Made by a program: the position numbers and the translations under genes
In this document: piece by piece, positions 1-64,000 of the stretch
Position numbering within the stretch: position 1 is the stretch's first letter
Layout of the letters: the number at the start of each line of letters is the position of its first letter
The notes under the pieces: model-generated
Database searches by the model: none
Told to the model about the DNA's origin: nothing
Seen by the model: the letters and a program-made list of their open reading frames with translations, nothing else
Assembly: GCA_020833055.1 (NCBI GenBank)
Contig: JAJHQZ010000004.1
Coordinates: 61,541 to 125,540 of the forward strand
Length of the DNA: 64,000 bases
Origin: Candidatus Korarchaeum sp.
GTDB taxonomy: Archaea > Korarchaeota > Korarchaeia > Korarchaeales > Korarchaeaceae
Reading direction: 5' to 3'

Positions 1-110
1 CGCCCATACAAATAGATCCCGAGAGGGTAGAGGCTAGACTGAGCAATGGGATCCTCTACATATGGGCCCCGCCCAAGGAAGTCGCTTTCAGGAGGGTGAG
101 GGTGGAGTGA
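1..110 (+). CDS. C-terminal end of a small heat shock protein (Hsp20-like), partial
   Basis: The reading frame is open from the window edge to a TGA at 108-110. The 35 readable residues include VDPERVEARLSNGILYIWAP-like text (IDPERVEARLSNGILYI), which matches the end of an alpha-crystallin domain: a D-x-x-x-V-x-A-x-L-x-N-G-x-L-x-I strand followed by a short charged tail. Such proteins are cytoplasmic holdases that bind unfolding proteins under heat stress. The stop overlaps the GTG start of the ligase gene (GTGA), so the two are probably co-transcribed and translationally coupled. Only the last third is visible, so the family call rests on a short stretch. Confidence 0.55.
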   Translation, partial: PIQIDPERVEARLSNGILYIWAPPKEVAFRRVRVE

Positions 111-1891
111 ATTTCATAGATGTAGCGAAAATATACGAGAAGATAGAGGCTACTACAGGAAGATTGGAGATGATAGACTATCTGAAGAACCTCTTCCTCA
201 GCACTCCTCCTGAGATATTGGATAAGATAGTCTATCTCACCTTAGGGAATATAGCGGCTTCCTTCGAGGGCGTCGAGCTCGGGGTCGGGGAGAAGCTATT
301 CCTCAGGGCCCTCTCCTTAGCCACCGGAATCCCTCAGGAGAGACTGGAGGAGGAATACCCTAAGCTAGGGGACATAGGGAAGTTAGCTGAGTGGGCCGTC
401 AGTAAGAAAGCGACTCAATCGTTCTTCACTGAGGATCTCACTGTCGAGAGAGTCTTCGATACTCTGAGCAGGGTAGCGAGAGCTACTGGGGAGGGAGCCC
501 AGGACTTGAAGGTGAGGCTGATAGCCGGTATTTTGAGCGATGCTAAGCCTCTGGAAGCTAGATACATAGCTAGGATAGTCACTGAGAAGCTTAGGCTTGG
601 AGTGAGGGATATGACTGTCTTAGATGCTCTATCAGAGGCTTTCCTCAAGGGGAGGGCTTACAGGGATAAGCTAGAGAGGAAGTATAATATATACCCCGAT
701 ATAGGGAAGATAGCTAAGGTCGTTGCGGAGAAAGGGATTAAGGGCTTAGATGAGATAACTATAACTCTCGGAATCCCAGTCAGGCCAATGCTAGCTCAGA
801 GGCTGAGGTCGGCTGAGGAGGTAATGGAGAAGATAGGCCCCAGGATATTCGCGGAGTTCAAGTACGATGGGGAGAGGATGCAGATACACGTTTGGAAGGA
901 TGGGAAAGTGAAGATATTCTCCAGGAGGCTGGAGGACATAACTGAGCCTTATCCCGATGTGAGGGAATACGTTTCTAAGGCCGTTGAGGGACATGAAGTA
1001 GTTTTAGATTGCGAGACAGTCGCTATAAACCCTGATACTGGCGAGATACTCCCCTTCCAAGAGCTGATGCACAGGAGGAGGAAGTACGGTGTCGAGGAGG
1101 CGATGAAAACATACCCCACTGTGACTTACGTGTTCGATGTACTCTACTTAGACGGTAGGGAGCTCTTAGATGAGCAATTAGATTATAGGAGGAAGGTATT
1201 GAAGGAGATATTGAAGGAGAATGAGAAAGCTAAGTTAGTCCAATATGAGGAGATAGATGGTAATGTTGAGGAACTAGAGAGGTTCTTCGAGCACGCTGTT
1301 GAGATGGGGACTGAGGGCTTGGTAGTCAAGGACCCGAGATCTATATATCAAGCTGGAGTCAGGGGATGGTCTTGGATAAAGCTGAAGAGGAGTTACATAA
1401 GCAAGATGGTGGAGCCCGTCGATCTAGTAGTTGTGGGAGCTTTCTGGGGGAAGGGGAAGAGAGCTGGGACTTATGGAGCTCTCCTAATGGCAGCTTACTC
1501 CCCCGAGGAGGATGTCTTCAAGACTGTATGCAAGATGGGATCCGGTTTCACAGATGAGGAGCTCGCTAGACTACCTAAACTGCTAGAAGATTACAAGATA
1601 GATCACAAGCACCCGAGCGTCATATCTAACATAGAGGCCGATGTTTACTTCGTCCCCGTCAAGGTAGCTCAGGTCCTGGGGGATGAGATAACCCTGAGCC
1701 CCACTCACACGTGCGGATGGAGTAAAGTGAGGAAGAACGCTGGCCTCGCTATAAGGTTCCCCAGGTTCATGGGCTGGAGGGATGATAAGGGGCCTCAGGA
1801 CGCGACGACTGAGGAGGAGATAATAGAGATGTACAAGGAACAGCTGAAAGTAGTTGAAGTTGAGGAAGCTAAGTCCGAGGAGGAAGCTTAG
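107..1891 (+). CDS. lig: ATP-dependent DNA ligase
   Basis: Seals nicked DNA using ATP through a covalent enzyme-AMP intermediate; the replicative and repair ligase of archaea. The catalytic motif KYDGER is present with the adenylated lysine at about residue 252. An alpha-helical DNA-binding domain precedes it, and the nucleotidyltransferase core (IFSRRLEDIT, GLVVKD) and OB domain (WIKLKRSY) follow in the family order. About 594 residues is normal for archaeal ligases. I chose the GTG at 107 over an ATG at 62 because GGAGGGTGAG lies just upstream and because the GTG overlaps the stop of the Hsp20-like gene (GTGA). The 3' end overlaps the convergent radical SAM gene by about 20 bases. Confidence 0.95.
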   Translation: MNFIDVAKIYEKIEATTGRLEMIDYLKNLFLSTPPEILDKIVYLTLGNIAASFEGVELGVGEKLFLRALSLATGIPQERLEEEYPKLGDIGKLAEWAVSKKATQSFFTEDLTVERVFDTLSRVARATGEGAQDLKVRLIAGILSDAKPLEARYIARIVTEKLRLGVRDMTVLDALSEAFLKGRAYRDKLERKYNIYPDIGKIAKVVAEKGIKGLDEITITLGIPVRPMLAQRLRSAEEVMEKIGPRIFAEFKYDGERMQIHVWKDGKVKIFSRRLEDITEPYPDVREYVSKAVEGHEVVLDCETVAINPDTGEILPFQELMHRRRKYGVEEAMKTYPTVTYVFDVLYLDGRELLDEQLDYRRKVLKEILKENEKAKLVQYEEIDGNVEELERFFEHAVEMGTEGLVVKDPRSIYQAGVRGWSWIKLKRSYISKMVEPVDLVVVGAFWGKGKRAGTYGALLMAAYSPEEDVFKTVCKMGSGFTDEELARLPKLLEDYKIDHKHPSVISNIEADVYFVPVKVAQVLGDEITLSPTHTCGWSKVRKNAGLAIRFPRFMGWRDDKGPQDATTEEEIIEMYKEQLKVVEVEEAKSEEEA

Positions 1892-2861
1892 TCAAGGGAG
1901 CTCTAGGGCAGAGAGGGTCTATTGAGGGGAGCCTCCCCCAATAATTGAAAGCTCTAGCGTAACATCCTCCTCTACAAATTCTACAATCGGAGCACTCTAT
2001 TGGTAGCTCCTTCACCCTAAGGTAAAGCTCACTCTCATTCAGCTTCCTCCAGGCCCCCCTTATCCCATCCTTCGTGATGTCAGCTACCTCTATCCCCATG
2101 ACATCGCATACCAGAGCCTTACCCCCGGGCGATACATCAAGTTCCCTGAACTCCCTGCAGTCACTGTAATAGAGGTTCCTCAGCTTCAGGACCCCTAAGA
2201 ATGGGGAGCACCAGACACTGACCCTTATCCCTATTTCCTCAGCTACTCTATCAGCCTGAATGACGCTCTTCAGGAACTCCTCCCTTCCTATGAAGCTCTT
2301 AGTCTCCAATGCCCTACCGAATGCCATCGATGGTATTATGGAGATACTATCAGCTCCCAGATCATTAGCTAGTATTATCGCATCCCCTACTCTCTCATAA
2401 TTCACAGTCGATACCGTTATATTCACGTGAAACGGTATGTTCCTTCTCTTGAGCTCATCTATCCCCCTCAAGAACTTCTCCCATGTCCCCTGGCCCTTCA
2501 CCCTCTCGTAAATTTCGCGAGGACCATCTAGGCTCGTGACAACTCCTATGTCAAGTCTGGAGATTTTAGAAGCGATATCCTGGCTCAGGAGGGTGAGATT
2601 CGTGAATATCGAGGCATTAATCCCTAAGTCAACTGTCTCCTCTAATATCTCCGAGATATCCCTCCTCATGAGAGGCTCCCCTCCAGTGTAATCGATGTAC
2701 CTGACGCCAGTAGATGCAGCCTCCCTGAGTAGCTTCATTACCTCCTCCCTCCCCAAGGGCCTCTCCCTCAGATAGTGAGTGGAGTAACAGTAGGGGCAAT
2801 TCAGATTGCATGATGCTGTTATTATCCAGATTAGCCAGCTCGGGCCATCCCCTGTGCTCAT
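1869..2861 (-). CDS. Radical SAM protein with SPASM-type C-terminal cysteines
   Basis: Belongs to the radical SAM superfamily: CNLNCPYC at residues 18-25 supplies the three cysteines for the SAM-binding [4Fe-4S] cluster, followed by YTGGEPLMR. The last third has more cysteines (YYSDC, VCD, ECSDCRICRGGC and a final LCP), the pattern of a SPASM or twitch domain holding auxiliary clusters, as in peptide-modifying and cofactor-maturing enzymes. The ATG at 2861 has GGTGATC directly upstream and is preferred to a TTG four codons earlier. No precursor peptide or cofactor gene sits next to it, so the substrate cannot be named. It is divergent from the next small gene. Confidence 0.85.
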   Translation of the reverse strand: MSTGDGPSWLIWIITASCNLNCPYCYSTHYLRERPLGREEVMKLLREAASTGVRYIDYTGGEPLMRRDISEILEETVDLGINASIFTNLTLLSQDIASKISRLDIGVVTSLDGPREIYERVKGQGTWEKFLRGIDELKRRNIPFHVNITVSTVNYERVGDAIILANDLGADSISIIPSMAFGRALETKSFIGREEFLKSVIQADRVAEEIGIRVSVWCSPFLGVLKLRNLYYSDCREFRELDVSPGGKALVCDVMGIEVADITKDGIRGAWRKLNESELYLRVKELPIECSDCRICRGGCYARAFNYWGRLPSIDPLCPRAPLTKLPPRT

Positions 2862-2991
2862 TACGATCACCAAAATCGTTCCTCGATATTACGATAATCT
2901 ATTATAAAAAGTTGTGCTTTAGGAATGCCGTAATAAGCTTGGATTACTTATCGGAGCACTCGATTTTTAGGCTGCCCATCTCTAGCTCGTG

Positions 2992-3231
2992 ATGTCAGCT
3001 AGGTTGAGTGAGCTCATGGGTATCCTGAGGAAGTTCGGGGGGCTGGAGGGCTTAATAATATCGGATGCCGTTACATCGGATGGGGAGAGGATAAGTTGCA
3101 TAGAGGTCAAGATCAGGATTAAGGAGGGAGTTAGGCTCGAGGATCTCTTAGTTCTCCTCAAGATGAACGGTTTCAATGTTGAGAGTTTCTCTAGGAGAGG
3201 GCTCAAGGTTAAATTAGTCATCGTGAGTTAG
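2992..3231 (+). CDS. Small conserved-looking protein of unknown function
   Basis: I do not recognise the family. The 79-residue product is mixed alpha/beta and cytoplasmic by composition, with no signal, membrane segment or cysteine cluster. Codon use (AGG arginine, ATA isoleucine, GAG glutamate) matches real genes nearby, whereas the antisense reading does not. A TTTTTAG element centred near 2966 lies 26 bases ahead of ATG 2992, consistent with a leaderless transcript; GTG at 2989 is the alternative start. It is followed after 32 bases by the DNA methyltransferase gene on the same strand, so it may be its partner, but nothing in the sequence says what it does. Confidence 0.6.
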   Translation: MSARLSELMGILRKFGGLEGLIISDAVTSDGERISCIEVKIRIKEGVRLEDLLVLLKMNGFNVESFSRRGLKVKLVIVS

Positions 3232-3263
3232 CAGCCCCTCGGGGACGTGCTAAGGGCTGGGGG

Positions 3264-5210
3264 ATGAGGGTCAGAAATATAATGGAGAAACTTGGAATAG
3301 ATTTTAATGTCGAGGGCTTCCAAATGCTTGCAATTAGCCTGAAAACTATTCTAGAGTATGCTGATGACCTAGATACTCTCTCAGAATGGATCTCCTCGAT
3401 ATTACCCATCGATAAATTAGATCGGGATGAGATAAAGCTCCTCTTATCTGAGGCTGAGAGGATAAAAATATCAGTGAGAGAATGTCAGGAGAGAGTCCAG
3501 ATGATAATCCCGAGGGAGAGGAGGAAGAGTTTCGCAGTTTATTATACTATACGTCAAGTAGCTGAGCTAATGGCTAAGTTAGCCAAGGATTTCCATGATA
3601 GTGAGGAGTTAGTGATAGCTGATCCCTTTCTCGGTAGCGGAATCACGTTGACAGCGGCGATCGATGAGATAAGACCTGAGAGGATTCTGAAGGTATGGGG
3701 GATCGAGCCCCTACCTCTACCAGCCTTAATCGCTTACGCCTCCCTCTTACAATCGATGGAGGGTAGGAGAGAAGCTATAGATGTAATAGTAGGTGATTCT
3801 TTCAGGGAAGTCCCTTCTCTAGATTTACCGAAAGCCGATATCATCTTAACGAACCCTCCCTTCACTCGTTGGAATCACTTAGAGAGGGGCTACAGAGAAT
3901 CCCTAATCTCCCTGATGAGGGGGCTCGGTTATGGGAAGTACGTAAGAGGGGAGAGCGGCCTCCAAGTGCTCTCTATGTTCTTGTGCGATCGAGTTCTGAG
4001 GAGAGGGGGATTGCTCGTCTCAGTGCTTCCCGCATCTACTTTCTACACGATATACGGGAGGGGGTATAAGTCCTTCCTGAGGGATGAGTACCACTTGCAT
4101 GCTATATTGGAATCGAGGACTAGAGCATCTCTCTCAGAGGGCAGTGGCTTCAAGGAAGTCATTATAGTAGCATCCAAGGGATCTGATAAGGGACCGACAA
4201 CTCTCATAAGGTTCGATATGGGAGGTCTCGATATCTCGGATTACCAGAGAGTAGATCTGAACTCCCTCCCTAAGTTCCTAGAGCTCAATTGGTTAGCTCT
4301 CTTCGAGAGAGGATTGAGGGATATTTTAGTCAGGATATTCGAGTTAGGGTTGAGGAAGGGGACTCTCGGGTACTGGGGGGAAGTCCTAGGGAAGAATATA
4401 GTGAGGGGCATCGAGATTTATGGGCCAGATTTCTTCTTCATCCCTAATAAGTTCTGGAAGATCACTAACGAGAGGGAAGACCACATCGTTATAGAGAATA
4501 GTGGGATGGAGCTCGTTATCAGTAAGGAATTCCTAGTGAGGACCTTGAGGAGACCTAGCCTTTACAGTGATAAAATAGGAGTCGATGTGGATAGCTTCAT
4601 GCTCTCAGTACCTCCCATAGATATCAGCGAGCTCCCGGAGGATCTCCGTATCTACATAGAGTGGGGAGCCGGATCCGGAGCAGCTAAACCAGCTATTAAA
4701 GCATACGGGGGCAAGTGGTACAGTCACGTTTACAGACAGATGAGGGTGAAGGATCCCTTTGGGTGCGTTTTCATACCGGACAAAGTGGATCTGCTATTCA
4801 GGAGGAGAGGGGTGTTCGCGAATTACAGTGAGGAGGAAGTAGCTGCATCCAAAAACTTTTACATAGTTAGGGATAGGGATTTAGCGAAACCCCTCGTCGG
4901 CTGGCTCAACAGCACTTTCTTCATCTCAATACTCGTCTTACTGGGCAGGAGGATATCGGATACATGGACCAGGTTCTTGGAGAGTGATTACCTCGAGCTC
5001 CCAGTGATAAACCCCGGTGAAGGAGCTGATGAGATAGCGGAGAGCGTAAGTAAGATGATGGATATGGAGCTCCCCCCTCTATACGATCAAATTGGAGAGG
5101 ATTACAGGTATGAGCTCGATCTCTCCGTAGCTAAATTCATCGGTATAGAGGACCCGGAGGGGGAGGTTGAGAGGATATACAGTACTCTAATTGATAATAT
5201 CCGTAACTAG
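3264..5210 (+). CDS. N6-adenine DNA methyltransferase (type II-like, orphan)
   Basis: Transfers a methyl group from SAM to adenine N6 in a specific DNA site. Motif I is ADPFLGSGITL at about residue 119 (SAM binding) and the catalytic motif IV is NPPF at about residue 197. The remaining 400 residues fit a target-recognition domain of the Eco57I/TaqI-like class. At 648 residues it is in range for such modification enzymes, and also for type IIG enzymes, but no PD-(D/E)XK nuclease motif is evident. No restriction endonuclease or specificity subunit is adjacent. Likely an orphan methylase or a lone survivor of a restriction-modification pair. ATG at 3264 is used; ATG 3282 is possible. Confidence 0.85.
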   Translation: MRVRNIMEKLGIDFNVEGFQMLAISLKTILEYADDLDTLSEWISSILPIDKLDRDEIKLLLSEAERIKISVRECQERVQMIIPRERRKSFAVYYTIRQVAELMAKLAKDFHDSEELVIADPFLGSGITLTAAIDEIRPERILKVWGIEPLPLPALIAYASLLQSMEGRREAIDVIVGDSFREVPSLDLPKADIILTNPPFTRWNHLERGYRESLISLMRGLGYGKYVRGESGLQVLSMFLCDRVLRRGGLLVSVLPASTFYTIYGRGYKSFLRDEYHLHAILESRTRASLSEGSGFKEVIIVASKGSDKGPTTLIRFDMGGLDISDYQRVDLNSLPKFLELNWLALFERGLRDILVRIFELGLRKGTLGYWGEVLGKNIVRGIEIYGPDFFFIPNKFWKITNEREDHIVIENSGMELVISKEFLVRTLRRPSLYSDKIGVDVDSFMLSVPPIDISELPEDLRIYIEWGAGSGAAKPAIKAYGGKWYSHVYRQMRVKDPFGCVFIPDKVDLLFRRRGVFANYSEEEVAASKNFYIVRDRDLAKPLVGWLNSTFFISILVLLGRRISDTWTRFLESDYLELPVINPGEGADEIAESVSKMMDMELPPLYDQIGEDYRYELDLSVAKFIGIEDPEGEVERIYSTLIDNIRN

Positions 5211-5276
5211 GGCATTCAACTCGTTATTTAAGCCCCTTTAGATGTTTCAAGCCCCGAGCTTACCTCTAATTAGAAG

Positions 5277-5402
5277 ATGAGCGCGGGCTGTCCATCGACC
5301 AGTATCGAGGTCCCTCCCGTTGATTTAGAGAATCTGAGCCCCGATCTTGAGTTAGACTGGGAAGATATCGGGGATTCATCTCTCATCCGATCACATCCCT
5401 AG
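5277..5402 (+). CDS. Possible small acidic protein (41 residues)
   Basis: A short open frame in the 250-base gap between the methyltransferase and adenine deaminase genes. The predicted product is strongly acidic (VDLENLSPDLELDWEDIGD). A TTATTTAAG element near 5223-5231 could serve as a promoter about 50 bases upstream. There is no clear ribosome-binding site and I recognise no family. It could be a real small protein, a broken remnant or chance. Confidence 0.25.
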   Translation: MSAGCPSTSIEVPPVDLENLSPDLELDWEDIGDSSLIRSHP

Positions 5403-5459
5403 CAGCAGGGCCTTTATCGATCCTATTCGAGGGCCAAAGATTTTTACTTAGTGGGGTGA

Positions 5460-7259
5460 GTGAAACTGACTCCTATGAGGAGCAATATATGGGAGATCTC
5501 AGATACTCTCGTCAGAGTGGCTTTAGGTAAGGAGAAGGCTGATCTAGTGATAATAAACTCCACATTCGTCAATGTCAACTCAGGGGAGATCCTCGAGAAC
5601 TTCGGTGTGGCTATAAAGAGGGATAGAGTAGCTACTATAGGGCAGGTATCCCATACGATAGGCCCGGATACTAAAGTCATTGATGCTGAGGGGATGTACT
5701 TAGTCCCCGGATTCTTGGATGCTCACGTCCACGTTGAGAGCAGTATGTTGAGCTTGACTAACTTCGCTAAAGCCGTGCTCCCCAGGGGCACTACTACTGT
5801 CTTCATAGATCCCCATGAGATAGCTAACGTCCTGGGATTGGATGGAGTTAGGTTGATGATAGAGGAGTCCAAAGGGCTCCCCCTGAAAGTATTCGTGACA
5901 GCTCCTTCATGCGTACCAGCTAATCCTATGTTCGAGACATCAGGAGCTCACTTAGGGGTGAAGGAAGTAGAAGAGATGCTCAGATTGAAGGAGGTCGTAG
6001 CTTTAGGTGAGATGATGAACTATCCGGGCGTCCTAGCGACGGATCCCGAGGTGATGGGTAAGATAAATGCAGCTCATAAGATGGGTAAGGTCGTCGAGGG
6101 CCATGATGCTGGGCTACTCGGAATAGAGCTCGCAGCTTACTCAGCTTCAGGTATATCATCATCTCACGAGATGACTCGTAAGATAGATGCTATAGAGAGG
6201 CTCAGGCTAGGGATGTACGCGTATATGAGGGAGGGCTCTGCTTGGCTAGATGTCAAGGAGACTATAAAAGCTATAACTGAGGCTAAGCTCGATTCTAGGC
6301 ATGCTTGCCTCGTTACAGATGACAGAGAGGTCGATTCTATAATAAAACAAGGTCACATGGATCATGTAGTTAGGAGAGCTATAGAGGAAGGGTTGGATCC
6401 AATTAGGGCGATACAGATGGCTACAATAAACCCGGCTGAGCATTACGGATTGGCTAGGGAGATAGGGAGCGTAGCCCCGAGTAGGTATGCGGATATGCTC
6501 TTACTGAAGGACTTAACTAAGGTGTATGTCGATACTGTGATAGCCGATGGCAGGGTGATAGCTAAGGGAGGGAGATTATTAGTGGAGATAAGGGCACCTA
6601 GCTATGATGAGAAGTACCTGAGGACAGTGAGATTGCGGAGGAGAGTGGAGGCTAGCGATTTCTCGATAAAAGCCCCTATTAAGGATGGGAGGGTGAAGGT
6701 TAGAGTCATAGAGGCTTTAGAGGGTAATGTCCTCACTAAGTGCAGGATAGAGGAGCTCCGCGTGAGGGATTGGGAAGTGCTCCCCGATGCTGGGAGGAGC
6801 GTATATAAAGTAGCTGTTTTGGAGAGGCATAAAGCAACTGGAAACATGGGTTTAGGGTTCGTGAAGGGATTCGGCTTCAAGCTGGGGGCAGTGGCTTCGA
6901 CCGTAGCTCACGATAACCACAACTTGCTCGTCCTGGGGTTGAGGGATGAGGATATGGCTATAGCTGCGAATACGCTAGCTGAAGTGGGAGGGGGTATCGT
7001 TACTGTAGATGAGGGGAGGGTGATCTCATTAGTCAAGCTCCCCCTAGCTGGTTTGATGTCAACGGAGGAGCCCGAGAGTGTAGCTGAGGAGTTGGAGAGG
7101 GCATATGAGATCTGGAGGGAGAGAGGGTGCGAATGGGTATCTCCCTTCATGACAATGTCCCTCCTAGCGCTGGACGTGCTGCCAGAGCTGAGGATAACTG
7201 ATAGGGGATTGATAGATACCGTCAACTTCAGGTACGTAGACGTCATTTATCGGGAGTGA
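5460..7259 (+). CDS. ade: Adenine deaminase
   Basis: Amidohydrolase that converts adenine to hypoxanthine and ammonia for purine salvage. The metal-binding HVH (H89, H91) sits in FLDAHVHVESSML, followed by the family's GTTTVFIDPHEIANV, EGHDAG, SSHEMT and VTDDREVD segments. The C-terminal part (VAHDNHNLLVLG and GGGIV) is the second domain specific to adenine deaminases. 599 residues agrees with the family. GTG 5460 directly follows GGGGTGA; ATG 5475 is an alternative with better spacing to that site. It stands alone in its operon. The BMP-type nucleoside transporter at the far end of the window may feed the same salvage route. Confidence 0.93.
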   Translation: MKLTPMRSNIWEISDTLVRVALGKEKADLVIINSTFVNVNSGEILENFGVAIKRDRVATIGQVSHTIGPDTKVIDAEGMYLVPGFLDAHVHVESSMLSLTNFAKAVLPRGTTTVFIDPHEIANVLGLDGVRLMIEESKGLPLKVFVTAPSCVPANPMFETSGAHLGVKEVEEMLRLKEVVALGEMMNYPGVLATDPEVMGKINAAHKMGKVVEGHDAGLLGIELAAYSASGISSSHEMTRKIDAIERLRLGMYAYMREGSAWLDVKETIKAITEAKLDSRHACLVTDDREVDSIIKQGHMDHVVRRAIEEGLDPIRAIQMATINPAEHYGLAREIGSVAPSRYADMLLLKDLTKVYVDTVIADGRVIAKGGRLLVEIRAPSYDEKYLRTVRLRRRVEASDFSIKAPIKDGRVKVRVIEALEGNVLTKCRIEELRVRDWEVLPDAGRSVYKVAVLERHKATGNMGLGFVKGFGFKLGAVASTVAHDNHNLLVLGLRDEDMAIAANTLAEVGGGIVTVDEGRVISLVKLPLAGLMSTEEPESVAEELERAYEIWRERGCEWVSPFMTMSLLALDVLPELRITDRGLIDTVNFRYVDVIYRE

Positions 7260-7530
7260 GATCGTTCGCTTGAAGGCACGACAGCGAGCCGAGATACTGT
7301 CGAGTTAACTCTATCTTGAAAATGATTATTTAGGGCCTCTACTTCAGAGATGCTCTCGCTTCAACTGATCAGAAGATTGCATTACTGAAGTTAAAGTCCT
7401 GAGATTCGGAAAACTCCCTCAGATCTTTCAAGTAGTCCCTCCATTCGAGTTGAAAGATCACCCGCTCAAATCCGCAAGAATCCCATGGGGACGAAACGAT
7501 TATCTAGGATTCCCACAGTATCACTTAACC

Positions 7531-8616
7531 ATGTCGTACAGTGAGCAAGAGCTGGATAGATTGAGCAAGGCCCTGGAGAAGGATTTTAAGCTCCTCCACA
7601 CACTGAAGTTAATATATGATTATCATTCGAGAGTATTCAAGTGCCCTAAGTGCGGATCCTCTGAGTTAGAGAAGATCTCCTTACTCCAGTACAAATGCAA
7701 GCAGTGCGGTTATACCTCAATATATCCATCGTTCTCCCCATCCGATCTCTCACCTAACATACCGTTCTCCCACTTACTGGAGTTAGTGAATTTGGGTATC
7801 ATAGAGGCAGCCCATGGAGGGAGCAAGGGCATAAGCTATGTCCTCGTCAAACCCGAGCTCGTTAAGAGGGCCCTCGAGGATAGGGGATTCATTGAGGAGC
7901 TTCCTAAGATAGAATTGCCCGAGCTCGAGGGTGAATCTGAGTCAGAGGAGTTCGTCAACTTGATATCAGACTTCAGGAATATCGTTAACTTGATTCTAAA
8001 GTCAGTGAGGAGCGGAGGCTCCGCCCACTTCCTCCTCCTAGGGCCGAAGATCTCACTCAAGAGCTTAATTATAGAGGAACTCACCAGGATACCTGGTTCC
8101 TACTTCTACGTCCCGAGCGCCGATCCATCCTTAGATGAAGTGATCTGGAGCGTTAAGCCCAACCCCCTGATAATATCTAACTTAGATAAGATGAGATCCT
8201 CAGTCGATCTATCGACACTAGTGAACTTCATCTCCTCGAACAGAGTATTCGTCAGGAAAGTGGGTGATGTAGTACAGCACAGATCGACTGTGACAGCATC
8301 TTCCTCGAGCGAGAGGGGGATACCTAGGGACCTCGTCTCATACTTCATCACTCTCCACCTCCCGCCCATAGAGGATGAGGTATTGAGGAGGAGGATCGTA
8401 GCGAAGCTGATCATGGAGAGGAGTGGTAAGAGTGAGAGGTTAGCTAATTACATAGCTGGGAAGTCATCCCTCTTCTCTGATTTCGGTTTCAGGGAGTTCC
8501 TCGAGTTAGCTAAGCTCTGCGATAATGAGGATTGTGTAGATAGCGTCGTATCCCTTCTGGTGAAGTATAGTAAACCACCGGAGAGGAGGAGGAGAACAAA
8601 GGGTCAAAAATCCTGA
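7531..8616 (+). CDS. Zinc-ribbon protein with degenerate AAA-like ATPase domain
   Basis: The N-terminal 120 residues hold an alpha-helical segment and a four-cysteine zinc ribbon (CPKCGS then CKQCGY). The C-terminal half resembles an AAA+ core: LLLGPKISLKSLI at the Walker A position, PLIISNLDKM at Walker B, a TVTASSS stretch like sensor 1 and an arginine-rich helix. The Walker A lacks the glycine before lysine (GPKISLKS rather than GxxxxGKS), so ATP hydrolysis may be lost. ATG 7531 is preferred over an upstream TTG because the frame before it is unlike its neighbours. The zinc ribbon suggests a nucleic-acid or protein-loading role. I cannot name a family, and no neighbour fixes its job. Confidence 0.6.
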   Translation: MSYSEQELDRLSKALEKDFKLLHTLKLIYDYHSRVFKCPKCGSSELEKISLLQYKCKQCGYTSIYPSFSPSDLSPNIPFSHLLELVNLGIIEAAHGGSKGISYVLVKPELVKRALEDRGFIEELPKIELPELEGESESEEFVNLISDFRNIVNLILKSVRSGGSAHFLLLGPKISLKSLIIEELTRIPGSYFYVPSADPSLDEVIWSVKPNPLIISNLDKMRSSVDLSTLVNFISSNRVFVRKVGDVVQHRSTVTASSSSERGIPRDLVSYFITLHLPPIEDEVLRRRIVAKLIMERSGKSERLANYIAGKSSLFSDFGFREFLELAKLCDNEDCVDSVVSLLVKYSKPPERRRRTKGQKS

Positions 8617-8619
8617 GGC

Positions 8620-8955
8620 TCATTTTAGGGCTGATAGGTAAGCCTCTAGCAACTCCCTGACTCTCTTACCCACTATGAATACGGGCTTTATGCCCCAGGA
8701 TGTCAGGCTGTATATGACGTCCTCGGGGAATGAGATAGCTATTACGACGCTCACACCCATGTGTTTGAGCCAGGAAGCCAAGCTAGGGCCCCTGTAAGGT
8801 AGGAGTGTCGATGCGGGATTCCTTATCACTTCAACCCCCTTCACTTCCCCTCCCTCTACAGTAACTATAGTGAAGAAAGGCGCGTATATCGGCTGGCCGA
8901 AGGTGAGGGCATCCAGCCCCTCGGGGCCTTTAGCTGGTATCGCTATCTTCTCCAA
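8620..8955 (-). CDS. NifX/NifB-like dinitrogenase cofactor-family protein
   Basis: About 111 residues with the NifX-like fold signature: an IAIPAKGPEGLDALTFGQPI start, a middle GVEVIRNPA strand, and a PVFIVGKRVRELLEAY C-terminus. In nitrogenase systems these domains carry FeMo-cofactor precursors, but stand-alone archaeal copies have no settled role and may handle iron-sulfur or metal clusters. No nif gene is nearby. Start chosen at TTG 8955, six bases after a strong GGAGGTG; a GTG three codons earlier overlaps that site. It converges on the preceding gene with a 3-base gap. Confidence 0.75.
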   Translation of the reverse strand: MEKIAIPAKGPEGLDALTFGQPIYAPFFTIVTVEGGEVKGVEVIRNPASTLLPYRGPSLASWLKHMGVSVVIAISFPEDVIYSLTSWGIKPVFIVGKRVRELLEAYLSALK

Positions 8956-9043
8956 CTGACGCACCTCCTACGAAGTACGCAAGCCCCTATAAAAAGAATG
9001 TATTAAATTTTAAAGGTATCGGAGCAGGGCTCCTGTTGAAAAA

Positions 9044-9985
9044 TCAGCTGTAGAGGGACTTCAGAGCTTCCAATCTCCTCAGTCTCTCCTCTATCCTGGG
9101 ATGCGTTGAGAATAAGTTCATTATCCTCTCGAAGAGAGAAGGTTCCCTCTCCATATACTCCCTTATCTCACTATAGCTCACTCTCTGAGTCGGATCCGCT
9201 ATCATCAGGGCCTTCGCCGCTACCAGTTGCTCACCCTTCCTGGGGTCCGTCGCCTTGACTATCCTAACTAGGGCGCTCTGAAGCTTCTCAGCCCCTCTCT
9301 CCACTGTCATCGCTGAGTGAGCATCAGCGTAGAACTCCCTGAGCCTGCTCAACCTCAGGGCCAATAGGTAGAGGAGCCACCCTATCAGCATGAGGGCCGA
9401 GCCTATCAAGAAGGATGCCCCAGCATTGCTCTCCCTGTCCCTCCCCCCTCCTGAGTACATAGAGCTCAGCATGATCCATCTACCTATCTGTAGGAATATT
9501 GATGGCAGGGCTGTAGCTATCATCATGACGTGCATATCACCGTGCTTTATGTGGCCTATCTCATGCCCTATGACAGCTTCGATTTCATCCTCGCTCAGGT
9601 TCCTCAGCAGACCATCCGTTACAGCCACTCCGTAACCGAATATCGGGCTCCCGAATGCAAACGCATTCGGAACACCAATCGGAGCTATGTAAAGTTTAGG
9701 CGTTGATTTCAACCCACTCTTCCTAGCTAAATATTCTAGGGAGTCGTAGAGCCACGGTATATCGCTCCTGCTCAACTGCCTCAACCCGTACATGGATACC
9801 AGTAAGTAAGGAGAGATCATCCACATGAAGGCATTGAAGAGCAAGGCAGCCAGTACTCCGCCTATTAAACCGATGGATGATCCTATTAGCAGTGTGAAGA
9901 CGAATGTGGATATCACTATTATGAGGGATAGCGTGAAGACCATATCGAGCCTCAAACCGAGGAGCGAGAAACCCCTTCCGGCCAT
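9044..9985 (-). CDS. htpX: HtpX-like membrane zinc metalloprotease (M48)
   Basis: Membrane-bound peptidase of family M48 involved in membrane-protein quality control. The zinc and catalytic motif HEIGH begins at H141 in AVIGHEIGHIKHGD, and the third ligand region is FYADAHS. Two N-terminal membrane helices (about residues 14-40 and 40-65) and one or two after the active site (about residues 150-210) match the family topology. 313 residues is typical. It is transcribed alone, with GGTGAATGG around the start. Confidence 0.93.
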   Translation of the reverse strand: MAGRGFSLLGLRLDMVFTLSLIIVISTFVFTLLIGSSIGLIGGVLAALLFNAFMWMISPYLLVSMYGLRQLSRSDIPWLYDSLEYLARKSGLKSTPKLYIAPIGVPNAFAFGSPIFGYGVAVTDGLLRNLSEDEIEAVIGHEIGHIKHGDMHVMMIATALPSIFLQIGRWIMLSSMYSGGGRDRESNAGASFLIGSALMLIGWLLYLLALRLSRLREFYADAHSAMTVERGAEKLQSALVRIVKATDPRKGEQLVAAKALMIADPTQRVSYSEIREYMEREPSLFERIMNLFSTHPRIEERLRRLEALKSLYS

Positions 9986-10157
9986 TCACCTCACCACTCA
10001 TGATTAAGATCGATCGTTTTAAATATATTGCCCTCCTCTCTCAGCGAGAATATGGAAGGGCTGAAGCTTGAATCCGAGGGCCGAGTGAATTTGAGAGCTT
10101 CCGGATGTGTTATCTTTAATTTTTGCTTACCGTGAAAATTCAACGTTAGGACAGCCT

Positions 10158-10439
10158 CTACCTCACTACGCTGAACCCCTCCCAGTCCCCTCTATAGCTC
10201 TCCCATCTCACCTCGACCCTCTCGACTTTGGCCAGAGGAGGACCGCGATGGGCCCATTTTATCAACTCCTCCACCTTCTCCCTCTCCCCCTCAACGACAG
10301 CCTCGACGCTCCCATCTGGCATGTTCCTAACCCATCCATTGACTCCTAACTCTAAAGCTACTTCTCTCATCGTTGACCTGAAGAAAACACCTTGAACTCT
10401 CCCGTATATCCTCAAGTGGGCCCTCACGAGCTCCGGCAT
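10158..10439 (-). CDS. acyP: Acylphosphatase
   Basis: Small ferredoxin-like enzyme that hydrolyses the carboxyl-phosphate bond of acylphosphates. The GRVQGVFFR motif carries the catalytic arginine, and [17 protein letters not shown] carries the catalytic asparagine and the second conserved block. About 93 residues is the usual size. The ATG at 10439 is preceded by GAGAGGATC at good spacing, so the upstream TTG is unlikely. Closely followed on the same strand by nothing related; the membrane protein gene upstream ends 30 bases away in the operon direction. Confidence 0.95.
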
Positions 10440-10469
10440 CAATAGATCCTCTCATGCCAAGTAAAAAAA

Positions 10470-11225
10470 TTAACTAGTTGGGGTGGCTTGAGCTTGGGAG
10501 GATGTGAGCGATTTTATCGACATATCGGAGTAGACTAAGATCATTATGAGTGAAACTAGCTCTAATACAAGGCCTATTATCGCCAGATCCCCGATAAGAG
10601 AGAGCAAGGTCCCAGCTATCATGAGTATGCCCGCGTACTTGAAATCAGGATTCAATCCCTGGACCTCCCCCAGCCTCATAACCATAACACCGTAGAGGAT
10701 CCAGCCTACTAAGTATATTAGGCCGCCTATGAGCGTCACTACCACTATAGGGATCAGACTGAGGAATCTCATCGCAAACTGCCTTCCAATAGTCTCATTA
10801 GTCACACCAGGTGGCATCTCAATCGCAGACCTGATCATGGATATCATCTGAGGGAGGAAAGCGAAAAGGATGAGTAATGATACTATGATTATGCAAGCCC
10901 CTATTATAGAGAGTATAGCCCCTATCTTACCTATCCCCAGCCTCTCATCATGCCTCTTGAATTCGTTAGATGCCCTGAACCAGAAGTAGAGCGATATTAT
11001 CCCTACTGCGAGGGCAGCAGCGAATAGTAAGACTGTTGGGATGATACTGGGCATCATCTGCCTCAACATTTCCCTGGGAGTTTCCGCTCTAATGAACATC
11101 CTCGGGAGGGATAGCAATATTGGGAGGACTGATATTATGCCCAGGACGTCGGAGAGTATCGATAGTATCGATCCGAGCTTCAGGTCCTTGAGGGCCGATA
11201 CGAGGCTCGAGTCCGCAGCGCTCAT
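10470..11225 (-). CDS. DUF996-like integral membrane protein
   Basis: 251 residues with about five or six hydrophobic segments: roughly 17-40, 55-85, 95-130, 155-185 and 190-235. The repeated pattern of glycine- and isoleucine-rich helices separated by short charged loops (YFWFRASNEFKRHDERLGIG; MRLGEVQGLNPDFKYAGI) is like the archaeal DUF996 family. Function unknown. AGGTGATACC precedes the ATG. Acylphosphatase follows 30 bases downstream on the same strand, so the two may share a transcript. Confidence 0.6.
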   Translation of the reverse strand: MSAADSSLVSALKDLKLGSILSILSDVLGIISVLPILLSLPRMFIRAETPREMLRQMMPSIIPTVLLFAAALAVGIISLYFWFRASNEFKRHDERLGIGKIGAILSIIGACIIIVSLLILFAFLPQMISMIRSAIEMPPGVTNETIGRQFAMRFLSLIPIVVVTLIGGLIYLVGWILYGVMVMRLGEVQGLNPDFKYAGILMIAGTLLSLIGDLAIIGLVLELVSLIMILVYSDMSIKSLTSSQAQATPTS

Positions 11226-11296
11226 GGTATCACCTGGGTTAGGGGGAGCTCTACCTAATAAACTTTACTTTCTTATAAAAATAGCTTAACTTAATC

Positions 11297-12451
11297 TCAT
11301 GTAATTGCTACACGCAGCCAGCTGATCCTCGTCACTAGAATCATGAAGGAGAGAGCCGAGATCCTGTAAAGCAGGATGGAGATCGCGAGGCCCTCTATCC
11401 CTAGGGATGACCCTAGGAAGTATATCGATGAGAAGAGTATCGGGATCGATAGCATACTCGCTACTAAGACGGATCTCGGATCCTCCTCGCTCAACCTCCT
11501 GGATGAGTATATTGAGTAGAGGGAATCGAATATTATCGCTAGTGATACTATCTTCCCCGCTAAAGCGGACTCTGGATAGAAGTTTGGGAACAGTACCTTG
11601 ACGAAAATCGGTATGAGGAAGTAACCGGCTATCGATGTGAGGACTGAGAGCGTGAATCCTACCATTTCCTGGGCCTTCGTGGACCTGCCCGATGATCTCA
11701 TCGGTAGTATATAGCTGCCAAGGGCCGTGGGAATCGCTTGCATAGCTGAGTAGAACTGGAAAGCGAGTTGATAGTGCCCCAAGGCCCTCTCCCCGTAGAG
11801 AGAGCCTATGAACACTTTATCGAACCTAGTGCCCAAAGCACCCACTATCCCACTCAAGTAGGAGAGAAGGGAGAAGCGGAAGTAACCGAGGATCCCCTTA
11901 ATGCCCCTAAATCCGCCCCTGGCCTTTAGGAGCATGGGAATTGAGAATAGTGTGAATGGGAGCGTTATAGAGTAAATAGCTCCATCCAAACCGGATATCG
12001 GGACTATCAATATTATCAGAATTATTTGGAGAACTCTAGTGACTGTCTGGAGTATGAAGAAGTCCCTGTATTTGAGATGGCCGAGCCTCTCAGAAGTCAG
12101 TAGGATGAAGATGGAGTTGCTGAATATTATCAGTGGTACCGATGGGTGCAAGTTGATGAAGGGCATCCCTAAGATTATGGAGAGTATGGAGGTGAGCAAT
12201 ATCGATGGGGGAAGTATCTCATCCCTCCCCCTCGGGAGATAGGTCCTTAGCGTTACGTTGAACCCGAGCAATGTGAAAGTAGAGAGGAAGGCCCCCAGGG
12301 AGAGTATGTAATTGGCTCTACCGTAATCACTCACAGGGAGGACTCCTGCGAGCAATATCCAGATAATCGAGCCTATCAGAACGGATGATATGTTACCAGC
12401 TATCACCATCACCATACTCTCCTGTCCGAATGCCTCAGCGATCCCTTTCAT
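11297..12451 (-). CDS. Polysaccharide flippase-like membrane protein (MATE/Wzx superfamily)
   Basis: 384 residues with about 10-12 membrane helices and the N-terminal layout of oligosaccharide flippases: a first helix pair followed by GVLPVSDYGRANYILSLGAF, the characteristic segment in Wzx/RfbX proteins. Such proteins move lipid-linked sugars across the membrane for glycan assembly or protein N-glycosylation. Slightly short for the family (usually 400-480), possibly lacking the last helices. No glycosyltransferases are adjacent, so its substrate is unknown. Confidence 0.75.
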   Translation of the reverse strand: MKGIAEAFGQESMVMVIAGNISSVLIGSIIWILLAGVLPVSDYGRANYILSLGAFLSTFTLLGFNVTLRTYLPRGRDEILPPSILLTSILSIILGMPFINLHPSVPLIIFSNSIFILLTSERLGHLKYRDFFILQTVTRVLQIILIILIVPISGLDGAIYSITLPFTLFSIPMLLKARGGFRGIKGILGYFRFSLLSYLSGIVGALGTRFDKVFIGSLYGERALGHYQLAFQFYSAMQAIPTALGSYILPMRSSGRSTKAQEMVGFTLSVLTSIAGYFLIPIFVKVLFPNFYPESALAGKIVSLAIIFDSLYSIYSSRRLSEEDPRSVLVASMLSIPILFSSIYFLGSSLGIEGLAISILLYRISALSFMILVTRISWLRVAIT

Positions 12452-12670
12452 GAGACCCCCTCGGGCTTATCAGTCTATAAATAAAACTCCAGCTCGACTC
12501 CCTGTCCTGTGCTTCATTTTTAAGCCTTCTCTATTATGCAGAAATTTTATTTGAATGTATTCTAATAATAAGATATTTGTTAGAAGATTATTTTTTTATC
12601 TTAATTATTTACATTTTGGTGTCGATACGCAAGCCTGAACGCTTTTAGCCTCTCCTCCCTCCCCCTAGCT

Positions 12671-13138
12671 ATGACATGCTTCAAACCCATAGGCTTCTTC
12701 AGGACAGGGGCTTCGAGGGAGGAAGTTAAGGAGAGCTTCGATGGCGTCGAAGGGTACATAGAGATCTTGGAGGAATACAGGGATGGTCTAATAGGGCTGA
12801 GGGGTTTCTCTCACATCTTCGTCATATCTTATTTGCATGAGGTCCCCGAGGAGAGCAGAGCTACTCTCATCGTCAGGCCTAAGAGGTTCCTGAGGCTCGG
12901 GCTCGAGGCTCCTGAAGTAGGTGTCTTCGCGACGGATTCCCCCCACAGGCCTAATCCCATAGGGCTCCATTTAGTGAGAGTTAAGGAGATTTCTGATGGG
13001 AGGATATACGTTTCCAATATGGATGCTTATGACGGGACCCCTGTCCTAGATATAAAGCCTTATACTATATCTAGGATCGTCAGGGACCCCTCATTCCCCG
13101 ATTGGTACTCGGAACTAATGAAGAGGGGGTTTGAATGA
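12671..13138 (+). CDS. trmO: TrmO-like tRNA (t6A37) methyltransferase
   Basis: Member of the TsaA/UPF0066 family, whose E. coli enzyme TrmO N6-methylates threonylcarbamoyladenosine at position 37 of tRNA with SAM. The family signature TDSPHRPNPIGLH is intact, with preceding GFSHIFVISYLHE and following DAYDGTPVLDIKPY. 155 residues is the core-domain length. A GCTTTTAG element 25-30 bases upstream of the ATG suggests a leaderless mRNA. Its stop overlaps the next start (ATGA), so it is translationally coupled to the PfkB kinase gene. Confidence 0.85.
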   Translation: MTCFKPIGFFRTGASREEVKESFDGVEGYIEILEEYRDGLIGLRGFSHIFVISYLHEVPEESRATLIVRPKRFLRLGLEAPEVGVFATDSPHRPNPIGLHLVRVKEISDGRIYVSNMDAYDGTPVLDIKPYTISRIVRDPSFPDWYSELMKRGFE

Positions 13139-13989
13139 GTTACGCCGCTGTAGGCCATATAACTGTAGATGAGATTGATAGAGTTAGGATAGGCGGTAGC
13201 GTGGTTTACGGCTCCCTATTCGCTACTGGACTAGGGATGAGGGCTTCTATAGTATCCAGAGTTGGGAGGGACATGCCTGAGGAGTTCCTCGCTAAGCTAG
13301 AGGAGGAGGGCGTGGATACCTCGAGAGTGAAGAGATCTTGCGAGAGGACCACTAGGTTCTCGATAGGCAAGGGCTCATATCCCCTCTCCCTATCATCCCG
13401 TTGCGATAATATTTCAATAGATGATCTAAGCTCTTTAGATGCCGATATAATACATTTAGGCCCTGTGGCTAATGAGATAAGCAAGGATGTAGCTCTTGAA
13501 GCCATTAAGATCTCCAGAATAGTTTTGCTGGACCTACAGGGGATATTGAGAGTATTCGATAATGGAATAAAGCTTTCCAGAGGCTATTTAGATGAATTCC
13601 TCGATTTAGAGGTCGTAGTTCATTTGAACGATCTCGAAGCTATTGCCGCGACTGGTGAGGATGTGATGGGGGCTTTGAAAGAGTTATCCAGGCACTTCCC
13701 GATAGTGGCTATAACGTTAGGGAGGCGAGGGGCCCTATTCAGCTTCCCTGAGGGTATCTTATATGCTGAAGCCCCGGAAGTTGATGCTAAGGATGAGGTT
13801 GGAGCTGGGGACGTGTTCTCAGCAGCCCTAGGCATAGCTCTATTCAGGGGCCTAGATCCCGAGGATTCAGCCAAGTTCTCCGTAGCATCAGCTACAGCTT
13901 CTACTCTTTACGAGGGACCTTGTAAGATAGATGGGAGCTTAATAAATGAGCTAGAGGGCTCAGTTAACGTGACTTGGTTAGAGGGATAG
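13135..13989 (+). CDS. PfkB/ribokinase-family carbohydrate kinase
   Basis: ATP-dependent kinase of sugars or nucleosides. The C-terminal PfkB signature is DEVGAGDVFSAALGIAL, with the catalytic aspartate in GAGD; an N-terminal GGSVVYGSLFATGLG supplies the substrate-side glycines. 284 residues is normal though compact. It overlaps the trmO stop by four bases and is followed after one base by the DHH phosphoesterase, so it belongs to a three- to four-gene operon. The substrate (fructose-6-phosphate, ribose, nucleoside or KDG) cannot be read from the sequence. Confidence 0.85.
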   Translation: MSYAAVGHITVDEIDRVRIGGSVVYGSLFATGLGMRASIVSRVGRDMPEEFLAKLEEEGVDTSRVKRSCERTTRFSIGKGSYPLSLSSRCDNISIDDLSSLDADIIHLGPVANEISKDVALEAIKISRIVLLDLQGILRVFDNGIKLSRGYLDEFLDLEVVVHLNDLEAIAATGEDVMGALKELSRHFPIVAITLGRRGALFSFPEGILYAEAPEVDAKDEVGAGDVFSAALGIALFRGLDPEDSAKFSVASATASTLYEGPCKIDGSLINELEGSVNVTWLEG

Positions 13990-13990
13990 G

Positions 13991-14911
13991 ATGAAGCGTT
14001 TGATAATAACTCATGGAGATGTAGATGGGATCCTGAGCGCAGTTATAGCTATCAGGAGGCTCGGAGAATCTGAATTGAAGTTTTCCGGTCCTAGTTCTAT
14101 AGATAAAACTCTCTCGAAGGTCAAGGGAGTCGGTGAGCTCCTAATACTCGATATAGGGCTGAATAAATCGAAGTTGGAGGGGGTGGAGGCTGAGCTCAGG
14201 AGGTTGATAAGTTCCGGCTGCAGGGTCTATTGGTGCGATCACCATAGATGGGATGATGAGAGCTCCTCTAGGTTATCGGAGCTCATAGAACTGAGGCTCG
14301 AGCCATCTCAGAGCAATGCTAGGCTAGTTCTGGAGTGGTTGGGTGGTGGGGATTTCGAGAGGGAATTAGTTGAGATAGCTGATGATGCCGATACGGGCAG
14401 ATATACGCTGGATATCTCCAAAGTATATAACGCGATCTCCACTAATGAGAGAATGAAAGCCAGGCTGATTAGGAGGTTGGTGGAAGGGTATTTAATAGAT
14501 GAGGAGTTGGAGAGTTTCGGTAGGAAGAAGCTCCTCTCCATAGAGTCCCGTGTCAGGGAGGCAATGAAGGGAGTTAGGATAGAGGGGACTAGTGAGGGCA
14601 GGAGGTTCTGCGTTATAGATATCAGAGCTGGAGGTCCGGGGTCTCTAATAGCTAGGAAAGCTAGTGAGGATCTAGGGGCGGATTTCTGCTTCGTTTTCAA
14701 TTGTAAGAGGTTCTCCCTATACGCTGGGAGAAGGAGGGAAATCGATCTCAGGATTATATGCGAGAGTTACGGTGGAGGAGGCCATCCATACGCATGCGGA
14801 GGTAGGATTGAGCTTCCCTTCCTGAAGAGGTTAGCTTGCAGGCTCCTATGGAGGTTCTACTTGCCTAAAGAGATTGAGAGTATTATAGAGCATATAAAGT
14901 CCTCGCTCTGA
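13991..14911 (+). CDS. DHH-family phosphoesterase
   Basis: Metal-dependent phosphodiesterase or nuclease of the RecJ/NrnA superfamily. The first motif is THGDVDGILSAV near residues 7-18, the DHH triad appears as CDHHRWDD, and the C-terminal DHHA1-type motif is GGGGHPYACGG. The aspartate and histidine set needed for two metal ions is present. Members degrade oligonucleotides or cyclic dinucleotides, or act in DNA repair. 306 residues. GGATAGG precedes the ATG, one base after the kinase stop. Confidence 0.88.
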   Translation: MKRLIITHGDVDGILSAVIAIRRLGESELKFSGPSSIDKTLSKVKGVGELLILDIGLNKSKLEGVEAELRRLISSGCRVYWCDHHRWDDESSSRLSELIELRLEPSQSNARLVLEWLGGGDFERELVEIADDADTGRYTLDISKVYNAISTNERMKARLIRRLVEGYLIDEELESFGRKKLLSIESRVREAMKGVRIEGTSEGRRFCVIDIRAGGPGSLIARKASEDLGADFCFVFNCKRFSLYAGRRREIDLRIICESYGGGGHPYACGGRIELPFLKRLACRLLWRFYLPKEIESIIEHIKSSL

Positions 14912-14948
14912 AGCTCAGCTTTTTATCCTTCAGGGGGGGAGTTCCCTT

Positions 14949-15830
14949 ATGAGGTTCCACGGTATAATACCTCCTCATGTCACCCCCTTCACTCAGGAAG
15001 GGGATCTGGATCTCAGATCTCTCGAAAAGCTCCTCGATTTCTGGCTGGGAGCTAAAGTTCATGGATTAGCTACTTGCGCGAGCAACGGGGAGGGGCCTCT
15101 CCTCGATGAGGAGGAGAGGGGCGAGGTCCTGAGGGCCGTCATAGATAAAGTGGGGGGACAGGTGCCAGTGATAGCTGGCGTGAGCAGCCCATCTACTAGA
15201 GCCCTCATGAGGCAGATACAGATGGCTGAGAGGATAGGGGCCGATGCAGTCCTCTTGACCCCTCCCTATTACTTCAAACCGAGCCCGAGGGAGCTCTTAG
15301 AACATTACACTCTCATCCTCAAGTCCTTCAGCATCCCCATGCTCTTATACAATGTGACGAAGTTCGTCGGTTACGATATACCGATAGATATCGTAGCGAA
15401 GCTCTCCGATTTCGATAACTTCGCGGGCATAAAGGAGTCCAGCGGTTTAATATGGAGGATCTCAGAACTCATCAGGTTGATTGGGGGTAAGAAATCAGTT
15501 CTAGCTGGGACTGGGGATGTCCTCCTCGATACCTTAGTCTTAGGAGGTGATGGGGGAATAGTGGCTGTCTCTATATTCGCCCCCGAGCTAGCGGTCGAGC
15601 TCTACAATTCCTTCATGGCCGGCGATCTGAAGAGGGCTTCTAAGATCCAGCTGACCCTCACTATGTTGAATGAAGTTATAGTGAAGAAGTACAATCAGCT
15701 AAGCGCTACTAAAGAAGCCTTGAGGCTGAGGGGCCTTCCGGGAGGTTTCGCTAGGATGCCATCTCAACCTCTATCAGAGGGGGAGAGGGAAGAAGTTAAG
15801 AACGCCCTAAAGTTAGCTGGTCTGATCTGA
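14949..15830 (+). CDS. DapA/NanA-family aldolase, copy 1
   Basis: Class I lyase of the dihydrodipicolinate synthase / N-acetylneuraminate lyase / KD(P)G aldolase family. The Schiff-base lysine is K162 in AGIKESSG, and the tyrosine in LLYNVTKFVGYDIP and the GVSSPSTRAL block match the (beta/alpha)8 fold. N-terminal GIIPPHVTPFTQEGDLDL is classic. 293 residues is normal. No lysine-biosynthesis genes adjoin it, so a sugar-acid aldolase role (for example 2-keto-3-deoxygluconate) is as likely as DapA. A second family member lies at 28.5 kb. Converges tip-to-tip with the next gene. Confidence 0.88.
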   Translation: MRFHGIIPPHVTPFTQEGDLDLRSLEKLLDFWLGAKVHGLATCASNGEGPLLDEEERGEVLRAVIDKVGGQVPVIAGVSSPSTRALMRQIQMAERIGADAVLLTPPYYFKPSPRELLEHYTLILKSFSIPMLLYNVTKFVGYDIPIDIVAKLSDFDNFAGIKESSGLIWRISELIRLIGGKKSVLAGTGDVLLDTLVLGGDGGIVAVSIFAPELAVELYNSFMAGDLKRASKIQLTLTMLNEVIVKKYNQLSATKEALRLRGLPGGFARMPSQPLSEGEREEVKNALKLAGLI

Positions 15831-16154
15831 TCACCAAACTTTAGTACCTACCGGTACCTCATCGGGCACCTCTATCAAGTGCACCCTACCGCTATCTTCC
15901 TCAGCTAGCAATAGCATCCCCTGGCTCTCAACTCCCATCATCCTCTTTGGCTTCAAATTGAGGACGAATATCATCTTTTTACCAATTAAGGTTTCAGGAT
16001 CTACTTGGTCAGCTATCCCAGTCACTATCGTCCTTCTCTCGCTCCCGAAATCGACATCCAACTTTATCAGCTTCTTAGAGCCGGATACTCTTTCGGCTGC
16101 CAGCACCTTCCCCACCCTGAGATCGAACTTCCAGAACTCCTCCACATCGAACAT
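15831..16154 (-). CDS. tRNA-binding domain protein (CsaA / MetRS C-terminal type)
   Basis: 107-residue stand-alone OB-fold of the EMAP II/Trbp111 class. Typical blocks are FWKFDLRVGKVLAAERV, SKKLIKLDVDFG, RTIVTGIADQ and the MGVESQGMLLLA segment. Such domains dimerise and bind the outside corner of tRNA, acting as the detached C-terminus of methionyl-tRNA synthetase or as CsaA-like chaperones. It is the last gene of the 15.8-21.5 kb minus-strand operon, four bases after the alcohol dehydrogenase. A link to the operon's enzymes is possible but not shown. Confidence 0.88.
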   Translation of the reverse strand: MFDVEEFWKFDLRVGKVLAAERVSGSKKLIKLDVDFGSERRTIVTGIADQVDPETLIGKKMIFVLNLKPKRMMGVESQGMLLLAEEDSGRVHLIEVPDEVPVGTKVW

Positions 16155-16158
16155 GAGA

Positions 16159-17184
16159 TCACCTCGGCAGGATAACTATCTTTCCAAACATCTCGCTCCT
16201 CTCCATCCTCTCATGAGCCTTCCTAACTTCCTCAAGCTTGAATACAGAATCTATGACTGGTTTGAGCTTCCCCCTCTCGAAGAACTTCAGTACTTCTATC
16301 AGCTCAGCCCTGCTCCCCATGTAAGAGCCTAATATCCGGAGCTGCTTAGAGAAGACGTATCTTACATCTATATTCGCTTGCTCACCTGAAGTAGCTCCCA
16401 CGCTGACCATCCTGCCCCCCACCCTCAAGCACTTGAGACTGCTCATCCAAGTCTCGCTACCCACTGAGTCTACGACTACATCCACTCCCTCTCCAGTGAG
16501 TTCCTTCACTCTAGCGATGACACCCTCCTTCTTCCTGTTTATCACGTGATCCGCCCCTATCTTATAAGCCCTCTCTACCTTCCAATCATCCCCAACAGTT
16601 GCTATAACTTTGGCTCCGAGGAGCTTCGCTATCTGTATCGATGATATGCCTATGCCACTCCCAGCACCCCATATGAGGACCCACTCATCTTCCCTCACAT
16701 CAGCGAGAGTCCTGAGCATGTGCCAAGATGTGAGGAAGACTAAAGGAACTGATGCCGCTTCTTCGAAACTCAGACTCGCTGGCTTCTTGAGTATCGCCCT
16801 CTCAGGATGTGATGTCAGCTCAGCGTAACCACCATCGACGTGGTAGCCGGGCATCTTATACTGCTTGCACATACTCTCCCTACCGCTCAAGCAGTACTCG
16901 CACTTCCCGCAGCCGTAACCGGGGGAGACTATGACCTCCTCCCCAACCTTGACATCGCTCACGCCACTCCCAACTTCCTTAACGATGCCCGAGATATCCG
17001 AGCCCAGTATCCTCGGTAGAGTCGCCCCTCTCACTCCTTTCCTCACCCAGATGTCTAAATGATTCATAGCGACTGCTTTGACCTCAACTAGGACGTCATT
17101 AGGGCCTATCTTAGGGTCAGGATAATCCTCCTCGAACTCCAGTACCTCGGGACCCCCGTGCTCGCGTATCACCACAGCCCTCAA
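16159..17184 (-). CDS. Zinc-containing alcohol dehydrogenase (MDR family), copy 1
   Basis: 341-residue medium-chain NAD(P)H-dependent dehydrogenase. The GroES-like N-terminal domain has the structural zinc lobe CGKCEYCLSGRESMC. The nucleotide-binding site is IWGAGSGIGISSIQIAKLLGA. The catalytic-zinc cysteine position near residue 38 reads as NHLDIWVRKG rather than C-G-T-D, so this copy probably lacks the catalytic zinc and resembles quinone-oxidoreductase or crotonyl-CoA-type MDR members while keeping the structural zinc. Sixth gene of the minus-strand operon, 38 bases after the small membrane protein. Confidence 0.85.
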   Translation of the reverse strand: MRAVVIREHGGPEVLEFEEDYPDPKIGPNDVLVEVKAVAMNHLDIWVRKGVRGATLPRILGSDISGIVKEVGSGVSDVKVGEEVIVSPGYGCGKCEYCLSGRESMCKQYKMPGYHVDGGYAELTSHPERAILKKPASLSFEEAASVPLVFLTSWHMLRTLADVREDEWVLIWGAGSGIGISSIQIAKLLGAKVIATVGDDWKVERAYKIGADHVINRKKEGVIARVKELTGEGVDVVVDSVGSETWMSSLKCLRVGGRMVSVGATSGEQANIDVRYVFSKQLRILGSYMGSRAELIEVLKFFERGKLKPVIDSVFKLEEVRKAHERMERSEMFGKIVILPR

Positions 17185-17222
17185 TAGCGACCCCTAGATC
17201 CATGAGGGGGATCTATTAAACC

Positions 17223-17498
17223 TCATAGGTAGGGGTAGAGGGCCCCTATGACTAGGAGTATGAGTAGTGCGAGGAGGACCCATTTGATTAGCCCCGCTGC
17301 TTTCTCTATGAGCACTATGAATATCATGAGCTCTATTATGAAAGTCATAGCGTTAGCGGCATCTCCCTTTATGCCTATCTGATTCATTATGGGCACTATT
17401 ATCGCTTTGAAGAGTTGATCGAGCCAGCTCGCTAACTTCAATACGATCTCTATTATGAACTTCACAGCTGAGACGAGATCCGAGCTCCCCTCCAACAT
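17223..17498 (-). CDS. Small membrane protein of unknown function
   Basis: 91 residues. An amphipathic or hydrophobic N-terminal half (KFIIEIVLKLASWLDQLFKAIIVP) is followed by two strong membrane helices (MTFIIELMIFIVLIEKAAG and WVLLALLILLVIGALYPYL). No family recognised. It lies 11 bases after the GNAT gene in the same operon and could anchor one of the operon's enzymes at the membrane, but that is inference only. Confidence 0.65.
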   Translation of the reverse strand: MLEGSSDLVSAVKFIIEIVLKLASWLDQLFKAIIVPIMNQIGIKGDAANAMTFIIELMIFIVLIEKAAGLIKWVLLALLILLVIGALYPYL

Positions 17499-17509
17499 CG
17501 GGTAACCAC

Positions 17510-18049
17510 TTACCGATACATAAATAAAGGTTCCGCTCGTTCAGGCATCAGCCTCTTGCTCATCAGATGCCTCCTCGGAGCATATCCCATCCTCTCATAC
17601 CACTCAATTGCCTCTAAATTATCCGCCTCGACTGCTAGCATGACCTCCTTGACCCCCCACTCCCTGCAGGTCTCCTCAGCCATCCGGAGTAGCTTGCTCC
17701 CTATCCCCTTCCCCCTCAGGTCCTCTCTAACTTCTATATCGTATATGTAGCCCACGGGTACGAAGTGGACCGTATCTATCCTCATGCCAACCCAGACAAC
17801 TCCCACTATCTCGCCGTCAGCGTAAGCAGCTATCATCCTGTTCCTCATGTTAGCTCTGTAGAGCGAGTACACTACCTCCCTATGCCTCCTCAGATAACCC
17901 TCGTATCCAAGTTCCATCTTCTCCTCATCAGTTAGGAAATCCCAGCTTATCTTAGCATCGAATTTTATGTATTCCTCTATCTCCTCAGGCCCCAGATCCC
18001 TAAACTCTATCGCTACAGCCCCAATTCCTCTCTCCCTACTCTTACCCAC
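17510..18049 (-). CDS. GNAT-family N-acetyltransferase
   Basis: Acetyl-CoA-dependent acyltransferase. The central acetyl-CoA-binding motif A is IYDIEVREDLRGKGIGSKLL (R-G-x-G-I-G), followed by AVEADNLEAIEWYERMGY, the classic motif B with the catalytic tyrosine region. 179 residues is normal. Its start codon lies inside the 3' end of the MurL-like gene (37-base overlap), so the two are tightly linked. It may acetylate the amino-acid or sugar product of that operon, or be a RimI-like protein acetyltransferase. The sequence alone does not decide. Confidence 0.85.
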   Translation of the reverse strand: MGKSRERGIGAVAIEFRDLGPEEIEEYIKFDAKISWDFLTDEEKMELGYEGYLRRHREVVYSLYRANMRNRMIAAYADGEIVGVVWVGMRIDTVHFVPVGYIYDIEVREDLRGKGIGSKLLRMAEETCREWGVKEVMLAVEADNLEAIEWYERMGYAPRRHLMSKRLMPERAEPLFMYR

Positions 18050-19455
18050 TTCCCATCCCTCAGAATGGAATATCCATTCACATATTCCTCAATTATATTA
18101 AAAACTTTTCTTCTTAGCTCAGGATATGGAATATGATCTATCCTAGCAGTTACATCGTTGAACCTCACTGTCTCCACTTCGGGATGAGGACGGGCCCTGG
18201 GGAGCTTAACCCCGAGCCTCTCGCTCATGAGGTACAGTGAGTGCTCTAACTCATCCTCATCCAACCTGTACTTCCCAGTTTCAACGTGCTCCACTATGTC
18301 GCTCAGCTCATCCCCGTAACCTATCATCTTCGGATCTATCCCATTAGCCAGCAGGAAGATCCTTATCCCTATGCATTTATTACAGCTCCCGCATGGCCTC
18401 AGCTCCCCGCTAGCATACCTAGGAGTATGGCAGCTCATCTGAAGCTTCATGATATCTTTATACCTCCTGTAGAGGATTCTCTGTACTATCAATCCGGAGA
18501 TAGATCTTATTGGGGACCATTGCTTTATTCCAAGCCCCCTCTCCTTGAACCAATTCGTCATGTAATCCTCGAAATCTTGGGATTGGTCGTAAACCGCGTT
18601 ATAATGCTTTATCCCCTTGAAATAAGAGGGAACTGAGGATGGATCATCGTACTCGTTCCCGAAGATTATGTTCCCTATACCCCTCCTCATCATGATCGGG
18701 AGGAAGGAGAAAGCCCAGTGCTCGAACCAGAAGAGCCTTATCGGATATATCTCCTTCGTCTTCTTCCTGAAACCTTTGACGAGGATCCTCATGTTCGACT
18801 CTATGAAGTTGAATAATCTATCTACGTTGCTCCAGACCCTGCTCGTCCTCGGTTCCTCAGCCCTGAAGTACCTGTATGCCTTCAGTGAGACGTGCCAGTG
18901 CCTCCCGCTCTCATTGAAGAAGAAGGGATGGACTTCGCACCCAGCTTCCTTCAGGAGCATGAAGGAGAGGAGGCTATCTTTCCCCCCGGAGACCATGACA
19001 CCGCATTTCAACTCATCCCCCGAGTAATCGAGGACCGTAGATCCTATCTTAGCATTAACTTCAGCTTTCGGGCTAGCATCCTCGGGCCTCAAGCTCTCGG
19101 GATCCGGTATGAACTCATCCTTGATGAGACCGGTCCTCTTGACTATCCTATTGACGAATATATCCCTAGCAGTTATCTCGCTCATATCCATGAAGAACTT
19201 TAAGTCTAACTCGTTTATTGGGAATTCTATATCAATTTCTTTCGTAAATAATGTGTAATTTATCGCGGGAACTATGCTTATCAACGCTGCTATCTCCTCG
19301 ATACCCTCTATATCCCTTATACTCCCCTCGTACACCTCCATGAGATCGTACTCCCTCCTGACGCCGTCTACCTCTAGCTCATAAGTAGCTAGTATAGCTC
19401 TATCCTTCACCCTCAGGTTCCCTATCCTTATCTTATCGAAGCAGATGAGGTTCAA
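18013..19455 (-). CDS. MurL-like PP-loop ATPase
   Basis: 480 residues. An N-terminal beta-rich domain (about 1-125) is followed by a PP-loop pyrophosphatase core with VSGGKDSLLS at 155-164, the site that adenylates a substrate carboxylate or base with AMP release. IIFGNEYDDPSS sits at about 263-274, and a zinc-type cysteine set C342, C355, C358, C361 (SCH...PCGSCNKC) follows. The order beta domain, SGGKDS, (S/G)NE, then CxxCxKC agrees with what I recall of bacterial MurL, the UDP-MurNAc-L-Ala-L-Glu epimerase; the cysteines also recall QueC. Archaea of this kind have no murein, so the substrate must be different. Overlaps the DUF1611 gene by four bases (ATGA). Confidence 0.7.
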   Translation of the reverse strand: MNLICFDKIRIGNLRVKDRAILATYELEVDGVRREYDLMEVYEGSIRDIEGIEEIAALISIVPAINYTLFTKEIDIEFPINELDLKFFMDMSEITARDIFVNRIVKRTGLIKDEFIPDPESLRPEDASPKAEVNAKIGSTVLDYSGDELKCGVMVSGGKDSLLSFMLLKEAGCEVHPFFFNESGRHWHVSLKAYRYFRAEEPRTSRVWSNVDRLFNFIESNMRILVKGFRKKTKEIYPIRLFWFEHWAFSFLPIMMRRGIGNIIFGNEYDDPSSVPSYFKGIKHYNAVYDQSQDFEDYMTNWFKERGLGIKQWSPIRSISGLIVQRILYRRYKDIMKLQMSCHTPRYASGELRPCGSCNKCIGIRIFLLANGIDPKMIGYGDELSDIVEHVETGKYRLDEDELEHSLYLMSERLGVKLPRARPHPEVETVRFNDVTARIDHIPYPELRRKVFNIIEEYVNGYSILRDGKWVRVGREELGL

Positions 19456-20534
19456 CCCTCCACCTCCTTGACTATAGCATCGACTATCCTACCCACGCCA
19501 TGGATCAGGGGAGCGCACGCCACTATTCCGTACTTGGCCTCCACTTCCTTGACGTAACTCTCCACAGCATCCTCGCTCATCCCTTCTGTGTTTATAGTGA
19601 TAGCTAGAGGCTTCTTATCCGTCATGACTTCTATTAAGCGTATGTACTTCTCCAATGGTGGCATCGGGAACTCCGGGAAGTCCTCTAGATGCTTCCTCCC
19701 AGGTGCGTGCTGCAGCACTATAGCGTTAGGCGTTAGTAAATTCACTATCTCGAAGCTACCTGGGAACGCCGGATGCAGCAATGAACCCTGGCCGGGGACC
19801 ACTATTACCTTGGGCCTCTCCTCGACGTAAGCCCTCCAGACCTCGTGCTCCAATCCTCCTGGTATGAAATCGTTTATCATAGCATCCAACACTATCCCAT
19901 ATTTAGCTCCCTGCATCCAAGCGGTCTGACCCGTCCCGATGAAAACTGCCTTTATACCCCTCTTATTGAGCTCATCTACTATCATCCAAGCCGTCGTCCT
20001 CTTCCCTATGCAAGCATCAGTCCCCAAGATCACTACTCTGTAAGAATCCACTTCCCTTATCTTCCCAGTATAGAAAAGCTTCATCTTCTGATAGATCTTC
20101 CTGACATCTATTATCTCGACTCCTCTCTCTTTAGATATCTTTGAGAACTCTGGATCATCGCTCAGGAACTCGTGGAGCCCCGATACTATGTTGAGCCCCC
20201 TCTCTATGGCTTCCCTAATGTAGCCCCTGTAATCGGGTGGTAGCATTCCTCCCGCTGTAGCCACACCGACTATCAGCACTTTGATATTAGGCCTCTCACT
20301 CAGAGCTTCATCCAAGCTCCTATAGATCTTTATGCCCCTCCTCTTCCCATCCAGCACTTCACCAGCGTCCATCCCAGCGAACTTACTGTCTATCACACCG
20401 ACTATCCTGTACCTCATGGACTTCCTGACGAGGCCGTGAGCTGTCTTAGCATCGGAAGTATCGTATCTTCCCTCAGCTAATATCAGGGCTTCTGGGACTT
20501 CAGAACCTCCTCCCTGTGACGACTGCCACTGCAT
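19452..20534 (-). CDS. DUF1611 / DgcN-like P-loop protein
   Basis: 360 residues. An N-terminal Rossmann-like part (EALILAEGRYDTSDAKTAHG, GVIDSKFAG) is followed by a P-loop domain with GTDACIGKRTTAW as the Walker A-like loop at about residues 172-184, then FIGTGQTAWMQG and VPGQGSLLHP. This matches the DUF1611 family. One studied branch, DgcN, N-acetylates D-glutamate in partnership with the dehydratase or epimerase-like DgcA, but no DgcA is here. Its start overlaps the PLP enzyme gene by 35 bases and its stop overlaps the MurL-like gene by four, indicating one functional unit. Substrate unknown. Confidence 0.78.
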   Translation of the reverse strand: MQWQSSQGGGSEVPEALILAEGRYDTSDAKTAHGLVRKSMRYRIVGVIDSKFAGMDAGEVLDGKRRGIKIYRSLDEALSERPNIKVLIVGVATAGGMLPPDYRGYIREAIERGLNIVSGLHEFLSDDPEFSKISKERGVEIIDVRKIYQKMKLFYTGKIREVDSYRVVILGTDACIGKRTTAWMIVDELNKRGIKAVFIGTGQTAWMQGAKYGIVLDAMINDFIPGGLEHEVWRAYVEERPKVIVVPGQGSLLHPAFPGSFEIVNLLTPNAIVLQHAPGRKHLEDFPEFPMPPLEKYIRLIEVMTDKKPLAITINTEGMSEDAVESYVKEVEAKYGIVACAPLIHGVGRIVDAIVKEVEG

Positions 20535-21459
20535 TCTCGAAATATCCCCCGAACTCTAGATATCTCTCTATAGCCCCTAAGGAGGAGGAAGACGCTGGAA
20601 GAGGGTCTATACCTTCCATTCTAAGCTCCTCAGAGAGTTGAAGCAGTTCATCATCGTAGAATTCGAAAGCTAGACCACCGCTCCTCCTTATAGCTTCCAG
20701 AGCGTACTCACCATCGAAAGCCTTTATCGAGACCAATGGCTCATTATACTCAGTTTCCCTCACTTCATCCTCCCTCAGGGGGACTAGTTCCTCAGAGCCC
20801 CTCCTCAGAGTTTCAGCTATCTGATTCCCCAGTCTCGTAGTCGCCCCTAGCATCACTGGGAGCTTCCTAGAGATCCCCATATCCAGCATCTCGCGGAAGC
20901 CCATGTAGATCCCAGCTAGAGTGGTGCCGTTTCCCATTGGGACGGAGACTAAATCAGGGACTGAGCCCAGGGCTGCTACTATCTCATAAGCGATAGCCTT
21001 GAATGACTCGAGAGCCACTCTGCCGTTAACGCTCCCCGGATTGGAATCGTAGTATCCATATTTCATAGCATCTAGCACGCTCCTCTCCACAGCGTCCTCG
21101 TAACTACCATCTACGTAAACTATCTCAGCATTGTACTTCCTCATCTCCCTAATCCTACCATTGGTGTAACGCGATGGTACATATATCACGGCCCTAATCC
21201 CGTGGAGGTTAGCGAAGTAAGCTAGGGAGACCCCGAAGTTACCGCAGGTGCCCACGGTCACAGTATCGTATCCCTGCTCTATAGCCCTCCTCACGTGCAC
21301 GTAAGCCGCTCTGTCCTTTTGGGTCCCCGTGGGGTTGTTTCCCTCCCATTTGATGTATATCTTCCTCCATCCACGAGCTATCGGGATTTTCCTCGCTCTA
21401 AAAAGAGTCCTGGGGAACTTGAACTCCTCAAGCAAGGTCGCCCGCTGGACCATCTCCAT
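20500..21459 (-). CDS. Threonine-synthase-like PLP enzyme (fold type II)
   Basis: 319 residues. The PLP lysine is K48 in NNPTGTQKDRAA, the cofactor-phosphate and substrate loop is GTCGNFGVSLAYFA, and the glycine-rich phosphate-binding loop is PMGNGTTLAG. This belongs with threonine synthase, cysteate synthase and diaminopropionate ammonia-lyase. It is shorter than a full threonine synthase and lacks neighbouring threonine genes. As first gene of the seven-gene operon it likely makes or breaks the beta-substituted amino acid used by the two ATP-type enzymes that follow. A CCTTTATAA box (minus strand, 21490-21498) lies about 35 bases before the start. Confidence 0.82.
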   Translation of the reverse strand: MEMVQRATLLEEFKFPRTLFRARKIPIARGWRKIYIKWEGNNPTGTQKDRAAYVHVRRAIEQGYDTVTVGTCGNFGVSLAYFANLHGIRAVIYVPSRYTNGRIREMRKYNAEIVYVDGSYEDAVERSVLDAMKYGYYDSNPGSVNGRVALESFKAIAYEIVAALGSVPDLVSVPMGNGTTLAGIYMGFREMLDMGISRKLPVMLGATTRLGNQIAETLRRGSEELVPLREDEVRETEYNEPLVSIKAFDGEYALEAIRRSGGLAFEFYDDELLQLSEELRMEGIDPLPASSSSLGAIERYLEFGGYFENAVAVVTGRRF

Positions 21460-21489
21460 GACTCAACTTCGGATCTCGTGGATCCATTG

Positions 21490-21498
21490 TTATAAAGG
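21490..21498 (-). promoter_or_regulatory. TATA box for the PLP/DUF1611/MurL-like operon
   Basis: CCTTTATAA read on the minus strand, 31-39 bases before ATG 21459. The spacing allows a short leader. It faces the promoter of the divergent HTH-PRTase gene, so both could be controlled from this 138-base spacer. Confidence 0.5.
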
Positions 21499-21553
21499 TT
21501 TTCTAGACGGATTCGATGCTAATGGAGTGGCACCATATTGCCCAGCGGAGTTG

Positions 21554-21562
21554 AATTTAAAT
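21554..21562 (+). promoter_or_regulatory. TATA box for the HTH-PRTase gene
   Basis: AATTTAAAT about 40 bases before ATG 21598, which itself is preceded by AGGTAA. Back-to-back with the operon promoter on the other strand. Confidence 0.45.
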
Positions 21563-21597
21563 CTAAGTGAGTTACGCTCTTGAAAGGTAAAGTGGGC

Positions 21598-22311
21598 ATG
21601 AGGAACGGGAGGCTAGAGTCTCCTTACATCTCCGTCAGGCTTTTGAGCTCCCTAAAGGGTTTTTTCACATTGAAGGAACTTGAATCGAAGCTAGGAATAC
21701 CTTATCAAGTCATATGGCGATACATAAGTCTCAAGAGCACGCCGGAGAAGACCACAGCTAGGAAGATAATAGAGAGGATAGAGAGCTTGAATCTAATAGA
21801 GGAAGCGCTCAAGAGGAATCTGAGGGTAAACAGGTATAATTATATAGAGTCTTGGAGGTTTATGAGCAACTATAAGTTCTTGGAGCTCATGGGCTATGTG
21901 ATATCGAGTTTCGTCGGGGATGAGGAAGTCAACGTGATAATATCCCCGCAGGGGTCATTCCCCCTAGCCTTAATTGCTAGCGATTGGCTCAGAGCGAAGG
22001 CTTTAAGCTGTATGGAGCATGTTAACCTCTCTTTAGAGTCTTACTTGAGGAGCTCATACGTCTCACTCGATAGAGGGGCTGTCGTCGAGCTATACGTACC
22101 TAGTCAGATAGGGGTGGGTGATAAAGTGATCTTAGTGAGGGACATAGTGAAGAACTTGGAATCCCTGGAGGCTATAATGGATATAGTGAGCGATGCGGGA
22201 GCTAAGTTATGGGGGGTCTTCTCAGTGATCTCAGTATCCGATGAATGGGAGAAAAAGCTGGATGACCTCGGCATAGGAAAAAGGATGGCTTTTTACAAGA
22301 TGCCTCGATAG
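21598..22311 (+). CDS. HTH-PRTase (GfcR-like) transcription regulator
   Basis: About 237 residues. The N-terminal winged or lambda-type helix-turn-helix (TLKELESKLGIPYQVIWRYIS, about 23-45) is followed by a phosphoribosyltransferase-like domain (VNVIISPQGSFPLALIASDWL and VILVRDIVKNLESLEAIMDI). In active PRTases and the archaeal regulator GfcR the PRPP loop reads roughly D-D-x-x-T-T-G; here it is VRDIVKNLES, lacking the threonines, so PRPP binding is probably altered or lost. It may sense another nucleotide-like ligand. Divergent from the PLP/DUF1611/MurL-like operon, and so a candidate regulator of it. ATG 21598 follows AGGTAA; a TTG six codons earlier is less likely. Confidence 0.7.
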   Translation: MRNGRLESPYISVRLLSSLKGFFTLKELESKLGIPYQVIWRYISLKSTPEKTTARKIIERIESLNLIEEALKRNLRVNRYNYIESWRFMSNYKFLELMGYVISSFVGDEEVNVIISPQGSFPLALIASDWLRAKALSCMEHVNLSLESYLRSSYVSLDRGAVVELYVPSQIGVGDKVILVRDIVKNLESLEAIMDIVSDAGAKLWGVFSVISVSDEWEKKLDDLGIGKRMAFYKMPR

Positions 22312-22312
22312 T

Positions 22313-22534
22313 TCAGAACTCCTCTTCCTCCTCCCACTCTTCCTCCTCTTCCCACTCCTCTTCCTCCTCTTCCCATTCCTCCTCTTCTTCTTCAGGCACT
22401 GGCTCCAAGTAGAGTTTCTTGCCCTTCTTCATGACGACGAGTAGAGCACCGCACTCAGGGCATCTGACCTCATCGCCCTCTTCTACATCCTCTATATCGA
22501 ATACAGCTCCGCATACGGGACATTCGAACTCCAT
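22313..22534 (-). CDS. LysW-like zinc ribbon with extreme acidic tail
   Basis: 73 residues from the ATG preceded by GGGGTGACC (an upstream in-frame ATG lacks a site). Residues 1-40 form a zinc ribbon, ECPVCGAVFDIEDVEEGDEV then CPECGALLVV, very close to the amino-group carrier proteins LysW/ArgW that tether lysine or arginine intermediates through a C-terminal glutamate. Instead of the usual short ED/EWGE end, this protein carries about 30 residues made almost only of E and W, with EEW units repeated four times and a final Phe. No LysX/LysZ/LysY/LysJ/LysK partners are in the window. Could be a diverged carrier or simply a small acidic zinc protein. Confidence 0.75.
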   Translation of the reverse strand: MEFECPVCGAVFDIEDVEEGDEVRCPECGALLVVMKKGKKLYLEPVPEEEEEEWEEEEEEWEEEEEWEEEEEF

Positions 22535-22567
22535 AGGGTCACCCCCGACCCAAGCTCGTAAGCCCAT

Positions 22568-22889
22568 TAAAAAGTTAATTAAACATAAGAGAATTTATGA
22601 AGTTACAGCAGAACTATACAATATAAGGACTCCTGACTCATAATAGAAAATTTTTCTTTACAAATTTGAGTCTTTATATTAAATATATTCATGATTTTAT
22701 TACTGAGAAAATTAAAAATTCTCTTAATTTATCCTATATTCTCTAAATTTTATTAAAGAAAGATCTCGTTATAATTCATTAAATTTTAATTGCTAATCAT
22801 TTGGAGTAAAAGTCGTGATGAATATGCCGCCTTGGAGTTCTCACGCGGGCAGCTAGTGTTTTATCACACCCACTATATGTAAGTTTAGC
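22568..22889 (+). other. AT-rich intergenic region
   Basis: About 320 bases between the LysW-like gene and thyX, mostly A and T up to 22800. The last 90 bases are more GC-rich (CCGCCTTGGAGTTCTCACGCGGGC). A GTGATGAA near 22815 looks like a C box but no matching D box (CTGA) follows at a suitable distance. I see no open frame or convincing RNA gene; the thyX promoter must lie here. Confidence 0.5.
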
Positions 22890-23777
22890 ATGGAGGTCGT
22901 GAGGAAGGAGTTGATAGGTGGGGAAGGCCTAATTTACCTAGCTACGAGAGTGTCTAGGAGTACTGGGGGTCCGGAGGAAATAGCTGAGGAGCTTAATGAT
23001 AGGGAGAGAGTCAGGAGGCTCCTATCGAACGTCATAAGGATGGGGCATCATTCTGTCTTGGAGCACAGCTTGATAAGGCTATGGGTAGATTGCGATCATC
23101 AAGAACTACTGAGGCTCCTCATAAATCATAAATACGTTGAGGTAACTCTAGGAAACCCCAGCTTGATCTCCCTCAATCCAAGGACAGCTATAGAGCTCCT
23201 AGATAGCGAAGCTAGGGTCATAGGCCTCGAGGCCATAAGGGAGCTCCCCATGATATCCCGCATCCTCGGTATAGAATCCGAAGCTGAGCCGATGCTCTCA
23301 GTCGAGATGGAGAAGTTGAGCGATGAGCCCCTGATGTACAGCTTCCTTAAGTCCCCCCATGAGGACCCCAGGCATGGTTTCTATGCGTTCTGGATCGAGA
23401 TGTCCAGGGTCGCCTCGCATCAATTCGTCAGGCATAGGAGACTAAGCTTCACCCAGAGATCAGGGAGGGTGACGAGACCTGAGGGCTTCATATTCCCGGA
23501 TCTGAGTGAAGATGCTTTGAAGTTAATGAGGGAGCACGCTGAGATGAGCATTAAGCTATATGAGAGGCTCCTGAGTATGGGGGTGAGGATGGAAGATGCT
23601 AGGTACATACTCCCATCAGCATTGAGGACAGCCATCTTCGTCAGCGGGAGGCAATCCGACTGGCACCATTTCCTGAAGCTCAGGCTGGATAGATCAGCTC
23701 AAGCGGAGATAAGGAGGATAGCTGAGATAATAGCTAGCGTCATCGATCCAAGAACTCTGTCAAATCTCTCCCTCTGA
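22890..23777 (+). CDS. thyX: FAD-dependent thymidylate synthase
   Basis: Makes dTMP from dUMP using methylene-tetrahydrofolate and reduced FAD. The ThyX signature RHRRLSFTQRSGR is present (consensus RHRxxSxxxxSxR). Other family blocks are NVIRMGHHSVLEH at the N-terminus and LDRSAQAEIR near the end. 295 residues is at the long end of the family (about 220-300). Transcribed alone; its 3' end overlaps the convergent RNase HII gene by 38 bases. Confidence 0.95.
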   Translation: MEVVRKELIGGEGLIYLATRVSRSTGGPEEIAEELNDRERVRRLLSNVIRMGHHSVLEHSLIRLWVDCDHQELLRLLINHKYVEVTLGNPSLISLNPRTAIELLDSEARVIGLEAIRELPMISRILGIESEAEPMLSVEMEKLSDEPLMYSFLKSPHEDPRHGFYAFWIEMSRVASHQFVRHRRLSFTQRSGRVTRPEGFIFPDLSEDALKLMREHAEMSIKLYERLLSMGVRMEDARYILPSALRTAIFVSGRQSDWHHFLKLRLDRSAQAEIRRIAEIIASVIDPRTLSNLSL

Positions 23778-24411
23778 TCTCCTCCAAGAGCTTATTTATC
23801 GTCGCCCACTTCCACCTCACTTGATCCCTGGGGAACTCAGCCCCCTTGAGGATAATCTTAATCGCTTCCCTCGTCTTAGGATCTCCCGGATATCCTGAGC
23901 CTATATCGATCCCAGTCAGCTCGCTCAACTCCCTGATCCTCCTGTCCCTCTCCACTTTAGCTATTATGGAGGCCGAAGCTACTTGGACATATTTGGAGTC
24001 GGCCTTATTCTCAGCTATTATTTTAACGCTCAAATCCCCCAGGAATCCCCTCAATACCTCTGAGAACTTCCTGCAGTTCCTCATCGGCGAATCAACTATG
24101 GCTCTAGCGGGCCTGAGCTCCCTTATCAACTCTGACATCACTTCAGCTTCGAGTAAATTGAGCATATTCTTAGAGACAGCTTCATCTATCCTCTTAGGCT
24201 CGATTACCTTTATTAAATATGATTCAGCGCTCTCAATTATCATTGGGAAGAGCTCCTCCCTCCTCTCAGCACTCAAGAGCTTCGAATCAGTGACTCCCAT
24301 TTCCCTCAGCCTCTTGGCTTCCCTCCTCTTCAGGATAACAGCTGCCACGACCATAGGCCCTATCACCGGGCCCCTCCCAGCTTCATCTATCCCCATCGAC
24401 AGGGAGCCCAC
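23740..24411 (-). CDS. rnhB: Ribonuclease HII
   Basis: Removes ribonucleotides and RNA primers from DNA-RNA hybrids. GIDEAGRGPVIGPM carries the first catalytic Asp-Glu, DSKLLS and AIVDSP supply further conserved parts, and ASIIAKVERDR plus GSGYPGDP are the remaining HII blocks. 223 residues is typical. The start is a GTG at 24411, or the ATG at 24396 that begins MGIDEAGRG, the more usual beginning of the family. Last gene of a minus-strand group starting at 25503. Confidence 0.95.
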   Translation of the reverse strand: MGSLSMGIDEAGRGPVIGPMVVAAVILKRREAKRLREMGVTDSKLLSAERREELFPMIIESAESYLIKVIEPKRIDEAVSKNMLNLLEAEVMSELIRELRPARAIVDSPMRNCRKFSEVLRGFLGDLSVKIIAENKADSKYVQVASASIIAKVERDRRIRELSELTGIDIGSGYPGDPKTREAIKIILKGAEFPRDQVRWKWATINKLLEEIRGRDLTEFLDR

Positions 24412-24438
24412 CCCTCAATTTCCCCTAGCGATGCTCTC

Positions 24439-24912
24439 TCAACTATAAGAGCTCACGAGCTCCTCGAACCTATCCCTCACCGGGAGGTAGATACGCTCAT
24501 AGAACTTCCTCTGATCGAGTAGGAAGTCCGCTGGGAAGGATCTCAAGTAATTCAGGGCAGCTTTCCATGCCCTATCGTACGGGACTACTTCCTCTATCCT
24601 CCTCGCTACTTGCTCATCGTAATCTTCAGGCCTCTGGACCTCATCCCCTATTATGAAGAGACCCTCCTCGTTCACGTAAGCTCTCTCATCCCCGAGTTGC
24701 TCGATCCCCCTAGCGGCCCTGGGTATCGAGGGAGCTGATGCGCCCGCAGCCCTGTGTGTGCGAACTTTCCCTCCCGATCTCTTCGCCCAAGCGTAAAATA
24801 TAGCTCTGTTCAGCCCGAAGGATTTCGCTCTCTCGAGATCTCCCTTTAGGAGGAAGTACCTAGCTGCTTGCAGGAGAGCCATAACCTGGAACCTTCCCAC
24901 CTTCCCCCGCAT
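24439..24912 (-). CDS. Conserved-type archaeal protein of unknown function
   Basis: 157 residues, cytoplasmic, helical at both ends. The N-terminal MALLQAARYFLLKGDLERAKSFGLNRAIFYAW resembles a TPR-like helical hairpin. No catalytic motif or cysteine cluster. I do not recognise the family. ATG 24912 is used; an internal ATG at 24882 preceded by AGGTT is possible. It sits between the frame-broken secreted protein gene and rnhB, 24 and 27 bases from each, so these genes are probably co-transcribed. Confidence 0.65.
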   Translation of the reverse strand: MRGKVGRFQVMALLQAARYFLLKGDLERAKSFGLNRAIFYAWAKRSGGKVRTHRAAGASAPSIPRAARGIEQLGDERAYVNEEGLFIIGDEVQRPEDYDEQVARRIEEVVPYDRAWKAALNYLRSFPADFLLDQRKFYERIYLPVRDRFEELVSSYS

Positions 24913-24936
24913 CTCAGTTATATGGTGTTACACAAA

Positions 24937-25253
24937 CTAATACTTTATCCCCAACCTGGGCAGCTCTATACTGACCGCTACAGCTGCTCTCCCTCTTATC
25001 TCCACTTCCACAACTACCTCCTCCCCTATCATCCCCCTGAGCCTCTCCAGTACTTGATGCCACTTATATCCACCTTCATAATCCCCCCTCAGCTCGAAGG
25101 CCTCATCTCCTCCCTCAGTCTCCACGACTATTATCCTAGAGCCAACTTCCTTCAACTTACCCCTCACTACGTAGCCACTCTCCTCCGGTCTGTATATCAG
25201 GGGATGGCGGCCAAGATCATAGCTATTGAGATCACTAGGATTAGCTTCTTCAT
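24937..25253 (-). pseudogene. Secreted or anchored OB-like protein, frame broken near 25200
   Basis: Two frames together make one sensible protein. The first begins at ATG 25253 and encodes a signal-like stretch, MKKLILVISIAMILAAIP, then meets TGA at 25197-25199. The second, shifted by one base, continues at once with LIYRPEESGYVVRGKLKEV and runs to 24937 with a compact beta-rich domain (about 80 residues, perhaps OB-fold). The junction is a run of four C on the coding strand (25200-25203); one extra C would join them seamlessly. ATG 25253 overlaps the stop of the preceding gene's second frame (ATGA). Either a recent mutation, a sequencing error, or frameshifting. Function unknown. Confidence 0.6.
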
Positions 25254-25503
25254 GAGAACAGCCCCCTAGCCAGGACTTTCAGGGATCTGAAGTTGAAGTA
25301 TATGTGAATTAGGGATGATCCAGAGAGAGCGAATGCGAAGATATCATACCAGTAACGCCAGACCCTCTGCTCATGAAGATTATGAACTCATGAGCCCTTC
25401 CAGATGGGGTGAAGTAGAGGACGAGCCCGCTTATGAAGAGGAGTATCCCCAGGACTAATTGAGCTATGCTCACTATAGCCCTGAGCTTGGGTTCCCCACT
25501 CAT
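25250..25503 (-). pseudogene. Two-helix DUF4405-like membrane protein, frame broken near 25375
   Basis: From ATG 25503 the frame encodes a cytoplasmic start and one membrane helix (AQLVLGILLFISGLVLYFTP) followed by SGRAHEFIIF, then drifts into low-quality sequence ending at 25309. The frame one base back continues HEQRVWRYWYDIFAFALSG and SSLIHIYFNFRSLK, a second membrane helix with the W-x-x-x-H/Y...IHIYFN pattern of DUF4405-type proteins, ending at 25250 where its TGA overlaps the next ATG. An extra C after the ATC TTC codons (about 25375) would give an 84-residue protein. Heme or quinone binding is possible in this fold but not shown. Confidence 0.55.
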
Positions 25504-25551
25504 AATAAAAATAAAATTGGAGAGCTATCCTAAAATAAAAAAGATAAGTCC

Positions 25552-27833
<2,282 letters not shown>

Positions 27834-27857
27834 GAGAATCCCCTGGCTTATCATCAA

Positions 27858-28057
27858 AACATAAAAAATAAAAATTTGTGCCTTTTACTATCAGATGAAG
27901 AGCTAATTGAATTTTACATTATTGCTGATATATGAATATAAAATTTATATTTTAAGAGGGATATTTAAAATTAATTTAAATATTATTGTAGTGTAACAAG
28001 TTGGATGAAAAATATCCAGTCATGAAGAGCGTATTTCGACCTTAATGAGTTCTAATG
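27858..28057 (+). other. AT-rich intergenic stretch
   Basis: With 28379-28494 this flanks two tiny open frames in a gap of more than 600 bases between nfnA and the second aldolase gene. It is very AT-rich with several TATA-like stretches (TTTAAAATTAATTTAAATATT near 27963-27983). No RNA gene or repeat is evident. Confidence 0.4.
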
Positions 28058-28225
28058 ATGAATTCGTGGATGCATAGCGAGAGGATTAGGGGATTATCCG
28101 AGATCGCTATCGGGAGAGCTCTTAGAGATTGGGCATTCATAGAGAGCCGAAGGAAGCTTTATAATAAAATAATCGCTAACGAGTTGAGGGATCGTGGGAA
28201 GGAGATCCCAAGTTTTTATGTTTAA
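28058..28225 (+). CDS. Possible small basic protein (55 residues)
   Basis: ATG 28058 (or 28055) to TAA 28223-28225. The product is helical and basic, with SERIRGLSEIAIGRALRDWA and KLYNKIIANELRDRGKEIP, and codon use like neighbouring genes, in contrast to the AT-rich sequence around it. No family recognised; could be a small nucleic-acid-binding protein, an antitoxin, or the leftover of a larger gene. A second tiny frame (28241-28378, 45 residues, less convincing) follows 15 bases later. Confidence 0.35.
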   Translation: MNSWMHSERIRGLSEIAIGRALRDWAFIESRRKLYNKIIANELRDRGKEIPSFYV

Positions 28226-28494
28226 TACTACTGACTTCTGATGATTCTCTTCACAACTGTTGACATGATCATCTCGATCTCCTCGGAGTCGATTGTATCT
28301 CTAAATCACGAAGCTTTCAGTTCTGTGAAAGTGATTGAAGCACATTCGTACGAGAGTATTGTAGATCATTATTCATAAATCTATCGTATTGGAGTTATTT
28401 TTATATATCTACTTAACAGATTTATTTATTATCTTCGAGGTATTAGTACCATTGGGTTTATCTGATAGGACTGTACGATCCCCTCGGTGGCTCT

Positions 28495-29394
28495 ATGTCC
28501 TTCAGGGGGATAATAACTCCATTGATAACACCTTTCAATGAGAAGCTCGAGATAGATTTCGATGCTTTGAGGTGGCTCGCGCACCATCAGTTGAGAGGAG
28601 GTGTTCATGGCATCTTCCCGAACTCGACCACAGGGGAGTTCGTCCATCTGGAAAGGGAGGAAGCGATAAGGCTTACTGGAGCGTTGATAGAGGAAGTCGG
28701 TGGGAAGATCTGGGTTATACCTGGGATAAGCCATAATTCTACGGATAAAGCTGTTGAGCTAGGCAATATTTTCAAGGATATGGGCGTTGATGGAGTTATA
28801 GTCACCCCTCCATTCTTCTTCAAGATAGATGTTAGGAAACTGAAGCTGCACTTCTCTAGGATAGCTGATAGAGTGGATTTACCGATAATAATTTACAATA
28901 TACCCTCTCTCACCGGCATAAATGTTCCTATAGAACTCTACATCGAGTTAGCTCAAGAACATAACAATATCGCGGGAGCTAAAGTCACTTACGATAGCTT
29001 CTCCTACTTGAGGAGATTGATCCAGGGGATAAAATCCGTCAGGAAGGACTTCTCAGTGCTAACTGGGATGGACGATCTGCTCCTCTTCAATTTGATGATG
29101 GGAGGGGATGGGGGGATAACCGCCCTAGCGAACTTAACCCCTAGCTTACACAGATCTATCTACGATGCTTGGGAAAATGGAGATCTCAGGAGAGCTTTAG
29201 AGGAGAATTATAAGCTCTTGAAACTCTCTTCCATTTACGATATAGCTTCATCATTCCCAACTGCAATTAAAACAGCTCTAAATGTGATGGGAACACCTGT
29301 TAAGCCTTACGTGAGGCCCCCCTTGACGGAGGAGCCGGGTAGCGTGGTAACAGCTATAACTGGAGTGTTGAAGGAGTTAGGCTTGCATGACTAG
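28495..29394 (+). CDS. DapA/KDG aldolase-family lyase, copy 2
   Basis: 299 residues. The Schiff-base lysine is K163 in IAGAKVTYDS, the catalytic tyrosine region is IIYNIPSLTGINVP, and the substrate loop is GIFPNSTTGEF (TTGE replaces the NGEG of copy 1). N-terminal GIITPLITPFNEKLEIDFDAL. The AKVTYDS context is typical of 2-keto-3-deoxygluconate and related aldolases more than of true DapA. The next gene starts close downstream on the same strand. It shares fold and size with copy 1 at 14.9 kb but is clearly diverged from it. Confidence 0.87.
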   Translation: MSFRGIITPLITPFNEKLEIDFDALRWLAHHQLRGGVHGIFPNSTTGEFVHLEREEAIRLTGALIEEVGGKIWVIPGISHNSTDKAVELGNIFKDMGVDGVIVTPPFFFKIDVRKLKLHFSRIADRVDLPIIIYNIPSLTGINVPIELYIELAQEHNNIAGAKVTYDSFSYLRRLIQGIKSVRKDFSVLTGMDDLLLFNLMMGGDGGITALANLTPSLHRSIYDAWENGDLRRALEENYKLLKLSSIYDIASSFPTAIKTALNVMGTPVKPYVRPPLTEEPGSVVTAITGVLKELGLHD

Positions 29395-29437
29395 TAATGC
29401 TTATATACTAATGATTGCATGTAATACAGGTGTGACT

Positions 29438-30013
29438 ATGTCAGAGAGTAGGGAGGAACGCCCGGGTGAGGAGATAGCTGTAACGCCTGAGGGTGTTAGA
29501 GTGAGGTCTGCGGGCAAGGAGATAGTAGTGAGGGCATCAGGAGAGGAGCGCCCGAGCAAGGACATAACTATAAGGGGAGTGAATCCGGAGCTTTACAATA
29601 GCGTCGCTGAGCTATCTAGGAAGCTCGGGATGAGCATAGGAGAGGCGATAAATGAGGCGATGAGGCTCTTGCTCGACGTCAGGGGCGGGCTCGTGGGGAG
29701 CATCCAACCCCTAGTGGAGGGGGTTAAGGAGGCCGGGAAGTCGATTAGTGAGGGTATCTCTAACTTAACTCCGATACCGATCTCAGGTATTGAGGAGATA
29801 GAGCTCAGTAAGGAGGACTTCGAGAAGTTCGGGAGGAGAGTGCTGATATCTGACGTGAGGAAGGTCGTTTTCTCTCAAGATGTGGATGAGGCGACCCTAG
29901 AGAAGTACGTAGCAGTGATAAGGGATTGCGATGAGGTCTCCTTCCCGAAGAGTATCTCTAAGCTACTAGCTTTATCTAAATGCAGGGATGTGAGTAAGGT
30001 GACTTTCTACTGA
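29438..30013 (+). CDS. Ribbon-helix-helix domain protein
   Basis: About 191 residues from ATG 29438, which is preceded by AGGTG and by a CTTATATA box near 29399, so an earlier in-frame ATG is unlikely. Residues about 42-80 (DITIRGVNPELYNSVAELSR and LGMSIGEAINEAMRLLL) fit a ribbon-helix-helix DNA-binding fold. The N-terminus has a repeated acidic and arginine element (EERPGEEIAV, EERPSKDITI), and the C-terminal part is a leucine-rich-like helical/strand domain (EEIELSKEDFEKFGRRVLISDVRK style). Likely a DNA-binding regulator; target unknown. Confidence 0.6.
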   Translation: MSESREERPGEEIAVTPEGVRVRSAGKEIVVRASGEERPSKDITIRGVNPELYNSVAELSRKLGMSIGEAINEAMRLLLDVRGGLVGSIQPLVEGVKEAGKSISEGISNLTPIPISGIEEIELSKEDFEKFGRRVLISDVRKVVFSQDVDEATLEKYVAVIRDCDEVSFPKSISKLLALSKCRDVSKVTFY

Positions 30014-30044
30014 TATCTTTTTTATTTTTCCATCTTAAAGGGTT

Positions 30045-30554
30045 ATGGACACCAAGGCCCTGAGGAAGATCTCTTATGGGTTATACATAGTCTCCTCGAG
30101 ATTGGGGGATAAGCTGAACGGTCAGATAGCTAACGCAGTTTTCCAAGTGACATCCGAACCCCCTAAGGTCGCCGTTTGCATAAATAAGGAGAATTTTACG
30201 CATGAGTGCATAAGGTCAAGCTGGGCTTTCTCAGTATCGGTCCTCAGGAAAGAAGCTCCGATGACGCTGATAGGGAGATTCGGTTTCATGAGCGGGAGGG
30301 ATCTGAATAAATTCGAGGGGATCTCGTACAAGATAGGGAAGACTGGAGCACCCATAGTACTCGATGAATCCGTCGCGTACATGGAGTTCATCGTCACCTC
30401 TACGCTCGATGTGGGCACGCATACTATCTTCGTGGGGGAGCTAGTGGATGCGGAGCTGCTCAGCGATGAGGAAGTCATGACTTACGATTACTACCATAAA
30501 GTGAAGGGAGGGGTCTCCCCGGAGAAGGCGCCGACCTACATGAGGGAGCGTTGA
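30045..30554 (+). CDS. Flavin reductase-like FMN-binding protein
   Basis: 169 residues of the flavin reductase/FMN-binding split-barrel class. The N-terminal ALRKISYGLYIVSSRLGDKLNGQIANAVFQVTSEPPKVAVCI block, with S/T-E-P-P and the N-G-x-x-A-N pattern, is diagnostic (read in parts: KLNGQIANAVFQVTSEPPKV). FMN-dependent NADH oxidase, rubredoxin-linked or oxygen-detoxifying roles are known. Flanked by a regulator and a Nudix hydrolase on the same strand with 31- and 39-base gaps. Confidence 0.88.
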   Translation: MDTKALRKISYGLYIVSSRLGDKLNGQIANAVFQVTSEPPKVAVCINKENFTHECIRSSWAFSVSVLRKEAPMTLIGRFGFMSGRDLNKFEGISYKIGKTGAPIVLDESVAYMEFIVTSTLDVGTHTIFVGELVDAELLSDEEVMTYDYYHKVKGGVSPEKAPTYMRER

Positions 30555-30593
30555 GGAGCTCAACTTTTTTACCTCTCAATCCTCACTCGAGCT

Positions 30594-31049
30594 ATGAGGG
30601 AGTTCCCTAGATATGCTATAGCTAGCGTAGGCGCAGTCCTTTTGAGGGAGGGGAAGCTCCTCCTCGTCAGGAGGGGGTTCCCTCCGGGTCAGGGGAAGTG
30701 GTCCATACCCGGTGGCGTTATAGAGGCCGGGGAGAGCATCTTAGAAGCTGTTAAGAGGGAGCTATTCGAGGAGACTAATTTGTCAGCGGAGCCGATCGGC
30801 TTAATCGCTTTGAGCCAAGTAGTAGTGAGCGATGATAGTAGAGTTAAGTACCATTACGTCATAGCGGACATAATATTCGATCCCGCTTCGATAGAGGGAT
30901 CCGAGAGGCCGGGAGGGGATGCCACAGATGTCTCATGGCTCAGCTTGGAGGAAGCTTCCACTAGGGACGATGTGACGAGGACGACGAGGAAGCTAGCTAG
31001 CCTCCTGAGGAAAGGGGTCAAGTACCTCCCGATAGATTACATCTTATGA
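30594..31049 (+). CDS. Nudix hydrolase
   Basis: 151 residues with a complete Nudix box: GGVIEAGESILEAVKRELFE then ETNL (G-x5-E-x7-R-E-x2-E-E). N-terminal AIASVGAVLLREGKLLLVRR is the usual first strand pair. It hydrolyses a nucleoside diphosphate linked to another group; ADP-ribose is the commonest substrate for such archaeal proteins, but this is not readable here. Its last codons overlap the convergent aminotransferase gene by 13 bases. Confidence 0.92.
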   Translation: MREFPRYAIASVGAVLLREGKLLLVRRGFPPGQGKWSIPGGVIEAGESILEAVKRELFEETNLSAEPIGLIALSQVVVSDDSRVKYHYVIADIIFDPASIEGSERPGGDATDVSWLSLEEASTRDDVTRTTRKLASLLRKGVKYLPIDYIL

Positions 31050-32119
31050 ATCTCCTCTAAGATTATCCCGACCATTTCCTCAGCTTCATCATCGCTCAGG
31101 AGGCTGTAGCATATCCTGAAGCTCCCCTCATCCCCCATGAAGACATCCCCCGGAACTATACCAACTGCCGGATCCCTCTGAAGGAGCCTTAAAGCTAGTT
31201 CCCTCGAATCCCTCAACTTCTTGTGGCTGGCGAATATGTAAAAGGCCCCCCTAGGATAGGGGAAGGAGAAATCTCCCATTAGCTCGATTATCTTATCCCT
31301 CTTCCTCTTGTAGTGGGATCTCACTTTCTCTAAGTAATCCTCAGTGAGAGAGTCTAGGAGCGAGTTCAGTACTATCTGAGATATCTCCGAGACGCCAGCC
31401 GATGTGATGTAAACAGCATCGAATATCTTTTTCCTATCCTCCGGCCCCCAGTAAACGTAACCCAACCTCAGCCCCGGTACGCCGAAGGTCTTGCTGAAAG
31501 TATCTATTATTACGTCCCCCGGTACCTCTGGCCTGGAATCGAAGTATATCTGGGAGTAAGCTGCATCGTTTATCAGCAAGACATTCCTCCTCCTCAGCTC
31601 ATCCCACAGCTCCATCAGGGCATCTCTCTCGGGGACGAAGCCTGTAGGATTATTTGGGTAATTTATGAGGACAGCAGCAGCATCTCCTAGCTTCCCTAAG
31701 ATTTCATCAACGAGATCCTCCGCTGCGGAATTGTATGTGGCGAATCTCAAGCCCATTACCCTAGCATTATCGAAGTATTGAGTGAATCCGGGGGCTGGGA
31801 GGAGTACCTTCCTCCCCCTCAGGACCATTAGAGTCGAGGTCAGGGCTTGGGCCCCCCCGTTAGTCACGAATACACCATCGGGATCGATATCCCTCCCCAG
31901 GAAGTCCCTAGCGAACTTAGAGATCCTCTCCCTCGTCTCCCTCAGCCCCTCGAACGGCATGTACTTAGATCCCACGTCCCCTATCCCCCTGAGGATCTCG
32001 CTTATCCTCACTGGAGGAGGGTGGCTAGGCTCCCCTATATGGGCGTCTATCACCCTCCTCCCCTCCCTCCTCCTCTCCGAGCATATCCTGAACACGTCAG
32101 TCACATCTAACAATGTCAA
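31037..32119 (-). CDS. Class I/II aminotransferase, copy 1 (ECF-linked)
   Basis: 360-residue PLP enzyme. The cofactor lysine lies in DTFSKTFGVPGLRLGY, the pyridine-binding aspartate in LINDAAYSQIYF, and the N-P-N-N-P-T-G motif in NYPNNPTGF. The start is a TTG that overlaps the stop of the ECF T-component gene (TTGA), so it is translationally coupled to the transporter. A close paralogue at 53.1 kb ends the hydrogenase cluster and shares the opening DVF...NAHIGEPSH...PP and LINDAAYSQIYF. Substrate unknown; likely an amino acid or an amino-containing cofactor precursor. Confidence 0.88.
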   Translation of the reverse strand: MTLLDVTDVFRICSERRREGRRVIDAHIGEPSHPPPVRISEILRGIGDVGSKYMPFEGLRETRERISKFARDFLGRDIDPDGVFVTNGGAQALTSTLMVLRGRKVLLPAPGFTQYFDNARVMGLRFATYNSAAEDLVDEILGKLGDAAAVLINYPNNPTGFVPERDALMELWDELRRRNVLLINDAAYSQIYFDSRPEVPGDVIIDTFSKTFGVPGLRLGYVYWGPEDRKKIFDAVYITSAGVSEISQIVLNSLLDSLTEDYLEKVRSHYKRKRDKIIELMGDFSFPYPRGAFYIFASHKKLRDSRELALRLLQRDPAVGIVPGDVFMGDEGSFRICYSLLSDDEAEEMVGIILEEIHKM

Positions 32120-32973
32120 CCCCCGAGTAACGACCTGAGGGATTGGAGGAAGCTCGAGTAGAGGGAGGGAGCGATCGTATAATTCAAGTAGATAGAGGAA
32201 GCGAAGATCACTATTATTATAATGAGGGTTATGTAATCCCTGGGCCTCATTCGAAGTTCCTCTAGTTGAGTCGGGTTCTTGGTAGCTCCATATCCCCTCG
32301 ACTCTATCGATATCTGGAGCTCCATCCCCCTCCTGAGGAGGTTGAGTATCAGAGGAGTTAGTATGGGGACGTAAGCTTTGAATGCCCTCACTATTATGTT
32401 CATCCTATCTATATCGAATGCCCTGAGCTTCTGGGCATCCTTTATGTCTGAGAAAGATTTGAATATGAGGGGAGCGAATCTGAGGCCAGCTAGTAGCGTG
32501 AAGGAGAAACTGTAAGGTAGCCTGAGGCTGTGAGCGAGAGCAGACATCTTAGTTATTGACGTAGTCACCACGAATATTATAGCTGCTATCACTACGACCA
32601 GTATCTTAACGGATATGAAGATACCGTAGAGGAGGCCCTCGAGTGTGAACTCCCCTATATCCTTCTCCCAGAGCTTGAAGTGACCTATCGCGAATAGAGG
32701 AGTCACTCCTCCCCTATAAAGGAATCCCTGAACGATTATGAAGAATAAGAATATCCCCAGAAGTACCTTTATCACTATAGCTACCCTCCAGAACTCTATC
32801 CCAGCTATCCTCCATATCATGAGCTCGAAGATCAGTACGATGAGCAAAGGTATTACCGAGTAATCGTGTGTGAAGATGAGAGCTAGCATCAATGCCGCGA
32901 GCAGCAGGAGGGCTTTAGTCATCGGATGTAACTTATGGATCGGGGTATCCTTCTCAACGTATTTGAAAGTCAT
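32116..32973 (-). CDS. ecfT: ECF transporter T component (EcfT)
   Basis: 285 residues with about six membrane helices. The family marks are a starting KDTPIHKLHPMTKAL and two cytoplasmic coupling motifs with A-R-G pattern, here SFSDIKDAQKLRAFD and LRRGMELQISIESRGYG. It links the ATPase dimer to the substrate-capturing S subunit at the membrane. Overlaps the ATPase stop by four bases (ATGA) and the aminotransferase start by four. Confidence 0.88.
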   Translation of the reverse strand: MTFKYVEKDTPIHKLHPMTKALLLLAALMLALIFTHDYSVIPLLIVLIFELMIWRIAGIEFWRVAIVIKVLLGIFLFFIIVQGFLYRGGVTPLFAIGHFKLWEKDIGEFTLEGLLYGIFISVKILVVVIAAIIFVVTTSITKMSALAHSLRLPYSFSFTLLAGLRFAPLIFKSFSDIKDAQKLRAFDIDRMNIIVRAFKAYVPILTPLILNLLRRGMELQISIESRGYGATKNPTQLEELRMRPRDYITLIIIIVIFASSIYLNYTIAPSLYSSFLQSLRSLLGG

Positions 32974-34682
32974 TCGACCACCTCCACTAAATCTAGGAAT
33001 TCCTCTACTTTTATTATCTGACTCGGCACCCCCATATGGCTCATAGAAATAGCTAGCCTAGTGATCTGAGGGGGCATTATCCCAGCTCGCTTGAGTCCCT
33101 CTACATCATTGAATATAACGTGAGGATCTCCATCCATTATTATCTTACCATCGGCCATCACTATAACTCTATTCGCGTACTTAGCGATCAAGTCCATATC
33201 GTGCGTTATCATTATGATAGTCTTCCCCTTCTCATGCAGGCCCTTCGCTAGATCAGCTAAGAGGTACCTCCCCCTGTAGTCCTGAGCTGTCGTAGGTTCA
33301 TCGAATATTATCACCTCCGGGTTCAATGCTAGAGTCGCAGCAGCCGCTAAGAGCCTCCTCTCCCCGAAGCTGAGCTTGAACGGGAAGTATTCTGCTTTCT
33401 CCTTCAATCCAACTGTATCCAGTATCTCAAGGGCGAGCTTCCTCGCTTCCTCCCCCTTAATGCCTATGTTCCTGAGGCCGAACATCACCTCCTCTATCGC
33501 CGATATAGTGAAGAGCTGGTAATCCGGGTTCTGTAGTATGAGCCCTATCCTCCTAGCCAGCTCACCTACTGTGAACTTGGAGACATCCTCACCCTTGAAT
33601 AGGACTTTCCCTCTCTGAGGTTTGAGCAACCCTATCATAGTCTTTACCAGAGTAGATTTCCCCGATCCGTTCATCCCTATTACCCCTAGGAAGTCCCCCT
33701 CATATACAGTCAGGCTCACGTTATCCAATGCTCTAACTCCCCCAGGGTACTCGAAAGTCAGGTCCTTAACTTCTATTATCGCTCTATCCCTCCTCTCCTG
33801 CTCGAAGCTGAGCTTACCAGAGAGCTTTATCTTCCCATCCTTCATGAACTTAGATAAAATCTTACTCGCATCTAGCTCATTTATCGGGACTTCTTCAGGG
33901 CTCAATCCCCTCTTCTCGAGCTCGTATGTCAAGATAGCGACATCAGGTGCCTTCACGCCAGCCCTCTCCATCAACTCGACATTGGAGAATATCTCCTTAG
34001 GGCTTCCAATCGCCAACAAGTTCCCATCCTTAAGTACAATGACTTTATCAGCTATCTCAGCTATCTCCTCAGTTTGATGCGTAGTTATCACCATAGTGAC
34101 ACCTCTCCTCTTCAATTCCTTGAGAGTAGCCATTACCTCCCTGACTCCGACAGGATCTAGTTGAGATGTAGGTTCATCCAGTACCAGCACCTTGGATCTC
34201 ATCGCTAGAGCTGAAGCTAAGACTAGCCTCTGTTTCTGCCCCCCGGATAATTCATCAGGCGATCTCTCCTCTAGACCGCTCAAGCCAGTGACTTCTAGAG
34301 CCCACTTCACACTGGCTATTATCTCCTCCTTGCTCAACCCCAGATTGCTAGGGCCGAAGGCCACTTCCATGAAGACAGTGGGGGAGAATATCTGGGAATC
34401 CGGATCCTGGAGCACTATAGAGACATATTTAGAGAGCTCCCTCATTGAAGAGTCCTTAGGCTGTATTCCGACGACGCTGACCCTTCCCTTTATCGTCCCC
34501 CCGTAGATATGCGGTATCACTCCAGATAATAGATAGCACAGGGTGCTCTTACCGGCCCCATTCTCACCGACTACAGCGACAGCTTCACCTTCTTCAACAA
34601 AAAAAGAGATATTTTTGAGAGCAACAGTGCCATCTGGATATGTGAAAGTGACATTTTCGAGCTCAATGACTCTCTCAGGCAT
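32970..34682 (-). CDS. ecfA: Fused double ATPase of an ECF transporter (EcfA1-EcfA2)
   Basis: About 570 residues with two ABC ATPase halves. Half 1: Walker A GENGAGKST, signature LSGGQKQR, Walker B VLVLDEPTS, followed by a switch histidine (TTHQTEE). Half 2: Walker A GMNGSGKST, signature LSFGERRLLAAA (the usual GGQ replaced by FGE), Walker B VIIFDEPTT and ITHD. Energises uptake of a vitamin or similar micronutrient. Start at ATG 34682, after GGAGGAG, gives the standard MPERVIELENVTFTYPDG beginning; upstream in-frame codons overlap the S-component gene. Confidence 0.92.
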   Translation of the reverse strand: MPERVIELENVTFTYPDGTVALKNISFFVEEGEAVAVVGENGAGKSTLCYLLSGVIPHIYGGTIKGRVSVVGIQPKDSSMRELSKYVSIVLQDPDSQIFSPTVFMEVAFGPSNLGLSKEEIIASVKWALEVTGLSGLEERSPDELSGGQKQRLVLASALAMRSKVLVLDEPTSQLDPVGVREVMATLKELKRRGVTMVITTHQTEEIAEIADKVIVLKDGNLLAIGSPKEIFSNVELMERAGVKAPDVAILTYELEKRGLSPEEVPINELDASKILSKFMKDGKIKLSGKLSFEQERRDRAIIEVKDLTFEYPGGVRALDNVSLTVYEGDFLGVIGMNGSGKSTLVKTMIGLLKPQRGKVLFKGEDVSKFTVGELARRIGLILQNPDYQLFTISAIEEVMFGLRNIGIKGEEARKLALEILDTVGLKEKAEYFPFKLSFGERRLLAAAATLALNPEVIIFDEPTTAQDYRGRYLLADLAKGLHEKGKTIIMITHDMDLIAKYANRVIVMADGKIIMDGDPHVIFNDVEGLKRAGIMPPQITRLAISMSHMGVPSQIIKVEEFLDLVEVVE

Positions 34683-34695
34683 GAAAAGGCTCCTC

Positions 34696-35463
34696 CTACC
34701 ATATAGCCCCAGCCACCTTAGGCAGCCCACTCCTCTTCAGCCCTTCTATTATCGGTATCGCTATTATCGTTATTATCACGCAGAGTACGGGGATCCATAT
34801 CAAGTATACGCTGACAGTAGCTATTGTCAGGGAAACTGGATACTTATAGACGTACCAATATGGGTATTCCCAAGGCATCCACCAGAGGAACATCCCTATC
34901 AGTATCGTGAAGTACATAGCGATGAACCTCTTCGCCCCAGTGGCTTCCCTTATCAATCTAGGCAGTGTCCTGAAGCCTATAGGCGTCAGGAGCACGATTA
35001 TCCAAGGCAGCCAGGTTGGCAGGAATAGGGAGAAGTAGAGGGGCTGAGGCGCTGCATCGAAACCACCGGCAGGCCCTGGGATATAGTAAGGTACTAAGTT
35101 TATCGTTATCGTTTGACTTATGTACAATATCATTAATATTATGTAGTACTTCATCTTGTTAGCGTTCATCGTCAAACCGACTGTTATAGCAGGCATCGTG
35201 CCCGTGAGTATAACATCGAGTAGGCCAAGAGGATATGCGGCGGGCGAGAGGACCCAGCCTATGAGACCTCCTATGAAAGCGCTGAGCGTTGCCGCTGGTA
35301 GGCCCAGTATGAAAGGAGCTATCGCTGCGAGCGGAAGTGAGAGAGGCCAGTATCCGCCTCCTCCGACGTAAGGGAATATCGGGACTACACTAGTAGCCCC
35401 CAATAACGCTGAATAGAGGGCTATCCAAGAGACAGGGGCCCTCCTCTCGACTACCTCGCTCAT
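34696..35463 (-). CDS. ECF transporter S component-like membrane protein
   Basis: 255 residues with about six to seven hydrophobic helices. The first has a Trp/Ala/Leu-rich face (SWIALYSALLGATSVVPIFP), as in S subunits that capture the substrate. The loop PLSLPLAAIAPFILGLPAATLSAFIG resembles a CbiM or S-component segment. It does not match a well-known vitamin specificity I can recognise (no BioY, ThiT or RibU hallmark). Located four bases after the small membrane protein and 13 before the ATPase, in the place expected for the specificity subunit. Confidence 0.7.
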   Translation of the reverse strand: MSEVVERRAPVSWIALYSALLGATSVVPIFPYVGGGGYWPLSLPLAAIAPFILGLPAATLSAFIGGLIGWVLSPAAYPLGLLDVILTGTMPAITVGLTMNANKMKYYIILMILYISQTITINLVPYYIPGPAGGFDAAPQPLYFSLFLPTWLPWIIVLLTPIGFRTLPRLIREATGAKRFIAMYFTILIGMFLWWMPWEYPYWYVYKYPVSLTIATVSVYLIWIPVLCVIITIIAIPIIEGLKRSGLPKVAGAIW

Positions 35464-35467
35464 GAGA

Positions 35468-35677
35468 TCAACCTCCCTTGAGTTTTCCCCAAACAGTGAA
35501 GATTATCCCTAGTATGAGCAGACCAGCGATAGTGTAATTGAAGAGATCTGGAGAGATCTGTTTCTTCGGGGGGAGTACGTAGATGTTATATATCTGCCCT
35601 AAGATCGCTATCACTCCCGCTATTATGAGGAAGAGCCCTACATAATACAAGAGGATTTTCGGCGCCTTCTGACTCAT
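35468..35677 (-). CDS. Small two-helix membrane protein of the ECF operon
   Basis: 69 residues: ILLYYVGLFLIIAGVIAIL and LFNYTIAGLLILGIIFTVWG are two membrane helices joined by a proline-lysine loop (LPPKKQISPD). First gene of the five-gene operon ending with the aminotransferase. It may be an accessory subunit comparable to CbiN-like small proteins, by position only. Confidence 0.65.
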   Translation of the reverse strand: MSQKAPKILLYYVGLFLIIAGVIAILGQIYNIYVLPPKKQISPDLFNYTIAGLLILGIIFTVWGKLKGG

Positions 35678-35837
35678 ATGCAGGCACCTGCAGAAAAGTG
35701 AGCCGGTATTTTAAATACTTTTCGCCTGAAATTTTTCCATATCATAGCATTGAGTTGTCAAAAGAAATGATAATAACTGTGTATTTTTTAATCTTTATTG
35801 AATAAAAGAAATGCCCTGGACAGGGAGGTAATTAAGT

Positions 35838-36674
35838 TTACCTAACTATCTCCTCCACATCCCTCCACCACTTCTTACTCGTGCCCTCCTTCGCTCTCTT
35901 CATCCAGTTCTTAGACTTCGGTTCCTCCTCTATTATCTTTAGTAATAAATCCACTTGTTTAATCACTTTCTCCTTCTCCTCCTCCTTCAGCCTCCCCTCT
36001 CTCACCATCTGACTAGCGTAAGCCTTCACCTTCTTCAAATTCTCGACTGAATCGTACCAGAATCCCCAGTCATCCGCTAGGACTTTAGCTATGTACCTAG
36101 CGTTGATCTTACCCTCCCCCTCCTCTTCAGCTAGCTCATGGGTCAGGAACAGGACTATCAGATCGACTAGATCCTTCGGATTTATCTCGTGTATCTGCAG
36201 CTTCTCCAGGACTAGATCGGTCGGTGTTATAGCATACTTAGAGAGCTCGAGCCTCCCCTTCCCGGGTTCCTCACCGAAGTAAACATCGTGACAGAATTCC
36301 AGTTTGTTGAAGAACACGTCCACGTGGAACTTGCCCTCCGGATGGTAGTATATCAGCCTCCTATCGCTGAACAGTAAGTTCACCATCCTGTCGGGTAGGA
36401 ATCCGAGTTCCCTCTCGAACACTTCCTTGAGCTTCTTCGCCTGCTTCTTATAAGCCATGAGATCTAGATCTGTGAACATAGGTACGCCAGCCCCGAACCT
36501 AGTTGAGTGTATCTCCCTAGCTCTAGCGTCCCTCTCAGTGTGTATATAGACGGCCATCGCCCCCAGTATCCTAGCTATGACACCACGCTCCTCCAACTTA
36601 TCTATTATAGCTTTGCACTCCCTCACGAACTCCTCAGGATTTATTTCAACGAAATGGATCCCCTCATGGCTCAT
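35838..36674 (-). CDS. Nucleotidyltransferase-like protein (AbiEii/MNT-type)
   Basis: About 278 residues. The segment ARILGAMAVYIHT, then FTDLDLMAY with spaced acidic residues, then KFHVDVFF, and TPTDLVLEKLQIHEINPKDL follow the layout of polymerase-beta-like nucleotidyltransferases of the AbiEii or kanamycin-type class (Gx(A/S)...DxD...D). A long charged C-terminal helix rich in K and E ends the protein. ATG 36674 comes just after the TGA of the metallophosphoesterase gene and is favoured over an in-frame start seven codons earlier. Substrate unknown; the pairing with a phosphoesterase is notable. Confidence 0.7.
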   Translation of the reverse strand: MSHEGIHFVEINPEEFVRECKAIIDKLEERGVIARILGAMAVYIHTERDARAREIHSTRFGAGVPMFTDLDLMAYKKQAKKLKEVFERELGFLPDRMVNLLFSDRRLIYYHPEGKFHVDVFFNKLEFCHDVYFGEEPGKGRLELSKYAITPTDLVLEKLQIHEINPKDLVDLIVLFLTHELAEEEGEGKINARYIAKVLADDWGFWYDSVENLKKVKAYASQMVREGRLKEEEKEKVIKQVDLLLKIIEEEPKSKNWMKRAKEGTSKKWWRDVEEIVR

Positions 36675-36676
36675 GA

Positions 36677-37636
36677 TCAACCCTCTATCTTCCAATAATT
36701 CTTGAGACCATCTGGCTCGAGCTCTATCACGAAGCCCCTCAAGAGGCCCTCGCTGTACTCACTCCCCGGATTCACTACGATAGTCCTCCCCACTTTATCG
36801 CTAGCGTAACTCTCATGTATATGGCCGTGCAGTCCCATCAGAGGTTGATACTGCTCTATCAACTTCCTGACAGATTTCGAGCCTACGTGAACGAGCACAG
36901 GCTTCCCGCCGACGTAAACTGGCTTCAGATTCTTATCCAACTTAGGGGCTAGGTCTAGCTTAGTATTGTATGGGGGACAGTGGAAGTTGAAGAGAGCCTT
37001 ACTGAAGTCCTTAACTCCAGATCTCTCTATCTTCTCCCTCAATATCTTCTCCAGTTTGTCCTCAGGCGCTTCCCTCGGCGTGTTCCAAGGGGTGGGGTTC
37101 ACGTACTCATGGCTTATTATCTGATAACCGTAATTCAGCTCTACTGTCTTATCCAGAGGATATATTATGCCCCTGTCCTCATAGCTCTTTATAGTCTCAT
37201 CTATATACCGCTCATCATCGTTGCCCGGCATAACTATAGATGTGACGCTCTTCACATCGACTTTCTCTATGAGTAAATCCAGCCACTTCCTTATCCTCTC
37301 GACCATCAACTCCTTGAATAACTCCTCCTGCTTCTTAGGATCAGCGGCTATCTCCTGAGCTTGCTGAGGGGTTAGCACTACGTAGTAATATGAGAAGCTC
37401 TCTATCCTATCCATCAGTTCCTGGAGCTCCTCCTTGCTCTTAGCGGTGTACTTCCTCCCTATTATCTCAGCCTCATAGTAGTCCCCCTTATCGAAGATAG
37501 GGACTATCGCCTTGCCCGTCAGGTCCCCCGCTAAGATTATGACGTTAGCTTTATACACGTTAACTGCGTTGAGCCACTTCCTCCAGACTACTGTATTTCC
37601 ATGGATATCCGCTGCGAAGAACATCCTCACGGTCAT
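36677..37636 (-). CDS. Calcineurin-like metallophosphoesterase
   Basis: About 319 residues. All five metal-binding motifs are visible: FAADIHGN, ILAGDLTG, MPGNDDE, FNFHCPPY and GLHGHIHES. Two-metal phosphatase, phosphodiesterase or 2',3'-cyclic nucleotide phosphodiesterase activity is usual. The ATG at 37636 follows GAGGTGCAAG; six upstream codons are dispensable. The gene directly precedes the nucleotidyltransferase-like gene, stop next to start, so the two products probably make and break the same kind of bond or substrate. Confidence 0.88.
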   Translation of the reverse strand: MTVRMFFAADIHGNTVVWRKWLNAVNVYKANVIILAGDLTGKAIVPIFDKGDYYEAEIIGRKYTAKSKEELQELMDRIESFSYYYVVLTPQQAQEIAADPKKQEELFKELMVERIRKWLDLLIEKVDVKSVTSIVMPGNDDERYIDETIKSYEDRGIIYPLDKTVELNYGYQIISHEYVNPTPWNTPREAPEDKLEKILREKIERSGVKDFSKALFNFHCPPYNTKLDLAPKLDKNLKPVYVGGKPVLVHVGSKSVRKLIEQYQPLMGLHGHIHESYASDKVGRTIVVNPGSEYSEGLLRGFVIELEPDGLKNYWKIEG

Positions 37637-37752
37637 ACTTGCACCTCGCCTCATTGGGATGCAATCTAATAAACTTTTCTGATGTATAAATATACTTATT
37701 CTTAAGGCAGAAAATTGTAAAAATAATTAAAAAAGGGAGAGTTAGGATTGGA

Positions 37753-39477
37753 TCACGCCGGCGGTATCTCAGTGTAGATCGTCTTCACATCTATCCCGCG
37801 TTTCGTGTTATATACCATGAAAGCTGTGAATATCAGTGCCCCTACACCCATCCAAGCTGATTGCTGCAGAGCAATGTCAGTTGAATACTTCCCCCAGTAG
37901 TAGAATATCTCGTGAGTCGTCACGTAGAAGAAGAAGAAGTTAGCGGCCCATCCCCATAGCCCTAAGATCGTCAGTATGGGCACGCCGGCTATCTCCCACT
38001 TGTAAGGTGACTTCTCATACAAGTCCCTCCTCAGGTAAGGCAGTATTGCTGCGGCAAGGCAAGCTAACATAACGGCGAATTGATACAAGTTGCTGGTATC
38101 GGCAGCTGCAGCCCAGTCTCCTCCAGCCGTGAGGGCCACTCCGGCGAGACCTCCTAGTAGAGTGAGAGTGACGGCCCAGTAAGGCGTGTGGAACCTCGCA
38201 TCCACAGCTGCGAACATCTCCGGGAAGAATCTATCGAATGCCCAAGCGAATATCATCCTGCTAGCGACTACGAAGAATGCTGGTATGTCCTTCAGGAGCA
38301 CTATACCCACTAGTGCTCCATTGGTTATCTGGAGCCACTCCATGCCCTTGGGCACTAGTGGTATCGTGAAGGAAGTCACTACCCTAGGCGGCAGTAAGTG
38401 AGTTGATGGTACTCCCAGCAAACTCGCTACACCATCGGCCCCTAACTTGCTCATGAGGTAGTAATAGAGAGCGGTGAAGTAGACCCTATCAACTGGTATG
38501 TTGTTCGCTTTTAGATAATCTAGAGCACCCGGTACCTTAGCGAGCACTTCCTGAGGTACCACGTAAGCTGAATAGACGAGGAAGGGCAGCGTTATATAGT
38601 AGAGCATTATTAAGATAGTTCCAAGAACTTGTGAGACGAATAGAGATCTTCCCGGGGACTTCAGCTCACCTCCGACGAACACAGCTGAGACTATACCTAT
38701 GTAAGCCCAGATAGCACCTACTCCAGCCGCTATAGTTGCTCCCCAATCGAAGGGAGCTATCGGGAGGTCGCCTTCCTTCATACCTATCTCGAATGCCTTA
38801 GCTACTATCTTCTCATATGCTCCCGCTCCGTAAAGGCTCCCCCATCCGTTAACAGCTGCCATATGGCCGAATCCCCAAGTTCCCAAGATTATCAAGTTCG
38901 TGAGGCATCCTATTATCGCTATTACACCTAATATGTTTATTATCCAACCGTATATCCTCATACCCAGGTAAGCGATCGCCCCGAATATCAGAACGAATAT
39001 TATCCCTAGGATCCAGTGTCCCTGTGTTGTAGCCATCCATTGAGCTGTAGCGAGCAACCCTTCGTCTCTAAGAGCTATTCCTGCAGCTGTTATAGCCCCT
39101 ACGAAGAAATCTATTGAGTACCAAGCTATTATACCGTAACTCAAGACCTCAGTGAACCAGAAACCCCAAGAAGCTAGGAATCCTAATGTGGGGTTCAATC
39201 CCCTAGTTATGAATATGTAGTCCCCTCCGGTCCTGGGCATCATAGCTCCGAGCATAGTGTAAACTAACGCGGTTGGGATCGCTAGTGCTAATCCTGTGAT
39301 CAAGAAGGAGTAAGGTACGAAAGCTGCGGGGTGCTGATAAGCGGCTATCACCGATAGCCTGTGGATACCCCCTCCTACAGTGTGAGTGAAGACTATCATG
39401 AAAGCTGTGAATGGTCCCACTGTCCTTACCAATCCTGAGGCCCTTCTTACGAACAGAGTTGGAGCTTCCTCAGACAT
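37753..39477 (-). CDS. APC-family amino acid permease
   Basis: 574 residues with about 12-14 membrane helices. The cytoplasmic start (LFVRRASGLVRTVGPFTAFM) leads into the APC core, with GAMMPRTGGDYIFITRGLNP as the conserved helix 3 region, and loop K/S-P-G-R (GELKSPGRSLFVSQVLG). Takes up amino acids or peptidic products, fitting a fermentative lifestyle. A related but frame-broken permease lies at 45.5-47.1 kb. Transcribed alone. Confidence 0.9.
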   Translation of the reverse strand: MSEEAPTLFVRRASGLVRTVGPFTAFMIVFTHTVGGGIHRLSVIAAYQHPAAFVPYSFLITGLALAIPTALVYTMLGAMMPRTGGDYIFITRGLNPTLGFLASWGFWFTEVLSYGIIAWYSIDFFVGAITAAGIALRDEGLLATAQWMATTQGHWILGIIFVLIFGAIAYLGMRIYGWIINILGVIAIIGCLTNLIILGTWGFGHMAAVNGWGSLYGAGAYEKIVAKAFEIGMKEGDLPIAPFDWGATIAAGVGAIWAYIGIVSAVFVGGELKSPGRSLFVSQVLGTILIMLYYITLPFLVYSAYVVPQEVLAKVPGALDYLKANNIPVDRVYFTALYYYLMSKLGADGVASLLGVPSTHLLPPRVVTSFTIPLVPKGMEWLQITNGALVGIVLLKDIPAFFVVASRMIFAWAFDRFFPEMFAAVDARFHTPYWAVTLTLLGGLAGVALTAGGDWAAAADTSNLYQFAVMLACLAAAILPYLRRDLYEKSPYKWEIAGVPILTILGLWGWAANFFFFYVTTHEIFYYWGKYSTDIALQQSAWMGVGALIFTAFMVYNTKRGIDVKTIYTEIPPA

Positions 39478-39741
39478 GGCATCACCCCACGTGAGGGCTC
39501 GGCATATTCGGAGCTATTTAATATAAACTTTTCGTTGAAACGGTGGGAGGGAGCTCTTACATCAATTATTTTTACCATATCGCTAAAAATAAGTTTTAAG
39601 TGAGCGTGATTTTGTAAAATATTAACGTATTACGGCTTTTGTACATAGATTCGTTGAAATGTCTAACAGAACTTCGTTAATAGTTTATGATCGAGGAGCG
39701 CTACTCAATTTAATTTATGCTGGGGCTGGATCCCCGATACT

Positions 39742-40383
39742 ATGAGGGGCGGGAAGGATATATTGGAGGACATCGCTTTCATGATAGAAGCCACGGATTC
39801 TTACAGAGTGGGGAGGAATATAGACTTCAAGAAAGTTGAGAGCGTCATGGAGAGGCTCTCCCCTGAGCTTCCTGATATCTTCAATAGCGCCACTAAGAAG
39901 AAATATAAGAAGACCGTGGACTTCATAACATCCCTTCCATTCAGGAATAGATCTATGAGGAAGTTCGCAATACTTTACATGTTATTCAGGTTCCTCCTCA
40001 GGGTCTCTTTAGTCGGTTTCCTCCTCTCCATAGGCCTCATATTCTACGCCCCTCCATACTCGACACCTACGCTGATAGCATCTACTTCCTCGCTCTACGC
40101 AGCCTTAGTGGGCAGGTGGTACACTCTGATGAAGCTCCTCGAGTTCTACGAGAGGGAGATGAGGAATCAACCCGGGAAGGATGAATTATTAAAAGAAATT
40201 ACCCAAAAGCTTATAGATGAGCTCTCCTCAAAGATAGGGGAGCGGGGTGTGAAGCCGGGTAAGTACAAGCTCCACTTATTCAAGGACGATTACTCAGGTG
40301 TGAGGATATTGAAGAGGCCCGGGTGGCTCCGGGATTATTATTTAGCGGAGGTGGAGATAGGTGGAATTCTCAATAATACTTGA
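39742..40383 (+). CDS. Membrane protein of unknown function
   Basis: 213 residues. A charged cytoplasmic N-terminus of about 75 residues, two membrane helices (about 85-105 and 108-128, LFRFLLRVSLVGFLLSIGLI and TLIASTSSLYAALVGRW) and a charged helical C-terminal part (about 140-213). No family recognised. Its stop lies inside the next gene, 20 bases after that gene's start, so they form an operon of two. Confidence 0.65.
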   Translation: MRGGKDILEDIAFMIEATDSYRVGRNIDFKKVESVMERLSPELPDIFNSATKKKYKKTVDFITSLPFRNRSMRKFAILYMLFRFLLRVSLVGFLLSIGLIFYAPPYSTPTLIASTSSLYAALVGRWYTLMKLLEFYEREMRNQPGKDELLKEITQKLIDELSSKIGERGVKPGKYKLHLFKDDYSGVRILKRPGWLRDYYLAEVEIGGILNNT

Positions 40384-41134
40384 GAAGAATGTCCTCAAGC
40401 TCGGGGAACCGATAAGGGGGGAGCTGAGGAGCGAGTTCCCGATACACGCTAGGTTGTATGTGGTCCTCTCGTCAATACTCTTCCCTAGAGCTGAGAGTAT
40501 AGCTAAGGTCATGACCCTCCATAGGGAAGATTTCATTTTGAGGCAGGGGAGCTTCGAGATAGCTTATCCGAAGGACTTGCCTCCTTCTATAAACGCTAGA
40601 GCTCATAGGATAAGGTGGGGACTCCTCTTCGGGATACCGAGGCTCAAGGGGAAGTTCATGTTCCCTAGGAAGGATGTAAGGCTCAAAGTATACCCTGCTA
40701 AACCGGAAGTTAGGAGAGAAAGCTGGTTAGATTTCGATAAGGAGTTCTATAGATCTGATGAGAGAGTGAGGGCTCTCATAAAGGAGAGGGTGGATCCGAG
40801 CGAGGCCATAGTAGAGCTCGAGGCTGAGGAATGGCTATCCTATAGAGGTGAGAGGAGGGAGCTCAGGTACTTCCTCTCAGATGGGAAGATATTAAGCGAG
40901 GGAGGTAAATTGATTGCGGAGGCAACCTTACCTCATGATCCTACGACAGTCAAGGAGGTCTCTTTCTTCTTCCCATACACTTTCAGCTTCTCCAGAGGGG
41001 ATCTGAGCTTCGGAGCTAAGGTTAACTTAGTGCTGACGACTAAAGAGGGGGAGAGGAGGGCTGAAGTACCGGTTTGGACCGGAGAGCCCAGGTATGGGAG
41101 GGCAGTCGAGGGGCCGAGAGGCCCCCTATTCTGA
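40361..41134 (+). CDS. Arrestin/Spo0M-like beta-sandwich protein (tentative)
   Basis: 257 residues with mostly beta pattern. The N-terminal FSIILEKNVLKLGEPIRGEL is like the first strands of arrestin-fold and SpoOM proteins (hydrophobic pattern, then G-E-x-I-x-G), and a later KVNLVLTTKEGERRAEVPV could be the second half. No catalytic motif. It is encoded as second gene of a pair with a membrane protein that could anchor it. Fold call is low confidence and function unknown. It ends one base before the convergent aminotransferase gene. Confidence 0.5.
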   Translation: MEFSIILEKNVLKLGEPIRGELRSEFPIHARLYVVLSSILFPRAESIAKVMTLHREDFILRQGSFEIAYPKDLPPSINARAHRIRWGLLFGIPRLKGKFMFPRKDVRLKVYPAKPEVRRESWLDFDKEFYRSDERVRALIKERVDPSEAIVELEAEEWLSYRGERRELRYFLSDGKILSEGGKLIAEATLPHDPTTVKEVSFFFPYTFSFSRGDLSFGAKVNLVLTTKEGERRAEVPVWTGEPRYGRAVEGPRGPLF

Positions 41135-42514
41135 TCAGACAGCTTCCACTAACGGGAGCTCCAGCTCAACCCTCTTTATTATTTTTGCGACTTCCTTGAA
41201 CTTCTCTATCGCTGTCTCGATATCCTCCTTCGTGTGCTGCGTGGATACGGTCCACTGTTCATCTGGCCCGTAGTTCGGGATGACCCCCCTGTTCATCATC
41301 GCTATCATGAAGAGCCACCACTTGCCCACATCTACCTTCTGGAAGCTCCTCCAGTCCACCACCTCCTCCTTCGCGAAGACCATGGACCCGCTGACCCCTA
41401 TGTACTGGACGGTCGCCTCTATCCCCTCATCCTTTATTATATCGAGGTAACCCTTAGCTAGCTCCTCCCCCAGCCTGCTAGCGTATGAGAGGGCTTCCTC
41501 AGTCAGTATATCCCTTAAGGTGACGAGCCCAGCCCTTATAGCGACTGGATTCGCATTGAAGGTCCCTGCATGTGAGACGACCCCCGGCACTACGCTCTGC
41601 ATTATCTCCCTCTTACCAGCGACTACGGATAGAGGGAAGCCTCCGGCTATAGCTTTCCCTAATGTCATGAGATCCGGCCTCACTTTGAAGTAACCAGCGG
41701 CTCCGGAGTAGAACTTGCCACCAGTCTTTATCTCATCGAATATCAAGAGGCAGTTGTACTCATCGCATATGCTCCTCAACCCCTCGAGGAACCCTGGCTT
41801 CGGGATTACGAACCCCATGTTCATCGGTATTGGCTCGAGTATTATCGCTGCCACGTCATTCCCATGCTGCCTCATTATCTTCTCAACGCTCTCCAAGTTA
41901 TTGAATTGAGCCACTAAAGTGTGCTTGACCACGTCCTCGAGCACCCCCTGGGAACCCGGGACTTGATTGGGGGTGACAGGATGACCTGCCTTGTACTTGC
42001 TCGGCTTCACGCTTACTAAGAGGAAGTCATGGCTCCCGTGGTAGCATCCCTCGAACTTCACTATCTTCTTCCTCCCAGTGAAGGCTCTCGCTATCCTCAA
42101 TGCGTGGAAAGTCGCTTCCAAGCCGGTGGATTGGAACTTCATCATATCGACTTTGTACCTCTCCCTTATTATCTTGGCTAGATCCAACATCTCATCGAAC
42201 TCGAACCCGAATATAGTCCCCTCCTCTATCTTCTCCTCTATCGCCTCTATGAGCTTGGGGTGACTGTGCCCTATCCCGAGGGCCCCGAAGGCCATGTTGA
42301 AATCTATGTACTCATTACCATCCACGTCCCATATCCTGCTCCCCTTCGCTCTCTTCATGTATATCGGGTATGGATCCGCATACCTGTAATTAGAGTTTAC
42401 CCCGAAAGGGACTATCCGGGATACTTCTTCAAAGATCTCCCGGGATTTCGGTGTTCTCTTCTTGAATAACTCGAGCTCGGAGGCGGGGACCTTATCCAAC
42501 CTCATGTGGGACAT
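41135..42514 (-). CDS. Class III aminotransferase (HemL-like)
   Basis: About 459 residues. The PLP lysine is in TLGKAIAGGFPLS, the cofactor aspartate in LLIFDEIKTG, and the substrate part is GAFGALGIGHSHP-like (NMAFGALGIGHSHPK). It resembles glutamate-1-semialdehyde 2,1-aminomutase, but no tetrapyrrole genes accompany it, so an omega-amino-acid or beta-amino-acid aminotransferase is as likely. A TTTTTAAAG element about 27 bases before ATG 42514 supports that as a leaderless start; an in-frame ATG 16 codons earlier lies upstream of the TATA box. Confidence 0.85.
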   Translation of the reverse strand: MSHMRLDKVPASELELFKKRTPKSREIFEEVSRIVPFGVNSNYRYADPYPIYMKRAKGSRIWDVDGNEYIDFNMAFGALGIGHSHPKLIEAIEEKIEEGTIFGFEFDEMLDLAKIIRERYKVDMMKFQSTGLEATFHALRIARAFTGRKKIVKFEGCYHGSHDFLLVSVKPSKYKAGHPVTPNQVPGSQGVLEDVVKHTLVAQFNNLESVEKIMRQHGNDVAAIILEPIPMNMGFVIPKPGFLEGLRSICDEYNCLLIFDEIKTGGKFYSGAAGYFKVRPDLMTLGKAIAGGFPLSVVAGKREIMQSVVPGVVSHAGTFNANPVAIRAGLVTLRDILTEEALSYASRLGEELAKGYLDIIKDEGIEATVQYIGVSGSMVFAKEEVVDWRSFQKVDVGKWWLFMIAMMNRGVIPNYGPDEQWTVSTQHTKEDIETAIEKFKEVAKIIKRVELELPLVEAV

Positions 42515-42614
42515 AGTACTATAAGCTAGCTGATTCTTTAAAAATGTTCCTATCAATTCCATTGAAATTCGATAAAGTAACAGTTAAGGTAGCTCCCCCC
42601 TGGGATGCATCGGG

Positions 42615-43469
42615 ATGCACGATCTCCAACGGAATGATTATATCCTAGAGGAGGTGAGGGGAGTAGGTGGGCCCTTGCAGGAGGAGGTACTGATAACTAT
42701 TTTCGTGAACATAATAATAGCCCTCATAGTCGCTTGGATAATAATTTCATTCTTAAAGGCCGCTCTGAGAGTTGTCAGGGAATATGAGAGAGCTGTGATA
42801 TTCAGATTGGGCAGGCTGCTCGGAGCGAAGGGTCCTGGCCTCATCTTCTTAATCCCCTTCGTAGATAAGCCGAGGATAGTTGATTTGAGGCTCCTCAGCT
42901 TCGATATACCTAGGCAGAGGATAATAACGAAGGATAACGTGACAGTTGATGTGGATGCTGTCGTTTATTACAGGGTAGTTAACCCCATAGATGCTGTCGT
43001 CAAGGTCCAGGATTACATAACGGCATCGAACTTCATAGCTCAGACGACCCTAAGGGATGTAGTGGGCCAAGTGGAGTTGGATGAGCTTCTGACTAGGAGG
43101 GACGAGCTGGGCAAGAGGATACAGATGATAGTAGATGAGATAACTGAGGGATGGGGGATAAAAGTGACTCAGGTCGCGATAAGGGACGTAGTACTACCTG
43201 AGGAGATGTTGAGAGCTATAGCTAAGCAGGCGGAGGCTGAGAGGGAGAGGAGGGCCAGAGTAATAACGGCTGAGGGTGAGCTCATGGCTGCTCAGAAGAT
43301 GTATGAAGCTGCTGAGTTCTATGCGAAGAATCCTAATGCCATGAGGCTGAGGGAGTTACAGACATGGGTCGAGATAGCTAGGGAGAAGAACTTGATCATA
43401 ATAACTGAGGGAGGAGTCTCCCCCTTAGCTTATGCACTAGCTGCTGCTAGGAAGGAGGAAGGGAGATGA
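42615..43469 (+). CDS. Stomatin/prohibitin-family membrane protein
   Basis: SPFH-domain protein, 284 residues. A membrane helix (LITIFVNIIIALIVAWIII, about 26-44) is followed by REYERAVIFRLGRLLGAKGPG, the standard stomatin opening, then the SPFH core and a coiled-coil region (AKQAEAERERRARVITAEGE). Such proteins scaffold membrane microdomains. It overlaps the NfeD protease gene by four bases, the same pairing as the Pyrococcus stomatin/1510 protease operon. The true start could be later, since the first 20 residues are not typical. Confidence 0.93.
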   Translation: MHDLQRNDYILEEVRGVGGPLQEEVLITIFVNIIIALIVAWIIISFLKAALRVVREYERAVIFRLGRLLGAKGPGLIFLIPFVDKPRIVDLRLLSFDIPRQRIITKDNVTVDVDAVVYYRVVNPIDAVVKVQDYITASNFIAQTTLRDVVGQVELDELLTRRDELGKRIQMIVDEITEGWGIKVTQVAIRDVVLPEEMLRAIAKQAEAERERRARVITAEGELMAAQKMYEAAEFYAKNPNAMRLRELQTWVEIAREKNLIIITEGGVSPLAYALAAARKEEGR

Positions 43470-44743
43470 GGAGGGTCCTCTTAATACTCTCCTTGTTTTT
43501 GTTCATACATGCTCTGAGCGCGGGAGCCGGTGGAAAGATACTAGTAACGAACATAACGGGCTACATCTCACCGGCGACAGTTGAGCAAGTTAGATTAGCT
43601 GTGAGGACTGCTGAGAACGGATATAGTGCCTTGGTCCTCCAGATAAATACATTCGGTGGACAATCTGATGCCACATTCAGTATAATTGATCTTATTTTGG
43701 CTTCGAAAGTCCCAGTAATAGGTTACGTTTACCCCCAGGGAGGCCAAGCCCTCTCAGCGGGCACTTACATACTGATGGCTACTGATTACGCTGTCATGTC
43801 ACCTTACTCGACGATAGGCTCAGCTCAACCCGTCGTGGGTTATACGCCCCTGAACGAATCGAAGTACTTGAACGCATATGCTACTAAGATGAGGAGTTAT
43901 GCTGCAATGCACGGTAGGAATCAGAGCGCAGCTGAGCTCATGGTCCTCTCAAACAAGAACTTCATGGCTGATGAGGCTCTAAAAGTTGGATTGATAGACT
44001 CGGTAGAGCAGTCCCTGGACTCCCTCCTCGAGAGAGCTAACGGGAAAGTTGTGAGGAGAGGAGCTCAGGAGTTCAAGCTGGAAGTTTACCCCGCGACTAT
44101 AGATTACCTTGAGACCACACCCAGGGTGGAGATAATGAAGTACCTCTCAGACCCAGTGCTCTCGAGCATACTATTCAGCATAGGGTTCATGGCTCTCATA
44201 ATAGGGCTCACTACACCCGGATGGGGGGCTGAGCTAGCTGGCATCGTGCTCTTGCTACTCGCTATAGCTGGCATGGGGGTGAGCGTAGACTTAGTCAGCT
44301 TGATATTGCTCGCTATAGCTGCTTCTCTATTCATAGCTGAAGTGAAGAAGGGCTTGCACGGAATAGGAGCGATTTCATCGACAGCTCTGCTAGTATTGGC
44401 TATCCTGCTCATGATAGGGAGCCCATGGAGGCCAACTCTCATCTCCCCGAGCTGGATGATAGAGACCTTCCTCAAGCTGATCCTCTCAGTAGGTGGCGCC
44501 GGCCTCGTAATATCGTTCATATTCATGAAGGGTATAGCTGCCGTCCTGAGGAAGAGGCCCGTCAGCTGGCTGCCAACCGGTAGGGGAGTGGCCGTCGATG
44601 ACATAAGTCCCGGGGGCACGGGCTACGTCAGGATATCGGGCGAGCTATGGAGAGCTACCTCTAATGAGGAGATAAGGAGAGGAGATACTGTAGAGGTAGT
44701 CGATAGGAAGGATAACTTGCTGGTCGTTAGGAAGGTCAGCTAG
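43466..44743 (+). CDS. nfeD: NfeD-family membrane serine protease (ClpP-like)
   Basis: 425 residues. A signal peptide (about 1-20) precedes a ClpP/SppA-like domain with the nucleophile Ser97 in GGQALSAGTYI and a likely general-base Lys141 (ATKMRSY), as in the Pyrococcus 1510 protease that cleaves stomatin. Four membrane helices (about 215-345) and a C-terminal OB-like NfeD domain (GYVRISGELWRATS) complete the family architecture. Co-translated with the stomatin gene through an ATGA overlap. Expected at the membrane with the catalytic domain outside the cytoplasm. Confidence 0.93.
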   Translation: MRRVLLILSLFLFIHALSAGAGGKILVTNITGYISPATVEQVRLAVRTAENGYSALVLQINTFGGQSDATFSIIDLILASKVPVIGYVYPQGGQALSAGTYILMATDYAVMSPYSTIGSAQPVVGYTPLNESKYLNAYATKMRSYAAMHGRNQSAAELMVLSNKNFMADEALKVGLIDSVEQSLDSLLERANGKVVRRGAQEFKLEVYPATIDYLETTPRVEIMKYLSDPVLSSILFSIGFMALIIGLTTPGWGAELAGIVLLLLAIAGMGVSVDLVSLILLAIAASLFIAEVKKGLHGIGAISSTALLVLAILLMIGSPWRPTLISPSWMIETFLKLILSVGGAGLVISFIFMKGIAAVLRKRPVSWLPTGRGVAVDDISPGGTGYVRISGELWRATSNEEIRRGDTVEVVDRKDNLLVVRKVS

Positions 44744-44890
44744 CCCTCAGTTACCTTTAACTTTTTAGCATAATCTCTCAGGGGCTTCGATCATCTCGAT
44801 GGCCTGTCTCACATCTAAGGGTTTAGAAGCTCATGATTCGGAGCCCGATGAGAGCGAAAGTCTGCTTGGAGCTGCTTTCACTGAAAGTAA

Positions 44891-45409
44891 CTATTTGGGG
44901 ATCGTCGAAGGACCTATCAACTCCCTCAGGAGCCTCATCATCTCCGGCATTGCATCGGGTCCAGTCCCAGTTATTATATTACCATCGACTACAGCTTCCT
45001 CCTCAGTTAAATATGCGCCTGCGTTCCTCAGGTCGTCCCATATCGAGTGGAATCCAGTTAATCTCCTCCCCTTAACTACTCCAGCTGATATCAGGACCCA
45101 GGGAGCATGGCACACAGCCGCTACTATCTTCCCCCTCTCCACTGCTCTCCTCACCATCTCAAGTACTTTCTTACTCCTCCTGAGCCTGTCTGGAGCGTAA
45201 CCTCCGGGTATCCATATGACATCGTAGGCTTCAGCTAGCTCGGGCTCGGCGCTCACGTCAGCTTTAACCTCCAGGCCCAGCTTACTCCTGTAGGTCTTAA
45301 CCTCCGGACCGACTAGATCCACCTGGAATCCCATCTCCTTCAGCCTGTAAAACGGATATATCAGCTCCCTCTCATCGAATAGATCCTCCACTAGTATCGC
45401 TGCCCTCAT
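44891..45409 (-). CDS. DJ-1/PfpI-family protein
   Basis: 172 residues. The nucleophile elbow is AAVCHAPW with Cys100 and His101, and the conserved Glu near residue 15 in VEDLFDERELIYP. PfpI-type proteins act as peptidases, deglycases or glyoxalases; the CH pair matches the PfpI subclass. Transcribed alone between a convergent NfeD gene and the second permease. Confidence 0.88.
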   Translation of the reverse strand: MRAAILVEDLFDERELIYPFYRLKEMGFQVDLVGPEVKTYRSKLGLEVKADVSAEPELAEAYDVIWIPGGYAPDRLRRSKKVLEMVRRAVERGKIVAAVCHAPWVLISAGVVKGRRLTGFHSIWDDLRNAGAYLTEEEAVVDGNIITGTGPDAMPEMMRLLRELIGPSTIPK

Positions 45410-45481
45410 ATGGTGATTTGGAGCAATAGCATTTAACTATGATACTCACTTAGTAAAAATAGGGGGAGTTAAGAATAGGGA

Positions 45482-47106
45482 TCATTCTGGCGGCAGGACT
45501 TTCCAAGCTAGATCTATATCTATACCCTCCTTCTTCCACTTCCACCTCCAGTAGTAGTACCAGAGCGCTCCGAATGTCCAGAGACCTATGAACCATGCTA
45601 CAGCGAGCTCAGTGACTCCCTCCAGCCCAGGGTTCGTGTAGAAGAAGTAGAGCAAGATCCCTATGTATATCAGATCTATTATGCCCCCTATCGTGACCAA
45701 GGGGATCGGTCCTACCCTCCAGTTCTTATAGGGGGAGGTCTCCCATATCGATCTGACCTTCTTGACGAACGGGAATATAGTCGCTGCTAGAGCTGTGACT
45801 CCCCATATGGAGACGCACTCAGTAGCTGTGACAGCTAGCCCTGCGAACCACTCAGGGAATATTGAGTAGAGCAAGATCCCTATTTCGCTAGTTATGAACA
45901 TGAAAGTGAGGTTCTTGATAGGCGATGCCCACCTCGGATGGACTTCGGAGAACCACTTGGGCCCCATCCTGTCCATACCCCAGGCGACTACTATCCTGCT
46001 GCCAGCTACGTAGGACATGGGTATCCATATGTAATCCGCTAATATTAGAGAGAAAGCTGCCAGCGCTGCTAATATCATTCCCAAGGCATTGCTCGTGTCT
46101 ATGAATACTCTAGTGATGCCGACGAAGTTGGGTGGGAATGGCATATTGTAACCATCGAGCCCAGCATTATCGGCGACTACCAGGGCTTTCATGAAATCCT
46201 GACCTAATAGATTCGGGAATATCACTGCGAATATCGTTGCTAAGATCCCAGGAACTATTATAGCTCCATACTGAGCTATCATTATGTTCCTCTGAGGCCT
46301 CTTCACCTCCCCTCCTATGACATTGACCGCCCACCCGTAATGGGCCCACCAGGAGTTCACTACCATCAAGCCCAAGGTTCCGAAGAGCAAGGGCATCGCG
46401 GGATTGAATACTTCTGGAGCAGCATTCTTAGCTGCCTCTATCATCCCCTCATAATCCAATGAGCCATAATGAGCTGCTGCAGCGTTCCAAGCCGCTACGA
46501 ATTCCTCATGAGAGTGTATGCCCAGTATTAGGGCGACTAGTCCGAGAGTTATCAATCCTAAAATCATAACGGTTTTCTGATGAATGAGGTACCACCTGAG
46601 GCCGTAGAAAGTGAATAAGTAGCCTAAGATGTTCACTATAGTCGCTACTGTGAACATCCCCACGGTCGTTTTCACCCATTCAGCAGCTTCCACCATATCG
46701 AGCATACCGAATAAAGTAGTGAGGCCAGGATCAGCGACCCAAGGAGCTAATATCACTATCCAAAGCCACCATATGAAGTAGTCACCAAAGCTCACGGCCA
46801 TTCCAACAGCAGGATGTATTATCCTCGTATTATAGACGTAACTTCCTCCGCTCCTGGGCATGGAAGCTCCCAAAATCCCCCAAACTAGAGCCACGCCTAG
46901 CAGGTGAATGCGAGACTGAGGAAGACAGAGCCGAGCAAGTGACCGGATGGGAAGAGGAAAACTCCCCAGCTCAGTAACATCCATATAGCTATTGCAGGTC
47001 CCTGATTCAAGAATCCAAAGGCAAATGCATCTATTAAACCTGCTTCCCTCACTAGGCCGCTCGCCTTCCTGGCGAAGACCTCTCTAGGTACTATCTCCTC
47101 GCCCAT
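45482..47106 (-). pseudogene. APC-family permease, interrupted by a frameshift near 46903
   Basis: The N-terminal 70 residues are in one frame (from ATG 47106, after GAGGTG: EIVPREVFARKASGLVREAG to GSVFLSLAFT) and stop at 46897. The rest, LLGVALVWGILGASMPRSGG to the end at 45482, continues one base out of phase. The intact permease at 37.7-39.5 kb shows the same succession (RRASGLVR..., then LGAMMPRTGGDY), so the two pieces belong to one 540-residue protein with about 12 helices. One additional C in ACC|CTG at 46903-46905 restores the frame. Real loss of function, sequencing error and rescue by frameshifting are all open. Confidence 0.8.
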
Positions 47107-47133
47107 AGAGGGCACCTCTAGCTCTCCCTCCAT

Positions 47134-47531
47134 GTACTTAATAAGCTTTACTGTTAAAGAAATTTATGTATAAAAGCTAGATTAATTCTAGATTTTCATA
47201 AAATTTTATAACATAATAGTGACCCATTTCACAAGTTTTGGATAGACTTCCGGAGCAATATAAAAAATGTTCAAGATAAATGCGAGATATCTGTTCATTG
47301 TCCAAATAGAATGAGATAGATTCGGTGATATTCAGACACCACAGCAGCCCTTCATAGCCCAGTTTCGGAGAAATTAAGTCTTAAAGTAGAGCTCCCAAAC
47401 ATCTTAATAAAAGCTCTAAGTCCGAGAAACCTTGAGGATAGGCTAATTCTATGGATATTTTAATGAGAAGTCTAGGGTTCGTCAGCAGTTCCCAGAAAGT
47501 TAACTTCATACGACTCTTTGTGCATACTCAT
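47134..47531 (+). other. AT-rich intergenic region
   Basis: About 400 bases upstream of the RNA candidate. Mostly A/T, no convincing frame. The open frame 47451-47642 overlaps it but has atypical codon use and no start signals. Confidence 0.4.
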
Positions 47532-47541
47532 AAGTTTATAG
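47532..47541 (+). promoter_or_regulatory. TATA box for the 47.56 kb RNA candidate
   Basis: AAGTTTATAG, about 25-30 bases ahead of the onset of the GC-rich hairpin block. Surrounding sequence is purine-rich on the upstream side as in BRE elements. Confidence 0.45.
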
Positions 47542-47562
47542 TAGAAGATCCTTCATTCTTCT

Positions 47563-47765
47563 GCACCTATGTGGTGGTACACAGCACCGAATGGGCGCAT
47601 GCGCAGGATGAGGGGAGCCCCGTTGCCCCTGAAAATCAATGAGGATAGCAACCCTGTGCTATCCGAGGTGGAACGGGTAGTAAATGCTATACCGACAACG
47701 GAAGTCGTGAATCGAGCAACATCCCTCAGAAGCTACCAAGAGTATCCTATCTTATTTTTCTCTCC
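47563..47765 (+). ncRNA. Candidate structured RNA, about 200 nt
   Basis: A GC-rich island in AT-rich spacer containing a series of hairpins: GGTG/CACC (47572-47588), the palindrome GCGCATGCGC (47592-47601 region), AGGGG/CCCCT (47607-47629 region), a perfect 7-bp stem GGATAGC/GCTATCC with an 8-base loop (47643-47664), a bulged CGGGTA/TACCG, and CGAC/GTCG. A TATA box precedes it, and a T-rich stretch (TTATTTTTCTCTCC, about 47752-47765) could terminate it. It matches no RNA I know (not RNase P, SRP or tRNA). A 69-residue frame (47569-47778) crosses it and is an alternative reading. Confidence 0.4.
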
Positions 47766-47793
47766 TTTCCTTGTATAATGAAAAGAAAGAAAT

Positions 47794-47806
47794 GCTTATA
47801 TTAAAG
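47794..47806 (+). promoter_or_regulatory. TATA box of the hydrogenase operon
   Basis: GCTTATATTAAAG about 40 bases before the TTG start of hydB, whose ribosome-binding site AGGTG lies at about 47826. Expected start of the hydBGDA transcript. Confidence 0.5.
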
Positions 47807-47838
47807 ACTTTTCCATTCACTTCAAGAGGTGCAGCCGC

Positions 47839-48849
47839 TTGCTCTATCTCGAAATGGGGAAGGATGAGCTAGCGAACCTCGTAGAGAAGTTGAGGGGATG
47901 GGGGGAGCTGCACGGTCCGGTGAAGAAGGGCAAGTTTCACTCCTTCGAGAGGTTCTATTCGATCGATGAGATAGATCTGAATTATACTAGGACGATGATA
48001 CCGCCTAAGAAGTACTTCATTAGGCCTAGGGAGGCCATAATGAGGGTGAATTTGAGGAAGGGGTATGAGTTCTTAGAGGGGGATCCGAAGAGGATCGTAT
48101 TATTCGGCCTCCATTCTTGCGATATAAATGCGATGAAGATAATGGATTCTATCTACATCGATGAGTTCCCAGATCCCTACTACACCGAGAGGAGGAGGAA
48201 CTCCTTAATAGTGGGATTGAGCTGCATCCCGGATGATGAATGCTTCTGTAAATCCATGGGCACTGATTACGCTTACGAGGGCTTCGACCTCTTCCTGCAC
48301 GATATAGGGGATGCTTACATAATCAGAGTGGGGACTGAGAGGGGGCTCGAGCTAGTAAGGGGCCTCGACCTCAAGAAACCGGGCAAGGACTCCCTCGAGA
48401 AGCTAGCTGATTCTGAGAGGAAGAGGAGCTCTATGTTCAAGAAGGAGCTCTTATCATCCCATCTCCCGGATATAGCTGATTCCCTCCACGATAGCGATGC
48501 TTGGAAGGAGTATATAGATCGCTGCCTCGGCTGCGGGTCCTGCACGTTAGTATGTCCGACTTGCAGATGCTACGATGTCTCGGAGTACGTGGATCTGAGC
48601 ATGGAGAATGGATTTAGGATGAGGAGATGGGATTCTTGTTTCCTCAGGAGTCATGCGTTAGTAGCTGAGGGCTTGAACTTCAGGCCAACTAGGGCCGATA
48701 GGTTCGTTCATAGGTACAATTGTAAGTCGGCAGTGAACAGAGTCACTAACATGCCTTACTGCGTGGGATGCGGTAGGTGCACTGTCTTCTGCCCTGCTGA
48801 GATAGATCACGTCGAGGTCCTGAACTCTGTCTGGGGGGTGGTGAGATGA
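47839..48849 (+). CDS. hydB: Sulfhydrogenase beta subunit (Fe-S protein, HydB)
   Basis: 336 residues. Electron-transfer subunit of cytosolic [NiFe] hydrogenase group 3b, related to anaerobic sulfite reductase subunit A. Two ferredoxin-type clusters: CLGCGSCTLVCPTC (about 233-246) and CVGCGRCTVFCP near the C-terminus (about 312-323), plus FGLHSCD and CFCKSMG upstream. Moves electrons between the flavin subunit and the catalytic pair. TTG 47839 with AGGTG eight bases upstream is used; ATG 47854 is possible. Overlaps hydG by four bases. Confidence 0.92.
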   Translation: MLYLEMGKDELANLVEKLRGWGELHGPVKKGKFHSFERFYSIDEIDLNYTRTMIPPKKYFIRPREAIMRVNLRKGYEFLEGDPKRIVLFGLHSCDINAMKIMDSIYIDEFPDPYYTERRRNSLIVGLSCIPDDECFCKSMGTDYAYEGFDLFLHDIGDAYIIRVGTERGLELVRGLDLKKPGKDSLEKLADSERKRSSMFKKELLSSHLPDIADSLHDSDAWKEYIDRCLGCGSCTLVCPTCRCYDVSEYVDLSMENGFRMRRWDSCFLRSHALVAEGLNFRPTRADRFVHRYNCKSAVNRVTNMPYCVGCGRCTVFCPAEIDHVEVLNSVWGVVR

Positions 48850-49730
48850 TGCTCCAAGAAAAGCAGTTCATCCCGAAACCAGCTGAGATATTGGAAGTTA
48901 TCGATATGACGAGTATAGAGAAGCTCTTCCGCCTCAAATTCATAGATGAAGAGCTAGAGAGGTCCTTCGAATATATGCCGGGCCAGTTCGTCCAAGTGAG
49001 CGTTTACGGAGTGGGGGAGACCACTATCTCTATATGCAAATCTAAGACTAGGCCGGGCCCACTCGAGCTACTAATCAGGAGAGTTGGGAGGGTGACTAAC
49101 GCGCTGCACAAACTCAAGGAGGGAGATATAGTTGGGATAAGGGGTCCTTTCGGCAACTGGTTCCCAGTGGAAGAGATGGAGGGGCACGATATCCTCATAA
49201 TAGCTGGGGGTCTCGGTATAGCTCCAGTCAGGGGAGTACTTCAACACGTGTTGGATAACAGGGGGAAGTACGGTGAGGTCAACTTGCTCTACGGAGTCAA
49301 GGGATATGAGGAGACGCTCTTCAAGGATGAAGTACTGAGCCCCTTCAGGGGCGAGAGTGGCTTCAGATCCTTTATCTCCTTCGAGAAGGACGATGAATTC
49401 TACGAGAATCTGATGAGGAAGTACCCTGAATTCGTGAAGAAGGGGGTTGTTACGGTCCTATTCGATCTAGCTGATAGCTACATAGATCCGAGTAATAGCT
49501 ACGCTGTAGTAGCTGGCCCGCCCGTGATGTATAAATCCGTCCTGAAGGAGCTTGAGAAGAGGAACTTCCCAGCCGATAGGGTTTACGTGACTCTGGAGAG
49601 GAGGATGAGGTGCGGTGTGGGGAAGTGCGGTCACTGCATAATAGGAGGAGCGAGCTCAATAGCTTATGTTTGCAAGGACGGGCCCGTCTTCTCCTACTTC
49701 GATATCCTCTCAATTAGGGATGCGATCTGA
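48846..49730 (+). CDS. hydG: Sulfhydrogenase gamma subunit (FAD/NAD(P) reductase, HydG)
   Basis: 294 residues. The FAD site is MPGQFVQVSVYG with RVGRVTNAL; the NAD(P) site is IIAGGLGIAPVRGVLQH; the C-terminal RRMRCGVGKCGHC...YVCKDGP holds a [2Fe-2S] cluster. This subunit exchanges electrons with NADPH or NADH, and in Pyrococcus also with polysulfide. Starts inside the hydB stop (ATGA) and ends directly at hydD. Confidence 0.92.
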   Translation: MMLQEKQFIPKPAEILEVIDMTSIEKLFRLKFIDEELERSFEYMPGQFVQVSVYGVGETTISICKSKTRPGPLELLIRRVGRVTNALHKLKEGDIVGIRGPFGNWFPVEEMEGHDILIIAGGLGIAPVRGVLQHVLDNRGKYGEVNLLYGVKGYEETLFKDEVLSPFRGESGFRSFISFEKDDEFYENLMRKYPEFVKKGVVTVLFDLADSYIDPSNSYAVVAGPPVMYKSVLKELEKRNFPADRVYVTLERRMRCGVGKCGHCIIGGASSIAYVCKDGPVFSYFDILSIRDAI

Positions 49731-50507
49731 ATGGGCAAACTGAGGGCCGCTTTCTACTCCTTAACGGGTTGTCAAGGTGAGTACCTCACTATCTTGGGTA
49801 TGGAGGATATCTTACTCGATCTCCTCAGCTTAGTCGATATAGCTGAGTTCAAGTTAGTTAGCAGTAGGGAGTACGATGGGAAAGTAGATATAGCTTTCGT
49901 CGAGGGCTCCGTCTCCACTGAGAGGGATCTGGAGTACATAAAGAGGATAAGGGGGAACAGCAAGATACTAGTGGCTCTAGGGGATTGCGCTGTCTGGGGA
50001 GGGATACAAGCTTCTACGAGCGGGCAGGATCCGAAGGAGCTCATGAGATCAGTTTACAAGACTGATAAGAACTTATATGGCTTCTTGGGGGAGCACAAGG
50101 GTATCCCGGAGGTAGTTTTAGTGGATTATGAGGTTCAGGGATGCCCCATAGAGGGGGAGGAGTTCGTTAGAGTTTTAATAGATCTAGTGAGGGATGTGAA
50201 GCCCGAGCTACCGGATTATCCAGTGTGTATAGAGTGCAAAGTGAGGGAGATCCCATGCTTGATAGTAGAGAGGGGCCTGCCCTGCTTGGGCCCCATAACA
50301 GTAGCTGGCTGCGATGCCAGGTGCCCATCTTACAATACTGCATGTATAGGCTGCAGAGGTCCCATAAGGGATGAGGCTAATGTAGCTGGGGAGTTGGAGA
50401 TGCTCCTGAGGAAGGGATACGATAGGGAGAGGATATTGGATCTGATGAGCCTCTTCGGAGCTAGGTATAAGGATCTGAGATCTCTCATTGAGGGGGGTAA
50501 ATCATGA
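49731..50507 (+). CDS. hydD: Sulfhydrogenase delta subunit (hydrogenase small subunit, HydD), variant proximal-cluster motif
   Basis: 258 residues, carries the electron relay clusters next to the [NiFe] site. VDIAFVEGSVSTE, LGDCAVWGG, QGCPIEGEEF, then CIECKV, CLGP, CDARCP and CIGCRGP match Pyrococcus HydD. The first motif is LTGCQGEYL: Cys14 is kept, but Glu17 stands where a CxxC motif (CYGC in Pyrococcus) has its second cysteine. That cysteine normally binds the proximal [4Fe-4S] cluster. Known relatives such as F420-reducing hydrogenase use an Asp ligand at the proximal cluster, so Glu may still serve. Ends in ATGA overlap with hydA. Confidence 0.9.
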   Translation: MGKLRAAFYSLTGCQGEYLTILGMEDILLDLLSLVDIAEFKLVSSREYDGKVDIAFVEGSVSTERDLEYIKRIRGNSKILVALGDCAVWGGIQASTSGQDPKELMRSVYKTDKNLYGFLGEHKGIPEVVLVDYEVQGCPIEGEEFVRVLIDLVRDVKPELPDYPVCIECKVREIPCLIVERGLPCLGPITVAGCDARCPSYNTACIGCRGPIRDEANVAGELEMLLRKGYDRERILDLMSLFGARYKDLRSLIEGGKS

Positions 50508-51787
50508 AGGAGATAGTAGTTGAGCATTTAGCGAGAGTGGAGGGGCATGGAGATATAGAAGTAGTTGTAGAGGGGGATACTGTAAAGAGAGCTGTCTTAA
50601 GGATATATGAGGGGCCCAGGTTCTTCGAGCGTATATTGATAGGGAAGAGCTACTACGAGGTCCCTGATATAACGGCGAGGATATGTTCCATATGCCCCGA
50701 TCCCTATCAAGTAGCTTCATGCAGAGCCATAGAGAAGGCCATGGGGATAAGGGTAGATAAGCAAGTCGAGGCCCTGAGGGAGCTCCAGCTGATAGCTGAT
50801 GTCATACACAGTCATGCCCTCCACCTCTTCTTCCTAGCTTTACCAGACTTCTTAGGATACAGGGACGCTATAGAAATGGCAGCGCAGCACTCTGAGACTG
50901 TGAAGCTAGCTTTGAAAGTTAAGAGAGTTGGAAACGCGATAAAGGAAGTCATAACTGGCAGAGCTGTTCACGGAGTTACGACGAAGCCCGGGGGCTACAC
51001 TAAGGTCCCGAGGGCTGAGGACTTGGAGGGGTTGAGGAAGCAGCTTGAGAGCTCTATCGATGGTGCTAGAGAGGCGATAAGGGTATTTTCATCCCTTAAA
51101 ATGCCCGAATATGCTTTAGATGATAACTTCTACATGGCTGTGGATCCCGGGGAGCACTACGGCTACTCAGGAGATCACATCTTAGTATCGGATGGGACCA
51201 GGCACCCGGTGGAGAGATACATGGATCTAACGAATGAAGTCACTGTTGAGCATTCCTCAGCTAAGCACTCGAGCTATAAGGGGAGCAGCTTCATGACAGG
51301 AGCTCTGGCCAGACTACTCCTCAATGGGGAGAGGCTCTACGGGGAAGCTAAGGAGTCTTACGAGAGCCTCAGGGATGAGATCGATCCCAGGAACCCCTTC
51401 AGTAACAATATAGCTCAAGCGATAGAGCTCCTTTACAGCGTCCAGAGGGCCATAGATATAATAGATGGGCTCTTGGATGAGGGGATAAGGGATGAGCTAA
51501 TGGTGGAAGTCAAGCCAAGGGCTGGAGAAGGTATAGCTGTCGTCGAGGCTCCCAGAGGATTGCTCTACCATCACTACAAGCTCGATGATAATGGGAGAGT
51601 GGTATTCGCGAACATCATCACTCCAACTGCTCAGAATGCCGCAAACATCGACAAATATTTGAGGATAGCCGTCAGGAATCTCAAGGACCTGAGCGATGAT
51701 GAGCTCAAGCTCAAGTTGGAGATGCTGATCAGGGCGTACGATCCCTGCATCTCCTGCTCCGTCCACTTGACTAGGATCGGAGTATGA
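50504..51787 (+). CDS. hydA: Sulfhydrogenase alpha subunit ([NiFe] large subunit, HydA)
   Basis: 427 residues, catalyses H2 oxidation or evolution. The opening HLARVEGHG is standard. The C-terminal nickel motif is DPCISCSVH (C415, C418, H421), followed by six residues LTRIGV that the maturation protease would remove. The N-terminal motif is RICSICPDPY (C61, C64): both nickel cysteines are present, but Tyr68 replaces the histidine usual at the eighth place (CxxCxxxH). The rest (VEHSSAKHSSYKG, NNIAQAIELLYSVQRAID) fits group 3b. Overlaps hydD and the protease gene by four bases each. Confidence 0.93.
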   Translation: MKEIVVEHLARVEGHGDIEVVVEGDTVKRAVLRIYEGPRFFERILIGKSYYEVPDITARICSICPDPYQVASCRAIEKAMGIRVDKQVEALRELQLIADVIHSHALHLFFLALPDFLGYRDAIEMAAQHSETVKLALKVKRVGNAIKEVITGRAVHGVTTKPGGYTKVPRAEDLEGLRKQLESSIDGAREAIRVFSSLKMPEYALDDNFYMAVDPGEHYGYSGDHILVSDGTRHPVERYMDLTNEVTVEHSSAKHSSYKGSSFMTGALARLLLNGERLYGEAKESYESLRDEIDPRNPFSNNIAQAIELLYSVQRAIDIIDGLLDEGIRDELMVEVKPRAGEGIAVVEAPRGLLYHHYKLDDNGRVVFANIITPTAQNAANIDKYLRIAVRNLKDLSDDELKLKLEMLIRAYDPCISCSVHLTRIGV

Positions 51788-52221
51788 GGAGCCTCATAAT
51801 CTGCATCGGAAACCCAATGAGATCTGATGATGGGCTCGGATTCAGGGTATGGGAGGAGCTGAGGGCCAGAGGGGTTCATGCAATCCTCTCCGGTCCTGAT
51901 CTCCCTCCACAAATAACTGATTTCGATAGAGTAATCTTGATAGATGCTATTGACTTCAAAGCTGAGCCTGGGAGCGTCTTCGAGGGGAGGATAGAGGACC
52001 TCGATGTATTGGAGTCTAGATCTTCCACCCACGCTCTCTCACCCCCCAGCTTCCTTAAGATAATTAAGGGAGTGACAGGCAGGCCTGAGGAGGCGATCCT
52101 GATAGGGGTGCAGCCTAAGAGCTTGGAGGAAGGCGAGGGGCTGAGTGAGGAAGTTGAGAGAGCTGTTAGCGAGGTCATCGATAGAGTAATGAGGTTGATT
52201 GGCCTTGAGGATGAAGCCTGA
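51784..52221 (+). CDS. Hydrogenase maturation endopeptidase (HycI/HybD type)
   Basis: 145 residues. N-terminal CIGNPMRSDDGLGFRVWEEL carries the G-N-x-x-x-x-D-D-G-x-G motif with the nickel-binding Asp/Glu, followed by VILIDAIDF and STHALSPPSFLK with the metal-binding histidine. It cleaves the short C-terminal tail from the large subunit after nickel insertion. Directly downstream of, and overlapping, hydA by four bases, whose tail is intact, so the pair is consistent. Confidence 0.93.
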   Translation: MRSLIICIGNPMRSDDGLGFRVWEELRARGVHAILSGPDLPPQITDFDRVILIDAIDFKAEPGSVFEGRIEDLDVLESRSSTHALSPPSFLKIIKGVTGRPEEAILIGVQPKSLEEGEGLSEEVERAVSEVIDRVMRLIGLEDEA

Positions 52222-53056
52222 CTGTATCCCCTGCTTCCTCAGGCAGGTAGTGAATGCCCTCAGGCTCTCCTCAATCGATGACTCGGAAATCGAGAGGGCC
52301 CAGAGGGAAGTCATGGCTTACCTTCTATCTTCAGAGTGGGATCTGAGCCCTCCCGAGATAGATTACGTAGTTCAGAGGATAATAAGGAGTTACGCTGGTG
52401 GAGACCCATACAGGGAAGTCAAGAGGAGGAGCAATGATGAAGCTCTATCTATCTACGGGGAGTGCAAGGGGATAGTGGAGTCGAGCGAGGATCCCCTGAG
52501 GACTGCCGTTAAGTTGGCTATAGCTGGCAATGTGATAGACTTCGGCCCTTACACATCTTACGATCTCAGGGGGACTATAGGTAGGGTCCTTAAATCGGAT
52601 CTTAGCATAGATCACTACCCCCTCCTGAAGGAGAAGTTCCAGAGGGCCTCTAGGATCCTCTACTTCTCTGATAACGCCGGGGAGATAGTCCTCGATAAGT
52701 TGCTAGTGGAGACGATGCTCTCGCTCAGGGAGGTCAAGATCACTTTCGTCGTGAAGGGAGGGCCCATGATAAACGACGCCACCCTTGAGGACTTCAATTA
52801 CGTCGGCCTCTCTGATATAGGGGGAGTTGAAGTGAGGACAGTTAGCAATGGGGAGGAGGGCACTGGGCCCGATAGGAGGAGCGGGGAAGTTCTGAGGTGG
52901 ATCAGGGAACATGATCTAGTGATATCGAAGGGCCAGGGGAACTACGAGATCTTGGGGGATTTCAATGGGATATTTCACATGCTCTTAGTTAAGTGCCCAG
53001 TGGTGGCCGCTGACCTCAACGCGAGTGTAGGGGATATCGTCTTAATTTACAGGTGA
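52211..53056 (+). CDS. DUF89-family damage-control phosphatase
   Basis: About 281 residues beginning MKPDCIPCFLRQV, the archaeal DUF89 opening with a CxxC pair. AGNVIDFGPY and FSDNAGEIVLDKLL (Asp and Asn for metal) and a later VVKGGPMINDATLEDF complete the family. DUF89 proteins dephosphorylate damaged or overflow sugar and cofactor phosphates. ATG 52211 overlaps the protease stop by 11 bases; an in-frame TTG four codons earlier gives a less typical start. Position within the hydrogenase operon hints at a role in cofactor upkeep, by context only. Confidence 0.87.
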   Translation: MKPDCIPCFLRQVVNALRLSSIDDSEIERAQREVMAYLLSSEWDLSPPEIDYVVQRIIRSYAGGDPYREVKRRSNDEALSIYGECKGIVESSEDPLRTAVKLAIAGNVIDFGPYTSYDLRGTIGRVLKSDLSIDHYPLLKEKFQRASRILYFSDNAGEIVLDKLLVETMLSLREVKITFVVKGGPMINDATLEDFNYVGLSDIGGVEVRTVSNGEEGTGPDRRSGEVLRWIREHDLVISKGQGNYEILGDFNGIFHMLLVKCPVVAADLNASVGDIVLIYR

Positions 53057-53066
53057 GTGAATACAT

Positions 53067-54149
53067 ATGCTGACGATAAGGGATGTATTCGATGCGTGCA
53101 GGAGGAAGGAGGGCGAGGGGAAGAGGGTAATAAATGCCCACATAGGTGAGCCCTCTCACGAACCACCGGTCCAGTTGAGGGAATTGAGGATCGGGGAGAT
53201 GGGCAGGAAGTACCTGCCATTCGTCGGGACTGAAGCTGCTAGGGAGAGCGTATCCCATTTCGGGAGCGAATTCTTGAGGAGGGATCTCGAGAAGGATAGG
53301 ATATTCATAACGAATGGAGGAGCTCAATCCTTGCTGATATCTACTTTAGTCACTTCTAAGATCAGGAGGGGGAGGATACTCGTCCCAGCCCCCGGCTTCC
53401 CCCAGTACTTCGAGCACGCGAGCGAATTCGGGTATCAGATCTCAACGTACGATCCTCTGGCCGAAGATCTCGTCAATGAGGTCACGAGTAAATTGGAAGG
53501 TGTCTCAGGGGTCCTGATAAATTACCCAAATAATCCGACTGGCTTCGTCCAACCTAACTCTGAGCTGAGGGATCTCTGGGATGAGTTGAGGAGGAGGAAT
53601 GTCTTGCTGATAAACGATGCAGCTTACTCCCAGATATACTTCGGGGAGAGAGTCGAAGTAGTTGGGGATGTCATAGCGGATACTTTCAGCAAGACCTTCG
53701 CCTTGCCAGGGCTCAGGATAGGTTACATATACTGGGGAGCTGAGAGGCCCGAGCTAGTCGGTAGGATCCTCTACTTGATGACGGCTGGCGTATCCGAGAT
53801 CTCCCAGTTCATTCTGATGAAGATGATAGAAGCTGCTAGTGATGATTACTTCCGGAGGGTGAGGGAGCATTACGCCAAATTGAAGGATGAAGTGGTTAGG
53901 GAAGCTAGGAAAGCTGGATTGATATTCCCGGAGCCGAGAGGTGCATTTTACCTCTACTCAATGCATCCCAATGTGCCTGACTCCAATGAGTTAGCGATGA
54001 AGCTACTCAATCGGGATCCAGTTGTGGGGATAGTGCCTGCAGCAGCGTTCAGGGGAGGGAAGGAGTACTTCAGGATAAGCTACGGGGTCCTCAGCGAGGG
54101 GGATATAAGGGAGCTCTTCAGAGCGATCCGAGAGGTCACATCGCAATAA
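53067..54149 (+). CDS. Class I/II aminotransferase, copy 2 (hydrogenase-linked)
   Basis: 360 residues, same length as and strongly similar to the ECF-linked copy at 31-32 kb. Shared features: DVF...NAHIGEPSH, LINYPNNPTGF, LINDAAYSQIYF and DTFSKTF.LPGLR.GY with the PLP lysine. It starts ten bases after the DUF89 stop and ends the hydrogenase operon. It could feed amino-acid-derived reductant to the cluster. The strength of similarity points to duplication in this lineage. Confidence 0.88.
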   Translation: MLTIRDVFDACRRKEGEGKRVINAHIGEPSHEPPVQLRELRIGEMGRKYLPFVGTEAARESVSHFGSEFLRRDLEKDRIFITNGGAQSLLISTLVTSKIRRGRILVPAPGFPQYFEHASEFGYQISTYDPLAEDLVNEVTSKLEGVSGVLINYPNNPTGFVQPNSELRDLWDELRRRNVLLINDAAYSQIYFGERVEVVGDVIADTFSKTFALPGLRIGYIYWGAERPELVGRILYLMTAGVSEISQFILMKMIEAASDDYFRRVREHYAKLKDEVVREARKAGLIFPEPRGAFYLYSMHPNVPDSNELAMKLLNRDPVVGIVPAAAFRGGKEYFRISYGVLSEGDIRELFRAIREVTSQ

Positions 54150-54336
54150 TCAAAACTTGACAAGTTATTTAGATACTTCCTAAAGACTTCATATCAGTGA
54201 GTCCGGCGTTCTGAGATAGGAGGGGGAAGTTCATCACATTAACTCACTGACATCCCTCGAGAGTTGCGTCGAGAGTAATCCCCTCAATGGGAGTAAGATT
54301 ATCCTGAGGGTCATGAGTTAAGATCTTCGCGAAAGC
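54150..54336 (+). other. Intergenic stretch without clear gene
   Basis: Follows the aminotransferase. GC content is like coding DNA, but no long frame exists; it may be the eroded 5' part of the broken gene at 54337-54533. Confidence 0.35.
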
Positions 54337-54533
54337 GTGAGAGTCGAGAGGTGGGAGAGGGAGGATGAGGGGTTCGAGAAGATAATGCTCAATCTCCGCG
54401 TATAAGGGCAGCTTCACTCTATCTCATTGAGGAGAGGGCTGGCCTCAAGGATCACCGTCTTCCATTGGATGAGTTCGATGGGATGGGGGGTGAGCTAACT
54501 ATCGGTCCTAGTGATTATAATTTTAAGAATTAA
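54337..54533 (+). pseudogene. Broken small gene of unknown family
   Basis: A frame from GTG 54337 reads VRVERWEREDEGFEKIMLNLRV and stops at TAA 54403-54405. The frame shifted by one base reads on without pause as IRAASLYLIEERAGLKDHRL and then PLDEFDGMGGELTIGPSDYN, ending at TAA 54531-54533. Both have coding-like codon use, and one added base near 54401 would join them into about 65 residues. It has an antitoxin-like size and composition, but I cannot assign a family. Confidence 0.35.
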
Positions 54534-54688
54534 AATCTTCAACTAGTTAATTTCCCCGATGAATTGGAGATCCTCTCGGAGTGGCGATAAACTGATTTAG
54601 GCTCTCACTTAAACATAGGGAAGCCCTTCGAAGAGATTTAAAGAAGCTGAACGTAATTCTTATAACGATATAGCTAGCCATTAGGCCA

Positions 54689-56452
54689 ATGAGCCCGATA
54701 CCTCCTCTAGAGGATCTGAACCCTGATAGCTTCAGAGAGGCCTTCAGAAGAATCGTTGAGATGAAGAGGAAAGCTGGCCTCATCCCGATACTCGATAATC
54801 CTCCGGATCTCTTCGAGAGGGCCAAACTATATGGGAACCAGTATAGGAACGGTGCCTGGGGATGGGCATCTAATATCTGGAGCAGATCAGCAGCCAACAC
54901 CTCAGTAGTTAATGATGATAGGGAGCTTAAGTACGAGCATAAGCTCCTCATGCTCAGGGTCCTGGAGCACATACTCGCTCAGGGCCCCCTGATAAAAGTC
55001 GATGGTTACGTTGGGAAGCCCGGGACCAAAGTTCAGATGCATGCGAGAGTCTACGTTGACCCTCAGTTCCCAGATATAGCATATAGATGGTCTCAGCTAG
55101 TTTTTCCAGCGCCTCCTGATGGAGATCCGGATGCCGAGCTCTTCGTGATCCCCCACTACCTCGGAAACCCCAAGATACCCGGTACGGAGAACATGATGAT
55201 GGTGATAAGGTTCCCCTACGCGAACCTCACTATAGTGACGGTATCCTCATACCAGGGGGAGGTTAAGAAGGGGGTCCTCTGCCACTGGATCAACTTCGTC
55301 TACGGGAAGGGATGCACGGGAGAGCACGCGGCTCTTAGGGAGTTCACTGTCAAGATGGGGGATGGGAGCTGGAGAAGGGTTGTTATGGCTATATGGGGAC
55401 TTACGGGGAGCGGGAAATCTACTCACAGTTTTTACGCTTGGGATGAGAGGAACTCGAGGATATTCATCGAGAGATTCGGCATAAATCCCCTGGAGTTCGT
55501 GAAGGATCAGGTGATTAAGAACGATGATATCATAGCGATATGCGATGAAAGGGTCTATGGATCTGAGAGGGGGTCCTGGACTAAGACCGAGGACCTAGAT
55601 GAGACGCAGACAGCTATGTGGAGGGGGGCTATGAGCAGTAGGGCCCTTCACGAGAACACCGAGTTCGATGAGAGGGGGATGCCCTCATTCAAGGGGGAGC
55701 TATTCACTTACTTCGGCAAGCCTAACAGGAATTCTAGGACCGTTCTATACTTGGAGGACACGGGTTTCTTCGATGATGTAGTATCGAGCGGTCCCCTGAC
55801 TACAGCTATATTCCTCTCCCCGAGCTACTTCACGTCTTACGCTTGGATGAGGGTGAGGGATCCAGCTATAGCAGCGAAGTTCCTGGCGGATGGGAAGACC
55901 ATAGGGCATCCAGCTCAGGCAAAGGAGCTCGTAGGAAAAGTAAGATATGTTCCAAGGTTTTCAGAGTTTACAATAGGGGTAAGCGATTCTATGCACGTGC
56001 TCAGATTTTATGAGATGCTGAGGAGGAGGGATATAGAGGTTTACGTATTCGTCACTACCGGTAGGGTGGGCGCTGAGTATAAGTGGGTAGAGAGGGAGAT
56101 AAAGGGAGTGAAGATCTCAGTTCCGGAGCCTATATTCGAGGAATCTGATGGGAGGATCAGGGTGAGGGGAGGATCTAAGCCCACTATTGAGGAGGATGAG
56201 CTCTTCATCCTTCAATCCTCTAGGGGAGTGGTGGAATACGAGCCCCATCCCTTCTGGGGCGATAAAGTGCTCGTCCCGAGGAAGGTCCCGGGGTTGAGTG
56301 ATTCGAGGCTCAAGGAACTCAAGCCAACCAGTTATTACAGCATGAAGGAATTTGAAGAGCTCCTGAGAGCTGAGATAGAGGAGAGTAAGATCTGGCTCAA
56401 GTTCAACTGCCCGGAGCTACCCGATGAGATAGTAAATTCCATGGACTTCTGA
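54689..56452 (+). CDS. pckA: Phosphoenolpyruvate carboxykinase, divergent ATP-type
   Basis: 587 residues. The kinase P-loop is IWGLTGSGKSTHSFY (about 236-250), where classic ATP-PEPCK has GLSGTGKTT, and the kinase metal-binding block follows as DDIIAICDER. Upstream, SSYQGEVKKGVLCHWINF corresponds to the Y-x-G-E-M-K-K-G block of ATP-PEPCK, which includes the catalytic lysine. It interconverts oxaloacetate and PEP. Length and insertions exceed the bacterial enzyme (about 530), so this is a separate branch, and nucleotide specificity (ATP or GTP) is uncertain. Stands alone after an intergenic gap. Confidence 0.8.
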   Translation: MSPIPPLEDLNPDSFREAFRRIVEMKRKAGLIPILDNPPDLFERAKLYGNQYRNGAWGWASNIWSRSAANTSVVNDDRELKYEHKLLMLRVLEHILAQGPLIKVDGYVGKPGTKVQMHARVYVDPQFPDIAYRWSQLVFPAPPDGDPDAELFVIPHYLGNPKIPGTENMMMVIRFPYANLTIVTVSSYQGEVKKGVLCHWINFVYGKGCTGEHAALREFTVKMGDGSWRRVVMAIWGLTGSGKSTHSFYAWDERNSRIFIERFGINPLEFVKDQVIKNDDIIAICDERVYGSERGSWTKTEDLDETQTAMWRGAMSSRALHENTEFDERGMPSFKGELFTYFGKPNRNSRTVLYLEDTGFFDDVVSSGPLTTAIFLSPSYFTSYAWMRVRDPAIAAKFLADGKTIGHPAQAKELVGKVRYVPRFSEFTIGVSDSMHVLRFYEMLRRRDIEVYVFVTTGRVGAEYKWVEREIKGVKISVPEPIFEESDGRIRVRGGSKPTIEEDELFILQSSRGVVEYEPHPFWGDKVLVPRKVPGLSDSRLKELKPTSYYSMKEFEELLRAEIEESKIWLKFNCPELPDEIVNSMDF

Positions 56453-56490
56453 TTTTTATCCTCTAGATCCTAAGTTGAGTGGTGATAAAT

Positions 56491-57897
56491 TTGCTAGCTA
56501 TTGAGAACGCGAGGATAATGGGGAGTTATGAGAGGAGTTGCTTAATAATTGAAGATGGGAAGATAGTGGATTTTGGCACTTCAGATACCTGCGAGAAATA
56601 CAGGGGGAGGGCCAAGTTCCTAGATGCTGATGGAAGGGTCCTCATACCCGGTTTAGTTGACTCCCACATGCACCTTCTCAGCTACGCTCTCTCGATGAGG
56701 AGCCTCGATCTGAGGGGTATTAGGAGCATCGATGAGCTCAGGGAAGCAGTTAAATCTAGGGTGAGGGTCTCTAAGCCTGGAGAATGGATAATAGGGCATG
56801 GATGGGACCAGGAGAATTTCAGGGATGGAAGATATCCTAGGAAGGAGGATCTAGATGATATATGCCCGGAGAACCCCCTGCTTCTCACTAGGATATGCTT
56901 GCACGCCGGCGTGTTGAATTCGAGGGCCATGAAGGAGCTGGGGATAGGGAAGGATCTTTTATTCGAGGATGAACTTTATTCCGCTATTAGGAAGGTTAGA
57001 TCCTCTATTGACAAGCTTTCCCTCCTGAAGGCGATGAAGAGGCTCCTGAGCTACGGAATAACTGAAGTTCACAGCATGGATGCCTCGCTAGAGGAACTCA
57101 GGATCCTCAAGAGTTTAGAAGCGCCTATAAGAGTGAGACTCTACCTCTCAGAGGGGCTGAGCTCAGATGATGCTTTAGTTGAGGGAGTCAAAGTTTACGC
57201 TGATGGTAGCTTCGGAGCGAGGACTGCTGCCCTCAGAGAGGAATATGAGGATGACCCCGGGAACTCCGGAGTGCTACTCAAGGGGTGGAAGGAGATTTAT
57301 GCTCTCTCACGCTCCCTGGCTGAGAGGGGCAAAGTGCTCGCTGTGCATGCGATAGGGGATAGGGCCCTCGAGGAAGTGATAAAAGCCCTGGAGATGGGAG
57401 CTAGTAATTTGAGGATAGAACATGCCTCCCTGATCCCTCAGGACCTATTAGAGAGGTTATCTAAAGCTAAGCCCCAACTCATAGCTGTCCAACCTCACTT
57501 CACTATCTCAGACTGGTGGCTCGGGAAGAGGCTCGGGGAGAGAGTCAAATACGCTTACAGGTTCTCGGATATGCTAGAGGTGGGATTGAAAATTAGGGGG
57601 AGCAGCGATGCCCCAGTCGAGCCCGAGAACCCTTGGATGAGTATTGAAGCTGCTTTGACTGGTGGAGAACTCGGAGTGAAGCCTTTAAGCTTAGATCAGG
57701 CTATCAAGATCTACTCCTCCGAGTTGAGCATAGGGTCCGAGGCCAATCTGACTCTCCTAGATACAAGCCCCTGGTCCCTTAATCGTTACGATATCTCGGG
57801 AATTAGAGCATCCCTCACGATAGTCAGGGGACTAGTGGCATACGATCCCGATGGTTTAGCTGAGGGATGGCCCTCCCATCCTATCAAGGGGCTATGA
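56491..57897 (+). CDS. Amidohydrolase-family protein (YtcJ-like)
   Basis: About 468 residues of amidohydrolase superfamily 3. GLVDSHMHLL holds the HxH metal pair, then GHGWDQENF, KVYADGSFGARTAAL, LAVHAIGDRALEEVI, RIEHASLIP and a final IRGSSDAPVEPENPW with the metal aspartate. Hydrolyses a C-N bond of unknown substrate (N-acyl amino acids and formamides are typical). Start taken as TTG 56491, four bases after GGTGAT, giving the usual LAIENARI opening; GTG 56479 is the alternative. Confidence 0.87.
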   Translation: MLAIENARIMGSYERSCLIIEDGKIVDFGTSDTCEKYRGRAKFLDADGRVLIPGLVDSHMHLLSYALSMRSLDLRGIRSIDELREAVKSRVRVSKPGEWIIGHGWDQENFRDGRYPRKEDLDDICPENPLLLTRICLHAGVLNSRAMKELGIGKDLLFEDELYSAIRKVRSSIDKLSLLKAMKRLLSYGITEVHSMDASLEELRILKSLEAPIRVRLYLSEGLSSDDALVEGVKVYADGSFGARTAALREEYEDDPGNSGVLLKGWKEIYALSRSLAERGKVLAVHAIGDRALEEVIKALEMGASNLRIEHASLIPQDLLERLSKAKPQLIAVQPHFTISDWWLGKRLGERVKYAYRFSDMLEVGLKIRGSSDAPVEPENPWMSIEAALTGGELGVKPLSLDQAIKIYSSELSIGSEANLTLLDTSPWSLNRYDISGIRASLTIVRGLVAYDPDGLAEGWPSHPIKGL

Positions 57898-57968
57898 GTC
57901 GCGATCTCTCAGGGGCTCCGAGGTTCCATGGATGTTAAGTTTTTTAACTAGATGTTCGAGCGCCTCCC

Positions 57969-59135
57969 GTGAACTCCAGGAGGAATTTCATAATAATAAC
58001 GGTGACGTGGGCCCTCATGAACCCCTTCACATCAGCCGTAAATGTCTACTTCTCACTCTTCGTCCTAGAGCTCGGGGGGAGCATAGTAGATGTGGGATTG
58101 ATAAACTTAGCCTCAATGATCACGCTGTCCATCTCGAGGCTCTTCGGAGGGTATTTAGCAGACGTCTTGGGAAGGAAAAGGGTTATCGTACCTATGACTA
58201 TCTTGTACGCATTCTCCAACTTGATATTCGTATTCGCACCAGATTGGAGGTTCCTATTGATCGGGAATCTTATATGTTCTCTAGCTCTCATGTACCAACC
58301 GGCCCTCGCGGCTTTAGTGGGCGATATACTCCCGAGCGAGAGGAGGGGCTCTGGCGTCTCCCTGATGAACGCCCCCTCGCAACTCCTGGGGCTAGCCGGC
58401 CCGCCCCTGGCTACTCTAGTGGTATCCTCTCACGGGCTGGAGAGGGGGATGAGGATCCTCTTCCTCCTGGTCTTCCTCTCTACCCTGCTATCCGGGATGA
58501 TTAGGCTCCTCCTAGTGGAGACCTACAGTTCAAGAACTGAGATGAGCTTTGGACACGCTATTAAGGAGTATAGGAGTGCCCTGAGATCGATGAGAGGGGA
58601 TCTGGGGAGGCTCATATTGATAAGCTCTTCTGTCATCGGGGTCTACAACATGGCTTATCCTTACCTCCAAGTATACGCTGTGAAATACTTGGGCCTATCC
58701 CTCGAACTCTGGGGATTGCTATCGACATTGACAGCAGTTATATCAACGATCTCCCTTCTCATCTCGGGTTACCTCTCCGATAGGATCGGTAGGAATCTCA
58801 CGATGGCTCTAGGATATCTATCAGCTTGCCTCGGGCTTCTCCTCATTTCCCTAGCTAGGGATCCCCTCTCCTTCTCTATAGCTCTCATCGTGAACGTAAT
58901 CTTCGCATCCTCGCCTGCTTCTCAAGCTCTACTCTTCGATCTGACTAGTGAGGAGATCAGGGGCAAGATAAACGCTATAAACGGGCTCATAGAGGGGAGC
59001 CTCTCCGGCACTATGTCAGCTATAGGAGGATTTATTTACGGGTTCTCTGCTCCATTCCTCTTCTCATTAGCATCTCTGCTACTGATACCGCTCATAATAG
59101 GTTCTTTGAAGCTTCCGAGGGGTAAGATATCTTAA
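57969..59135 (+). CDS. Major facilitator superfamily transporter
   Basis: 388 residues with 12 membrane helices. The helix 2-3 loop signature GGYLADVLGRKRVIV (G-x-x-x-D-x-x-G-R-R/K) is clear, and a second copy GYLSDRIGRNLTM lies in the other half. Likely a drug or metabolite efflux permease. GTG start. A large overlapping frame on the same strand is a shadow. Confidence 0.88.
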   Translation: MNSRRNFIIITVTWALMNPFTSAVNVYFSLFVLELGGSIVDVGLINLASMITLSISRLFGGYLADVLGRKRVIVPMTILYAFSNLIFVFAPDWRFLLIGNLICSLALMYQPALAALVGDILPSERRGSGVSLMNAPSQLLGLAGPPLATLVVSSHGLERGMRILFLLVFLSTLLSGMIRLLLVETYSSRTEMSFGHAIKEYRSALRSMRGDLGRLILISSSVIGVYNMAYPYLQVYAVKYLGLSLELWGLLSTLTAVISTISLLISGYLSDRIGRNLTMALGYLSACLGLLLISLARDPLSFSIALIVNVIFASSPASQALLFDLTSEEIRGKINAINGLIEGSLSGTMSAIGGFIYGFSAPFLFSLASLLLIPLIIGSLKLPRGKIS

Positions 59136-59136
59136 T

Positions 59137-59307
59137 TCAGCAGGAGCATCCTGATTCTCCGGATCCATATACTAACATATTATCCTCATATAATTTCTTC
59201 CAGCATTCAGCACAGACCCAGATCCCTCCCCTCTCCTTATGACGTGCCCATAGTAAACTTACATTTCCCCTCCCGCATATAGCACACTCATCCATTTCAG
59301 ATCCCAT
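59137..59307 (-). CDS. Small zinc-finger protein (56 residues)
   Basis: An easily missed gene between the MFS gene and nreA. It reads ECAICGRGNVSLLWARHKE, then GGIWVCAECWKKLYED, and ends ESGCSC. Two CxxC pairs about 21 residues apart make a treble-clef or ribbon zinc site, resembling the ClpX-type or HNH-edge knuckle. A TTTTTAAG element about 20 bases upstream of ATG 59307 suggests a leaderless transcript. It converges on the MFS gene with a one-base gap. Function unknown; the C-terminal CSC is unusual. Confidence 0.65.
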   Translation of the reverse strand: MGSEMDECAICGRGNVSLLWARHKERGGIWVCAECWKKLYEDNMLVYGSGESGCSC

Positions 59308-59333
59308 TGAGATTGATGTAATCGCTTAAAAAT

Positions 59334-60506
59334 CTAAAGGAAGTCCTCCAAGCTAATTTGATGGGCTCTCATCTTAAGGAGCCTCGAACTATTCATCCAT
59401 ACTTTGATCGGGAGGGAAAACCATCTTCTAACTATTTTGAGGCATTCATCTAAGCTAGATAATACCTCCGGCCTCCCCCTCAGTATGTTCCTCACGCTCT
59501 CCCTCACGTTCCAAACGCCTATCGGTACGTAGCCCGGGTAAGCTTCCCTGAGTATGAGGACTGATGCCTGCCTCCCCATCCTCATGAGCTCCTCGGAGAC
59601 CGCGAGCCTGCCGGCGTAGTAACAACCCCCCATGCTAGCGTACTCACGCCTACCCCAGAAGGGCTCGAAGTCTCCAGCTATAGCTAGGGAATCCGTGATT
59701 ATGCCCGGGAACCAGGCTTCTATCGATTCGTAGCTCCAAGGGCCAGGGATCATTATTATAGCCCACCTATTGTTCAGGTACTCCCCCAAGTACACTCTAT
59801 ACTCCCCGATCTCCTGCATATCCCTTATCTTATCGATTAAATGCCTCGATACTTGATCATCGACAGCAGTTATCGCCCATCTAGTGGGGACGAACTTCCT
59901 CCTCCTTCCTAAGAGCCCAGCGCTCAAGCTCTGCTGTATCCTTGAGATCGGGAGCCCGGAGGAGTAGAGCTCCTCGATCGCCTCAGTTGCTGCGACATCC
60001 CTATCGTAGTAGAGCCTCTCTATCCTGGGATCAGCCCTGCCAGGCTCCATCCTCAGTTCCTCCAGGAGAGCTGAGGGTCCGAAGGGCTGAAAATCCTCTG
60101 ATAATATGTAGCCTCTGGGCTTATTCTTCAGCTTGGCTTCGGTTTGAACTGGGCTCTCTGAGAGCATAGCCTCCCTCATTTCCTCAACTAACTTGTCCTG
60201 AGCCCTCACATCTACTCTCAATTTTCCCCTGACTAACTGGATCCTCATCCTTATTATCTCATCGAGCCCCTTCCCGAACCAAGTTTCCGGCATCGCTAAG
60301 TGCCTGGAGTCACCATGGAAGGGAGGTATCAGGGGCCCTACATAGACCTTGGGGTATCCCGACCTCCCCACGAAGATCTCCGGAGGAGAGGAACCAGATA
60401 TCTCCTTCAAATCTAGAGAATGCTCTGGCAGTCCCTCAGATATCAGTTCAAGCTCCTTTATCTCCCTGACACTGAAGTCACTCGATAGTATCTTCAGCTT
60501 CTTCAT
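59334..60506 (-). CDS. nreA: NreA-family DNA repair protein with PCNA-binding tail
   Basis: About 390 residues of the archaeal Nre family (COG1602). Typical text is EIFVGRSGYPKVYVGPLIPP, FGPSALLEELRM, YYDRDVAATEAIEELYSSG, and TRWAITAVDDQVSRHLI. It ends QISLEDFL, a PIP box (Qxx[IL]xx[FY][FL]) for sliding-clamp binding; NreA acts with PCNA in repair of mitomycin-type damage in haloarchaea. Many homologues begin with a cysteine-rich zinc segment; this one begins MKKLKILSSDFS with none. ATG 60506 is preferred over an upstream in-frame codon that runs into the divergent gene. Confidence 0.85.
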   Translation of the reverse strand: MKKLKILSSDFSVREIKELELISEGLPEHSLDLKEISGSSPPEIFVGRSGYPKVYVGPLIPPFHGDSRHLAMPETWFGKGLDEIIRMRIQLVRGKLRVDVRAQDKLVEEMREAMLSESPVQTEAKLKNKPRGYILSEDFQPFGPSALLEELRMEPGRADPRIERLYYDRDVAATEAIEELYSSGLPISRIQQSLSAGLLGRRRKFVPTRWAITAVDDQVSRHLIDKIRDMQEIGEYRVYLGEYLNNRWAIIMIPGPWSYESIEAWFPGIITDSLAIAGDFEPFWGRREYASMGGCYYAGRLAVSEELMRMGRQASVLILREAYPGYVPIGVWNVRESVRNILRGRPEVLSSLDECLKIVRRWFSLPIKVWMNSSRLLKMRAHQISLEDFL

Positions 60507-60520
60507 GGGGTTAAGTTTTT

Positions 60521-61282
60521 GTGAGCCCGGAGTATAAAATCGTAATGGAAGGGATAAGGGCGAAGAGCATACTGAATAGGAGCTCCATCGGTGACTACTG
60601 CGTGAACCCCTACATAGGCTGCTCCCACGCATGTTCCTACTGTTACGCTCAATATTACACGAGGAGGATGGGTTACTCGGGCGCCTGGGGGAGCTACGTT
60701 TACGCTAAGCTGAACGCCATCGAGCTACTAGAGAAGGAGATCATCAGGAAGGCTAGGGGCGTGGTCTACATATCCTCGCTCACTGACGCTTATCAACCCG
60801 CGGAATCCTCCTTCTCGATAACCAGGGGGATACTGAAGCTCTTATTAGAGAGGGATTGGCCCATCATAATCCAGACTAAGTCCAGTCTGGTCTTGAGGGA
60901 TCTCGATATCATAAGCGGGTTCAGTGATGCGAGCGTGGGCCTCACGATAATCACTCTGGATGATGAGATGAGGAGAGCATTAGAGCCGAGGGCTTCCAGC
61001 GTGAAGGATAGGATTTATACTCTTCAAAAGCTCAAGGAAGCTGGAATAAGGACTTTCACATTCATAGGGCCTATAATACCGGGAGCGGCTTTAGAGGACA
61101 TATTGGCTCTAGTGAAGGAGGTGAAGGGTCTATCGGATCTCATTTACTTCGATAGATTCAGGGAGAAGCCCGGGATAAGTATGGGGGAGATGAGTGCGGA
61201 GGACTTGAATGCCTACTATAGGAGGATCAAAGCCTCCCTATCCGAGAAGCTGAGAGGTGTGAATTACATCTTCCTCTACTGA
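60521..61282 (+). CDS. Radical SAM protein, spore-photoproduct-lyase-like group
   Basis: 253 residues. CVNPYIGCSHACSYCYA has the C-x-x-x-C-x-x-C cluster motif preceded by an extra cysteine, as in the SPL-like Rv2578c/PA0069 radical SAM group. TDAYQPAESSFSITR is the matching family block. Function uncharacterised; nucleic-acid repair is one idea since it is divergent from nreA with only 14 bases between starts. GTG start. Confidence 0.87.
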   Translation: MSPEYKIVMEGIRAKSILNRSSIGDYCVNPYIGCSHACSYCYAQYYTRRMGYSGAWGSYVYAKLNAIELLEKEIIRKARGVVYISSLTDAYQPAESSFSITRGILKLLLERDWPIIIQTKSSLVLRDLDIISGFSDASVGLTIITLDDEMRRALEPRASSVKDRIYTLQKLKEAGIRTFTFIGPIIPGAALEDILALVKEVKGLSDLIYFDRFREKPGISMGEMSAEDLNAYYRRIKASLSEKLRGVNYIFLY

Positions 61283-61283
61283 C

Positions 61284-62261
61284 TCATGGCTCCAGCTGTA
61301 CTTTCAATTCATCCGGATCTAAGGACCTGATGAATGCCTCTACTCCCTCCTCAAGCTTGTAGACAGATGTGACCAGCTCATCCACTCTCACCTTCCCTTT
61401 CCTGAGGAGCTCTATTGCTGCATCGAACGGGCCGCATCTGCTCCCGAGTATGATTATCTCATTCACGACAGCCCGCGTGTAATCGAATGAAACCTCCTTA
61501 CCGTGCGTGGATTTAGCGAATATCGTTCCCCTGGGCCTAGTGAGATTAAGAGCTATTTCGAGACCGTTTGGGGATCCCGATGCCTCTACAACGAGATCGA
61601 ACTCTCCCTTCAAGTTTAAAGCCTCCTCAACAGTCATCGACTCAGCTCCAAATATTTCAGCTAACTCTGATTTCCTGCTCCTCCTCCTTGAGATAGCTAC
61701 GAGCCTCTTAGGGGCGAAAAGTGCTGATATCTGAACTGAGAGGAGGCCTATCGTTCCCACACCCACTACGGCTATTCTGGATGAGGGGGGAGGGGGCATG
61801 AGGAAGAATGGCTTCAATGCGGCCGCTAAAGGCTCGATGAATGCGCCCTGAAGCCAGCTCAGATCACCTATTGGATGGATGAGATCAGCCCTGGTCAGCA
61901 CGTAATCTGCCATTCCACCATCTAAGCTTATCCCCAATGCTTCCCTCCTCAAGCAATGCTCCCTCAATCCTCTTTTACAGAAGGAGCATTCCCCACAGCT
62001 CAAATTGATTTCGCTAGTTACTCTCTGCCCTATAATCCTCTCATCAACGCCCTCACCCACTTCAACTACCTCGCCCGAGATCTCGTGCCCCAGTATTATG
62101 GGGAGCTTCCTCACTGCGTAATCTCCGAGGTAAATAGATTTGTCAGTGCCGCATATACCGACTCTCCTGACCCTCACTTTGACCCATCCATTCTCAGGGC
62201 TCCTCTCATCAACGTCTTCGAGCCTCAGATCCCTCGGAGCGTGGAGCACTAGAGCCCTCAT
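61284..62261 (-). CDS. Zinc alcohol/polyol dehydrogenase (MDR family), copy 2
   Basis: 325 residues. Catalytic zinc residues appear in GICGTDKSIYLGD and GHEISGEVVEVG; the structural zinc lobe is CGECSFCKRGLREHC; the NAD site is AVVGVGTIGLLSVQISAL. Fits sorbitol, threonine or glucose dehydrogenase-type enzymes with complete zinc sites, unlike copy 1. ATG 62261 sits 29 bases from a symmetric TATA element shared with the BMP gene, so it is likely leaderless; in-frame codons farther upstream would precede the promoter. Confidence 0.88.
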   Translation of the reverse strand: MRALVLHAPRDLRLEDVDERSPENGWVKVRVRRVGICGTDKSIYLGDYAVRKLPIILGHEISGEVVEVGEGVDERIIGQRVTSEINLSCGECSFCKRGLREHCLRREALGISLDGGMADYVLTRADLIHPIGDLSWLQGAFIEPLAAALKPFFLMPPPPSSRIAVVGVGTIGLLSVQISALFAPKRLVAISRRRSRKSELAEIFGAESMTVEEALNLKGEFDLVVEASGSPNGLEIALNLTRPRGTIFAKSTHGKEVSFDYTRAVVNEIIILGSRCGPFDAAIELLRKGKVRVDELVTSVYKLEEGVEAFIRSLDPDELKVQLEP

Positions 62262-62283
62262 CGCGGAGTTGATGCCCATCCCC

Positions 62284-62297
62284 AAGCTTTTAAGCTT
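62284..62297. promoter_or_regulatory. Shared divergent TATA element
   Basis: AAGCTTTTAAGCTT, two AAGCTT halves around TT. It is 26 bases from GTG 62316 on the plus strand and 29 bases from ATG 62261 on the minus strand, ideal distances for two leaderless transcripts. Confidence 0.55.
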
Positions 62298-62315
62298 CCG
62301 CTCCGCTATGTCTAG

Positions 62316-63545
62316 GTGCCCCTTATGAGGGGAGATGGTCTGAGTAAGGTGGGGGCGGCCCTCCTCATCTTGATAATAGTAGTGGCTGTTGTAGCAGCTT
62401 ACTTCCTCCTCCAGCCAGTCCAACCGACTCCCACTAAGAAGGTCAAGGTCGCTATACTCTTCGATGTCGGAGGGAGGGGTGATCTCAGCTTCAATGACAT
62501 GGCCTATCTAGGAGCTACTAAGGCTCAGAAGGATTTCGGTATAGAAATAGAGACTCTAACACCTAAATCACTCGCTGACATGGTCCCATTACTTGAGGAT
62601 CTGAGTAAGAGGGGCGAGTACGACCTCTTAGTCTTGATAGGGTTCCTATGGACTGATGCTCTGAACAAGACGGCTGATAAATTCCCAGATCAGAAGTTCG
62701 CATTAATAGATGCTACTACTGGAGTCGTGAGGAAGAACGAGGTAGATATACTGTTCAGGGAGCAGGAATGCGCAGCAATTGTCGGAGTATTAGCTTCAGG
62801 GATGGCTAAGTCCTTAGGAGGGAACAAAGTTGGTGCTGTAGCTGGGATGGACATCCCTCCCCTCTGGAAGTTCCACATAGGCTATCTCTACGGTGTCAAG
62901 TACTATGAGAAGGCCACGGGACAGAGGATGGATTTCGTCTGGCAGTACACCGGTACCTTCACTGATACACAAGCTGGCTACAACGCTGCCATGACGCTGC
63001 TCCAACAGGACGTCAAGGTCCTCTACGGTCTAGCTGGCTTGACGCATATAGGCATGTTCAACGCCGTTAAGGAGTGGAACTACAGGCAGGGGAAGATCGC
63101 AGCCCTAGCCATAGGCCAGGATGCTAGTCAGGAATGGATATCCCCGAAGGATATACCGCTGAGTGGAGCTAAGAGGGTAGACGTCGCTGTTTACACCGCT
63201 ATAGAGATGGTAGTAAAGGGGACTTGGAAGGGAGGGATAACGACTCTTGGACTCAAGGAAGGAGGAGTCGGAGTATGGGACCTCGATGGTGTGAAGGAGT
63301 TCGCTACTCTCGCCTATGAGGCGAAGCAATTGAGGGATATGACTCCCGATGATGTCGTGAAGATCGTGGATCAGCAGAGGAAGGCTTATATACCTGGAGA
63401 CGCTCAGAGGATAGCCGATGAACTCAAGGAGAAGATAATGAAGGGAGAGATAAAGTTCAAGATGCCAGCTAATCACGATGAATATGATTCCATAATCAGG
63501 GAGCTTCTCGCCGGGAACCTGGATGCTGCCCTGGAGAAGGGCTAA
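62316..63545 (+). CDS. BMP-family ABC transporter substrate-binding protein (nucleoside type)
   Basis: 409 residues. An N-terminal membrane anchor or signal (AALLILIIVVAVVAAYFLL, about 14-32) is followed by a threonine/proline linker and the Bmp/PnrA domain: KVAILFDVGGRGDLSFNDMAYLG, IGFLWTDALNKTADKFPDQ-like block (LIGFLWTDAL), and VGAVAGMDIPPLWKFHIGY. Binds nucleosides or similar purines outside the membrane for uptake. GTG 62316 fits the TATA spacing; ATG 62325 is an alternative. The ATPase gene follows 110 bases later. Confidence 0.9.
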   Translation: MPLMRGDGLSKVGAALLILIIVVAVVAAYFLLQPVQPTPTKKVKVAILFDVGGRGDLSFNDMAYLGATKAQKDFGIEIETLTPKSLADMVPLLEDLSKRGEYDLLVLIGFLWTDALNKTADKFPDQKFALIDATTGVVRKNEVDILFREQECAAIVGVLASGMAKSLGGNKVGAVAGMDIPPLWKFHIGYLYGVKYYEKATGQRMDFVWQYTGTFTDTQAGYNAAMTLLQQDVKVLYGLAGLTHIGMFNAVKEWNYRQGKIAALAIGQDASQEWISPKDIPLSGAKRVDVAVYTAIEMVVKGTWKGGITTLGLKEGGVGVWDLDGVKEFATLAYEAKQLRDMTPDDVVKIVDQQRKAYIPGDAQRIADELKEKIMKGEIKFKMPANHDEYDSIIRELLAGNLDAALEKG

Positions 63546-63657
63546 CTCTCCCTTAAATTTTTTATATTATCGCGCCCTCAACGAGATATGGGACTTTTAG
63601 CTTCAGATAACTTGAAGCTCAGTTCTTCAGGAGGTTCATCTTTTGGAGGTGTTATCG

Positions 63658-64000
63658 TTGAAATTGGTGGAGATGAGGGGGATAACTAAAGTATATCCTG
63701 ATGGCGTAGTAGCCCTCAGGGGGGTGGACTTCGAGGCCTCGGAGGGCGAGATCCACGGCCTCCTAGGGGAGAACGGGGCTGGGAAAACTACGCTCATGAG
63801 GATCCTCTATGGGGAGATAAAGCAAACTAGCGGGGAGATAATCTTCTCCGGAAGGGCTGTTTCATTCAAGGGGCCATGGGACTCGATGAGGAACGGTATA
63901 AGCATGGTCTATCAGAGGTTCTCCCTCGTACCAACTATGAGCGTCATCGAGAACTTCCATCTATACTTAAGCTCCTTCCAGAGGGGGATAGGGATAGAGG
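63658..64000 (+). CDS. ABC transporter ATP-binding protein (nucleoside/sugar type), partial
   Basis: Starts at TTG 63658, six bases after GGAGGTG, and runs off the window. It reads MKLVEMRGITKVYPDGVVAL, then LGENGAGKTTLMRIL (Walker A) and MVYQRFSLVPTMSVIEN (Q-loop), the opening of the double-ATPase family used with BMP receptors (YufO/NupO-like). The permease genes should lie just beyond the window. Confidence 0.9.
   Translation, partial: MKLVEMRGITKVYPDGVVALRGVDFEASEGEIHGLLGENGAGKTTLMRILYGEIKQTSGEIIFSGRAVSFKGPWDSMRNGISMVYQRFSLVPTMSVIENFHLYLSSFQRGIGIE

Follow-up and report, generated by a model that had tools for sequence, protein, structure and literature searches.

A conserved archaeal gene trio with a MurL/QatC-class PP-loop protein probably serves an undescribed pathway acting on an amino-acid-like molecule

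Seven closely packed genes lie on the minus strand at positions 15831-21459 of the window, the 64,000-nucleotide stretch of DNA from the heat-loving archaeon Candidatus Korarchaeum that was analyzed here. In reading order they encode: a ThrS-like fold-II PLP enzyme of the PRK06381 'threonine synthase' subfamily with catalytic Lys48 (20500..21459), a DUF1611 protein with a Rossmann-like N domain and a P-loop C domain (19452..20534, overlapping the preceding gene by 35 bases), a PP-loop protein of 480 amino acids that is a MurL/QatC-class ATP pyrophosphatase (18013..19455, overlap of 4), a GNAT acetyltransferase (17510..18049, overlap of 37; PF00583, 2e-22), a membrane protein of 91 amino acids (17223..17498, gap of 11), a zinc ADH (16159..17184, gap of 38) and a MetRS-C-type tRNA-binding protein (15831..16154, gap of 4). 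The span, strand, overlaps and gaps given in the first-pass annotation proved exact to the base. On the plus strand, a PRK08558-like HTH-phosphoribosyltransferase gene (21580..22311; PRK08558, 8e-32) diverges from the trio formed by the first three genes. This orientation is found in Korarchaeum and at locus L097, and in Thermofilaceae the gene lies convergent and downstream of the trio, making its product a candidate regulator tied to the trio in two arrangements.

Relatives of the trio were found using an alignment query for the PP-loop protein; a single-sequence query gave no related loci, and the protein was not found in plasmid or phage collections. Among 292 Thermoplasmatota genomes, the order PLP enzyme (PRK06381)-DUF1611-PP-loop on one strand was present at 52 of 59 PP-loop sites. 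In raw counts that ignore kinship, a PRK06381 protein above cut-off occurred in 53 of the 56 PP-loop-bearing Thermoplasmatota genomes, and only 2 genomes had it without the PP-loop protein. The trio is also present in Thermoproteota, Korarchaeia, NC10, Acidobacteria and one planctomycete. Absence of the trio from every other genome, which the first-pass annotation named as grounds for refutation, is thus disproved: the ordered trio occurs in dozens of genomes from two domains (many archaea and a few bacteria), far above chance. Because the same gene order is kept across these organisms, the trio probably runs an undescribed pathway in which an amino-acid-like molecule is activated and modified. 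No published description of the trio was found in the literature on DUF1611, COG3367, DgcN, MurL and QatC/QueC, and a 2026 survey of the QueC family makes no mention of MurL, DUF1611 or threonine synthase.

The conserved unit consists of the first three genes only, joined by GNAT in Korarchaeia. At L012 (genome G012), two opposite-strand genes that together span ~4 kb separate the GNAT gene from those for the membrane protein, ADH and tRNA-binding protein, which places the latter three outside the unit. In the neighborhoods inspected they were not found beside the trio outside Korarchaeum, and they were rejected as cassette members on both grounds. The GNAT gene follows the PP-loop gene on the same strand at several loci (L010-L014, L016, L020-L022 and L097). 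GNATs near the cassette in Thermoplasmatota and some Thermoproteota are RimI-like and convergent, those of Korarchaeia and Thermofilaceae belong to another subfamily, and often the gene is missing. Since subfamilies and strands differ among lineages and absence is frequent, the place in the core that had been proposed for GNAT was rejected: it is a lineage-specific fourth gene of Korarchaeia, Thermofilaceae and some others.

The PLP enzyme matches PALP (1.8e-49) and scores 456 bits against PRK06381 (NF004996; cut-off 266). The signatures TCGN[FY]G and D[AS]NPG[GS] stand in place of the canonical ThrC motifs, and the canonical NS..R stretch is replaced. A canonical ThrC is encoded elsewhere in the same genome beside homoserine kinase, so the cassette PALP protein is a second, divergent enzyme. 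Motif loss and the separate ThrC argue, at the level of sequence, against conversion of O-phosphohomoserine to threonine by this protein.

Both domains of the DUF1611 protein were recognized above cut-off: PF07755 (DUF1611_C) with 1.2e-65 and 221 bits, and PF17396 (DUF1611_N) with 6e-32 and 110 bits. Against the DgcN equivalog NF041892 (cut-off 480), trio DUF1611 proteins reached 183 bits in the window, 138 in NC10 and 174 in Thermoplasmatota; one non-trio DUF1611 likewise fell below it with 263 bits. A 100/97 branch sets the trio DUF1611 proteins apart, as a clade of their own, from the DgcN-type DUF1611 sampled. Compared with the non-trio type, their P-loop and further core residues are conserved, and differences occur at W206, Q208, N221, P258 and E262. 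Non-trio DUF1611 genes often adjoin an epimerase-family gene.

The PP-loop protein has extensions at both its N- and C-terminal ends and carries SGGKDS at 156-161, FGNE at 265-268 (NE motif at 267-268) and the cysteine site C342/C355/C358/C361. The motifs listed in the first-pass annotation (K48 of the PLP enzyme, SGGKDS, FGNE and CxxC-x2-C at 355-361) are therefore all present. No Pfam match above cut-off and no PDB sequence match were obtained, and the family profile gave only weak PP-loop matches. The MurL model NF041275 matched 13 of 14 family members (best 4.3e-9), and no other model of a characterized enzyme matched well. Alignment of the family with MurL by hhalign gave E=1.6e-12, the pairwise comparison with an annotated Xanthomonas MurL gave E=2e-5, and 13 residues are common to both families, including GG..S, E268, S341-C342, C355, C358, K360 and C361. 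The PP-loop core, NE motif and cysteine site are thus shared, and the protein is a real but remote MurL homologue. The enzyme had been called MurL-like: the homology stands, but membership does not, as the window protein reached 19.8 bits against the MurL equivalog (cut-off 700). At the true MurL loci L092 and L117 a MurD-type gene adjoins MurL; no Mur ligase was seen beside any cassette inspected, and a MurL search of 247 Acidobacteria-phylum genomes gave none above cut-off.

The profile check proposed against QueC placed the protein below the gathering score of PF06508 (15.3 versus 22 bits), and the CDG-recognition motif YPDC of QueC was absent from all 51 family members tested. The predicted fold has a QueC-class core (QueC 2pg3: Z 13.2, 212 aligned residues, rmsd 4.0). 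With QatC 9y02_B the alignment spanned residues 6-420 of the model at Z 13.8 and rmsd 4.6, including the extensions that surround the QueC core in QatC, and Cap9 gave Z 12.9. These three values are effectively tied, so structure prediction, also proposed at the outset, places amide-forming relatives as near as QatC. None of qatA, qatB or qatD was recognized in the inspected neighborhoods. By cut-off or context the protein is not MurL, QueC or QatC.

Cassette neighbors in other genomes include L-Ala-D/L-Glu-epimerase-like enzymes, an M14 carboxypeptidase, a creatininase fusion and a D-aminoacyl-tRNA deacylase. They point to D-amino-acid or peptide chemistry and back the D-glutamate theme of the first-pass annotation, which as a whole is partly supported; its proposals that the two ATP-type enzymes act jointly on a single carboxylate and that GNAT caps the product stay hypothetical. 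The cassette-linked enolase-family genes carry the epimerase motifs KxK/K and DxD, and in NC10 and some archaea the cassette has genes of the dipeptide type with DxD next to it. The dipeptide epimerase is not a constant companion: genome G027 has the trio and yielded only weak enolase-family matches of the kind given by enolase itself, and epimerase and peptidase genes are absent beside most trios. The deacylase gene adjoins the trio in Thermoplasmatales-type genomes, where its conserved adjacency may be plain synteny.

Taking together the observed gene order, conservation, homology, domain architecture, and ATP-site and cysteine motifs, we favor, with a probability of roughly 0.38, a biosynthetic cassette for a small acidic amino-acid- or peptide-like metabolite. 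The PRK06381 enzyme would produce an amino acid in a PLP-dependent beta/gamma replacement reaction. The DUF1611 protein would N-acylate an amino acid of the acidic kind, in the way that D-glutamate is acetylated by DgcN, and the PP-loop protein would then activate the N-acylated residue by adenylating its carboxylate, with ATP split into AMP and PPi. As MurL does, the PP-loop protein would use that ATP to turn the alpha-carbon from L to D, so that the product is D-configured. MurL spends a single ATP, which yields AMP, and converts a C-terminal Glu in the L-to-D direction only (PMC8788868); its mechanism was termed unclear in reviews of 2018 and 2021 (PMC5808125, PMC8788868). In some lineages the dipeptide epimerase and M14 carboxypeptidase may recycle the product and GNAT may modify it. 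We infer the order of the steps, every substrate, the epimerization outcome and the recycling.

Adenylation need not end in epimerization, since QueC (amide- and nitrile-forming) and Cap9 (protein-conjugating) are tied in Z score with QatC. The PP-loop protein could be a QueC/Cap9-like amide ligase that joins the adenylated DUF1611 product with an amine, for which the PLP enzyme's amino acid is a candidate, and yields a dipeptide-like compound for the dipeptide epimerase or M14 peptidase. QatC shares both terminal extensions and a zinc site of four cysteines, and its SGGxDS likewise lies at 156-161 (PMC13279940); the DxD epimerases in NC10 and some archaea would suit a dipeptide; however, MurL is the only characterized enzyme whose model matches the family well, and the low QueC score and missing YPDC leave amide ligation a serious though rather doubtful proposal. 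The cassette could also be catabolic and salvage D-amino-acid peptides, such as fragments of bacterial cell walls; DUF1611 and an epimerase would then work on D-Glu, while PALP would serve as a lyase. This would suit the M14, epimerase and deacylase neighbors and the part of DgcN in D-Glu utilization (PMC12363236, PMC10845958). Yet the core trio has neither peptidase nor transporter, most trios adjoin no epimerase or peptidase, and an ATP-consuming MurL-type enzyme working only from L to D is odd for D-residue breakdown; we consider such catabolism unlikely.

A 7-deazaguanine-type product for tRNA or protein modification would agree with the QueC-class fold, and full-length canonical QueC was not found in Korarchaeum genomes. 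Trio-bearing Thermoplasmatota and NC10 genomes, however, also have canonical QueC, and the partners are amino-acid enzymes, not QueD/QueE; with YPDC absent, CDG chemistry was rejected and we hold this reading to be very improbable. Ordinary threonine synthesis beside unrelated neighbors follows the NCBIfam label of PRK06381, but the separate ThrC, the replaced NS..R stretch and the strict linkage of a conserved cassette across two domains contradict it, and we give it hardly any credence.

Even odds seem right for the broader statement that the trio makes an acidic amino-acid metabolite, either D-configured or amide-coupled, by an undescribed pathway of Thermoplasmatota, Thermoproteota, Korarchaeia and scattered bacteria, with the PP-loop protein as a new MurL/QatC-class subfamily. 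If so, peptidoglycan epimerases, the phage-defense protein QatC and an archaeal pathway enzyme would belong to one family, whose third branch, in a compact three-gene pathway of many sequenced archaea, would offer a tractable route to post-adenylation chemistry. The pathway would also reveal D-amino-acid or peptide chemistry in murein-free archaea and give a large number of proteins now labeled 'threonine synthase' a new annotation.

Among known systems, MurL resembles the PP-loop protein in the PP-loop, NE motif, S314, the SC and CxxCxKC cysteine site, and similar length and layout; it differs in having GGGKDS for SGGKDS and Asn for H343, and the cassette protein scores ~20 bits against 700 and is partnered by PALP and DUF1611 rather than MurD2. 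QatC, whose reaction in qatABCD anti-phage defense is unsolved (PMC13279940), shares the N extension, QueC core, four-cysteine site and C extension, but identity over the aligned part is 14% and the cassette has metabolic neighbors in place of QatA, QatB and QatD genes. QueC and Cap9 (PF06508) share the core fold and cysteine site, whereas they have no N extension and the PP-loop protein has no CDG-recognition motif. The DgcN-DgcA D-glutamate pathway has in common the DUF1611 core and, in some cassette lineages, an epimerase partner, which is optional here, and the trio DUF1611 proteins form their own clade, whose genes are linked to those for PALP and the PP-loop protein. ThrC is likewise a fold-II PLP enzyme with a catalytic Lys, whereas the cassette enzyme is a second copy with the subfamily motifs TCGN and DxNPG.

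Gene calling on the window recovered seven minus-strand genes and confirmed, in every detail, the overlaps and motifs of the first-pass annotation. Three of these genes form a trio: a PALP gene (PRK06381; 20500-21459), a gene in which both DUF1611 domains were detected (19452-20534) and a gene encoding a 480-residue PP-loop protein with zero Pfam families above the cut-off (18013-19455). A GNAT-domain gene (17510-18049) and genes for a 91-residue membrane protein, a zinc ADH and a MetRS-C-type tRNA-binding protein (together 15831-17498) complete the run. A PRK08558-like HTH-phosphoribosyltransferase gene (21580-22311, plus strand) is divergent from the trio, as in other Korarchaeum (L010-L014) and at L097, and lies convergent and downstream in Thermofilaceae (L023, L098-L101, L104); given these two arrangements, it may regulate the trio.

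Neighbourhood comparison indicated that the PALP-DUF1611-PP-loop-GNAT order is maintained among Korarchaeum relatives, but in one of them (G012) the genes for the membrane protein, ADH and tRNA-binding protein lie about 4 kb away from GNAT, beyond two genes on the opposite strand. The trio occurs without these downstream genes in archaea (Methanodesulfokora, other Thermoproteota, Thermofilum, Thermoplasmatota) and in bacteria (NC10, i.e. Methylomirabilota, Acidobacteria and one planctomycete), and a Caldiserica contig carries DUF1611-PP-loop-GNAT. Full-length PP-loop proteins were found in 56/292 Thermoplasmatota, 16/300 Thermoproteota and 3/95 NC10 genomes. Same-strand PALP and DUF1611 genes, in that order, lie upstream at 52 of the 59 Thermoplasmatota PP-loop places; a PRK06381 protein exceeded the cut-off in 53 of the 56 PP-loop-bearing genomes and occurred without the PP-loop protein in only two (Fisher p ~6e-52, uncorrected for shared ancestry). 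Occurrence is patchy: within the window's genus the PP-loop gene is present in 6 of 16 genomes and missing from several nearly complete ones, so that the cassette must count as accessory, as mobile or as frequently lost. At three Thermofilaceae loci (L020, L021, L022) PP-loop and GNAT genes stand without PALP and DUF1611 nearby, and an asparaginase-like Ntn-hydrolase gene is divergent from the PP-loop gene. The PALPs of archaeal loci L071, L073, L075 and L105-L109 share 58-66% identity with bacterial cassette PALPs (compared against L032) and their PP-loop and DUF1611 proteins only about 37-48%, a difference in sequence identity that suggests replacement of a single cassette gene.

The window PALP matched PRK06381 with 456 bits, as did those of NC10 and Thermoplasmatota trios (394-425 bits), while a canonical ThrC (290 bits) is encoded beside homoserine kinase in the same genome. 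ThrC carries STGN and NSxNPxRLEGQKT where trio PALPs have TCGN[FY]G and D[AS]NPG[GS]; the lost Asn-Ser/Arg stretch binds the substrate phosphate in ThrC, and the trio PALP likely uses a different substrate. A supported branch (100/97) sets the trio DUF1611 proteins apart; W206, Q208, N221, P258 and E262 are characteristic of the trio type, which shares GTD..GK, TGQT, GQ, H121, D143, R145 and R280 with non-trio members. At least 6 of 12 non-trio Thermoplasmatota DUF1611 proteins have an epimerase-family gene nearby, a pairing like that of DgcN-DgcA in the D-glutamate pathway.

We infer, at a probability of roughly 0.38, a pathway in which PALP would make or supply an amino acid, DUF1611 would N-acylate an acidic amino acid whose carboxylate the PP-loop protein would adenylate, inverting the alpha-carbon as in MurL. 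What the data show directly are the cassette, its homologies, its architecture and its motifs; all of the reactions are inferences. A close but more doubtful rival is the reaction type of QueC and Cap9, in which an amine would capture the adenylate. Catabolic salvage of D-peptides is less probable still. The QueC CDG motif YPDC is missing from all 51 PP-loop members tested. Canonical QueC is also carried by Thermoplasmatota and NC10 trio genomes, and in Korarchaeum G000 (the window's genome), G010 and G012 no full-length canonical QueC was found (best 32 bits over 65 positions).

Each clue from the partner genes is circumstantial on its own, but jointly they indicate amino acids that are D-configured or peptide-bonded. 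An enolase-family epimerase gene follows the PP-loop gene in NC10, Acidobacteria and the planctomycete, the latter two with the PP-loop protein fused to a creatininase domain; epimerase and M14 carboxypeptidase genes occur at five archaeal loci (L071, L073, L075, L109, L152), the M14 assignment coming from a Pfam match that is weak but exceeds the cut-off in L109, and from similarity to that protein in the others. All cassette-linked epimerases retain KxK, the second Lys, the metal ligands and DxD. DxD is the motif with which L-Ala-D/L-Glu epimerases bind a dipeptide's free amino end. The Korarchaeum genome's own epimerase lies at another locus (43% identity to the NC10 one). An archaeal D-aminoacyl-tRNA deacylase gene (PF04414) adjoins the trio at nine Thermoplasmatota loci, upstream in L078, L080, L081, L083, L085, L086, L115 and L116 and downstream in L082, which may reflect synteny or a D-amino-acid safeguard. 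Two results caution against pressing these clues too far: in G027, a trio genome, no epimerase-type enolase-family gene was found, and cassette-adjacent GNATs fall in different subfamilies. No description of the PALP-DUF1611-PP-loop set was found in the open literature searched, and a 2026 QueC-family survey mentions neither MurL, DUF1611 nor threonine synthase; the component families are already known, although the pathway may be new as a whole.

MurL was the only characterised-enzyme model to match the PP-loop protein (the window protein at E 2.4e-4, and 13 of 14 relatives with E values down to 4.3e-9). Against our own MurL alignment, which includes the annotated murL of Xanthomonas sacchari and an Acidobacteria-phylum MurL adjoining a MurD-family ligase gene, the PP-loop profile scored E 1.6e-12 over residues 150-441, and thirteen nearly invariant residues (G157, G158, S161, R213, P238, E268, S314, S341, C342, C355, C358, K360, C361) are common to at least four of five MurL rows. 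MurL genes at L092 (5652-7013) and L117 (1791-3146) share core motifs with the archaeal family. A distant family of PP-loop paralogues, about 28% identical (L110, 833-2197; L111, 5445-6809), adjoins radical-SAM-like and ABC transporter genes.

The AlphaFold2 model of the PP-loop protein is good (pLDDT 90.2, pTM 0.90), and its best solved match is QatC (Z 13.8, 308 aligned, 4.6 A), effectively level with QueC (Z 13.2) and Cap9 (Z 12.9); among these only QatC covers the N-terminal extension. Given these core motifs and the QatC match, MurL is probably itself a QueC/QatC-class enzyme, a link of which we found no mention in the literature examined. The sequence and fold evidence therefore places the PP-loop protein in one wider family with MurL, QatC and QueC, although it qualifies as a member of none of the three. 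In QatC the SGGxDS motif occupies positions 156-161 and the zinc cysteines are C334/C354/C357/C360 (PMC13279940); the PP-loop protein's counterparts are SGGKDS at 156-161 and C342/C355/C358/C361.
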